Shown here one piece after another: positions 1-64,000 of a DNA stretch of 64,000 nucleotides; positions within the stretch are counted from its first letter, which is position 1; the number at the start of each line of letters is the position of its first letter. A model generated the notes under the pieces. It was not told the DNA's origin. It was given only the letters and a program-made list of their open reading frames with translations, and did not search any database. The stretch spans positions 1 to 64,000 of the forward strand of contig JAJEKB010019387.1 of assembly GCA_022393335.1 (NCBI GenBank). Reading direction: 5' to 3'. The position numbers and the translations under genes were made by a program. This stretch comes from Macrotrachela quadricornifera (taxonomy: Eukaryota; Rotifera; Eurotatoria; Philodinida; Philodinidae).

Positions 1-662
1 ATGTGGAAAAAATAAAATTCCAATAGCATCATCTATTAGAAAAAAAAAAAAAAAAAAAAATATTTTTCTTAATATAAAGATGTTATAATACCTGATTCAA
101 TTTCATTTGATTGATGATCATCTGTTGATGCAATAATTCCATCAGCAGCTATCATTAAAACTTTACATGATTTATTTAAATGTCTTATAAGTGCTTGTGA
201 TATATCAAAACGTTCAGTAATTCGTGTTAAATTTCCTTTTTCAGATGAAGTTTTTTGTAAATGTTTTATTGGTGGTGGAGAATTTGGTGATGAATAAAAA
301 CCTTTACTTGCTAAAATATTTGTTGATACAACAAAAGCAAGTATTGGTATTGACCAAAGTTTAGTATTTATATATGATGATAGAAATTGATCAAAATCAT
401 GTAAAAGATTTGAACATATTGTTGTTGATGATAATGGATTTGAAGGATATGTTAATGCATGAATTGTATGACGATGAGATTTAGTTAAACGAGATATTTG
501 TGCCCATGATTGACATACTAATGAACATGAATCAACTGAACGAATTGGTAAATGACGAAATATTGCTCGAGTTATATCATATATTGATATAAATAAGTCC
601 TGTGGTAATAATGTTATAGAAGATTCGACCTTGGCATCTTCCTCCGTAGCACGTTCGTCCAT
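1..662 (-). CDS. FBXO22: FBXO22-like F-box protein, 5' part (partial)
   Basis: Two exons are visible: exon 1 at 92-662 (ATG at 660-662) and the start of exon 2 at 1-32, separated by a 59-nt GT-AG intron (33-91). The gene runs off the left edge. An F-box-like helix region lies at about residues 18-60 (LPIRSVDSCSLVCQSW). Further on, CKVLMIAADGII followed by an ESG-x-x-I-L-F-F-P segment across the splice matches the start of the FIST-type region of FBXO22. In other animals FBXO22 is the substrate adaptor of an SCF ubiquitin ligase, acting on KDM4 demethylases, methylated p53 and BACH1. A splice acceptor (ct on the plus strand, 663-664) touches the ATG directly, so the mRNA probably has a 5' intron or is trans-spliced. 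Identity is inferred from similarity; phase across the intron is consistent. Confidence 0.72.
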
Positions 663-989
663 CTATATAACAAAAATCGAGTTATATATCTAACTGACAG
701 AACAATATTGTACTAATACGATGATTCATTGGTGTCTATGATTAGAACCAATCATTATTAAATGTCACTAGCAGACAGGTAGAAATATCTTTTCTATTAA
801 AAAAAAAGATTTAAATACTATTCTATTGTAATCGAAATTAAGTAAATCAATCGAAGAATATTTTCAAATTTGTAAAAAGAAAAATTATTGATGAAAGAAC
901 TAGAAGATTCATCTAAATCAAGATTACACATTATTTAAAATTTTGATCACATCAAAACAAAATCTTTAAAACGAGATAAAAGTTAACTT
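663..989. other. Intergenic spacer FBXO22-like / Hox-like
   Basis: This 327-bp AT-rich spacer lies between two genes on the minus strand. No coding potential is visible. It holds the 3' flank of the homeobox gene and the splice acceptor abutting the FBXO22-like ATG. Confidence 0.5.
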
Positions 990-3214
990 CTAAAATTTAT
1001 GTTCACTATATTTGTGCATAGTGTGAAGATTTTCAGTTGAAGAATATGATTTAGGATAATTATATACATAATCATAATTATCACAAGGTGTTAAAAAATG
1101 ATTAGTTTCCATATATATTTCAGGATATTTGTATTGATTATACATTGAAATTCGTTGTTGTTGTTGTTGATAATACGTATTTTGTTTTTTTATTAAAATA
1201 TTATCATGATAATGATCATTTGAAGGTAATAATAAATAATTATCATGAGTATTAATATTAGTTACATCTGCTGTTTGATATTGTTGTTGAGGTAAAGAAA
1301 TTTGAGAATAATTAAATGTATTGGACGATTTATTATCTAACCATAATGATGATGATGTATATTCATTGTAATCATCTTTTGAAATAGTTACTGTTGTGGG
1401 TGGAGGTATAGGTACTGTAAATATTTGTTTATTTGACCAATTTTCTGTATTAATATTGAGTAATGATTGTTCCATTTGCTGAAATTGCGTAGATGAAAAA
1501 ATTGTTTGATATGGCTGATCAAATAATGATACAACGTTATTATTCGAATCATTTTTTTCGAGAAGTTTTTCATACTTTTTTAAATGATCCTAATAAATAA
1601 ATAAAAAAATATCAGTTTTAAATTATATTTCGATTTAATTACATTTTTTAATGCTTTTGATGAATCTATATAGATTTGATCACGTAACCATTGATCATTT
1701 TTCTGATTATTACAACATAATTTCGATGAATATTTTATTTCATTTTCATTCACTTTAAATTCTTCAACTAATGTTGTATCTTCTAATATTAACTGTTTTT
1801 TATATTTCATTCGACTGTTAATTAAAAAAATAAATCATTTTTTATTAAATTATTAAATTTTTTTTGACATACCGATTTTGAAACCAAACCTATAAAAAAC
1901 TGTAAATTAAAATAAAATAAAATAAATTTTTATTAATTTACCTTAATTTGTCTTGCTGTTAATCGAAGCATTGATGCAATTTCAACACGTTTAGATCGAC
2001 ATAAATATTTCGAATAATGAAATTCTTTTTCTAATTCTACTAATTGTTTATTTGTATAAGCTGTTCGAATACGTTTTGGTAAATGCGAATAATCTATATA
2101 TAATTAATAAGTAAATATCATCGTTTCATTCAATGACTATTCAAATAACATATAGAAATACTTAGGACATCCCAAAAGTAGTGAAAGTGACACTTTAATC
2201 CAGTATAATACACTTAAAGAAACTTTCTATCTATGTAGTCTGATAGAGAAAAAAAAGCTTATCTTTTTATGCTATGTGATCATATATCACATAATATAAT
2301 GGTAATCAATTTTTGATAAAATTTATTTCGTTATTAGTCATGCTCATTATACTAGAACATAACGGATGAGGCCGGTTAATTTTCTGTTCGTTAGTACATT
2401 GTATTAACGATCAAAACACATCGTAAGATGCAGCGTGAAAAGCACTACAATTTATATAAGACCACCAAGTTTACAACTGCATTTTTTATTTTGAAAATGG
2501 ACAAAGTTTTGAGAGTCCAGATTTTGGGCATTGCAAAAATTGATCGCACATAATTTTTCTCTTTTTAAAAACAACTACAATAAACTCTGTTGTGAATATG
2601 GTACAGCTTTTCAAGTTGTATCTAGTGATGCATTTTATTGCTCTTCTGAAAATAGAAAAGAATAGATTCATTATGTGTCAAAAAAAATTCTTTTCTTCTT
2701 TTGGTAGAAGTTTGATTGCCAAAATTTTGTTCATTCTGAAAACAAAAGGTGCAACTGTAAACTAGATGGTCTCATGTCAATTGTAGAGCTTTACATGGTG
2801 TATCGTATGGTATATTCTGTTTTTTGGTAACCCATATGAAGGAATTGAAAACTTCAATGCAAAATTATAATGATAACGAAATGAATCTTATCAAAAATTG
2901 ATTATCATTATATTATGTGATATATATAATCAAATAGTATTGGAAGATAGCTTTTCTTCTTTATCAAACTATATAGAAAGAATATTTTTTTAAGGCTACT
3001 ATACTATATTTAAGTGTCACTTTCACTACTTTCAGAATGCCCTAAGTACTTTATTACAGAAAAAAAATGATTATTAACCTGATCGACTTTTTCTTCGTGA
3101 TTTGCTTTTTGCCATTGATGATTTTTGTGTATCATTTACGGATAGTTTCGTAACATAATTATTAATATTGCTATTATTTCTTGAAATATTAAAGATTGGT
3201 TGAGTAGCTATCAT
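990..3214 (-). CDS. Hox2/Hox3-like Antp-class homeobox protein
   Basis: Five exons (minus strand): 3079-3214, 1942-2093, 1873-1889 (17-nt microexon), 1643-1814 and 990-1589. They join to a 358-aa protein with consistent phases. The homeodomain is at about residues 51-110: [16 protein letters not shown] in helix 1, [11 protein letters not shown] in helix 2, and VWFQNRRMKYKKQ in helix 3. L16, F20, W48, F49, Q50, N51 and R53 are all intact. The pattern ([13 protein letters not shown]) is closest to Hox3, with Hox2-like features (AYTN). No YPWM hexapeptide is seen in the short N-terminus. The long C-terminus is rich in Asn, Gln, Ser and Tyr. Introns fall after homeodomain residue 46 and inside codon 52. 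Intron 1 (985 nt) carries a DNA transposon. Likely role: sequence-specific transcription factor in body patterning. The exact paralogy group is uncertain. Confidence 0.87.
2161..3046. mobile_element. Fold-back (long terminal inverted repeat) DNA transposon, non-autonomous
   Basis: The ends form an inverted repeat: the left end starts CTTAGGACATCCCAAAAGTA, and the right end, read in reverse complement, starts CTTAGGGCATTCTGAAAGTA; both continue GTGAAAGTGACACTT. Similarity between arms continues inward for roughly 400 nt per side (for example TATCACATAATATAATG-TAATC near 2290 and its inverse near 2920). The whole 886-bp unit is therefore a near-palindrome around a centre near 2600. TA dinucleotides flank both ends (2159-2160 and 3047-3048), as expected for a Tc1/mariner-type target duplication. 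No transposase is recognisable, so it is read as a non-autonomous or decayed copy. It sits in intron 1 of the Hox-like gene. Confidence 0.82.
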
Positions 3215-4392
3215 TTTTAAATCGTCTCACAACCACTTGATCATTCAATTGATATTTCGTTGAAAGATGATGGAAATATTTTTTTATTTTTATTTTCTCT
3301 ATCTATCTGCTTTTATATTTCTCGTTTGATCTTTCAATAGATTCAACATGAAATGTCTATCATCACTCGCTTATGAGAAATGATATCTATCCGCTGAATG
3401 GTTAATACAAAAAAGAAACAAAAAGAGAACAAGTTATATCTTCTTTCTTTGATTCGTTAGACTAATTCTTATTCTTCTTCTGTTGGTAGTTATGTATTAA
3501 TATATAATACAAAAAAATATATAGAAATATCTTTGATTGTTCTAGTTTACACTCTTCAATGCACTTGAATAAAAGTGATTGCAATCTTCTATTTTTTCTA
3601 TTATACAATGTCATCTGCTGTAATTCTCTACTCAATCAATATGATCATTAGGTATCCCTCTAGAGAAAACATTTTATATATGCGTGTTAATGTGATTATA
3701 GAAGAGTTCTGACAGATATAAGTTTATTGATTTCAAGTAAACGACTTCATGACAGATATCCAACGAACATATATAAATACAATATTTGAAACTATTCTAT
3801 ATTCGATTACATTGTCTTTTATTCATTATCAGCAAAATAAAACTGAACAAGTGATTACTTCTCATGAAAATCAACTAATAAAGATGAGCATTTTCTTCTC
3901 TTATCATCATGAACTTTAAAAAAGTTAATTTTTTCATCCACTTATCAACATCCTTAATACATCTAAAACTAGTGATGAACATTACAAGGTGCATCACTAT
4001 ACAAGTGAAATAATATACAACATTCTCATTCTCTATTGTTACACATCACTAAATATTATACAAACACATTCTTGTGCATATTAATACTACATACAGACGC
4101 AAGTGGTATTGTTCATCTCAACTGCACTTTGAATCATTAAAAAACAATATATAATCTTCGATCAGTCAGAGATATTATTTGACTATATCATGATTTAACT
4201 AGAACTAATTTGAACATTCAAACTTTTTTTTAACTTTCTATGAAGGCAATATGAAATATTTTATTGAGTACTACCTTAATAGAAATTATGTTTTTCTATT
4301 CTAAATAATTGACCCCTAGGATCAAAAAATAATTTATTATGAATAAATACATTTTACAAAAAAAAAACAAATCTATATATGTGTACAATACT
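3215..4392. other. Intergenic region upstream of the Hox-like gene
   Basis: About 1.2 kb of AT-rich DNA upstream of the homeobox start codon and downstream of the 4393-5022 gene. No coding segment or RNA gene is recognised. It probably contains the promoter of the homeobox gene. Confidence 0.4.
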
Positions 4393-5022
4393 TCAAAAAT
4401 GACGTATGTCGTTGATAGCTGTGGAATGAAAACGAGCAGTATCTAATGAATTAGGTAATTTAAGAAGTTTATTTGGTTGAGAATGTTGATCATAAATATC
4501 ATCCATACTAACATTCATTTGTGATAAATTAAATCGATCATTACGACAATCACTCATTGAATCATAACATGAATCATTATCATCAACAGAAAATGATTGT
4601 TCTGATAAATGAGAATCTGTTTTTTCTTCGATTTCACTTAAGTATTCAACATGACGTGATGGATCATACAGAATTTGAGATAAACGAATATGTGGACAAT
4701 TGGAGTTTGAGAATGATGGAAATTTTGGAAGCTAAAATATATAATTCATTTCCAATTTTTTTTTTAGTGTAAACAAACTTACAGGATTAGGATTCACTTG
4801 ACGAGATAATTGTTGTTGTTGTTGAATAACAGGAGTTGATGATTTAATATTTTTTGAAGAAAATGTATGTTGAAAACGAGCAACGAATTTAATAAATGAT
4901 GAAGAATGACGTTTACGTGATTGTTGTGATCGATGCATTTTACAATGAAATGAAAATGAAATATTTTCTTTTAGTTTTATGCTGGTTTCATTGACAAGCC
5001 AATTTAAATTAAAATAGATCAT
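4393..5022 (-). CDS. Uncharacterised two-exon protein
   Basis: Exon 1 is 4783-5022 and exon 2 is 4393-4731, joined by a 51-nt intron with a good donor (GTAAGT) and acceptor (TTTTAG). The join gives 192 aa if the first ATG (5020-5022) is used, or 165 aa from an inner ATG (4936-4938), which begins MHRSQQSRKRHSSS. The N-terminal part is basic and Ser/Gln-rich, with a five-Gln run. The C-terminal part is acidic and ends in DIRHF. No domain, membrane segment or family is recognised. Splice consensus and an uninterrupted frame on both sides of the intron support a real gene. The function is unknown. Confidence 0.55.
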
Positions 5023-6715
5023 CTTGTTACTTATTTGAGATTAATCAAAGTAATGTTCTGTAAAATGACATTTAGATAATACATGAGCCAATTAACCATT
5101 ACCATGTTTAACCAATTAACTATTCTTTTTCATCTAATTCAATCACTTTTAATATTGAAAAGAGAATAATAATTTGAAGAAAAAAAATCGTTCATATATG
5201 TTTTGTTCTATATCAATTGGAAAAAGAACAAGAACATATAATATCATGAATGAGAAAACAAATGTGTACAGGGAATATAGGGATAATAAATGTGTTAGAA
5301 ATGACACTTGATTTCAATGGAGAATATATATCGTAAAAAAATTTCTTTTTATGATGGGAAGTAAAGATATTCATCAATTTGTTTTTGATATATATGATCA
5401 TGTATATTACATTGACATATAATATGACTTTTGCTAAATAGGAAAAGCTTGATCTATTCAAACTTGATGACACTTTGATGTTTGCTTATATGTTAGATAT
5501 TTCAAACGAATCTGAAAACGAAAACTTATATTTATCTGTTATACAAAGACTGAGTATCATTTATGATCTATAATGTCAGTGACTCAACAGCGATATGAAA
5601 GATATGGATGGAGAGAAAGAGTAAGGTTTTATTGTTCTTATAAAGCCAGGTTAAGATAAAAAAAATCGACTGATAAATAAGATAATGAAACGTAACAGAT
5701 ATAGAGAATTTCATGAAAACTAAGATAATAAAAGTGCAAAACAAAAATATTAGATCAACGAAGATTTTTAGCTGTTACCTTTCCAAAAGGAGTGACTATA
5801 TCATTACATTTTTCAAAAGAAAATAATTTTTTTATAAAACTAACAAGTTGAATATTTACCTTAGAGAAGTAAGTCAATTATTTATAGACTAATCATTGAA
5901 AGACTTACAATTGCTACATCTTCAAGATGATGATGCAAAAAAATGTAACTTTTCATAACTTATCAAGATTTAGTGATGATATACGACTCAAGTATGTGTA
6001 CTGAGCATGCTTGTAGACGAATTCTATCTTATAGTCATAGATTATAAATCATTTTCGATATTTTCTTGAGGTTTACGCTTCTAACTGTACTGTATATACG
6101 TATGTTGACATGAACTCCTGATAAATAGATTATTAAAACATAGAGAACGCTATTGTTTATACAGAATCTTACATATCTGATTCTATGTCTCTGCTCTATA
6201 TTTTCTATATGTTATGGAGTTTTTCGTGCATTGTATCTGGCAGTTGTAGAGAAAACATGGTTTTCTTCAAATTAAACTCAAAGAAATGAAAAACAATAAA
6301 GCAAAAATTTATTTAAGCAATTGTTTTCTCATTTGCATTACAGTATGACAGTCAAACTTGTTTCATTCGGCGGTCACGACTCGTCCATGCGTTTCTTCAA
6401 ATATTGCTGCTGCTAATGACGGCCGTCGGCGATATTTTTGGGCGGGCAATATCTGTGGCGCCATTACCACTTTGTTGTTCAAGACGATATATATCTCTGT
6501 TTTATAAGAATATCAATATTCTAGTCTAACATATTCCTGCATTATTTGCTAATCGAAGTTCAGAAAGTATGTATCTAGCCAAAATCAATTCTGTTTTTTT
6601 TCAATTGTTTATCATTTTCTGAACGTACGTCATCTGTTTAGATTCGATCCAACTTGTTCAAATAATCATCAGTTGGTGAATACGAAACATTATCTAATTT
6701 CTCATAGATAACCAA
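5023..6715. other. Intergenic region with a GC-rich patch (about 6365-6485)
   Basis: About 1.7 kb without a credible gene. A patch at about 6365-6485 is much richer in G+C and CpG than the surroundings and contains the palindrome gacggccgtc (6418-6427). It lies about 230-350 bp upstream of the homeodomain-BRCT gene and may be its promoter or a regulatory element. A splice acceptor (ctcatag, ending at 6707) precedes that gene's ATG by 8 nt, so its mRNA probably has a 5' intron or a spliced leader. Confidence 0.4.
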
Positions 6716-8340
6716 ATGCCATCTGAACATTATGAACTTCCAATATCCAACAATTCATTAACAAATATCACAATAGTGCCATCAGGTTCTTCGTTAATAG
6801 ATATACTCAATCAACAATCGTGTCAAACAATATGTGAAAACAGTCAGCCAACGATTATCTTTGATGAGGCTGCAAAATCGCGTTTGAAACAAACACAAAA
6901 TTTAAGATCAAATGATCAACACAATAAAACTCTCTCTTTGACAAACAACGATGATTTTTCAGAACATGATAAAATATCAACATTATTCAATACCACTGGT
7001 CGCGAACGAAATTCTACAGGTCCTCTAAAGGAATGGCTTTATGCACATCAACACTGTCCATGTAAGGAAAAAAGGAAATTTTTTTTCTAATTGATTTTAT
7101 TATTTTTTCTAGATCCAAACGAAACTGATAAACAAGAATTAATGAAAAAAACGAATATGTCAGTATCACAAATAACTATATGGTTTACAAATGCTCGTGC
7201 TAAAATGCGTAAAGAAAATACATTACCAGTAAATTTTCATGAAAAAAAGAAAAAGGAAAAACAACAAGATAATTCAAATTATTTAGAAGAAATTTTCAAA
7301 TTACCAATATCATTTGATGGTCAAATATCTCAAACAAATATTTTTTCATCATTACTATTAAATGATAAACGAATTGTTATGGCATATTCTTGTTTAAACA
7401 GTGAACAAATTGTAAGTCGAAAAATAAATAAAATGTTTTATAAAATATTAAATTTTGTTTTAGAATAACCTTCATCATATTGTGTCAATCTATCCCAATC
7501 AATTATCAATATCTGATTGTGTTGATGATCATACAACACATCTAATTATTAGAGATGAAGAAGAAACTTTATTATGTCCATTAACAATAAAATTATTTCA
7601 ATCTATTGCACGTCATTTATATATTGTAACATATAGATGGATTGTTGAATGTTTAAAACAAAATGATATTATTGATGAAATGAACTATGAAGTCCGTGGT
7701 GATATTCCATTAGGACAATATCATGATGGTATGAGAAAAAGTCGATTATCAAAAACTGTTAAATTATTTCAGAATTGTCAATTTTTTATTTTATGTGATG
7801 GTTGTCAAGATAAAATGGTAAGAAAAAGTGATTGATTCACGACACTTTCTAAACATTTCAACACAGTTGTTTGTAGATAAAAATGCATACAGATTCTGTT
7901 ATCAGACATGTTACTTTGAATACAACTAGTCTATTGTAATTTCTTTCAAAGTTAAGGTTATTTCTTAAAAAGCTCTTTCCTTAATCAAACAATGACGAAA
8001 ACTTGTCTAAGATGGATACTAATATGAAATAGAAAAAACAAAAAAGAAATTCTTTTGCAGTAGATTTTTTTTATTTTAGTCGAAAATTGAACTGGCATCA
8101 TTAATTCAATTATGTCATGGTTCTCTTCTTGAAACATTTCCATTAACAACAACTACTGATAATTCTGTATTAACTATTGTTCTATGCAATAACTTGTTGC
8201 CATTTAATTCGTCAAATCAACAACAATTATTTGAATTATCTCGTTCAAATGGTGTTCATTTTATTATTCCTGAATGGATAATTGAATCAATTGTCCAATT
8301 TGTTTTACAACCATTTGATTCTTATGAAGAAAAATTTTAA
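6716..8340 (+). CDS. TALE homeodomain-BRCT fusion protein (BARD1/BRCA1-like BRCT pair)
   Basis: Four exons: 6716-7061, 7113-7411, 7464-7817 and 8080-8340, giving 419 aa with all phases consistent. A TALE-class homeodomain lies at about residues 95-150: GPLKEWLYAHQHCPYP, including the PYP loop, then ITIWFTNARAKMRKEN, closest to Iroquois/Mohawk. A basic linker (KKKKEKQQD) leads to a tandem BRCT region at about residues 200-419. BRCT1 has VMAYSCLNSEQ, DDHTTHLIIRDEE and YRWIVECL; BRCT2 has SRLSKTVKLFQNCQFFIL and a final IPEWIIESI. The RLxxxxKLFxxCxF spacing resembles the C-terminus of BARD1. Helix 3 of the homeodomain and the first strand of BRCT1 are in the same uninterrupted exon (7113-7411), so the fusion does not depend on a guessed splice. 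No RING or ankyrin repeats precede it. Likely role: DNA- and phosphopeptide-binding nuclear protein (inference). Confidence 0.85.
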
Positions 8341-10221
8341 TAAAACTCTAAGTTATATCTTGATTTGCTTAAATACCATTTAATAATGAGCACATATATG
8401 TAAGAACACTTGTTTCTATTCATTTGTACAGTTTTTTTTTCTATTAAATATAGATAAGCAAAAAATTCATTTTGTTTTGCATTTCTTATTTAATATTATC
8501 ATGTATTTTGTTTCAATGTTGAGATTGAATCAAATCTAAATTTGATAATCTCTGAGGTATGATTATCTTTCATTAGTTTTTGTATCATCTGAACATGTTG
8601 ATTATACAATAACAGTTCGGTTTATGTTGGAATTAAAATTGAGGAAAATTTCGTTTCAATCTAATAATCTGTGATTAATAATAAGATTCGTCTATATATA
8701 GCGATATCAAATATAAAGTACATTTGCTGCTTGTTTTCATCTTCAATATTCTAAAGAACTTGAAATGGAAAATGCTATTCAGTTGCATGAAGCATGAAAA
8801 ATATTGAGAATACATATGTTTTTATATCCTTTGTTATTTAAATAAATATCTGTTTACCATTATTACCAGCACCAAATACAAAGTGCTTATATATGTGAGT
8901 CTTGGAATTTAATCATAATAATTTACGGCAGAAAAATGATTATACGTCAATAATCGAATTCTTTTCGTAAGGAATACGTTATTTGTATATGAAGATTATT
9001 CCGTCGATTTTATTCTAATATATATGAAAAAGCGTAGAAGGTTTCTCGTCATATATCAATTTCATGACATGAAAATGATTCACTGCTTGTGAAACTATTC
9101 AAAAAAATGTTAATGTTGTTTAATTTTTCTACTTGAACGCTCATCAACAACTGATAGATGAAAGATTATATTAATAAATACATGAAGAACTAGATAGTTG
9201 TATTGAATTTAACAGTTTTTATTTAAGAACGATATGTGTATGTCTACGAAAAAAATCTATTCTCAATAATACAACAAGCAATTGGCTTCCATTGTAAGAT
9301 TGTGAAAAAAGATAGATAAATAACTGTTCATATAGAACATCTATTGAACTATGTGATTTAATAGATGATACAATTGACATGCACTATATGTCTGTCTAGT
9401 ATGTCAAACAAAGTAAATGAGAGAATTTATTTCGGTGAATGAATACTGAAACTTTTTCATGTCTCAAACAAATGATGATGCAACTTATGATGGAAAGTGA
9501 CGAAATTTACATGTAATTGCACATTTATTTTCATAAAAGGTCATTATCAAACGACAAGTTTACTGAATCTAAACCATTTATTATAATTTGTTGTTCTGTT
9601 GACTTTGAGGTATATAATTGTATCAAATGATAGAAATTATGAGTATGATCTATTGAAAGTTTCTATTGATTATCTGAATATAACTCATGTTATTGTTGCA
9701 TATTTTTGGCCTTTAATATCTTATTATTCTATTCTGCTGTTATAGCATAAAAATATCCCATGGATTCATGGAACTAAGATATGCTACATTATTCTATTTT
9801 ATATGGAAATAATCTATTGATTTCTTTTTATGAAGCAATATTACAGAATAGACTTCGATGGACTTCAGAAATCAAAAAATATATTGTATTATTCTTAATA
9901 ACAAAAATGTAATAAAAATCTCCTTTGAAGATAATTGAATGAATTGTGATTGATGATATTAATTCTGCTATTCAAACATGTTGAATATCTTAGCATCAAT
10001 AAAACAGTTAATTCATCTTTTTTCTTTAATAAATGAAACGAAATTTTCATATATTTTCCTTATTTAAGCAAAAAAATATCACCCTGATAGACCACTATAT
10101 ATGATAAAAAAGCTCTCATATATTAATATATATTTACAATGAAAGAGTATTTCAATTAACAGAAAGAAAAATTCAAAAGTGGAGAAAACACTGTTTTAAA
10201 TAATCATGAATCAAAATATAT
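8341..10221. other. Intergenic region, convergent gene ends
   Basis: About 1.9 kb between the 3' ends of the homeodomain-BRCT gene (+) and SYVN1 (-). It is AT-rich with many stops in every frame. No gene, tandem repeat or RNA is recognised. AATAAA-type signals lie near both gene ends. Confidence 0.4.
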
Positions 10222-12828
10222 TTAATCATTATTATTATTATTATTATTCTGGCTTTGTGGTGATGGAGATAATTTATTGGCATAATGTTCTAATCGTCGA
10301 CGACGGATTAGATCAGTATCATTTTCATCAATTGGATTGAATAAATCTAAAAAATAAATCGAATAATAATTGATTTTTAAATAAAAAAAATTTACTATTT
10401 GTTAAATTTGTAGTTTTTGATGGCGAAACAATTTGATCAAGATCAGTACTAAGACTATTCAATAGTCGACTACCATTTTCCATATTACTATTCAAAGAAA
10501 AGAAAATTTTTAATGAAAAAAAAAAGAATTTGATAATTTAAATAATAAACCTTTGTGTTGATACAATATTCATGTATTGTTGCATTTGTATCATTGATGC
10601 ATCTAATAAAGTTCTTACATTACGTAAACATTGAATACGTGCTTGAACATGAGCTAATTCTGTTCCTTCCATTGCTTGAATTGCTTCTTCTGACATACCA
10701 GTAAAATTAATTGGTGGCAATGGTGGTGGAGGAAAAGCTTAAAAAATAAGGATTATATCAAAATATTTTTCTCTTAGTTTTTTTGTTTCTTACCGAAAGG
10801 TGGCAATACCATAGGAAATGAACTAAATGGCATTTGTGAAAATGTTCCAATACCAATTGTATTAGTATTTGATGATGATGATTGAGCAGTTGTTGCATTG
10901 TTTGAATTTAGTGATGTGCTTGAAGCTGAATGAGGAATAGATGATGATGGTGGAATAACTCCAGTTGAAGATGTAGATGCTTGAGCTTGTGGTTGTGGAG
11001 CTGCAGCTGGTTGAGCATTGGGTGGTTGTGGTGGTGCTGCAGCTGGTCGAGGAGGTGCCGATCGTAACACAGTAGTACGACAAATAGGACCTAAAATATA
11101 AATATTTTATATTTAAAAAAAATTCTTATTTTGATAAATATACATGTCTGTTGTCGTTGAAACCATGAACGTAAACAATTTTTATGAAATATATGTTGAC
11201 AAGAAAGACGTTTAATACTTTGTTGTACTTGCATTTCTTCTCGACATATAATACATGTTGTATCAGCAACATTTGCAAGTTCATCAGCAGTTAAATCAGG
11301 ATACATTGTATTTAAATTATGAATAGCACGTCGTGATTCAAGTACATCATTACATGATTTACGGAATGCTCTAAAAATGAAATAGATAAATGAAATAAAT
11401 TATATAAAAAAAATATTTACCTCATTGCAAGAAACATTGGTCGTATAGCAAATAATGGAAATGTATGAATTTTCATCATAACTACTATAAATACCATATA
11501 GAGTGTAACACGAAAAAATCCAAGAATTAAATCCGAATAAAGCATAAATACGCCCTTATTTTCCCATTGTTCACCGGTGCGAATTTCAATTAAATGGAGT
11601 ATATATTTTATTCCAGTCGAAATAACAGAAACAAAAAGGATAGCATACTAAAAATCAATTTCAATAATACAAAAAATATATTATATCATTTCATTAACAA
11701 TCACAAATAAAAGCTTTTACTTTCATCTACTATATCTACTGAAAATTTATGTGTATATACTTCATTAATATTACAGATTAATGATAGCTTTTATATCTCT
11801 TGAAAAATATTGTTGATCGATGCTCATGAGTATAAAGAGGATTCAGAAGAAAATTAAAACAGAAAGGACCTGTCTGTATAAGATCAACTTTTTTGTCCCC
11901 GTTAGAGTTTTTAAAAATTCTAACTAGGATGGAAAAATTTGACCTTATACGGACAGGTTCTTTTACAGACGAATATTAATATATACAAATTTTTTATCAA
12001 ATCTAAAGTGTTGAAAAATGTAACAAGTTCTATTTTTTTTTTCATACCTCAAAACCGAAAACAATTTGAACAGAAGCTCCTTTTGCTATTGTGTGTGTAT
12101 AAGCCAATGAAATAAATACATTATCCACAAGAAATAAAATACTCAATAAACCTTCAAATAAATAAAAGAATATTTATGTTATTAAAAATTTAAATATTTC
12201 ATTTTACCAATAACTCGTGCATGAAATACAGGTCCAAGGATAGGACTTTGTTCCATCTAAATTAAAAATTTCTTTTCTTTTTTTTTTCCATCATAATTAA
12301 TACAACTAATTTAACTTACATAATCAACTCTATCTTCTAATAACCAATGAAAACATTTTAGAAAAAGTAAAATTGCAAATAAAGCCACAAATTGTGGACT
12401 GAAATCATCTCGAAATACAGTAAAAGCTAAACATGTTTCTGTTATTGAAAACCAAGCACGATCATAAAGATGCTATGAAGCAAAAAAGAATAATAATAAT
12501 AATATTAAATAAAAATGTTTAAATCTTCACAAACTTCAGTTTCAATAGCACGAAGTTGCCCAAGAAATATTCTTTGAACAAGTTTACCAAATAAAATCAC
12601 AAATACAAATGCTTGTATATAAAGAACCTAAAAATTATATAGATGAAAATTTCTTCAAATAAATTTAGTTTTTTATTTTACCGCAAGACTTGTACTCGAT
12701 TTAGTTAAATAGACAACTGATGGATAGAATTGTTTTTTTAAATAAAAAGCATTTGTTATAACAACAAATGTTAATAGAAAACTAAGTAATATTAAATATT
12801 CTGCTTTCATTAATACAACTTGTGGCAT
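10222..12828 (-). CDS. SYVN1: SYVN1/HRD1 ER-associated E3 ubiquitin ligase
   Basis: Eleven exons (minus): 12682-12828, 12535-12627, 12320-12472, 12208-12256, 12048-12151, 11421-11647, 11144-11370, 10794-11090, 10551-10737, 10396-10487 and 10222-10346, giving 566 aa. The N-terminus (FYLKKQFYPSVVYLTKSS, then VLYIQAF) matches the multi-spanning membrane part of synoviolin. A RING-H2 finger at about residues 297-337 has C-IICREEM, QHIFHKNCLRSWFQRQQ and CPICR, with all eight ligands present. The Cys of the seventh ligand is split by an intron. After the RING comes a Pro/Ala/Gln/Ser-rich region and then the conserved helical segment ALEGTELAH-like (MEGTELAHVQARIQCLRN). In other animals this is the core ligase and retrotranslocation channel of ERAD, working with SEL1L. 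Intron 5 (11648-12047) carries a small hairpin element. The gene diverges from HECTD2. Confidence 0.94.
11864..11964. mobile_element. Short hairpin MITE-like element in SYVN1 intron
   Basis: The arms GGACCTGTCTGTATAAGATC and, in reverse complement from the right, GAACCTGTCCGTATAAGGTC match closely. An inner inverted repeat (GTTAGAGTTTTT and AAAAATTCTAAC) makes almost the whole 101-bp segment one hairpin. The five bases ACAGA occur immediately on each side (11859-11863 and 11965-11969), a candidate target-site duplication. No coding capacity. Confidence 0.7.
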
Positions 12829-13062
12829 ATTGTTTTTATGGAAAAAGAAATGATACCTATCTATTTTAAATCAAAATCGACACGTGTATTAAAGAAAGAA
12901 TAGACAAATAAAACAAAAATAAGACAGTCAATCATGTATTTTTATTATTGGTTATATATATTAACCAATGAAATAATACTAAGTTGAGTAAGTTAAGGAT
13001 GTGTATGAGTCAATCAAGAAATTAATCGTCATTATTACAAAAAAAAATAAATAAATTTCAAA
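12829..13062. promoter_or_regulatory. Bidirectional promoter region SYVN1 / HECTD2
   Basis: 234 bp separate the start codons of the divergent SYVN1 (-) and HECTD2 (+) genes, so both promoters must lie here or within the transcribed 5' ends. No splice acceptor lies directly before either ATG, unlike several downstream genes in the window. Specific factor sites were not recognised. Confidence 0.5.
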
Positions 13063-17881
<4,819 letters not shown>

Positions 17882-17992
17882 TAAAAGAAAAAACCTTTTT
17901 TTTTTCATTTAATTGTGAAATAAATTTACTCATTCCATTTCTTAAAAATAAATAAATAATAATATATATATATATATATTTATTCAATTATT

Positions 17993-18008
17993 TTATTTAA
18001 TCTTCTAG
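17993..18008 (+). promoter_or_regulatory. Unpaired splice acceptor before DNAJC17
   Basis: A pyrimidine-rich acceptor (tttaatcttctag) ends 6 nt before the DNAJC17 ATG, only 127 bp after the HECTD2 stop. There is no obvious matching donor in the short spacer. It is read as a spliced-leader trans-splicing site or the end of a 5'-UTR intron. Confidence 0.5.
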
Positions 18009-18014
18009 ATAAAT

Positions 18015-18833
18015 ATGACCGATATAACTCAATTAGATCTTTATGAATTATTCGATATTAATGATACATGTTCAACAAAAGAAATAACAACAGCATTTAG
18101 AAAAAAAGCATTAAAATGTCATCCAGATAAATATCCAGATGATAATGAAAAAAAAGAACTTTTTTTACTTATAAAAAGAGCATTAGAATTATTGACAGAT
18201 AAACAAGCTCGACAAGCTTATGATGCATGTCGACAACAAAAAAAACTTCACCAAGAACGTTTATCAAAAATGGATGTTCAACGAAAAAAATTTAAAGAAG
18301 ATCTTGAACGTAGTGAACAAAAAGCATCAAAACCAATGAATTCAACAGTAAATAAATTTGATACAGAAAAATTACGTACTGAAATTGAACGTTTAAGACG
18401 TGAAGGAAGTCGTTTAGTTGATGAAGAACTTGAAAAACTTCATACTATTGTTGAACAAGATAAACAAAAAAATTCTTTAAATCATGTAAATATAGTTATT
18501 AAATTTATTCCAAATACTCAACCATATACAGATGATGAACTTCGACAAATTTTTCAAAAATATGGAAATATTTCAACAATTGTTAATCTTAATTCTGAAC
18601 GTGCATTAATTGAATTTAATGATGATCATATATCAAAATTTATTGAAAATGAAAAAGGTTTTGATGGACGTACATTTGCTTCAGTTAAATTTAAAAAACA
18701 AAAAAATACACCATTATCATCATCATCAACAACAAAAAGACAATATGATACTGTGGATTTAACAAAGCCTGATTTTGAAGATTATGAAGCTATGATATTT
18801 AAAAAAATGGCTCAACAAACAACGAATTCTTAA
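18015..18833 (+). CDS. DNAJC17: DNAJC17: J-domain and RRM protein
   Basis: Single uninterrupted reading frame of 272 aa. The J domain is at residues about 5-75 (LDLYELFDI, then KALKCHPDKYPDD with the HPD tripeptide). It is followed by a charged coiled-coil stretch at about 80-150 (QRKKFKEDLERSEQ, EIERLRREGSR) and a C-terminal RRM-like fold at about 155-225 (VIKFIPN, LRQIFQKYGNISTIVNL, ALIEF). This order and size match DNAJC17, a nuclear HSP40 linked to the spliceosome (Cwf23-related) in other eukaryotes. The lack of introns contrasts with its neighbours. It sits 133 bp downstream of HECTD2 in the same orientation with a splice acceptor just before the ATG, suggesting co-transcription. Confidence 0.93.
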   Translation: MTDITQLDLYELFDINDTCSTKEITTAFRKKALKCHPDKYPDDNEKKELFLLIKRALELLTDKQARQAYDACRQQKKLHQERLSKMDVQRKKFKEDLERSEQKASKPMNSTVNKFDTEKLRTEIERLRREGSRLVDEELEKLHTIVEQDKQKNSLNHVNIVIKFIPNTQPYTDDELRQIFQKYGNISTIVNLNSERALIEFNDDHISKFIENEKGFDGRTFASVKFKKQKNTPLSSSSTTKRQYDTVDLTKPDFEDYEAMIFKKMAQQTTNS

Positions 18834-20104
18834 ATTTGAAGTTGTTTTTTTGTTGTTGTAAAAAAAGAAAATTTAATAAAACTGGATCTATTTTTTCAAC
18901 TAGAATTCGTTTGCAGTTTTGAGTTCGATATTTCAATGACATTTCATCCTTTATCCTATTTATGTGTCATACGTAAAATAAAATCATGACAGATTAAAAA
19001 ACATTATGTGGGTTATTTATCAGGAAAAAAATTTTTCGTTATTTTATTTACTCTATGTGCCACTAGACTGAATACAAAAAAAACACGTACAAGAAAAAAT
19101 ATGAATTTTTACTTGCGCGTATTGTTACTTCCAACATCCATTAACATTTACACCTTTTACTTTCTTTTTTTTCTAATTCATCTTGGCATATACGCACAAT
19201 ATGTGCTCTTATTCTTGACTAGACCATAGAAGAAAAAAAGAAACGAGTAAAAAAAAAAAGGAAAAAAAATCTGGCGAGTTCCGTCTGATAACGTAAGTTT
19301 TTTCTTTCTTGCTTTAAGTGTGTGTGTTGTGTCTGTCAAATAAAAATAACAACAAACTTCTGGCTTCTATTCATGCTCGTTTATACGAATATATTGTCAC
19401 AATTAATGCGGCAATCTCAATGTGTATATTTATACGACTAAATTAGAAATCTACTAAACAGGTAGGAAAAAGTTACCGTAGTCAAATAACAATAAAATGT
19501 ACACGACCTTAATTACTAAAAATAAAAAAAAAGTCATGCTTTTTGCACATTTTATTACATTATCTAGCAAATGGAATATATGAATTCATTGTAAAAATGA
19601 AAAAACAACGAGAATGACGATAGAGTTCATTGATTTATCTCTTTTGCGTGCCTAATATACATATAACACACAGTAGGAGTAGAAATAGGATTAAGACAAT
19701 GAAGACAACATTATTATTGTCTCTCTTGACAAAAACAGATGTGGCAGTCTTCCATATCATCATCATCTTCATCGGTCGTCGACATGGACGTGAGTTGGGT
19801 TGGTGACATAGCAGACATCATGCTGTAATAGAGAAGAAATGAGAGAGAAAAAAATAACTGTCATATTCGATGAAGATGTTCACACTGTTGACGAGTAGAA
19901 TACTAGCATAGTACAACTAAAGAGATGGAGAGAGAGAGAGAGGGAGAGGGAGAGGGAGAGAGAAAAAAAGAAAGCATGAGACGACAACATAGTTTCCGAT
20001 AATTTTTCATCGTTTTTTTTTCTCTTTTTTTTCTCATATAATCAAACAAAATGTTCGTATGTATTCCACATATATTTTAGCCTCTTTTCTTCATTAATGA
20101 AAGA
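18834..20104. other. Intergenic region with purine-rich simple repeat
   Basis: About 1.3 kb between DNAJC17 and the diacylglycerol kinase gene. No credible gene is seen. A GA/GGGA purine tract occupies about 19921-19973. A splice acceptor (catatattttag, near 20081) about 25 bp before the kinase ATG suggests a 5'-UTR intron or trans-splicing. Confidence 0.4.
19921..19973 (+). repeat. (GA)n/(GGGAGA)n purine tract
   Basis: A run of almost pure A and G built from GA and GGGAGA units, upstream of the diacylglycerol kinase gene. Such tracts can act as GAGA-type promoter elements or form triplex DNA; here the role is unknown. Confidence 0.85.
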
Positions 20105-20476
20105 ATGTCAGAATCTACAACACCACCTATATCTCGTTCACCACATAAACCTCTTGAATATACATCATGTATTGATACAACTTTATCATCATCAACAACA
20201 ATATCAACATGTGGAAATATAAATGCTCATTCAAGTTTTGATTTTATTAGTCAACCACGTGATTGTGATACTCTAGTAACTAAAAATCATCGAATACTTG
20301 AACGTGATTTACGTCGATTAGATCTTGATTCAAATAAATATACGATTGATATAAATAAGAAAAAATTAGATCATACAGAATCAATTTCATTACCAACAAC
20401 ACCATTCGAGCAGACATCTTCATCATTTAATCATAAATGCTATCCATTATTTACAGTAGAAACACATAAAAATAAC

Positions 20477-20517
<41 letters not shown>

Positions 20518-23102
20518 TGATGATAATAATAATGACGATAAACAATATTTTGGTTTAACTTCATCAACAGATTATATGATTACCGCACCTGAACGAATAG
20601 CAGATGATTCAATGTCAAATTCTAAAAGGTAAGAAAATAGAGAAAAAAACGAATAATAATAATCATATTTATAATGATAATATTCATTGACTGACAAATA
20701 AAAGCATATAGCAAAAATATTTGTCTGACATGTTATTGACTTGTCTTATTCCGAACATATTTACGATGTATATGTATTTGAAGTAAATAAAAAAAAATTG
20801 ATTGTCAACTTCTAAGAACTAAACTAACTAACAGTTGTTATGATGAGAAGAATAGATAAGAATAAATTGACAGATCAATTAATAATATTGAATTTCTGAT
20901 GTAAAAACAATATTTGTCAAAATAAAAAAAAACAGGACAGAATCTGTATTGATTAATTTACAAGTATTTATTCATATCAGATTAAGTTTTTAATAAATCA
21001 AATTTTCAAAATTTTGAATATTATATTTCTAGTACATTACAATCGATTTCATCTTCTTCCTCATCATCATCATCAATAGAATCAAACATTCCAATAACAT
21101 ATGGTGTTGATTGGACTGATCAAGCACGTCCAATATCACATTGTTGGTTTCCATATACTCCAACTGATCCTTCTTCATCTCCAGCATGTTCTTTTTTTTC
21201 TTGTAAAAATCCTAAACCAACACTTCTATTATCACTTGTTCAATGTGAAATATGTTTAACTGTTGTACATACTCATCATTTTTCAAATTTACGAACAACA
21301 ACACTAACAAATATAACAAATTATATGCCAGCATGTCGTCCATCATTTTCTGATAATAATGAAAATGGCGAACAAAATAAATTTGATCGACATTATTGGT
21401 TTAATATATCAATACTTTCTAAACCTTGTGCTTTTTGTAAAAGAAAATCAGCATCAAGTTCTCTATTTGGTAATGCTCGACCATCAACAATGCCAACATT
21501 AGATATGATGTCTAAAGGTATGATGAATAATAAAAGTCCAATACCTGGTAGTCCAAAATTATCTCAAATAGCAAATTGTCTTCAATGTTTATGGTGTTCA
21601 CGTAGTTATCATAAACGATGTTGGGAACAAGTATTTCATCAAGATGATAAAAATAAATGTGACTATGGAATATTTCGGTACAATAAATAAAGATAAATTT
21701 TTTATAGAATTGTTAATATTTTTATTTTAGAAATATAATTGTTCGACCACAATGGATACATCGATTACCCGATTCTCCATCACATTTTCGTGCTAAATAT
21801 TCATCTAATAATGAAAATGATACAATCTATACACCATTACTTTTATTTATAAATAAACGTTCTGGTGGTCAAAGTGGCGAAAAAATTTATCGTAAATTAT
21901 TACGTCTATTAAATCCTCGTCAAGTATTTTTACTTGAAAATGATCAAACTATAATTAGTGCATTAGATATTTATTCATCATTATCAAATATTCGTATATG
22001 TGTATTTGGTGGTGATGGTACTGTTGGGTGGGTATTAGGTCGTTTAGCTGAAATATATCCATCATTAAATAATCCACCTGTATGTATATGTCCATTAGGT
22101 ACAGGTAATGATTTATCTCGAGTATTATCATGGGGTGAACAATATGATCCAAAACGTTTATTACCAACATTAATACAAATACCTCAAGCACAAGTTATAG
22201 CACTTGATCGTTGGCAAATAACAATTGAACAAATAGAAATATCAAATACAAATTTAAATGTCAATAGTGGAAAATTATTTTTACCTTTATTAAATCATCC
22301 AAAATTTATTCGAGATACAAAACGTCCATCATATCAAAATCATCGTACATTACCAAATACACGTTTTATAAATTATATGAGTTTTGGTTTAGATGCAGCT
22401 ATAGCATTAGAATTTCATGATAGACGATCACGTGATCCAACAAAATTTTCTTCACCATTAAAAAATAAATTAATGTATTTAAATGAAAGTCGAAAATATT
22501 TAAATGATTTTGCACGTTCAAAAATGTGGAATTTAAGTTCATATATACGTTTAATATGTGATGGTGAAGATTTAACAGATTCAATTAAAAATTGTCATAC
22601 ATTACTTGTTTTAAATATTCCTGGTTATGCATCAGGTACTAATCCATGGGGAAAAACATCAAATAATTCATCATCATCACCAACTATAACAATACAAAAA
22701 GATTCTGATTCATTCGAACAAATTTCAACAAGTTCTATTGAATTAATGGATATACCAGCTAATACACATGAAGTCTATGAATTAATTACATTAAATGATT
22801 GTTCAAATGATCAAAATAGTCCATCATCAATAACAACAATGAATAATTCAACTGGCCGTTTTGAACGACAAGATTTTGGTGATAAAAAAATTGAAGTTGT
22901 AGGTTTAAGTACAACACATATGGCTACAATACATATAGGTTTTCGTGGTATACGTATTGCACAATGTAGTCAATTACGTATTGAATTATGTTGTCCTATG
23001 ACAGCACAAATGGATGGTGAACCATTCTATTTACCAGAATCTGTTGCTGTAAATATTACACATGCTGGTCAAGTATTAGTATTAAGAAATGAAAACAGAT
23101 GA
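20105..23102 (+). CDS. Diacylglycerol kinase (theta/epsilon-like)
   Basis: Three exons, 20105-20628, 21033-21677 and 21731-23102, giving 846 aa. The N-terminal 220 residues are low-complexity and include a long Asn run (AAT/AAC repeats, about 20467-20515). Two C1-like zinc-finger regions follow: one around CSFFSCKN and CEICLTVVHTHHF, one around KPCAFCKRKS, CLQCLWCSRSYHKRCW. The catalytic domain has CVFGGDGTVGWVLGRL (nucleotide-binding GGDGT) and CPLGTGNDLSRVLSWG. The accessory domain has FGLDAAIALEFHDRR, EVVGL and GIRIAQCSQLRIEL ending QMDGEPFYLPE. The enzyme converts diacylglycerol to phosphatidic acid at membranes, ending C1-mediated signalling. No EF-hand or ankyrin repeats are visible, arguing against type I and type IV. 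The accessory-domain wording resembles DGK theta most; the isoform is uncertain. Confidence 0.9.
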
Positions 23103-24486
23103 AAAGAAAAACGAATTTTTATACATTCTCATTTGTTCATAAAAAACAAAAAACAGTGAGACTTATGCAAATTTGTGGCTAAGCTCACATAATAACAAAC
23201 TCTATATATATATATTTCCATAATTAATATTAATATGAATTATAATTTTTTATTTTATATAAACATAATTATGAACTAAAAAACTAGATAGACCAATTAG
23301 TCTAACAGATGATTATTGTCATGAAAATTTTCTCAAAACTAGAACAATTATGTAAATGAAAATTAAAAATTAATGAGAAATATTGTTCACTTAAATATGA
23401 TTAAGGTAAAGTCATGATAATATAGATAGCTTACATATAAAGATTTAAAAGTTATTAGCTACTTTTAATATTTTACTTTTTAATTGAATGTATGATAAAG
23501 AAAATTCTATAACGTACAAAATGAATTTGACTCTAAATAACAGAATATATTTTTGAATTTGAATGAAAATAAATGATCAAGATATATTTCAATTTTTTAA
23601 TATTTCTATAAATGAAATATTATCAAAAGATAAAAAGAACTTGTTTTTTTAAGTTATATTCTCACATTAATTCTCTTATTTGAAAGAAACATAAATAATT
23701 AAAGGTGCAATGTGAATAATAAATAATAAATAGAATAAATCTTTTTTTTTTCTCTTAAACTATATCAAATAGAAATTTTTAATATTTTATTTATTACTAT
23801 TTAATTATATAAAATATCTGAAAGTAGTATATTAATATATTAATAAATAGATTATTATTCATTTTTAGATTTTGAATTAAAATAATGTATAGAATAAAAA
23901 AAAAAAAGTGTTTCTTAATATATTGAAATATTTAAGGTATGATTCATATTCTGAGAAATGTCTTCGTCATTTTCAAATATTAATTTCTTGTTATTTACAT
24001 TCGAATTGTTTTATTTTTATTTTTTGTTAAATCTCTATATTTTATTAGATTTTTTATTATTTGATTATTTCTATTGAAAATCAATTTAATCATATCTGAA
24101 TAACATTCAGCTGACATTCTACGTATATTTTCTCATCATATATTGACCTATAATGTCATAAAAATATGAATGGAACAATTTAAACTGAGTCAACGCATGT
24201 ATACTTTCAAATATTTAACGCAATGTATCACTGTTTACTAACAGTCATTGTTAGATGAGTAATCGTAATTACATACTAGGTTAGTAATAGAAGAACTTCC
24301 TAGTAGTCATAATCAATGAATATTTCTTTTGAATAAATTATAGTTACTTCTGTTTAAAGTGGACTGATTTTAACTGAATTTAAATGAATAAAAATCGAAA
24401 CAATAATTTAACAGAAAAAAAAAATGAAAAGAAATATTCACAACATTCAGAGTGTTAAAAAAAAAAGCAAATAGTTTTTTAAATAC
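23103..24486. other. Intergenic region, convergent gene ends
   Basis: About 1.4 kb of very AT-rich DNA between the 3' ends of the diacylglycerol kinase (+) and the MAP-kinase phosphatase (-). No gene, repeat array or RNA recognised. Confidence 0.4.
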
Positions 24487-26108
24487 TTATTTTTGTTCTC
24501 TTAAATTTTTTTCATATTGAAGTAATTGTCCCATAAAATTTAAATTTGGTGAAACAATCGAACGTTTTGTCTTAACAAATTCATAAGCATCATTCATGTT
24601 CATATGTGCATAACGCATTAAAAAACTAATGACTATAGCCGGTGATCGACTTATTCCAGCAACACAATGAACAAGAACTTTTTCATTATTTTTTATTGCA
24701 TTATTTATAAATGTATAAGCTGGATCAAAATAATCTAATAAATTTTGTTTTTGTGTATCATCAGCTGGTATATGATAATAATGAAATTGATTCGAATGAT
24801 ATAAAGGTATATGAGATGTTACATTGACAATATGTCGAATTTGTTCAGAAGATAATTCTTCAAGATTTTTAGCATTTGATTCACTACCAATAAATATACC
24901 ATTTATAATATGTGTCATAGGATAATTTTGAAGAACTAAATCTGGTGAAATAGGAGTTGATTGTGATGATAAATCATCTACTGATGATGAATTTGATTGA
25001 AGAGATTCACATAAATTTGGATAAAGTTTTAAAAAATAATCAAAAGAATCTTTAAGAATAAATATTAAAGGATATTTTGTTGTAATACAACGTTGAATTT
25101 CTTCATACGCACATTTTAATCCTGCTGATAATTCATTATGATTATCGGTATTATCATCATAAAGAATAATTAAATCACATTCATTTAATTGTTTTATATC
25201 AATTGTTAAATGTTTTTTTAGATTATTTTTCAATCGTTTACGTGAAATTTTATCAGAAACACGAAGTAAATTAGAATTATGAATATGATTTTCACTATGA
25301 CGAAATGGTGAACCACAATCAAAGATAATTGTTTGAAAATTTCCATTTAATTTATCAGCTAATTCAGATGAATCAATAAAACTAATGGATGATGATGATG
25401 ATGCTGCTGCTGATGATGACACTGTTGGAAGTGATGGAGATATTGTTTGAGGTATAACAGGAACAGATAGATTTGTTGATGCAAAGCTTAAAGTTTGTGG
25501 TCGTAGACGTTTAGCTGGTGGACATGTAAATGTAGGTAATGAAGTGAACTTAAGTGGTGACAGAGTTTCATCATCATTTGAAGGAAAAGAATCAGGTGAT
25601 GTTGCTGGATAACTAAAACATGTTCGAAAATGTGGAACTCGACGATTGTTTGTTGGGTCTGTTAAAAACAACATTTGTGGTTGAGTTGTTGTTGTTGTTG
25701 TTGTTGTTAAAACTACATAGAAAGAAAATGATGAGATTATTGGAATTTTAAAAAAATATAGTTTAAATCAAGAGCATTATATACATTAAATTTTTTTATG
25801 AATATTTGTTTCATACTTTCATTATTATTTGATGAAACAGCTTGGACCGAACAGCTGGTGTCAATAATTGATCTTGTCAATTCGTTTTCAGTATTATATG
25901 TATTACTTCGAAAAAATTGTCTTTTTTTTGTCAATTCATGATTTCTGAATAATGTTGTTGAATCCATCTGAGTAGGATTGACATGATAACCAAATAGACA
26001 TTGTTCATTGGTTACTTCAAATGAAGATAATTGTGTTTGTTTCATTGAATCTGTTGTTTGATAATAAACTGGTGTTAATATTACATCTTCAACTGCGCAT
26101 GCAGCCAT
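24487..26108 (-). CDS. Dual-specificity MAP-kinase phosphatase (DUSP8/16/10-like)
   Basis: Two exons (minus): 25817-26108 and 24487-25712, giving 505 aa. The donor used (A|GTATGA at 25815-25816) is the one whose phase fits the downstream frame. An N-terminal Ser/Thr/Pro-rich region with a poly-Thr run (CAA repeat on the plus strand) leads to a rhodanese/CDC25-homology MAPK-binding domain at about residues 200-340 (TIIFDCGSPFRHSENHI, DLIILYDD). The catalytic DSP domain is at about 355-500: THIINGIFIGSESNAKNLEE, general-acid Asp in HIPADDTQ, P-loop VHCVAGISRSPAIV with the nucleophilic Cys, and NLNFMGQLLQYEKNL. The last motif favours the DUSP8/16 group. It dephosphorylates JNK/p38-type MAP kinases in other animals. 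A strong acceptor (gatttcttag) ends 6 nt before the ATG. Confidence 0.88.
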
Positions 26109-28508
26109 GAACGACTAAGAAATCAAAATAGAAGAGTGTGATCTATAATGTATAAACAGAAAGGAGAAGAAGAAAAATATTATTCATCAGAATTTATTTA
26201 GTCATATCTATATACATATATACGACTTCATCGTAAGTTTGATTCATGAAAAATAAAATCATCTTTTCTGTTTATAAATAAAAACTCGTGTCAGGATGAT
26301 TGTGCAACAGAGCAAAAGAAAAGAGCTTACAAATATACTGCCTGCCTACATTTATATACTATGTTAATAATGAATCAGCATACAAAACGTAATGCACTGC
26401 ATACGTCCTTATATAAAAAATATTCTTTTTTTGTTCTGTTCTTTTCCGTTTTTTTTTACTTACATCAGTTATGTTGTAACAGTGATTCATATTAAAAAAA
26501 TCAAGTGCTCTTTATTATTTTATTTTGAATATATTTTCCAGAAGATATAATATCGTCATCTGAGAATGATTTGAATAAAAAAAACATTATAAATTTTTGA
26601 AAAAAAATTATTCTTTAGCGGGAAGGGTAACATAGTACTAATTCGTATTTATTCTCTCAATATTATCTTTATTGACGTCATCTGACTCAGATTGTTTACA
26701 TCACATAATGAACAACAAAGACAAAAACAAGGCTATGAAATGGTATACGAAAATGATGCTTAGTCATTATGCAATTAATTCTATTTATATGTCATAGACC
26801 TAGACATATTTCAGCGTTAGTTGTGACTCAATGAAAAATAGGTCATATTACCGTTATTTAAGGAAAAAGCCTTACAATTATGAAGAAGTACTTCTCACCT
26901 AACGAAATTTATTGAAACATTGACTTCTTTCAAAACTGAAATGAAGATACAAATGTCAGAATGATATATTATTTGCAACAGAGAAGTACAAAGAGATAAT
27001 AAATGACGTATATTCAAACAATTGAAAAGTAATTACATAGAAGAGATGAAAATGTCTATGAATTATATTAACTTTCGTGTTTCTTTCAAGATAAAAGTAC
27101 GGAAGTATGATACTGATATCTAGTTATATATAATAGTATTTAATTTTTATTAAATCGTTTTAATTTCATCTTAATCATGATATCCAAAAACTTGAAACAA
27201 GGAACAATAGTATATAAATTGTTTTTTTGTTTAACTAATAAAGTCATATATTGTAAATATATCCGTACAACAACAAGGACAATTACAAACACAACAATTA
27301 TTACATAGTAATAAATGAATTATTTACTTTTCATTAAAAACTTTTATCAATATAAAATTCAAAATTTCGTCAGAATCGAATAATTTCTTATTAAAAAAAA
27401 AAAAGGAAGTATCTTATCCAAAAAAACACAAAGTATCTTTCAAAACATGATTTGTATAATAAAATCATGATTTAATCGAAAACAAAAACACGTTGTAAAT
27501 AATTAAATTCTAAACTATAAAAATAGTCTAGTCTATGTCAATAAAATAGCTTTGACGAACTTCATAAGTACAACAGATTTACTATTTGTTTTACTAAAAA
27601 AATATCAATTTTAACATACACATGAATTTCAGCAAAAATTTGAAGTATTTGTTCTTTATTAACTATTTGTCGAGCAAATAAATAACTAAATATAGTTAAA
27701 TAAACAAAACTAAATGAAAGCAATTATTGACTTGTGAAAATGACTGGAGGCAATGGTGACTATTCAGATACTTATCATTGTAGATGAACATCTTTTGCAT
27801 ATAAATATTTTTCACTTGAATATATACTTTTCTTGATCCTAATATTACTTTTTGATTGATAATGAATTATATATATATGTGCAATAAAAAGACACTTGTT
27901 AAATAAATAAATGTCTCCTTTAGAGTACTGTTATATCATACAAATTAATTGTAATGCTCTATATTTTATTTTTCATTTAATAATAAAAAAATATGGTAAT
28001 ACACTAGAGACATTGGCTCAAATTACTTTTTCTCACAAGAGAGATAGTGTGAACGATAAATAAAGTTGAAGGAAAAAATTATTGGTAATATTGTATATAA
28101 AATATTACAACTGATTGAATTATCTTAGTTTTTTTTTTATCTTCTTATTAAAAATACAATAAAAGAATAATAATTAAACATTTTGTACTTTGTGCTGTAT
28201 TTTAAATGTATAAAAAATAATCGAAAATAATTTTTTTTACAAATCATGAAACGACATTCTTTTCAATTTTTTTCTCATTTTGATACATATAAGAAAAAAC
28301 TTTTCATTCTCACAATTTTTGCATCTAATCTCCGTGATTTAGTTTCTGATTAGTATATATGATATTAAATTTCGTTGACATACAATGAAAAACAATTTGA
28401 AAAAAAATCAATATTTCAGTACATTTATAAAAATTTTGTATATAAATCAATGCTATTCTTCAATATCAGCGCATACTCGAGCTAGTCTAAAACTCGATAG
28501 TAACTGTC
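26109..28508. other. Intergenic region, divergent promoters
   Basis: About 2.4 kb between the divergent phosphatase (-) and serine protease (+) genes. AT-rich, no coding potential recognised. It presumably holds both promoters. A CRE-like TGACGTCA core (near 26674, ttgacgtcatctgactca) is visible, with an AP-1-like TGACTCA beside it. Confidence 0.4.
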
Positions 28509-29767
28509 ATGTTGACATTGCCTTCCATTCTAATTTGTATTTTTTTCTTCTCATCAAATGTTTTCGGTGGACAAGAGCTTCCAATAATTACGGATCAAGA
28601 ATGTAATCCTGAAACATCATCATGGACTTCGTGGTTTAATACACAAGATCCAAAAAAAACTAATGGTAATGATGTTGAAGATATTTCAGTAATTCGAAAA
28701 TCATATCCAGAGGCAGCTCGATGTGATACAGTATTAAATGTTGAATATTCTGTTTCGGGTAAATCAAATAATGATACATCAATGTATCAAACATTAATTA
28801 ATAATAATGGCGTTTTTTGTATGGGTTCATCAACATCACGTTGTCCAGATTATAGTGTTCGTTTTTGTTGTCCACTTGAACGACCATATGCATCACAACA
28901 ATGTGGTCAAACATTTCGTCAGCCTCAATTAAATTCTAATCTTCGTATTGTCAGTGGTTTTGAAGCAGTACCACATTCATTACCTTGGGCTGTTTCATTA
29001 CAATATAAAGATGTACATGATTGTGGTGGAGTTATTATTGATCAATGGCATATAATGACAGCTGCACATTGTTTAGATTATTCGCATGATCTTGGAAATT
29101 ATTTTGCTCGTGTTGGTGCACATAATCGATATTCATCTGGACAACTTATACCTATTGCTGAATTAGTTTCACATCCAACTTATGATGAAATACGTTCAAC
29201 AGATGATATTGGAATTATTAGATTGGCTTCACCAATTACATTTTCACAAAATGTTCAACCAATTTGTCTTGTAGATAATGTTAGTAAATAGATATTCTTT
29301 TATTCTTAAATAAAAATTTATTATATTTTATTCTATAGATTATTGAACCACCACTTGATACAGCTGTTTATGTTGCTGGTTGGGGTAATACTGCACACCA
29401 AATGTGGAATAGTTCAAGTCCAGTTCTTCTTCAAGCAAAACTTCGTGTCATTTCTGATTGTTCAATGTATTTTGCTTATGAACCTCAAAAACAAATTTGC
29501 ACCGTTCATAATGGACCTGCTGATAGAGATCATGGGTCAGTCTTTTGTTATTGTTTCATTATTATCATATAATAATTATTATTTAGATCATGTCAAGGTG
29601 ATAGTGGTGGTGGTTTACTCTATTTTAAAAATGGTCGTTGGTATGCAGCTGGTGTAGTTAGTTATGCTATTGGATGCGGTCGACAAACTTTCCCAACAGT
29701 ATTTACTAAAACAGCAACTTATATTGATTGGATTCGCTCTATAATCAATCGTCCAATATCAAATTAA
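28509..29767 (+). CDS. Secreted chymotrypsin-fold serine protease (S1)
   Basis: Three exons, 28509-29279, 29339-29535 and 29587-29767, giving 382 aa. The N-terminus is a signal peptide (LPSILICIFFFSSNVFGG). A Cys-containing propeptide or linker follows at about 22-145. The activation site is R-IVSGFEAVPHSLPWAVSL. The triad is intact: His in MTAAHCLD, Asp in STDDIGIIRL and Ser in CQGDSGGG. The residue in the specificity-pocket base position (six before the active Ser) is Gly in HGSCQGDSGG, not Asp, so trypsin-like cleavage after Arg/Lys is not expected; chymotrypsin- or elastase-like specificity is more likely (inference). Fits a digestive or defence protease. Confidence 0.9.
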
Positions 29768-30425
29768 ATTTTTATTATTTTAAATAAATAATGAAAATAA
29801 AAGATATATAAGAGGTTATAATATATATTGGTAATGCTAAAATGATTTTACTATAGATTCTATTGATGATGAAAAAAATATTTAGACAAAGTATCTGAGT
29901 GTTGTCCATTGAGAAGCGTTTAGAAAAAAAACTAAAAGTTGCTCGATATTTAGATTGAGAGAAAAGAATGGTATTTTTAGAGAGTATAAGTATTGTGTTA
30001 CCTACTAAAAAAATCGTTTCGTAAAGAATTAATCTCTATTAATTCAATAAAGAATGATAAAAACATGCCATTATTATCAAATAATTCTATTGACTTTTTA
30101 ATCAATTATAATAAAATCAAAACGAACAAAAATTACGCTTGTTTAAATATTTCAGTATCATTAAATAGATATAAAAACAAATGAAAATTTTCATACATTT
30201 AATGAATAATTGAGCAATAAAAATAACAAAGATTTGGAGATTCATTCGCAATGTTTGTAAGCAAATAAAATAGAATATTTTTGAAAAATAAATATCAAAT
30301 TTTGCATTGCATTGAATCATTCATGTTAATAGTACATTTGTATATAAATTCTTGAGATAGGCAAAAACAAGAAACTGAATTTCATATGTATAAAATTTTA
30401 TATTTACTTAAATAAAATATTTCAA
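29768..30425. other. Intergenic region, convergent gene ends
   Basis: About 660 bp between the protease (+) and HINT3-like (-) stop codons. AT-rich, no gene recognised. It marks the 3' end of the five-gene minus-strand array. Confidence 0.4.
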
Positions 30426-31093
30426 TCACAATTTAGCTTTCGGCGATGGTAAATTACGAAGAACATCCTCTAATGATCCATGCCAAGCCGTTTTTTCTGC
30501 AAACATGAATCGATTCCACCAATTTCGATATGGTTTTTGAATGGCATGTAAATGAAGATGATCTATTGAATTATAAGGTGGACGATGAAAACAAAAAACA
30601 AATGAAGAATCCATTGGTGTTTTCTCATCCTTATATGTCTCAGTTGATGAAAACAATATTGGTAAATGTCCCCGATTAAATGCATAATGAGATGGTGGTG
30701 GTGCGAGAGGTAGTAGTGGAGATTCAGTCGAACCAATATGTTGAGCATGAATACGAAGTTGTTCTATTGCTACCTGAAATAAAATATTTGGTTAAACAAT
30801 CTAGGAAAAAATATTATTATATTTACTTTTTTCATATGTTCAAGTAATGATCTATGTTCTTCTGTCAATACAGCAACAGTCTGTATATGTTGTAATGGTA
30901 CTATCAATAGATGCAATCGCGCAGCTGGTCCTCTTGGAATAAAAACTGCACATTGATCATCACGATACCATAATTGATTTGCTGGTGATTCACCGCGTAC
31001 AATACGACAAAATAAACAATCAACTATTTCATTATCTTCTTTTGAATAAGCAACACCTTTTTTATTTCGTATTGTAGAATGTTCAGCTCCCAT
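30426..31093 (-). CDS. HINT3: HIT-family nucleotide hydrolase, HINT3-like
   Basis: Two exons (minus): 30827-31093 and 30426-30773, giving 204 aa. The HIT fold starts with DCLFCRIVRGESPANQLWY and HLLIVPLQHIQTVAVL. The histidine-triad motif HLHLHA sits in RPPYNSIDHLHLHAIQKP. This, and the aromatic stretch YRNWWNRFMFAEK after the triad, match HINT3, a phosphoramidase acting on AMP-amino-acid conjugates. Exon 2 has an extra Pro/Ser loop before the triad. It is the last gene of the minus-strand array: the ATG is 110 bp after the ZW10 stop, and an acceptor (ttcttttttaag, 31101-31102 on the plus strand) ends 7 nt before it. Confident for the HIT family, good for HINT3. Confidence 0.86.
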
Positions 31094-31203
31094 ATATTAT
31101 CTTAAAAAAGAACAACTCTATGAAAATACAAGAAATAAGATCACTTTTTTTCCCAAGATAAACAAACACACACACACACACAGAGACAGAGATAAAAGAA
31201 AAA
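31094..31203. other. ZW10-HINT3 operon-like spacer
   Basis: A 110-bp spacer between the ZW10 stop and the HINT3-like ATG (minus strand). It contains a (CA)n run at about 31167-31182 and, near the HINT3 side, a polypyrimidine stretch and AG acceptor with no matching donor. Confidence 0.5.
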
Positions 31204-34200
31204 CTATTGAATTTTTGCAAGGGCTGCTGTTCGTCTTTCTGATGTTTGAAAAAGAGCTCGAATAAGTTGTTTAATTTCAATAGATGTAAATTGACTAGCA
31301 AGTGGTCCTTGTCCATTAAACCATCGATCAACAATTGTTTGTAAAGAACTATTTAAAACAAGACATAATTCATTAAATCTTGTTAAATTTGGTGCTAAAC
31401 GAGCAAGAATATTTAAACCAGGACTAATATCATCTTTAACAAGTATATCATGTAAAAATGTTGACCATTGTGTAAAAACATCAACCATTATTTGACATTC
31501 TTGTTCTGGAATATCTTCAAGTGATAATGTTTCTTTAATAAGAACATGACTAACATGATCACATAGATATCCTAATTTATTTAAATAAAATAAAATGAAA
31601 ACAAAAAAAAAATATATTTTATTTATATTATATTCCTACCAATAACTTTAAAGTAAACATGAGGTGAAAATACATTTCGCCAATTATTTGAAAGATTTTT
31701 CATATGCATTATACATTTATTTATACTTCGTTTTAATATATCTTGATTTTCATCTTCATCAACAATATTATGAAATGCTATTTAATAGAAAAATAATTCA
31801 AAAAATAAAATAAGAAAATAAATATATCAAACCTCCAATTTCTTTAATAAATGATGTTAATATATCTCTTTGTATATCTAACTGAGATTTTAGTAAATTT
31901 GCTGCTTGATTACGAAATACAGGAACATAATCAACAAATGTTATTGGTTGACCATCGGCTGTTTTATTTTTTAAATGATAATATTCTTCACCAAGAAGAA
32001 GACATTCATGAGCAACATACATATAAGTATTAAAATGTAAAGCTAAAAAAATCAAATAAATATATATATATATTCGAATTAGATTAAATCATTTGTTCAA
32101 TTTCTTTACCGGTTAGATAAGGAAATTCTTGTATTTTTTTTTCATGTAAATTTGAATATATAACATGAAATAATTCCATCATGTTTCTTGCTGTTGCACA
32201 AAGATGTGCACCATAATTTTCTAATTGATCAGCTTCTTGTAGAACTGTTCGAATAAATTGAATATATTCATAAACATGTTTCCTTAAAACAAAAAAAAGA
32301 AAATTCTTATTTGTAATGATTTTAAATTTATTTTTACACAATAATTGTACGTGGAAAACGAAACATATTTGCATCTAATTCATCTAAACTAATAGTTGAT
32401 GATAAAATATTTGTTTGAGTTTCATTTTTATGTTTTTCTTTATCTTGATCATTTTGTATAAATAATTGTTCATTATCACCAATTTCAATTGTTTTTAATG
32501 ATGTTGTAATTATTGAATTAGATTGAAGTAATTGTCGACTTTGAATTAAATATGTTCGACAACGACTTTTTATTATTGATTCATCAATATTTCCAACAAC
32601 CGATGAAAGAATATTAGATATTTGATTATTAGAAAAAAATTTTATTTCAATTAAATATTTTTCAAAATTAATTACTGTTTGTAATAATGTATGAAATATT
32701 TCAATATATTGAAAATCATCTGGAATGAGATTTAATAAATGTTCACGTATAAGTTCAATAAAATCATTGACAATAGTTGAAGAAAAGATACTCATCAATG
32801 AAATTAATTCAATCGACCTATAAAAATAGAAGAAAAATATTTTGTTTTAAAAAAAGAAAATTTTTTTTCAATTTCTCTAAAATATAGATTTGTAAATATA
32901 CTAAACTCTGAATTAAAAATAATCCAATATACAAAAATCTTTAAGAACTATTACTTTTCATGTGATGTTTGTATTTTCATTACTCTTGATAATAAATACA
33001 TATTTAATATATCAAAAAATTTCATTAAATAATTTAATGTTTCATTAAATTGTTCAATATCATTTTTTTCTATTTCCTCAATCGTTTCCATTTGAATTAA
33101 AATCATCATTGTTTCTATATTAAAATCTAATCTCATTTTTTTCTCAATTAATACATTAATAAATCCTTGAAAACAATATATTGCAAATGATTGAATATTT
33201 TTTTCCATTAATAATTTTTCTCCTTTATCTTCATAAAATATACATTGAAAAAGTTCTTCAAGATAATTTAAATTTAATTTAAATTGATTTTTATTTGTTC
33301 GATCAACACCATCATTCCATAAAATATGATGTGTTTGACATATATCAGAATTTAATTGTCTAACAGATCTTTGAAATGTTTCATATAATGGATATTGTTG
33401 TTGATATAATTTATTATTTATATTTTTTGGAAATAAATATTCATTATGAATAAGTTTATCTATAGATTCATATAAAATTTTTGCTTCATTTAAATAACGT
33501 TTTTTACATAATTTTCGACATTCTTAATATAAAAAGAAAATAGAAAATTTTAAGAAATTTTCTTTTTTTTTTATTTACCATGAATTTGATTTTGTAATTC
33601 AATTAATTGTTTAATACCATTAATAAATTGATTTAAATGATGAATTTGATAATAATTTGAATTAAGATGACGTGCATGATTTTCTAATTTTGAATAATCA
33701 TCAATCTTTTCGATTAATTCTTTTCGTTTTAATTCTAATTGTTCACATTGTTCAATAAGTTTTTTAGTTTGAAAATCAATTTTATTTATATCTTTACTTT
33801 TGTTTATATATAATTGATAAATTTGATTTTGTTTATCATCTATTTCTTGTTTCAAATTATTTTTTAATAAATCAATTTGTTCAGAAGTTATAGATTCTAA
33901 ATTATTTTTAAATAAATTAATAGATAAAAAATTTTTACGAAGAAAAAGAGGTCAGCACACAATGAAATAAATGCACTTCAAGTATAAAAAGTTAATGATT
34001 TCATGAGTCTACGAAATTTGATCGCTACGCAAATTAGTCACCTATTTTGTAATTAAATGAATAGAATGTTTCAAAAAAAAAAAGTTCTCAGGTCGAAGAA
34101 TAATTTTAACAATCAAAGTCATTCATAATAAAGTTAACATGAAGCCAGTTTTTCAATTAAAAGATAATGATTCTAGTGACTTTCTGGACTGTTGCGACTC

Positions 34201-34701
34201 GTCAAAAATTCCTAAAAAATCATAAAAGCTTTTAAATATCTTTAAAACTGTCAAATAATTTTCAACGAATCTCTAAATCTTTTTCTATCCTGTCGCCACA
34301 CTCTTTCTGATTTCTTTCATTTCAGAGAAGTTCTACATTTTCAGAAATCAATTCGTTAATCCTTGCGAACGTTCACATCATGTAGTGATGACAGTTTCGT
34401 GGCTGATACGACAGCAAACGGTTACACTCTTATAAAATTCGAATTATCATTTTTTGTATGTGTCGTTCAAACACCTTCAATATTTCTTTTTCTATTACAC
34501 AATTTCACGATTATACTTCGTGTTTTTTTCATTTTTAACTTGATGGAGAAAATCGATGTTTTTCATCGAAACATTGAATTTTTAAATTTGTTTAGCATAT
34601 ATCGACCAATTTAAGTATACACTAATTTTCGCTTTCCCAGAACACCTAAACTTACCATTTAACGTTGTAATATCATTTCTTTCTAAAAAATCTGCCAACA
34701 T
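31204..34701 (-). CDS. ZW10: ZW10 (kinetochore / NRZ tethering complex subunit)
   Basis: Eight exons (minus): 34656-34701, 33579-33896, 32955-33522, 32338-32817, 32110-32282, 31833-32042, 31640-31777 and 31204-31571, giving 766 aa, close to the usual animal length of about 780. The N-terminus (MLADFLERND) leads into a long charged coiled coil (KKLIEQCEQLELKRKELIEK). The C-terminal half carries TYMYVAHECLLLGEEYYHL, ITFVDYVPVFR and the hallmark end DRWFNGQGPLA, IKQLIRALFQTSERRTAALA. In animals ZW10 joins RINT1 and NAG for Golgi-to-ER tethering, and ROD and Zwilch at kinetochores. Intron 1 (33897-34655, 759 nt) is unusually long. An acceptor (ttttttctttcag, 34704-34705) ends 2 nt before the ATG, 204 bp after the ZFYVE26 stop. 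Confidence 0.93.
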
Positions 34702-34703
34702 AT

Positions 34704-34718
34704 CTGAAAGAAAAAACA
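34704..34718 (-). promoter_or_regulatory. Unpaired splice acceptor before ZW10
   Basis: On the minus strand a textbook polypyrimidine tract plus CAG lies 2 nt upstream of the ZW10 ATG, in the short spacer after ZFYVE26. It is the clearest candidate trans-splice acceptor of the array. Confidence 0.55.
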
Positions 34719-34905
34719 ACTCAAAATCTAAATCAATTATAATAATTTTAATAAAATCATATTTTTTTTTTTATTTCTTCCAAAAAAAGAAAGCTGATAT
34801 TACTATAAAAAAAAAAAGGAAATCACCTATAAAAAATATTATAATCACAGATGGAAATAAAAAAGAAAATTGATTGGAGTTTATTTATGGAAAGACTAGA
34901 TATAT

Positions 34906-37900
34906 TCATTGTTCACTTGTTCGATTTTCTAACCATTTTTTACATATATCATAAACAGCTGTTTGACCACTTCTTTCTGCATCATCACGAATTAAACGGA
35001 CTTTATCTGCTTTTCCAAGACGAATTGCTATTAAATAAGCAGCACGTAATTTACCAACAGCAATATAAACATTTGTACGAGTATCATCATTTTTAATCAT
35101 TTGAATTAATGTATCTTGTTCTTTGCTCTAAAAAATAAAAAATAAGAATTATTATTAAAAATCAAAATTTCTATCATTTTTATTTTACTTGTTCAACATC
35201 AGAACCAGTTTGTCGAACACAAGCTTCAATAATATCATCATGTAACTTAATATCAGTATAACCATTATCACGAATTACTTGAAGTAATTGTTGAAGTGAA
35301 CGATAATCCCGACGTTTACCAATATCTTCAGCACATGGAATAAATACTTCTTTTGGTGGAATATTCATTTCCTAAATTATATTTTCAAATAAAATATTTA
35401 TGAAAAAAAAACATAAAATTATTTTACATTAATTATTTTATTAATTAAACTAAATCCATTTGTCATTGTATCAGATATTGTTATTAAGCCTAAAATAAGT
35501 TTAATTATTAATTCTTTTCCATCAAATAATGTTGGACAATTAACAAGTATATTTGAACCATTTGTCTTTAATCGTTCTAATTGTGTATAAATATAACGAG
35601 TTAATTCAAGTTGAAGTTCAATTTTATTTTTAGTACTAGAATTAAAAGAAAGAATATTATTCTCAAAATCTTATTTCATGTTTATATAATAGAGATTTTA
35701 ACAATTCCAAAATATATCAAGTCAAAGATTATACTATAAAAGATGAGACGATCATTAGCTATTCTTTTTTTAAGAGATAAATATAACACTCATCATCTTT
35801 TTAGAAACTTCATTTTAATGTTAATTTCTTTTTTTCTTAATTATAATTCTTTCAAAATCATATCATATTCATAAGTGAGAGAAGCATAAAATTCTAATGA
35901 AAATTAATCTACCTTTGAATTTTTATCATTGTTTGTTCTGTATCAATTTTTGCTTGTTGAAAACATTCTAAAGCTTTTTGTAAATAATTTAAACGTTTTT
36001 CATATAAATCTATATATGTTGTTCGATTTAAAGTAAATAATTTAATTGATGTAAATCCTGCATTTATAAAATCATTCATAAATAATTGTAATTGTTGTAA
36101 TGAATGATACATTTCTTTTTCTTTTAAATATGTACAAATAAATTTTAAATGATGTGTAAATGAATTATTATTATGTAATAATATATAATTAAATAAATGT
36201 TTTATATGATTACGTTTTAATAATGGAAGATATATATGATCACGAAATAATGTTAATGAACATTTATATTCAAATGCTTGTGTATATAATTCATGACGAA
36301 TATAATAATCTATTAGATGTGCTTCATCACTATAAATTGTCAAATAAAATAATATTTCATTTTCAATTACTAAAAGAAAAAAAAAAGAATATTTATTATT
36401 TTTTTATTTAAGAGAATAAAGAAGTTAAAAAGAAAATAACTTTTTTTTGATTGATCAGGTATATGTGGTATTGTTGATAGACTATTAAGATATTTTAAAC
36501 TAACACGTGTTTGTCCTGTTTGTCGAATTTGTTGTTCAGTTAGATATTGATATTTCATAGAATATTTTAATGGTCGACATGATTCAAGATATGTTATAAT
36601 ATCTTTTAACATTTTTTCTTGACTTATACCACCACGTTGTTGTTGTTGTTGTGTTGACATTGTATCTGATAATTCAGTATTTTTTTGTAAACATTTTTCA
36701 AATTTATCACGAGCTTCAACATATTGACCCATATGAAGATATGCTAATTAAAATTAAAGTTTAATAGGATATTATAATAATAGTTTAGAATTTAAAAAAA
36801 AATGATAAACAATGCACAAACTAACTCTATCATCGATAATTGTAAAATATTAACATACAAATCGAAATAAATTATTAGATTTATATGAAAAAAAAAATTT
36901 TTTTAAACTTTTGTTAATAATTTAAACTAATCAAAATGCAAAAAAAAGGTAGAAATGGATGTTTCTTTTAATTTTTAATAAAATAAAAATTTAATAATTA
37001 CCCATTCCCCATTGAAACCAAATTGTTTGTGTATCTAAATTACATCTTGTTGAAATATCCATTGCTAATTGATATCTTTCATCATCTAATAATTGATTTC
37101 GAATTTTTCTTAACATATCATGTTGTAAAAGATCATTTAAAGCTGGTAATGGACAATTAGCCATATTTAAACGATTTAATATATCAACAAGATTATTATA
37201 CATATCACATGAAGCAAGTAATTTTTGTTGTTCACCTAATTCTTCATCATTAATATTATCTGTCATTAATTTCATTTTAGCAGTAAATAAAAGATTTTTA
37301 ATTATATTTAAAACTAAACCATAATCAATTTCAATATTACGTTGTTTTGTTGATAATTGTTCAGATAAATATTCACATAAATTTTTTATTAATTTTCCAC
37401 ATTGATATTGATTTGAATGTAATTCAATTAATGATAAACATAATGATATACTTGGAGATTGATCATAATGAAAATCATTACGTAAACTTTCATCATTAGA
37501 TGTTCCAGTTAATTGATAATGAACTTCATCATTAATAACAGGTAATATTGGAATATCATTATTATCTTGTTTTTGTGGTGAATCAACAGATGATCGACGA
37601 TTTAATTTATTTGCTTTTAATAATGGACTTGTTGTTGAAAAACTTGAACTGAATAATAATGGTTCATCTTCTAAAATACTTGATGTATCATTTACAAGTG
37701 ATGTACCTAATAAAAGATTATTTGATGTTGCTTCATATTGTCGATTATTAGCTAAATAAATTTGACTTATAGATTGTCTTTTAAATGATCCGATTGTTCT
37801 TGAAAGACTAGGAAAAAGAAAAACAAAAGAAAAATAATTTCTCTATGTATTATACACAATAAATAAAGACTAAACCTGAAAGTCAATACATTTCAAGATT

Positions 37901-40900
37901 TCATACTCAATTATTTTTTATAAAATATAAGAAGTGAATAACTGGGAAATATAGATTACTAATAATTTTTTCTTCTGATTAATTATTAAGATATTCTTTG
38001 TGAACTATCTATATGGTTAAAAATACTTTGTAATTCTACTCAATGAAAATTAATTATAAAATAAAAATTTACGGTCGAAAATTGTCAAATTTTTTTGCTG
38101 AATTATTTGTTTCTTGTCGAGTATTTATTGTTGGTGTTGGATTATTTTGCAAAAATTGATAACACTCTTTACATGTACGTTCAAGACGATCTTTAATTAT
38201 GGTCATTTGTTGTGAACATGATTTACATACAACACGACCACAACGACGACAATGATGACGACGATTAAACATTGAAAATTGTGATTCATTACAACACATA
38301 CAAACAGATACTTCATCATCAGATACCCATAATTTTCTTGATGGTATTGCTAATGGAACCATAAATTCAGCTGGTTGGGATGGTGCTACTTTTGTTGTAT
38401 GATGAGATTGATCATTTGAATTAAATCGATTAGATAATGATGATGATAAATAATCAAAAAAAGATGAAGATGTCGGTTGATGTTGTTGTTGTTGTTGAGA
38501 TTTTATGGCAATTGAACTAGATATTGGTGGACTATTAGGATTAGGTGATGATGGTATTGTTGAAGGTGATGATAAATGTTGATCAGGTTCTGGTACACTA
38601 GGAGATGATATAGATGTTTTAGGTGACATACGTTGACGTATTGAACTGAATAAATTATTTGAACCAGTATTATTTCGACGATTTGGTGGAGAAATATCTT
38701 GAGAACCTTTATGTTGATTTGTACGAGGAGATGGATTTAATGGCATACGACGACGGTCTATTTGTGAAATAGATGTTGTTGGAAGAGCAGGTCTAGAGAA
38801 TATTAAAAAGAAATTTTTTATTCGATAAATATATGTCTTTAAACAAACTATTACAAAACGTATAGTTTGTATTTAACAGATATCTAGAAAATATACTCAT
38901 TCAATATGAAGACTTCGAACTAACTCTTTAATGTAATATATGTACAAATATATAGTTAATCATGACATATCCAATATAAAACTCAAATTATTTAAAATAC
39001 AAAGTTTTTTTAATAAGATTCTCATAGAAATATTATCAAAGTAATTTAATTTAATTTAATTCTTTTAAAATATATCAAAATATCATATCTCTATAATTCA
39101 TCAAAGCAAAAAAAGATTTCAAAGAAAATTTTTATATTAATAACAAATAAATATTTCGATAATAATGAATATATAATTCATATTCTATTAAAATTTCATC
39201 ATTAGTTTTCTATTTACTTATTCTCAACAGTTGATTTTCCTTCATTTGGTTGTACAACATTTAATCGTACACTTTTTTTTGTATAAAATTCAATAAGTTG
39301 ATCAATTTGTGTAATATTAATAATATTTTCTAAAGAATATTTTTTAATTAATACTGTTAATGATTCAATTGTTATTTTAGCTATATCAACTGAACTATTC
39401 ATTAATAATTGTTCAATAATAAGTAATGGTTTTTCAACTAAATGTACATATGAATCTGTTTGTTCTAATGGTATACAATTAAAAAATAAAGCTAAACCAG
39501 TAACTAAAATACATAATTTTGATCTATCATATTCTCCTTGAAAAAAATTTGAATTTTCTTCAAAATGTCCTAGCATATATTGTATAAGACGAAATTTAAT
39601 AAATAATCTTGAAAATGGTATTGTTTTTTTACGTGTTATTAATTTTTTTTTTGATAAATCATTAATTAAATCTGTACATAAATGCCATTTATCATCTTGA
39701 TTTTTAATTGTATCAATAATTTGTAAAAATTTATTTCCATTACCAATATTTTCTTCTTTTAATAACCAATTAATATGTTCTTCAACTAATTTAAATCTAA
39801 CACGATGAATTATACTTTCATCAACAACATTATTTAATAATGTTAACCATTTATGTCCCATATCAAATTGTTTTTCATAAATAAACATATTAACAACAGC
39901 TAATGGATCAAGTTGTGAATGTTCTTCTGCACGTTGCCATGTTAAACATTTTGATGATGTCTTTTTAAGTGCCATATCATCAATTGATATATTTAATTGA
40001 TTTTCATCTTTAGATGAAATTCTTTCCAATAATTTATTAAATTGTGATAATGCACCAAGACATAAAGTTTTATAAACATACATTATATTTAAACGTTCTT
40101 GTATCCATGGTATATAATCTTGATGAGTTTTTTTACATGATGTTAAACATAATTGAAGTAATTTTAAACATGTTGGACCATCAAAACGTGGTAAATATGT
40201 TATTGTTCCATGTATTAATAAATGACAATCATGAATTTTACGTAAATAATTATATGCATGATCAGGTTCAGGTGTTTGTTTTATTAATGTTAATAAAGCA
40301 AGATCACGTAAAATTTGACAATATGGAGAATGTACAATAAATGATGGTAATAATGAATCAAATAATTCAACTATTTCTGTATATTTACAATTATTCCATA
40401 ATAATGAACAAAGATAAAGAAGAAGATCATGTTGATATGTTAAATCATTTAATACAATTGAACGAAACCATTCATCACCAATAGATGATGTTGATTCAAT
40501 TAATGTTGGAGATAATAATAAACTTGTAAAATATGTTTTTAATGGAGTTTTATCTGTTTGAATTGGTTGATTATGAACAATAGATTGAACATATATTTGA
40601 AGAATTTGTCCTAATGCAGGAGATTTTTCTTGAACAAATGATATTGTACGAGAATCAATTAGATGATTAGGTAATGTTGATGATTGAGGAAGAAAATCAA
40701 ATGATGATGTTAAAGAAATAATTGTTGTTGATGAAGGAAGTGAACTTGTACGACGATGACGTTGTTGTTTTTCAAGTTGGGATGAACATAAACGATAATC
40801 AAAACTAATTGCAAAATCAGTTTGAGAAGGCATTACTATAGTTGTTATTGTGCGATTTTCTTAATGAAAAAAAAAATAATTCAATTAAAAGATTTAATCA

Positions 40901-43900
40901 ATTATGTCTTCATTTCAATGATAAATCAAGAAAAAAAAAAAGGTTTTTATTCATACATAGATGTTCTTAGTCTTTTTTTGTATATCGTTTTATTTTGATC
41001 TGATACTGAAATCTAATATAAAAGAGCTCGTATTTATATTACTTTATGAAAATATTATGAATGTTTGATTGTATTATTCATCATCTTCTCATAGAAAAAG
41101 ATAGCGAATGTTTGAAATATTTAATAAAAGTTATTATGTCTATTAATTTCTTTCAAATTTTGTTTTTTTTTATTTTGCTTTTTTTAACACTTAGATTAAA
41201 ATTATACATAAATTTAATCTTACCATTAATTGCACATAGAACATCATTATTAGATGAATATTCTCCAATAAATTTAATAAGATCATTATTAGGTTGATCA
41301 AATTGAATATAAAGAATATTTGGTAAAATAATTTGTATTGAATTATCTGTTTCAGTATTTTTAATTAAAACACATTTATCAATAAAATCTCTTGTAGAAC
41401 GTTGTAATTGTTCATTAAGTAATTCAGGTGTTAAAATAATAAATGGTGGTGATGAATACATACAATCATTTAATATTAAACCTATTTTAATATGTAAATT
41501 ATTATTAATTAATGGTGCATATCGATAGAATGGACTATTTGGATCTAAATCTAATTTAAGACCATCAATAATAATATTTTGTTTTAATAGATAATGTCGT
41601 ATATCATATAATGATATTTGTTTAAGTTGTCCAATATCCATACGTGTTGTTAAAAGAAATAAAAGACGTTCAAGTTCATTACGAAATATATTTGTTGTTG
41701 TTATTTGTATTGATGCTGTTCGAATAAGTTCAATATGAGATAAAATCAAAAGAAAATTATATAAATTTGTAAAAAAACATATACGTTCTTCATTTAATAA
41801 TAAACGATCAAGATCAAGATATGGTAATAGTGGTAAAGCATTAAGTATATCATCATAATCATCATGAGCAATTAATTTTTCAATATCTTCAATAGTTGCA
41901 TGACTATGACCAGATTCTTGAATTATTTCTATTAAAATAAAAACAAAAAACAGAATAAATTGCATAGATTTCACTTCAAATCTCCTCATAAAAAGATTAC
42001 ATTACTATCTAATAGGTCGAATTACAAAGATATAGTTGATATTTTATCAATCAATCGGATTAAATCTATACTGTCTATTTTTCTTGAATAAACCATTTAA
42101 AAATAGTAAAAAAATATATATCTTGGTATATCAATGAATCATTAAATAGTCTGAATAGAACGAATATATTTTAATCTGATCTTCTTGATCTCAATAAATT
42201 CTTTACTATCTATCTATAAGTTTAAAAATATTTTGCTGATATACTGCGATTCATCTTGTTACTTATATATTTATAAAAACATATCTAATAAAATTTCTTT
42301 GAAATAATAAAAAAAAAATTCATTTGCCAACATACTTTTAATAAAATCTAATAATTTGGTTAGTAATGTTCGTATAAATTTTTCTGGATGTTCATTAAAT
42401 GAATTCGGTTCACTTAGAAAATCATCTAATTTATTTGCAAGACGTTTGAGAAATTTTGTTGGTTTTCGTATCAATTTTTTACTACTTTCATGTGATAATG
42501 AATGTGATCGATGTAATTGTCGAGATTGTTGACGATATGAAAAAATATCTATTGGTTGTTGTTGTAATAATGTTGTACGTCTATTTGAAGATAGTGATGA
42601 TGTTGATATTGTTTTATCAACAAATAATGGACGAATTATATTAAGACTAACAGCAAGTGATATATCAATATTTAATTTTGATGTCATTGATTGTAATTGT
42701 GTTAAATCAATATCACTTGATCGTGCAACAATACGATGAATAAGTGATAATGGAGAATGTTTTGATAAATCAGTATCTGCTGATATATCTTGTATAGGAA
42801 ATTTTTCAAGAAGTTGTCGAAAATTTTGTAAATATATATGAAATATTGAAAAATAATTTATATATGAAGAATCAGATAATTTTGTTTGATTTGTAGTATT
42901 TCTAATAGAATAAAAAATTTATTTAATCACATGAAAAAGATATTAAAGAATGGTTTTGATTCGAAAACAAAAACGAGTTTTTACTGTTATTATCTATAGT
43001 TTTAATTTTAAGTGTAAGTATTGATATCAAACTCTATAAGATTAAGGTTAGATTTAACTACAATTATACTATGATCAAATGTCTAATCAAAATATAGTTT
43101 TCTGTAATTATCATTCCTTTTTGTGGTTATGTTCTTCTACTGTATATCCTATAAAAATATTCTTTAATTATTACCTGATATATGCAATTAAATTATATCT
43201 TGCTTGTGGATCATTCTCAAAAAATTCTCCAGTTAATTTAACTTGTTGTTCAATTGGCATAGAATTTTCTTCATTTATATAATATTGTCGACAATGTTCA
43301 TCAAGTCTTTTATAATATTGAATAATTTTTGTTGCTTTTGTTCCATCTAATGGTATTGTAACATCAGGTAATAAATCTTGAAATGAACCATTAGATGCAT
43401 TAGCTAATTGACTATAATTATTTATCATTTCACTTAAAGGTTTTATTCTTGTAATTGAATTTTTATTATTTGTTGTAGTATGTGGTGATGTATTAGGTGT
43501 AAATAATGGACGTGAAAGTGGTAAACGATGTTGTGCCATTTCAAGTAATGTTTTACTTATTATCATTGTTGGTGCATTTATTGCTAAATCAAATAGAGTT
43601 AATGACACAAAATGTTCATGATCAAAATAATTTGATGTTGGTAATGTTGAAGATATTGAAGATGTTTGAGCAGCTTCTAATAATGGTGCTATATCATTTT
43701 GTAATGATGAATTACCAAGAGCTGATGATGCTAAATTAGCTATACCAGCTAAAGCTGAACTTGAAGAGGGACTATCAATAGGAGATGGATAAGATGTTGA
43801 TATTTTATTAATTGTATCACAAAATAATTTACTAAATTTTGCTTCAACAGCAAGTGGATGATCTTGCATATTGAATAACTAAAAAAAAAATGATAAATTG

Positions 43901-46900
43901 TTTTTTTAATTGAAGACAAAAAAAAATAGATGTTAAACTTTACTCGAATAACTTCATTAGCTTCCGTAATTTTTCCTTCTTTTAAACAAATAGCTAATAA
44001 ATTATCACGAGGTGAAAGAATTTGTGATACTAATGTTGATGATGCTTTTGGTTGATTAACGGTTCGAGATGATGATGTAAAACTAGTTAAGTATTTTATT
44101 ATATATATATAATTAGATAAATAATTGACATGATTTTTACCTGGATGCACTACTTTCAGAGGGACGTGGTCGACGTTTTCGTCTATGTGAATGTCGACGA
44201 GTAGCTTTAAAAACCAAAGATTAAAAGAAATTAATATGATCAAAAAAGACTTACGTAGAGGAAGAATTAAATTTTTAATAGTAGAATTATTAATCAAATT
44301 CTCATCATTCTCATGTCCATCAATTTTATTTTCTTGTACTGATACTTCAGTTGTATTAGCTGTTAATAATTGATATCTCCATAATGTTTCACTAACAATA
44401 GAAATTAATTTTGTTGCTCTAGTTGTAAATTGTTCATTTGTACTAATTGAACATCCAAGAAAATATTTGTCTAATAATGTTTCATAATCTACAGTATCTC
44501 GATCTATTCCTTTATCTTTAATTTTTTGATAAAGATTTCGAATTTCAGTTGTTTGATCCCGAAGAAATATTAATAATTGATAAAGTATTTGTTGATCAAT
44601 TAATAAACCTGAACGATATATTGAATAATGATGTGATCCACCAACTGAACTCATTGAACTACTACATATAGATATATTATCATCATCATTTTCATCAATA
44701 TCATTATCATATTTTTTAACTAATATTTGAGTTTTATTAGCAGCATTTGTTGATGTTTGAAAACTATCATTTGTTAAATTACTTTGTAATGATGAACAAA
44801 AATTATCTGATGCTGATAAAGATAATGATGCTATATTAGGTGATTGTTCAATTATTTCAATTGAATCTTCAACTTTTAATTCACTTTGTTGAATAAATAC
44901 AAGTGAAAAAATATTTTCTAATAATTCAAGACGAAAACGTAATGGAAATATTTGTATTAAATAAGTTCGTGTTAAAGAAAATAAATCATTATCTGTTTTA
45001 TTATCATCATTAGGTGATAATATACATTTAATAACACTATTGATTGAAAGATAACCAAGAAATATTATTGATGCAGCTGTTCGAGGTAAACCAAATAACG
45101 TAATATCATCCAATGGATAATCTTGAAAACGAACACCTAAGAACAATAATCATGATTAAAATTTATATAAATATATAAAAATTAACTAGAGATAGCTAAA
45201 CATAAGTTCGAATATTTTGATTTAGAATTATTTATTGTCTGAATTATATATTCGTTTAGGAAACAATATTGTCTCTGATCAATCTGAGATGAATGAAGAT
45301 TCTTATAAACGATGCATATGATTCATTAGACTTTCAATAATATTGTTCTTTATTTAAAAAAAAAAACTTACGATGACATCGTTTTCCTGTTGGTGATTTT
45401 TCAAAATCATCATCATCATCAATATCAACTGCAGTTTTTCGTAATTTTTCTAAAATTTCTCCGGAATCAATTGTTTGGATATCTAAATATCGATGAATTA
45501 ATGATAAAGGTGAATTTGTATGTAATAATGCTAAGAAATCGGACATATTTGGTAAAGGTGATACACCATCATGATACCTTTAAAATAGAAAATAATCAAT
45601 AAAACTTTGAATAAATAAAAAATTCAAAATTAAAGAAGCGTTATATCAATTAAGCTAACTAGATAAGTAAAACTTACAGATCAATTCTAATAAAAAGTAA
45701 AATAATATTTAAAACAAATAAATCCATATATATTAACTTACCGTCTAACATTATGTAACCATGTTATAAAATCAATATGAGATTGAAATAATTTTAAACA
45801 TTTAATTAACATAGGAGTTTTATTTGGTAATGAATTAATTGATTCATGTAATACATTTGCATCATTTATTGTTCGTACATGTGTCCATGCAAGAAGAAAT
45901 ATATAAAGATGTAATGATGTTAATTGTTCAATATTTAATAATTGATCTAATGATGAATAATCACGATTTCGTATCATTAATATTGAATCATTCTAAATAA
46001 ATATATATATATATATAAATTAAATTATTTATTTTAACTTACTAATACACAATTAATTAAATCTAATTTATTTTCAATTAAATATAAATAAATTTCTTTC
46101 CAAAAATAAATTTCATTTTTAAATGAATTTTTTTTTGAAAAATGTATTATAACTGATTCATTATTAATTAATTCTCGACGATATTCACTTTCTAATTCAC
46201 TTATAAAACGTGCTAAATCACCATTATTTAATACAGAATAATATAAAATTTTTAAATTAAATAATTGTCCACAAGTATGATTTGCTTCACTTGCATAAAT
46301 AACAATTTTTTTTAATATATCATGCATTGTTGAACGAAATTCATTTGTATCACATGAATAAAAATGTAATGAAAGAAGTAAATCAATAAGATTTGTTTTT
46401 TGTTGTTCATTATTTAAATTTTTTAATTGTTGTAAACATATATCAAGTGCACGTTTATGAATTTGTATTAACCATATATGTATTGATGGCATTGGAGTAT
46501 AAAGATATAAACGAACAAGAGAATGAACACGAGGAATTTCATGTAACCATAGATCAAGAAGAAAATCAGCCATAGAATCAGTTACAAGAGTAGAAGGAAT
46601 CGCATCAGTATTAGTATGAATTCGATCAAATTCCTAGATTAATATTAAATAAGAAGAAAGTATATCAATGATAAATTTATATTTTAAAGACTCTGGGTTT
46701 CTTCTATAATGATGAATATTGATGGTTGCAGTTTATAGACTAAAATTGTTTAATTCTATAGAAAAATTTAGGTATGAATTGTATTTCTTGAAATTTTTTT
46801 GTTAAAGGGACATTTATCAGCATGCTTTCTTTCCGTGAATCGAATGAAAATTTCGAAAAGCTATCGTTTATCAACTTATGAATATTTTACTTTATTAGTC

Positions 46901-47600
46901 TTAAAGAGTTTTCTAGACTATAGTTCTTCTTAAATTGAGTTAAAATATCTCTTTTACTTTTAAAAGTTCTATGAGCTTATTTCACTAAATTCAATTTTAT
47001 GCTATTTATATTCATCAAACTTTGTTCACATCGAGTATAGTTATTATATTCATAATACTCTTTGATATGATCTAATCTGTAAACAAAGTGAATTATGTTT
47101 TTTTACTTACTTGAACAACTTGCGCACTCGGTTGAATATCACCAACTGCTAAAAGAAATTTAAAAATTGCATCATATTTAAGTGATTCAATAGTTGCCTA
47201 AAATAATTTTTGTATTCTTTCAATTATATTATTATTAAATAAAATATTGTCTTACTGTGTCTAAATACTGTTTAGTTCGGCATTCTTCTACCAATAATAA
47301 AGCAAAATGAAATGGTGTTGGTACTGATTTTGAACCCGTACTAAAATAAAATATCGATCGATTCTCTTATTAATGTTTTTTTTTTCTTTACCAATATGGA
47401 GTTGGATTTCGAATAATATCAATCAATAATTCTTCTAAATTTGTATTTAATTGCATTCGTTTATTATATAAAATTTGTAAACATATTCGACATAATTCCC
47501 ATTGACCAAGATAAACATGATTACAAAAAGCTTGATATAATTGTTCATTATTTTGTGCTTCAACATCAAAAAATTCATGACGAATTTCTAAAACGCTCAT
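34906..47600 (-). CDS. ZFYVE26: ZFYVE26 (spastizin, SPG15) with a DUF547-like insert
   Basis: 21 exons (minus): 47392-47600, 47256-47340, 47111-47197, 46043-46633, 45742-45992, 45678-45686 (9 nt), 45372-45577, 44255-45136, 44141-44204, 43944-44082, 43175-43878, 42336-42901, 41224-41928, 39218-40859, 38073-38792, 37002-37807, 36441-36743, 35913-36369, 35428-35635, 35189-35371 and 34906-35127. All phases agree; about 3012 aa, longer than the human protein (about 2540). N-terminal and middle helical repeats include RLELLENIFSL. The FYVE finger is at about residues 2200-2262: WVSDDE, then MFNRRHHCRRCGRVVCKSC, binding PI3P. The C-terminal solenoid ends KLRAAYLIAIRLGKADK, QTAVYDICKKWLENR. It partners spatacsin and AP-5 in lysosome reformation. 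Residues about 1300-1490 look like DUF547. An acceptor (47607-47608) ends 6 nt before the ATG. Confidence 0.92.
45678..45686 (-). CDS. ZFYVE26: 9-nt candidate microexon of ZFYVE26
   Basis: The bases AATTGATCT on the minus strand are framed by attag before and GTAAGT after. Including them turns R-YHDG into R-IDL-YHDG, closer to the RDLLYH segment remembered from vertebrate ZFYVE26. The segment is a multiple of three, so both forms stay in frame; it could be constitutive, optional or chance. Confidence 0.5.
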
Positions 47601-47713
47601 TTTTATCTACAAACAAACACAAAAAAAAAATAACTTTTCAAGAACACAAGAAAAATCGCTTGAGATAATGAAAGAGAAAAAAAAGAAGAGTGAAAGAGAA
47701 AAAAACGATTTTT
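47601..47713. other. TIMM50-ZFYVE26 operon-like spacer
   Basis: 113 bp between the TIMM50 stop and ZFYVE26 ATG on the minus strand. Contains a T-rich stretch ending in tgtttgtag (acceptor at 47607-47608), 6 nt before the ATG, without a donor. Confidence 0.5.
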
Positions 47714-49520
47714 TTAAAATCGTTTTGAACTTGTCCAACTACTGAATAATCCTTTTGATTGTTTTGCAGGTGAATGTGCTGCTGCTTGACGTTTTTGTTC
47801 TTCTGCTTCCTAAATTAATAAAATCAAAACATATTTAAATAAGAAATAATATTTTAAATCATACAAGTAATTTTTGTTGTCGAATCAAAAATGCTTCAAT
47901 AGGATCTAATTCTTGATTATAATGATCAAGTACATCACGTACATCTTCAACACCACTTGCAGCAATCACTATAGAAAAAAAAATAATTATAATAAAAAGA
48001 ATAAATCAAACAAACTTCGAAGAAAAGCAGCTAAATGAAGTAATTGTCTATCATCATCTTGACCATCCCATTTTTTTAAACGATGTAAAGCATTTCGAGG
48101 CTGTAATTGATAAGATTTTTCATCCCAATCTATGAAAATTATTTTTTTTAAATCACGATTAAGACATGATAAATCCTAAAAAAAATAAATTTTATATTAA
48201 TTTCTTAATAATATAAGAAAAATTCATTACTTTAACATGAGCACCATTTATAAACCGAGTATCTTCACGAAATAAACGATGCATTATACGATGTTCAGGA
48301 TCCATATGCTCAATAACTGAATTTGTAGTCTACAAAAAATAATTATTATCGATTTAATTAGAATAAACTTATTAGATGATTCATACAGATCATTCTATAC
48401 ATTATCATATAAAAACATTATATTTACGTCATTGTTTTATCAAAGTTTTAGTGACCGAATAGAGAATAAAAAACTAACTTATCTTATCTCTCATACAGCC
48501 AATGTTTCTTCTTAAATCTTATATTAAAATGCACTATTATGATTTTATATGATAATAAATTTACACGATTACTTCAACAATTAATATTATAAAATTAAAA
48601 AAAAAGCATTAAGATATGAAAAGTTAAATTTTGTTTTTCTTAAACTTGAGAAATTGCTTCGAATGAAAATAAAGAACTATACATTGCTCTATAATTATTC
48701 AATTTGATTGAAATTAGTATAGAAACAATTATTTTCGTAAAGAAAAATTCAGGAAAAAGATCAGGCAATTTGAAAACCTTAAGTAGAAAAAAAGAAATAT
48801 TCATACCCATGTTGTTTCTTTTGTATAAATAACAACTTCAAAAACTGGATAACCAACTTCTTTTAAAAAATAATCTAAACCTGGTCGTTTTTTATATCTC
48901 CATCCTGTATTATAAGCCCAATCTGGGCTTAATAAAATTCCTGACATTTCAATAACTAATGTATATGGTGGTTGATAATATGGTGGTGGAAGTGGTTCTG
49001 GTAAAAGTTTTTCACTTGTTGGATCTTTAATTGTTTGCCAATAATCAATAATTCCATGATATGATCGTCGAATATATTGTTGCCATGTTGGTAAATGTGA
49101 AAATTGATCTTGTACAATATTACCTTCTTGATCAATTTGTGGTGAACCCCAAACAAGAATAATATAACCAACTGTTGAAAATAACCATATACCAAGAAAA
49201 TATCCTGTATATTTTAACATTCGTATATCCCATGCTGCTTTAGCTTCACGTTCACGTTGTTCTCCATCAGTTTGTTCTGCTGTATATTTTGGTTCTGATG
49301 ATGTTTTAGAAAATATAAACGGTGTTTTACTCTCATTATCACCCATTAATGAAGATAATTTCGTTGATGATGATGATGATGATGTATCCTGTGTTGGTTT
49401 TTGTTGAAAATACAAAGCAGAAAATGTAAATGTACGATTATCTATTTTTATTTTTTGTTGTTTAAGAATTTTTAATGAACAAGGGAGAGAAAATATTCTT
49501 GATCGTAATGCAGAAAACAT
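47714..49520 (-). CDS. TIMM50: TIMM50 (mitochondrial presequence translocase receptor)
   Basis: Five exons (minus): 48807-49520, 48231-48329, 48016-48175, 47865-47968 and 47714-47809, giving 390 aa. The N-terminus is basic and Ser-rich, as for a mitochondrial targeting sequence (MFSALRSRIFSLPCSLKILK). One membrane segment lies at about 120-140 (YFLGIWLFSTVGYIILVWG). The FCP1/NIF-like domain follows: KLLPEPLPPPYYQPPYTLVI, TGWRYKKRPGLDYF, VVIYTKET, DLSCLNRD, IDWDEKSYQLQPRNAL and WDGQDDDRQLL. The first catalytic Asp of the DxDx(T/V) motif is replaced (VIEMSG), consistent with the receptor role of TIM50 rather than phosphatase activity. It sits 168 bp downstream of MFSD1 and 113 bp upstream of ZFYVE26 in the same orientation. 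An acceptor (tttcag, 49539-49540) lies 18 nt before the ATG. Confidence 0.94.
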
Positions 49521-49688
49521 TCTTTTTTTTAATGTGATCTGAAACTTTTAAAAAAAAATAAAGAATCAATTATCATTCAAAATTTGTTTGTTTTTTTAAT
49601 ATAATCAACATGAAAAAAAAAAATCATCATGAAAAAAAAAATTAAATTAATGTTTTGAAAGACATTTTGTATTAATAAATCGTATTTG

Positions 49689-51573
49689 TTATGCACGAGA
49701 ACTTTTATCATAATCTTCATCAGGAGATATTGGTGAATTAACTATAGGATTTATTATTGAATTTGTTTTACCATCAACTACATCTTGTTTAGCACGTCGA
49801 ATAGCTGGTGAATCATTGAGCATACCTTTTTTAATGGAATTATATACGTAAAGAAATGCAGCAGCTAATAATGCTATTTCAAGACATATGATAAAAAATA
49901 TTTCAAGCATAAAATAACCATAACTATCAAGAATTAAACCAGTAAAGATATTCCTTAAAAAAAAATATTCGTTTTTTTTGTAATATTAAGATTTATAATA
50001 GAAATACATACATTACAGCAAGACCTAGATTTTGAATCGATTGCATAAATCCATAAGCTGTACCTAACATTTTTTTCGGAACAAGAAATGCAACCATTGG
50101 CCAAAGTGATGCAGCTAATATTGAATATGATATACCCATTAAAACTAATGGTACAACTGGATGTACAAAAAGAAATGCAAGAAGAGCATGTGCAATTATT
50201 GTTGTTGTAATACTACCCATTAACCAATACAAATTTCTACCAGTTCTATCAACAACATAACCAAGTAATGGTGACAGAATGGCTGACCTAAAAAAAAAGA
50301 AAAAGTTTTTATTATTTTTTTAAATATTTTTTTATTTAAACATACATAAAATAAACTAAACTGTTGCATGCATTTGACCAAGCAGGTGATAAATTATATT
50401 TTGATATAAAAAGTAATTGTGCAGCAGCGATAAATGGAAATATTGCAACATAATAAAATACACAAATTATAAAAACACAATAAAGTGAAGCTGAAAAATG
50501 ACGAATATCTAAAAATCGAGAAAAAAAAAAAACATTTAGAATTTTTTTTTTCTTATTTAAATATACCTCGAATATGAAATTCATCACCTGAAAAATAGAA
50601 TAAAAAAATTAAATTTATTAAATAATAAAAAGAAAAATATTTTTCTTTGCATACTTGGATCTGGTGGATTATCTTCTTGTACAACTTTTCGTCGTCGAAT
50701 ATCTAATGTCCAAAGAATAACTGCACATATAAGTGAAATAATACATGTTGAAACAGCAATTAAAAGTGTTGTACCAATACGATGTGGACCGGTTACATCT
50801 TTATCAAGTGAATCATAAATTCGATGAATTGTATTCATATTTACTAAACTTCCCTATAAAATTCATAAAAATTTTCATTTTATTTTTTTTGTTTTATAAA
50901 ATAAGTTAACAATACAAACCACACGAGCAAATGAAAGTTGTAAACCAAATACAAAATTTAATTGTTTTCCAAAAAACCATGCAACAGCATATGCATTTTG
51001 TGCACTTGAAAGTGATTCACCACCAATACCGAAAATAAATCGACCAGCATTCATAAGCCATATTGTACGAAAATAACCACCAAGACCAAAAATAATTTGT
51101 CCAATAAGAATAAATCCACAGAAAACTGTTGCACCCCGTGCAACACCAAGCCATTTATCAATTAATATACCACCAACAGCAGCAAGTCTATTATATTTTA
51201 TAATAAAAAAAATTTCTAAGATATTATTTAACTTACACAACATTAGGCCATGAATACCAAGAATAAAATGATGTAAAAGTTGATGAAGATATTTTTAAAT
51301 CATCTTTCATTACATCTTCTAAACCAGCTGGATTATCATAACAATAATATGATCCTAGAAACGAAAAAAAAAACAAACAAAATAATAATAAATAAATTTA
51401 TTTAAAAAGAAAAAAATGAAATTATTTTTACCAAATGATAAAAAGCACATAAAAAATACGGCAATCCATCTAAGATAGGGTCCACGTGGATCAAGTAATC
51501 CACGATGTGATGTTGTTTCTGGTCGATTGACTAATCGATTATTTTCAGTATTCATTGTATCTGTATCTTCCAT
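49689..51573 (-). CDS. MFSD1: MFSD1-like lysosomal major-facilitator transporter
   Basis: Eight exons (minus): 51432-51573, 51237-51354, 50920-51187, 50655-50853, 50567-50587 (21-nt microexon), 50346-50508, 50012-50287 and 49689-49953, giving 483 aa. Family-typical segments: YYCYDNPAGLEDVM after TM1, FYSWYSWPNVV, FIFGIGGESLSSAQNAYAV, NFVFGLQLSFARVGSLVNMN, FYYVAIFPFIAA, SLWPMVAFLVPKKMLGTAYG and FMQSIQNLGLAVM. Twelve membrane helices are expected. The N-terminus has a short cytosolic stretch with RGLLDPRG. In mammals MFSD1 is a lysosomal dipeptide uniporter that works with GLMP. It is the first gene of the minus-strand array and shares a 335-bp divergent upstream region with the FCP1-like gene. 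A weak acceptor (gatcttag) ends 9 nt before the ATG. Confidence 0.93.
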
Positions 51574-51908
51574 AGTTCTATTCTAAGATCAAAGATCTCA
51601 AATGAAAAAAAAAAGAACAGAGGTAATGATGATAACATAAACTTTAATCATTAGTCATTCAAACAACTGATCAAATCTTCGTCTGATAAAAACCTTTTAT
51701 TAAACACCTAATATTCGAAACAAAAAAAAAAAGTAAACGACTGATAACAACTATTCTATTGATTATCTTGACTTGAATTTTTTTCAAAAAACTGACATCT
51801 ATCATTTATGATTGATTAATAAATAATACCAATGAAGATTTCTTAAATGACTCATTATAAGTTGCTCAATTGTTTAACTTTTAAAAATTATTTTTCTCAA
51901 ATAAAAAT
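51574..51908. promoter_or_regulatory. Divergent promoter region for two gene arrays
   Basis: 335 bp between the MFSD1 ATG (-) and the FCP1-like ATG (+). It is AT-rich with no coding potential. It should contain the promoters for the five-gene minus-strand array and the two-gene plus-strand array. Confidence 0.5.
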
Positions 51909-52664
51909 ATGTCAAAACTTAAACGCTTAATAATTCTTGATCTTAATGGTCTTCTTGTTCATCGTGTTTATAAAGATGAATATATGAAATATAAACGCTT
52001 ATTTCAAGAACACAATGATCTGGGTAATCTTTCTCGTCCTGAAAAAATAGGAAACTTTGCTGTATGGTTTCGTCCTAATGTTAAACAATTTCTTTCATGG
52101 TTAATGGAACATTTTCATGTTGCTATTTGGTCATCTGTATTAAGACATAATATTGCACCTATTGTTGAATCATTACTACCTAATGAACGTGATCGTTCAC
52201 GTTTATTATTTTGGTGGAATCAAGAAAATTGCTTTATTGAAGATGATCCAACAACCACAGATCCAAAAAAAGCTAAATCATTTTATAAACGTTTAACATC
52301 TGTATGGGATTCAGCTGAAATAAATGAACATTGGTCAATGAATCAACCAAATAATATTGATTTACGAGATCATACATTATTAATTGATGATAATAAACTA
52401 AAAGTTCGTGATAATCCAATACATACAGCTATACATCCACGTACATGGAAATTATTTGAATTATATAATGATAATCATGATATAAGAATATTTAAAGATA
52501 ATGTTTTAGATACTGATGGACAATTAAGAAAATGGTTAGAAGGTTTATTAAAATCCAATGAAACAGTAGCTGAATATGTTGAAAATAATCCATATATTGA
52601 TCCACCTGTAGAAGAAATTGAAAAGAAAACTAATGATTCTTGGAGTTCTTCCGGTTGGGATTAA
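51909..52664 (+). CDS. FCP1-homology (NIF/HAD) domain protein with DLNG motif
   Basis: Single exon of 251 aa. It begins LKRLIILDLNGLLVHRV, where an FCP1/SCP-type HAD phosphatase has DxDxT. The first (nucleophile) Asp is kept and the second Asp is Asn. Downstream are WFRPNVKQFLSWLMEHFHVAIWSS (the RPG..FL region), a long insert (LLFWWNQENCF, DPKKAKSFYKRLTSVW) and DHTLLIDDNKLKVRDN with the distal Asp pair. The DLNG subclass is found in plants, protists and some invertebrates. Whether it dephosphorylates proteins, as CTD phosphatases do, or has lost activity cannot be told. It ends in Trp/Ser/Gly/Asp-rich SWSSSGWD. TMEM192 starts only 68 bp downstream. Confidence 0.85.
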   Translation: MSKLKRLIILDLNGLLVHRVYKDEYMKYKRLFQEHNDLGNLSRPEKIGNFAVWFRPNVKQFLSWLMEHFHVAIWSSVLRHNIAPIVESLLPNERDRSRLLFWWNQENCFIEDDPTTTDPKKAKSFYKRLTSVWDSAEINEHWSMNQPNNIDLRDHTLLIDDNKLKVRDNPIHTAIHPRTWKLFELYNDNHDIRIFKDNVLDTDGQLRKWLEGLLKSNETVAEYVENNPYIDPPVEEIEKKTNDSWSSSGWD

Positions 52665-52717
52665 TTTTTAAAAGCAAACGATATCTTTTTTTTTTTCTTG
52701 TACAACAAAATTTTTCA

Positions 52718-52732
52718 TTGATTTTTTTTTAG
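52718..52732 (+). promoter_or_regulatory. Unpaired splice acceptor touching TMEM192 ATG
   Basis: A T-run ending in AG lies directly against the TMEM192 start codon, within the 68-bp spacer after the FCP1-like gene. With no room for a promoter and cis donor, it fits trans-splicing of a downstream operon gene; a leader would supply the whole 5' UTR. Confidence 0.55.
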
Positions 52733-54649
52733 ATGGTTAGTTTAAATACACAACATAATCGAAGTGGAGGAGTCAGTTGAATTTCGTTTTTTTTTTTTTG
52801 ATATTGTTTATTGAATCTCTTTTTTTTTTAAATAAAGGGAATGTCATTTGATGATCGATCAATAAATGTTCATGATGAAGTAATAAGTGAAAATACACCT
52901 CTTATTGTAAACACTGAATTACATTATCGACGAATACGAACAACTCCTTTTATTATTATTCATATTTTATTGGTGGTAAAAAGAAATTTGAATTATAGAA
53001 AAATTAGATTTTTTTAAAAATTAATTTTCTTTTTAGATTGCATTTGAAACAGTGATTGTACTATTTCCGTTTCTGTGTTATGATAAACACATTGTAGAAA
53101 TATGTGATAATCATTCTCCATATAATATTTCATTATATATACATGCTGGTGCCTACTTTGTTAGTGTTGTTTTTGATCGGTATGATTAAATGAAATTTTG
53201 ATATTAAAAGATTAAATTTTTATTTGCTAAAGAAAATTATTTTAAATACTAAAAATAATTCAAAAATTTTATTAAAATAATAGATCATACGTATTGTAAT
53301 TTGAGAATAAATAATAAATAAATAATTCTACGTTGGAATCTCATTGAAGATAACTGATTGTATTCATATCTTATTAAGCATTTAGAAGGAACATATTAAT
53401 AACTGGGATGAATCATAGTATAAGAGTAAGATACTTCAAACATGTAAGCTTTATACTCGCAAAATATGTTGTTTTTCAATCGAGAGGTATACCAAATATG
53501 ACTGATCTCGTCTTCATGTTTATAGATAAAATTTGTCTTTCTATTCGAACGATGAATAGATCCCTATAGGGCAATATATGAGTTAATAAAAAGTTCGGAT
53601 CTATGATTTTCTTATGTCATGATCTGAAGTTACACATGTATTTTTCTCAGAAGAAAACGAAAAAAAAAACAAAAGTTTTTGACATAGAATACATCAAATT
53701 GCGTTTCAGAATAATGATGATTCTATACCTCTTTAAACTTGTTTTTAACCTGATAGTGGAAAAGATTTTTTCAATAGATTGAATATTTCATATCTTGACT
53801 AATTGACAATTCAACGAATAAACTCCTTTACTTATCGCTGTCATCACAATTTACATAAAAATCTTTTTTTTTAATCAATAGTTTCAATCATAAAAATATT
53901 CAATAATCTGTGACTAGTAGTAAAATTAATCACATTTTCAAATAATTTCTGAGTAAATTTTAAACTTAATTATTGTATTTAGTTTATATCATTATCATCA
54001 AGATCTATCTCGACGTGATGGTTATCTTGATTTTTATCGTCGAACTAGAAATTTAAGACGTACACCATTGATTGTCATTTCAGCAGGTAACAAAAAAAAA
54101 TAAACTCTTAATATTTATTCGAAGTATATTTCAATATAATTTCTTAAGGCAATGCAATTCTTGTTGCTATGATTAAATTACTTGAAGATTATCAATCATT
54201 AATTTTACCATTGCAACCATGGCATTGTCTTGCAATTCTTACTACAATTGAAATAATTATTATTTTAATTGTACTTTTATGGTATCTTGGTAAATATAAA
54301 ATTTTATTTTTTTGTATGTATATGTTTTTATATTATTTTGAAGTTATTACTATTCGATTTAATAAACAACGTGCTCGTCCAGATGCAACACAATATGATT
54401 TTCTTTCAACTTTTGTAACATCACAAACATCAGCAAATGAAATTGGTTTTCGGTTGGTTTAATGAATATTTAAATTATTTATTTAAAATAATTTTATTTT
54501 CTAGTGATGAAACTTATACAGAAAATGTTCTTGAAAAACAAGCTGATTTAATACGATATTTACAAGAACGTAATGATCATTTAGCACGTCTTGCTCAGCA
54601 ATTTAAGCAACAATTAAATAATCGGCAAAATTCAACAAATACTATTTAA
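52733..54649 (+). CDS. TMEM192: TMEM192-like lysosomal membrane protein
   Basis: Seven exons: 52733-52771, 52838-52975, 53037-53179, 53983-54086, 54149-54289, 54344-54452 and 54505-54649, giving 272 aa (human TMEM192 has 271). The N-terminal cytosolic tail has ENTPLIVNTELHYRRIR. Four hydrophobic segments follow (TPFIIIHILLVIAFETVIVL, YIHAGAYFVSVVFD, PLIVISAGNAILVAMI, CLAILTTIEIIIILIVLLW), with YHYHQDLSRRDGYLDFYRRT between TM2 and TM3. The C-terminal coiled coil contains VLEKQADLIRYLQERNDHLA, matching the 'EEIVEKQ...YLKRHNALL' pattern of the family. In mammals it is an abundant lysosomal protein used as a lysosome marker. Intron 3 (803 nt) is unusually long. Second gene of the plus-strand array. 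Confidence 0.9.
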
Positions 54650-56647
54650 TATTTATTATTTAGTGACTAATCAATCTTTTAATTGATATTTATACTTGCA
54701 TATTTTAACTGTTTTATGTCGCGATAAACGATAGCATTTGTACGTGTTGTATGGTTTAAAAAAAAATAAACTAATTCTTTTCATTTTAAAAATCCATTAT
54801 GAAACTATTTAAAACAAAATCTAATAATATATAAGAGATCTCTGAATAAATTCTAAAAACAGAATAATTCAAAAAAAAAATCGTATCGACTTGTGAAAAT
54901 TATTAATATCAAAATCAAAAAAAGAATATATTTAGTATCATTTTGTGAGTAATATTTAATTTACAAACAATTTTTTCATATATACCAACTATTAAAATAA
55001 GTTTTAAATACCTTTTATCCTTATTTGATATATTTAAATTTTTGTCTTGTAGGCTTTGACTAATGAATTTGTATTGCATGTCCAATTATTGATCTCTTTC
55101 ATGATGTCTATCATCTAATTTGATTTTATGCAGATCTACTATTATTACAAAATCTCAATGGAACGGACATTGAATTTCAACATCTATCATAATATATATT
55201 ATGATGTCAAACATCATCTTCTATCTAATTGAATAAAAAAAAAATAACAACTAGTTTATAGTAGATGTTCATGTGAAACAAATCTCTTGTGTTGAATACC
55301 AATGTGAAAGGAAGTTGAAATCATATTATATATTATATACAATCGAGCTAATTGATATTCATTTATTATAATAATGCTTTTCTTTTACAAGATAGAGTAC
55401 CGCCCTTTTATATCAGCTACTATATCGATATCTTGACAAAAGAATAAACAAAAGAAAATTGACGCAATCATCGTAATGCCCTTGATGAATATAAATAAAC
55501 ATCTATCATTTACTCATTTTTTTTTCTTAACAAATTATTCTAATCTTTTTCTTTTTCTCTGTTTCAATAGAAATGGTAGAGGAACAATAATTTTCATTAG
55601 GAAATGACACCATCTCAATCATTCAGTTACCGGCGTCATCAGAAGAAAAAAAAAAAGATGAATCCGGATATGGTGATGAAAAAAAAGTTTAAGCAATTGT
55701 ACAGAGTATAATTAAAATGTCTTGCAGACTGAAAATGACTTTTCTTCATTTTTCATGGAAATAATGAAGCCACATACTGTGTTATGTTATATATAGTGAA
55801 GTCATCATTTTCATGTAATAAATCATTTTTCTTTGAAGGTGTGAAGTAAATATGAACAACTTTTTAAAGATATGCATAAAATAAATGAACAGAAATATTT
55901 GTTTATGTAATATACATATATATAGAGAAAAGACTAAATTCCATTATATTTTTAAAAGGTCAAAATACCAATTCTTCGTTCTCTAAATCAAATCAAACAT
56001 AGCCAAAGGAGATCAATGCAATGAACATCTTGAGAAAATTAACGTTGAATTGTTCTCTTCTTCTTTGACAAACATATACAAATCATCCGTCCGAAACTAA
56101 AGCCCATGAGAGACAATTATCATCGTAGTGACATGTCTGTCTTTTACTGTCATTATTACGCGACCATGGCAAATGATTTTAGTTATACATATATATATAT
56201 ATATATATATGTATGATTCGGAAAATGGAATTAAAGAGTTCTGTACATTCATAATGGATTTGCTTAGTCTTTTTTGACATCTCCTCTTTTTTTCTTTCTT
56301 TCTCTGGTCATTTTCTCTCTAGAGAAAAGAGAAAGAGGAAGAGTAAGAATAGGAGGATGTGTTCATCCCTTCATTTCTCTCACTATACGAATGTATATTT
56401 ACTCATCATCATTATTGGTATAGAAGAGAAGACATCATAATTATTTCTATCCTTTCAATCGAGCTGATCCCTTGTTCGTCATCTAGTTTATTTACAAATT
56501 CATTGCTATTCGGATCGAACAAAAAAAAAAAGAATACATAAAAATTCTTATGTTGAACTTTAACTTTGACGTAACATAATAAAATTTCACCTCCACAATT
56601 CTATATAGATTAACGTATTTATTCGATTGTTCATTTCATCTTTCAAA
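54650..56647. other. Intergenic region with AT microsatellite
   Basis: About 2 kb between TMEM192 and the Ig-receptor gene, no coding potential recognised. It contains an imperfect palindrome near 55186-55207 (catcataatatatattatgatg-like) and an alternating (TA)n tract at about 56185-56212. Confidence 0.4.
56185..56212. repeat. (TA)n microsatellite
   Basis: An uninterrupted alternating TA run bounded by atacat and atgtat, upstream of the Ig-receptor gene. Confidence 0.85.
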
Positions 56648-59600
56648 ATGTATCAAATGACACTTATTGGTAAGTTTTTTACCTCTTTTAATTGAAAAAT
56701 TTCTGTTTTTAATTAAGATTACACAATAGTCTCTCTATTTGATTTTAAAAATAAAAAAAAAGTAAAGAAAATGATGTAGACAACAGTTTATTGTTTTCTT
56801 TTTGTTATATATATATATATATACACTTAACAACTCATATTTTTAAATCATTCTTTCTCAAGATTTTAACTTTGTTATTCTTTATTGAGATTAAATAGAT
56901 GTCTATCTTAATGGATATTCTTATTTGATTTTGAACATGTTTTTTTGTTTTGATTGATTAAAAAATACGATTAATAACATATTCATTTATTTCATTTTGA
57001 CATATTGAAAATGATAGAGAAAATAATGATAATCTATTTGATTGAAAGAAAAAAAAAACATATATATATATATATATATATTTTGAATATCGTTTTAGTA
57101 CTATTATTAATTCTTATTCAATGGATTGAAACATCAAAAATAATTGATACAAGAACTATAACTGAAAAACAAGGCCGTGATGTAGTACTTTCATGTCGAT
57201 TTGAACAATTATATGAAAAAGATCGTGTTATGTGGTAAGAAGAAAAGATATAAAGAAAAGATGATTTTTTTTTTTATTTCATATAAATAAATAGGTCAAA
57301 AGATGATGTTGTTTTATCTGTAAATGAAGAAATATCTGGTGATAGAAAAAAATATGAAATTACAGGAAAATATGATTTAATTATTAAAGCTGTTGTTGAT
57401 CAAGATAGTGGAAGATATTTATGTCAAAATTTTGATCAAGTTTTATCAATGAATGTTTTATTAACTGTTTTAAGTATGTAGATATGATTTTAGTAATGAC
57501 TATAAATGAAAATAAGATTTTGTTTTTATGAAAAAGTTTTTTCAATATAAAATTAAAACTAAATTAAGTAAAGATAATACTATTTTACAGATGGATAGCT
57601 ATGCTTCCTATGATTGAACAGAGAAGGTGAAGGTCAATAGATGATTGATATCTGACTGTTTCTTAATTGTTCTTTTTTTTCTGATTCTAATCATGAATAC
57701 CAAGGTTAACATATTCTATATCTAAAAATGTAAAATATGTTGATATAACATTTAATTTTAGCTCTACCAACTAAACCAAACATACAACAAACAAATAAAA
57801 GTTTAATTGAGAATAATATAGAAAAATTTCTTTGTATAACACAAGGTGGAAATCCATTACCAACATTTAATTGGTTAATTAATCAAATAAAATTAAATGA
57901 GTAAGATATAAAAAAAAAGAATTGTTTTTTTTTTAAATTTTATATTTATTTTAATAAGATCATTGTATATTGTTCATCGAAATATACGTCAATCATATAG
58001 TGAATTAAATTTACCATTAGAAAAACGTTTTCATAATAGTTTATTAACTTGTCAAGTACAAAATCAAGCATTAGATAAACCATTAAGTACTTCATATACT
58101 TTAAATATTCAATGTAAAGAAAGATTTTATAGTTTTTGAATTTAAATATTATTTTATTTATTTGAAACAGATAAACCAGAAGTTAATTTACGTCATGAAC
58201 AAACAATTATTTCAAATCTTAATTTACTTGTTATTGAAAATGATCATTTAACACTTATATGTCAAATTGAATCAAATCCACCATTCATTAAACCAATAAC
58301 TTGGTTAAAAAATGGTGTATCAATATCAGGTTTGTTAATATCTTATTTAAAATTTTAAAACGTTTTTATCTTTTTTTTTGTTTAGGTATTACTTCTTCTT
58401 CATTAACATTACAAACAATAAAACGTACTGATGATGGAGAATATACATGTTTATCATCAAATTCAATTGGTCATGGTAAATCATCAGTACATATTCGTGT
58501 TCAATGTAAAATAAAACAAAAGCAACAAACTTAAATTTTTTTCTAATTAATGTTTTTTTTCTAGATTCACCAATTGTTCAATTAAATGGTGGTGGAATAA
58601 TAAATGAAAATGAAAAATTAATATTAATGTGTCATGTAGATTCTTATCCATCAATTGATTATTATCAATGGTATAAAAATAATCAAAAATTAAATACAAG
58701 TTCATTAACATCTTCATTAATTATTGAAAAAATCTCGAAAGAGGATGCAGGAATTTATATATGTTTGGTACAAAATACTTTGAAATATTCTAATGGAAGT
58801 TCAATTGAGAAATTTAATAAAACACAAACAAGAGTTATTGTTCAATGTAAGAAAGATTTTAGATTATATTGCCAGAAAAGAAAAGAAAATTTTATTTTTA
58901 GATACTCCAAAAATTCATACATTACATCCAATAATAGCTGTTGATCTTTTTACAACAAATATAACAATCCAATGTGAAATTGATTCATCTCCTGAAGCAA
59001 TTATAAATTGGAAATTTAATAATAAAATTATATTTAATTCAAATAAATATTCTATTATACAAAATAAATCTTTATCTTATTTAATTATTCAACAAATTCA
59101 ATCCAATACAGATTATGGATTATACTCATGTAATGCATCAAATAAGTTAGGATATAATTCTACAACTATCCAACTGAGATCAAAAGGTATATTGACATAC
59201 ACTTTTATAGTAAGATGAAATCAATTCTCATGCTGTGTTTGCTCTTTTTTCGATCATTATCATATCATACAGACATATACCTCCTATTGTTCACAGGATC
59301 GAATTATTTCTATGTTAATAGTTTGTCAATCAATCATTCTTATGACAGTTGTTCTTTATTTATTGAAAAAGAAAATTATTTTGTATTGATTTAGATATAC
59401 CAGATTCACCAACAAATTTAAATATAACAAGTATCAGTTATTCAACGATTAGTTTGACATGGAAACCAGGATTTGATGGTGGATGGTCACAATCTTTTTG
59501 GATTTCACTTGATAATTCTTTATGGAAAGAAACAAATCAAAGTCATTTTACATTTACAAGTGAGTTTATTTCATAAATGTAGTTCTAATAAAAATGTATA

Positions 59601-61133
59601 ATAACATCTGAAAGTATGAAAAAAGATGAAATACACTATTAGAAATAATCTTCTCAAATACTTTGCTTATTGTTTAAGGATTATTAATTAAAACCACATA
59701 AGACGTATTTTTTATGAATTATTTTCATTCATTATGACCTAATCGAAGATTACCTTCTATGCAAGATTATTGATTAAAAAGAACATACGTTATACATTAT
59801 ATACACTACGTATTTTTTCTTTACAATTGTAGATAGATCTTCTCTCATTATTATAATTAATTTAAACTCAACTTATATTTTCTTTTTTAGATCTTCATCA
59901 TTTGGAATATTATAATATAACTGTTCGAGCATATAATCAATTAGGACAAAGTTTAACAAGTGCATTTCTTCGTGTTCAAACAAAAGATATACCAATAAAA
60001 AAAGAAGGTTAGTTTTTAAATTGATCATATAGTATATATATTTTTTTTCATTAGATTTACCAACTATTGAACATTCATTATTACATTTACCAGAAAAAAC
60101 AATTAAATATCGTTTAAATAATTCAAGTTTTGCATCAGTAAAAGTTCCATTATGTCTTCGAATTGAAATATATAATCAAACAAATATATGTCAACGTATC
60201 GTAACATCAAGTGGTATTTTAAAATTCAATGAAAATAATGTAAATCATATTATTAATGTATCAATTTGTCTTGATCAATATGAAGATTTTTGTGGAGAAA
60301 TAATTCCACTTGAAATAAGTAAAAACAAACAAAGTTTTTTTTTCTGTTATTTCAAAAAATAATTTTTAATATTTTAAGAACGTGATACATCATTTAATTG
60401 GTTATTCATATTAATATTATCAATTATTATTGTTTCATTGCTTATTATTTTTGGTCTTTGTATATTTTGTTTGATATTAAATTGTAAACGACGACGAAAT
60501 GCTAATCGTACATCAAGTATTTTGATTAATTTATGATTTTTTTGTCGAATTTATTTTTAATATTTAGTTTCTCCATCAAATAAAAAATCTCCACAACATC
60601 CAATTATCATTGAACCAATTGTTTCTAATACAAATAAGTAAATCTATTAAATAAAAATTATTTATTTTAATAATCTAATTTTTAGTTCAACAAAATTTTA
60701 TTCAAATGTAACATATCCTGAACAACAACAAATACCATCATCATATTCTAAATTAGGTGAAATTCAAAAACTTGATCAATTTTCAGGTATATATATATCA
60801 TTTTTCAATATTAATTAATTAAATATATATTTTTTTTGTATAGTAAATAATGTTAATAATCGTCAATTATCAGTTGATTCAAATGAACCAATATTATCAA
60901 ATCCAAATTCATTATCATCATCAGATGTGGATCAAATAACAGGTACAGATTTAAATCCAACTGATCGATTATCAATACAAAATGATTTTAATACATCTCA
61001 AACTCGACATATTAATTATGGATTTCCATTTTATGGAACAAAAACTAAAGAAAATATTACTGATAATGGTTTTTTAACATCATCAAATAATTCTCAATTA
61101 AATAAAAAAACTGTATATGAAGTTGTGGTTTAG
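56648..61133 (+). CDS. Nephrin/Kirrel-like Ig-superfamily adhesion receptor
   Basis: Sixteen exons: 56648-56669, 57099-57234, 57295-57473, 57762-57900, 57959-58113, 58171-58329, 58386-58505, 58565-58846, 58902-59186, 59395-59559, 59891-60007, 60055-60318, 60379-60516, 60568-60637, 60686-60786 and 60844-61133, giving 873 aa. Signal peptide (MYQMTLI then VLLLILIQWI), split by intron 1. Five Ig domains follow at about residues 25-110, 113-210, 211-303, 304-397 and 398-492, each with a C...W...YxC signature (for example DGEYTCLSSNSIGHG). One FN3 domain at about 493-586 (PDSPTNLNITSISYSTISLTW). A Cys-containing juxtamembrane region leads to a TM helix at about 683-710 (FILILSIIIVSLLIIFG) followed by KRRRN. 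The cytoplasmic tail of about 155 aa ends YEVVV, a likely PDZ ligand. Domain borders fall at phase-1 introns. Five Ig plus FN3 is intermediate between Kirrel (five Ig) and nephrin (eight Ig plus FN3). Confidence 0.85.
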
Positions 61134-62778
61134 ATTTACAGTATTAGACAGTGAGAATATTTATATGTAGAATTCTTTTGTGTTGTGATGATGAAATAAA
61201 AGATTATAAAAAAAAAGATACAAAGAGATTTATTGATGATGTAAAAGAATACAAACAATACAAAGAAAAAGATTAGTTATATAGAGATTTAATGTCATAT
61301 TCTAAATTGGAAAAATAAATCAGTTTTACATAGTTTACATACTGTTTAGTTCAATAATATTCACATAATAGATAGCGGAATGGATAAAGCATCACCATAT
61401 TCATTTAATACATTAAATCGCTTTAAAAAAATTCAATGTATGATTTTTTTAATGAGACACCATAAATCTAACTTTTTTTTTTATCTTATTCAATGAATCT
61501 ATTATATAAATTACACTTCAAGGAAGATGTTTCATATGTTACATGATGACAAATGTTCTACATATATATTCAATTACTAAATACACATATTGATGTTTAG
61601 CTGACATTCAGATTGCCCTTAACCATTACATACAAATTGACGATCATTAAAAGAATAAGTTTCCTGCTGTGTACCAATGTGAACATTTGTGACCTATTCA
61701 CAACGGTGTCAACTGTCCTTCCCATAAATATACATATTTAATGCTATTAATTAATAATTATTCATTGATTTATTAAGATAATTTTTAGTATGATAATACC
61801 TAAAATTTTCGAACGAAAAAAACCTTGATTGTAGTTGAACAATTTTTTTATATTATGTTTAATCTTTCTATTGTCCATATAAATCAGTCGGTTCGATTGC
61901 CTTGCTTATAAACAGCATTGAGTAACGTGGAATCGAGACCCGCCATGGGCATGTTTGCTCTTTGTTATATTTACATTCAATAAAATATTCTATCATTTCT
62001 ATTACGTTGTCACTAATAAATGAATCTCTTGTTGGACAGTAAGCTTTAATCTATCGAAGAATATACTTATCATCTACTTTTCTATTTAGTTTTTTTTATA
62101 ATAATTTTATGAAAGCTCTAATTTATGCAGGAGTGATAATTAGAGATGATCACCAATCATAAAATTGAAGATCAAATAATAAATAAATGTCATTATTAGA
62201 ATAATCATTTGGATTACGTAATAAAAGATGATTTTTAACTAATTATAGGTCATCGTTGAGAAAAAACAAATAAATCATTCATTATTTAAACTTAAAATTT
62301 TTTCTTTTTTTTTAAGTAAAAAATACGATCTTTATATAAAAACTTTTATCATGTATTCACCGAGATTAAATCAATATTGATCATTTGACAAAAGAAATGT
62401 GTTTTTCTTCTGTAAATATTAGAGATTGCTATAACATTGTTTTAAATTGAAACGTTTTTTTCTTATTTTTGAGATAGAAAAAAAGTCATTGAAGAGAATG
62501 TTCGTCGTCATAGATCAACATTCTTATTCATAATTTAATTTTTGCAGTTATATAACAAAAGAAATTACATGGTATTTATATCCTCAAATTTGAGCTAAAT
62601 ATATATATATATATAAACTAAAATTTCTACAATTAACTTATCATATTTTAACATAACACGAACAAGCTTATCAATTTATTATTTGACTTTATATCACAAA
62701 ACTAAGCAAGAAAACACTTAAGCAGACAATAAAGTGACTAGAAAATAAAATAATAATGAATATTTGAGACTATCACTG
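61134..62778. other. Intergenic region, convergent gene ends
   Basis: About 1.6 kb between the Ig receptor (+) and the START-like gene (-). AT-rich; no gene or RNA with convincing structure was found. Confidence 0.4.
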
Positions 62779-63523
62779 TTAAAGATTACGAATTTGTAAC
62801 ATAAGTGTAAAGAGTGCTTCACGAACAATTTGATTTTTATAAAATTTCGCAAATGGTAAAAGTAAATACTAAAATAAAAACAAAAATAAAATATTTTGAT
62901 TAAGAAAAATTATTATATTAATTTACATGGAAAAGAATACTACGTCGTTTTGTATATACATTCCATTCAATATGAGTTGAATTAATATTATTTAAATTAT
63001 CTTTTAATTCAACTGAATTTATTTCAAGTAACCATGAGTTAACAGAATAAATAAATCGTTTTGGTCGATTATCAGTATGAATAATTAAAATAGAAGATAC
63101 ATCACCTATTTGTTAATCTTAATTATTATTATTTTTATTAAATAAATAAAAATACTAACCAATTAAAGGTAAATTTGTAATAAGTCGATATTTTTCACCT
63201 TCATGATTTTGTTTTTCTGATGAAACTAATTGAATATGTTCTACACGAACAATATTCGGATACCACTAAATTTAATAATTAATTATAGAAAAAAAATTAT
63301 AGGATTTATAATATTAACAAACTGCTGTATATTTATCAATATTTGTTATTATTTTATATACATATGATCGATTATATTGAAGTGTAGCTTTTTTTGTTAA
63401 AATTAAAGTTTTACCATTGGATGACGAAGATGAATCTGGAGGAATTTCATATTTATAAAGAATAGCTAATATTAATGTAAGTATTGAGAAATATTTTATA
63501 TAATATGGTAAAATAATTGCCAT
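62779..63523 (-). CDS. Small START/SRPBCC-like protein with N-terminal membrane anchor
   Basis: Four exons (minus): 63323-63523, 63160-63265, 62927-63105 and 62779-62868, giving 191 aa with consistent phases. An N-terminal hydrophobic segment (IKYFSILTLILAILYKY) could be a signal anchor. The following sequence, LQYNRSYVYKIITNIDKYTA joined to WYPNIVRVEHI, is the typical start of the SRPBCC (polyketide-cyclase/START-like) fold, in which a helix-grip pocket binds a hydrophobic ligand. Later strands (RFIYSVNSWLLEI, HIEWNVYTKRRSI) and a C-terminal helix (FYKNQIVREALFTLM) fit that fold. No specific orthologue is recognised. The ligand and role are unknown. The donor of exon 1 (GTTTGT) is weak but its phase is right. 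Confidence 0.6.
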
Positions 63524-64000
63524 TGAAAAAATTATAGTGTATCTGGAATTGGTATCACCTTAAATGTCTTTTTTCTTAACAATATGAATGACTAACTAAC
63601 AGTTTTTTTTTGTTAGCAAACTGAGAAAGTAGAAAATTGTTTGCCTGTAGATGCCACTGAATTGTTAGTCACTAATAGAGACATCTTTGGTCATTAAATA
63701 TTTAACAATAACTATTTTGTAATTATACTTGTGTAATATTTTTGTCTTTAAACAGTTCTTTTTATACCTATGACCGTATGAAACCGTATAGAAGCAAAAT
63801 ATTACGATGAAGCGATATGATGAACAGACTCTCATAGTAAAACAAGACAAAAATGACAAATAATTTGTGAAATTCGTTCTCGTCTATTAGCGATAACCGA
63901 ATATAATATATGTAGTCTGTTGTTTATTGGGAAAAAATTTGTAATGGACAAATGCAGGTTTAAAAATATTAATAGAGAAAATACATAAAAATATTAACAA
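63524..64000. other. Right-edge non-coding sequence
   Basis: About 480 bp upstream of the START-like gene. AT-rich; no credible gene. It probably includes that gene's promoter. Confidence 0.35.

Follow-up and report, generated by a model that had tools for sequence, protein, structure and literature searches.

A TALE homeodomain joined to a BRCA1-type BRCT pair in bdelloid rotifers

BRCA1 is usually read as a ubiquitin ligase, the BRCT end of which finds phosphorylated partners at breaks, wherever these are located. In PARP1, DNA ligase III and XRCC1 a BRCT domain also shares a chain with DNA-meeting parts, but these proteins differ from the one described here in acting at broken ends or nicks, not at motifs, and in having single or other types of BRCT. 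Rap1 combines one BRCT with Myb-type domains and a C-terminal RCT domain. TALE proteins are mostly developmental regulators. Bdelloid rotifers are tiny animals that survive massive DNA breakage, and the window analysed here, a stretch of 64,000 nucleotides from the bdelloid Macrotrachela quadricornifera (contig JAJEKB010019387.1, positions 1 to 64,000), holds a gene encoding a TALE homeodomain followed by a tandem BRCT. Judged from the sequences, this architecture is new as a combination of known parts, and is real, conserved and spliced. A first, sequence-only reading knew of no described animal protein with a homeodomain and BRCT; none was found in the literature searched, which omits most subscription papers. 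The fusion is likewise absent from the accessible portions of PMC6264785, PMC12220480, PMC10809525, PMC6118893, PMC5322547, PMC8524836 and PMC12460157.

Enumeration of GT/GC–AG combinations near the proposed exon borders gave one open frame of 419 aa in four exons at 6716–8340 (+), with all three introns of the GT–AG type. The sole alternative splice solution printed used a donor 6 nt upstream and gave 417 aa. The layout, with exons and intron 3 placed by splice enumeration, is as follows.

6716..7061, +: exon 1; start codon, weakly conserved N-terminus and homeodomain helix 1
6998..7222, +: TALE homeodomain, residues 95–152, split by intron 1 (Pfam, alignment)
7062..7112, +: intron 1, GT–AG, 51 nt; inside the homeodomain, at the TALE 'PYP' loop
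7113..7411, +: exon 2, chimeric; homeodomain helices 2–3, linker and first BRCT strand
7223..7363, +: linker, residues 153–199, basic and then of low conservation (pairwise identity)
7364..7694, +: BRCT repeat 1, residues 200–292, split by intron 2 (Pfam, BRCA1 alignment)
7412..7463, +: intron 2, GT–AG, 52 nt; place and phase common to related BRCT loci of the genome
7464..7817, +: exon 3; remainder of BRCT1, inter-repeat segment (EVRGD...HDGMRKSR) and start of BRCT2
7755..8328, +: BRCT repeat 2, residues 313–416, split by intron 3 (Pfam, BRCA1 alignment)
7818..8079, +: intron 3, GT–AG, 262 nt
8080..8340, +: exon 4; end of BRCT2 and stop codon

Exon 2 by itself encodes homeodomain helices 2–3 (ITIWFTNARAKMRKEN) and the first BRCT strand (RIVMAYSCLNSEQI), and the earlier claim that a single exon at 7113–7411 carries helix 3 together with that strand was thus upheld by the splice enumeration. 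The exon ends at codon 215 in phase 0, the equivalent of BRCA1 residue 1662. A paralogue on contig C4412 of the same genome is broken at the same place as intron 1, and the alignment showed the same or a nearby start methionine in group-A relatives.

Upstream of the start codon, a donor-like site (GTATGT) was seen at 6567, and acceptor-like sites near 6641 (GTTTAG, by eye) and ending at 6707 (TTTCTCATAG); a 5' UTR intron or a trans-splice acceptor at 6567–6707 is possible. The region 6350–6480, about 250–350 nt upstream of the start codon, appeared GC-richer by eye, the window having 25% GC. The E2F-type pattern TTTSSCGC had no match within the 64-kb window.

Pfam placed Homeobox_KN at residues 107–145 of the 419-aa product (E = 8.8e-17; 61.1 bits against a cut-off of 24), and the Homeodomain profile also scored above its curated cut-off (E = 2.6e-10). 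The latter match begins only at position 20 of 57, so that the sequence diverges in the N-terminal arm and at the beginning of helix 1; helix 1 is predicted to be short (94–102 of P0001). In homeodomain numbering, W48, F49, N51 and R53 are kept, with T at 50 and K at 55; the alignment has Q in place of K at position 55 in three Rotaria group-A proteins. The three-residue extension between helices 1 and 2, with its PYP (LKEWLYAHQHCPYP), aligns gap-free to TALE references. The protein resembles TALE proteins (IRX, MKX, TGIF, MEIS, PKNOX, PBX) in Homeobox_KN, the loop and these four residues, but it has a BRCT pair and, in Pfam, none of the usual TALE partner domains. The homeodomain could not be assigned to a single TALE class, the nearest one differing between comparisons. 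Against TALE references, mean identity over 10 family members was highest for IRX (22.3 of 47 positions), followed by MKX (19.9) and the others (17–19), and the window's own homeodomain is nearest to PBX1 (21), then IRX (20) and MKX (19). Among the 60 solved-structure matches listed, TGIF2LX was best (48.5 bits) and PKNOX1 next (46.7), with no IRX or MKX chain. A TALE tree of 67 columns had long branches and left the family without placement.

The BRCT profile matched in two stretches (E = 1.1e-12) and BRCT_2 at 7.5e-12, both above curated cut-offs. With one 419-aa frame and both kinds of profile over cut-off, the proposal of one protein carrying a TALE homeodomain and a tandem BRCT stands. 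Sequence-profile comparison with solved structures gave BRCA1 as the best match by far (5.7e-23, 112 bits), with BARD1 at 6e-4 (31 bits) and MCPH1 at 29 bits. By this measure the BRCT pair is BRCA1-type rather than BARD1-type, and of the 'BARD1/BRCA1-type' label given earlier only the BRCA1 half holds. The suggestion of a BARD1-derived regulator falls with the 81-bit gap, and a BARD1 origin was ruled out by these structure-match scores. The likeness to BARD1 lies in the tandem BRCT fold; the rotifer product differs in having no RING or ankyrin repeats in Pfam. Fold comparison left MCPH1 (13.0), BRCA1 (12.8) and BARD1 (12.8) tied, with a weak structure model (mean pLDDT 55, 13 rows). Structure prediction, which had been advised as a check, thus did not tell the three apart, and the high rmsd indicates that the packing of the two repeats was not reproduced.

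Alignment of 14 sequences to human BRCA1 showed the equivalents of T1700, K1702, F1704 and M1775 in 14/14. The S1655 equivalent is S in 13 and T in one, and that of L1839 is L or I. In the window's product, S208, T256 and K258 of repeat 1 line the phosphoserine pocket, and F260 together with M333 and I401 of repeat 2 the +3 pocket. The inter-repeat segment VRGD...HxG...R is also shared with BRCA1. Intron 2 lies in phase 0 after codon 215, at BRCA1 residue 1662, where human BRCA1 has an exon border as well (c.4986/4987, codon 1662, phase 0). Because of the pocket residues and this phase-0 intron, the BRCT part looks like a piece of a BRCA1 gene, intron included, rather than a chance resemblance. 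Unlike BRCA1, the rotifer protein has a TALE homeodomain, no RING that was found and no long central region, and its BRCT has leucine for R1699 and cysteine for G1656 in all 14 sequences. In BRCA1, R1699 makes contact with the backbone of the peptide. The rotifer BRCT may therefore differ from BRCA1 in how tightly or which peptides it binds; leucine in place of R1699 argues for changed peptide contact, and the preferred motif may not be pSer-x-x-Phe. Pfam reported no RING or other ubiquitin domain in the 419 aa, and the earlier idea of ubiquitin signalling was not borne out.

The search for related proteins was word-based, with a length window of 0.55–1.75, and returned 16 proteins at E <= 1e-3 from 1815 candidates. 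Homeobox_KN and BRCT are both present in 15 of these, 12 of which were assigned to A. steineri, A. vaga, A. ricciae, Rotaria sordida, Rotaria sp. Silwood1/Silwood2 and Didymodactylos carnosus. The architecture expected in other rotifer genomes was thus found in Adineta, Rotaria and Didymodactylos; in Adineta vaga the equivalent locus is I4U23_007089. An organism name was attached to 13 of the 16 matches, all 13 being bdelloids. The exception to the two-domain rule, P0016 (A. steineri), has a group-B homeodomain and linker followed by unrelated sequence in place of BRCT; it is either a genuine swap of exons or a fusion created during annotation or assembly. A profile search returned 19 proteins from 4098 candidates. 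New among them were P0017, a 222-aa product that has the BRCT alone and lies on a 925-nt contig; P0018, a read-through fragment limited to the homeodomain side; and Xenopus microcephalin (2.3e-5). When the homeodomain alone was used, 13 of 14 candidates matched, every one already found, so that this search is unlikely to reach other TALE families. Within the word-based search and its length window, the homeodomain–BRCT architecture was seen in bdelloids only.

The Pfam check that had been proposed scored Homeobox_KN and BRCT over cut-off in the product, and Homeobox_KN, BRCT and BRCT_2 were present in 13/13 full-length relatives, collinear in the alignment. The homeodomain and BRCT are far more conserved than the N-terminus and linker (mean pairwise identity 0.39 for the linker against 0.79 for the homeodomain). 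In a tree of 14 sequences, a 7-row group including the window had support of 100/99, and the other rows were not resolved as one group. Both sets include Adineta and Rotaria, which fits a duplication older than the divergence of these genera. Two group-B frames run uninterrupted on short contigs: P0004 (399 aa, contig of 1426 nt) and P0012 (405 aa, contig of 1348 nt). These contigs are most easily taken as spliced transcripts, intronless gene copies being the alternative, because at the group-B locus of the window's genome (L039) the same protein is divided among six exon-like pieces that cover about 2.2 kb. In P0015, exon 2 runs into exon 3 without intron 2, so that a single exon there would hold both helix 3 of the homeodomain and BRCT1; both its ends carry apparent intron translations.

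The genome of the window (450-Mb assembly, 5695 contigs) was searched with the BRCT family, giving 38 matches; of those read, many look by eye like RFC1, XRCC1, TopBP1, FCP1, PARP1 or ligase IV. With the fusion protein as query, 50 matches were obtained. These include a near-identical copy on C2831 (94–95%), by inference an allele, the group-B paralogue on C4412 and a second, divergent TALE homeodomain–BRCT kind on C964, C4665 and C550. BRCT genes without a homeodomain match lie on C4017 (two genes), C316, C66, C266, C267, C4658, C248, C641, C4122 and C499; leaving out near copies, at least seven such related genes were counted. The principal loci are listed below.

C964:101500-104500 (L040) and C550:350-3000 (L041): divergent homeodomain–BRCT kind; homeodomain core LKKWLREHRNHPYPSNQEK...WFNNARAILRRR, same BRCT intron
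C4017:246500-256400 (L014/L032): two adjacent BRCA1-type tandem BRCT genes; near copies on C316, and of the first also on C66
C248 (L043), C641 (L044), C4122 (L045) and C499 (L046): BRCT genes with short basic N-terminal Cys/His motifs
C266 (L019/L030) and C4658 (L042): DPYxF-starting BRCT genes with long low-complexity exons

The C964 and C550 homeodomains scored 2.2e-15 and 1.5e-15 with Homeobox_KN. At both loci a first-strand piece and then BRCT exons follow on the same strand within 3 kb, with candidate introns of about 1 kb. A shared origin of the homeodomain–BRCT kinds was neither shown nor rejected (AU p 0.12). The first C4017 gene has C2H2-like motifs ahead of the BRCT and the second a C-x7-C-x9-C-x2-H-type motif. 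In one of the two, an exon with a C2H2 motif (CSTCHHEFSHRSAYLRHVRRIHH) is followed by a shorter, intron-split second motif, on the same strand and in order, some joins being weak. The 'C2H2-like' label rests on the motif, because the first exon scored below the Pfam cut-off (0.069); the second gave nothing. In other related genes short Cys/His motifs are seen, for example LCQIEKCFKRDQKSQGVCLIH, and no Pfam family scored above its cut-off there. Among the pieces tested by Pfam with the same outcome, L043 has C-x4-C-x10-C-x2-H, and L045 and L046 have two similar pieces per gene. The C266 and C4658 genes share a similar Cys-rich stretch ahead of the BRCT (CNDVSICPC / CQDVSSCPC).

BRCA1 was the best PDB match for all three related genes tested, and the remaining genes were assigned to the BRCA1 type by how well they match the fusion protein (1.9e-16 to 2.2e-35). 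Wherever the first-strand exon was placed, a phase-0 intron was found at the 1662 position: in the window, C2831, C4412, C964, C550, C4017 (both genes), C66, C266, C4658, C641 and C248, the last with SSLTRQQM and then a GT codon at the intron. The intron aligns less surely in C4122 and C499, and in C267 the script found only the following exon and not the strand motif. In a pocket comparison of 10 loci, which left out C499 and near copies, K1702 is kept in all 10; the S1655 position has S or T in nine and the T1700 position has one of these two in all 10. No locus retains R1699, and residues 1704 and 1775 vary. The bdelloid BRCT rows form a cluster that excludes human BRCA1 and MCPH1, weakly supported in two trees (72/94 and 72/87). 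By sequence, the fusion is one member of a larger group of bdelloid genes in which a BRCA1-type BRCT is carried on different heads.

On balance, the protein is probably a nuclear, DNA-bound adaptor, with two working parts on one chain, that would hold phosphorylated partners at homeodomain sites. By analogy with the two families, the homeodomain would tether the protein to short DNA motifs and the BRCT pair would bind partners with phosphorylated pSer-x-x-hydrophobic motifs. Such motifs would be produced by damage or cell-cycle kinases, and repair, checkpoint or transcription partners, once phosphorylated, would be brought to chosen sites. The gene structure suggests that an ancestral BRCA1 gene supplied the BRCT part through its C-terminal exons, which exon shuffling may have linked to other N-terminal modules. 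It seems that bdelloids assembled a small toolkit of BRCA1-like adaptors addressed to DNA. A broader proposal, tentative and on the doubtful side, is that in bdelloids the phosphopeptide-reading end of BRCA1 was cut from the ubiquitin ligase and set on several DNA-binding heads. These would be TALE homeodomains of at least two kinds, C2H2-like fingers and further short Cys/His motifs, and the outcome would be a gene class of sequence-addressed readers that help rebuild shattered genomes. As K1702 is kept in 10/10 loci and the +3 pocket is not the same in all members, the phosphorylated partner and the set of sites may differ from member to member.

The protein might instead be a transcription factor, the homeodomain picking promoters and the BRCT recognising chromatin proteins or the tail of RNA polymerase II in their phosphorylated form, with transcription linked to S phase or to recovery from drying. 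The developmental role of most TALE proteins agrees with this, as does structure 9qpx, by its title BRCA1 BRCT with an RNA polymerase II pSer5-CTD peptide. In addition, the portion of PMC12220480 available places 15 Homeodomain genes, members unnamed, among the flight-only over-expressed set of A. vaga. Nevertheless, Pfam reported no activation domain in the 419 aa. The BRCT pair of BRCA1 is known above all for its part in damage signalling, and this explanation is considered somewhat unlikely.

Slightly less probable again is replacement of bdelloid BRCA1, in which the RING part was lost and the C-terminus survives only in fusions, a course compatible with the adaptor reading. No RING pattern was found within single exons of L029-L037 or L042-L046, which surround related BRCT genes, and BRCA1/BARD1 RING pieces gave no tblastn match at E <= 1 in 28 loci; the pattern checks covered those stretches only, and an intron-split RING would be missed. 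BRCA2, Rad52 and Nbs1 are missing from A. vaga according to the accessible part of PMC6264785, but the gene table in that of PMC12220480 labels A. vaga genes as BRCA1 (FUN_025314) and BARD1 (FUN_018514), by label only.

A Rap1-like chromosome or telomere protein, binding specific sequences and using BRCT for clustering or silencing, appears very improbable. Rap1 likewise has a helix-turn-helix DNA-binding domain and BRCT on one chain, but the domain types, order and number differ: here a BRCA1-type pair accompanies a TALE domain, and Pfam reported no Myb-type or RCT domain. Although the exon joins of the locus rest on genomic sequence, two adjoining genes or an assembly error has next to no chance and was ruled out by parts of both domains in one exon, the same layout in the C2831 copy and both domains in 15/16 matches.

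With this reader set on DNA-binding domains in a lineage that withstands extreme DNA breakage, it becomes testable whether DNA sequence can aim phosphopeptide reading. It is likewise testable whether the rebuilding of BRCA1 offset the loss of BRCA2, Rad52 and Nbs1 indicated for A. vaga in the portion of PMC6264785 available. The set also amounts to a collection of naturally occurring variants of the pocket in the BRCA1 BRCT, a domain of clinical importance, with leucine in place of R1699 among them.

Elsewhere in the window, two nearby frames at 48804–49547 (-) and 51885–52661 (+) have NLI-interacting-factor-like phosphatase domains (3.2e-5 and 2e-12), and one frame at 28491–29288 (+) has a Mucin2 WxxW repeat followed by a trypsin domain.
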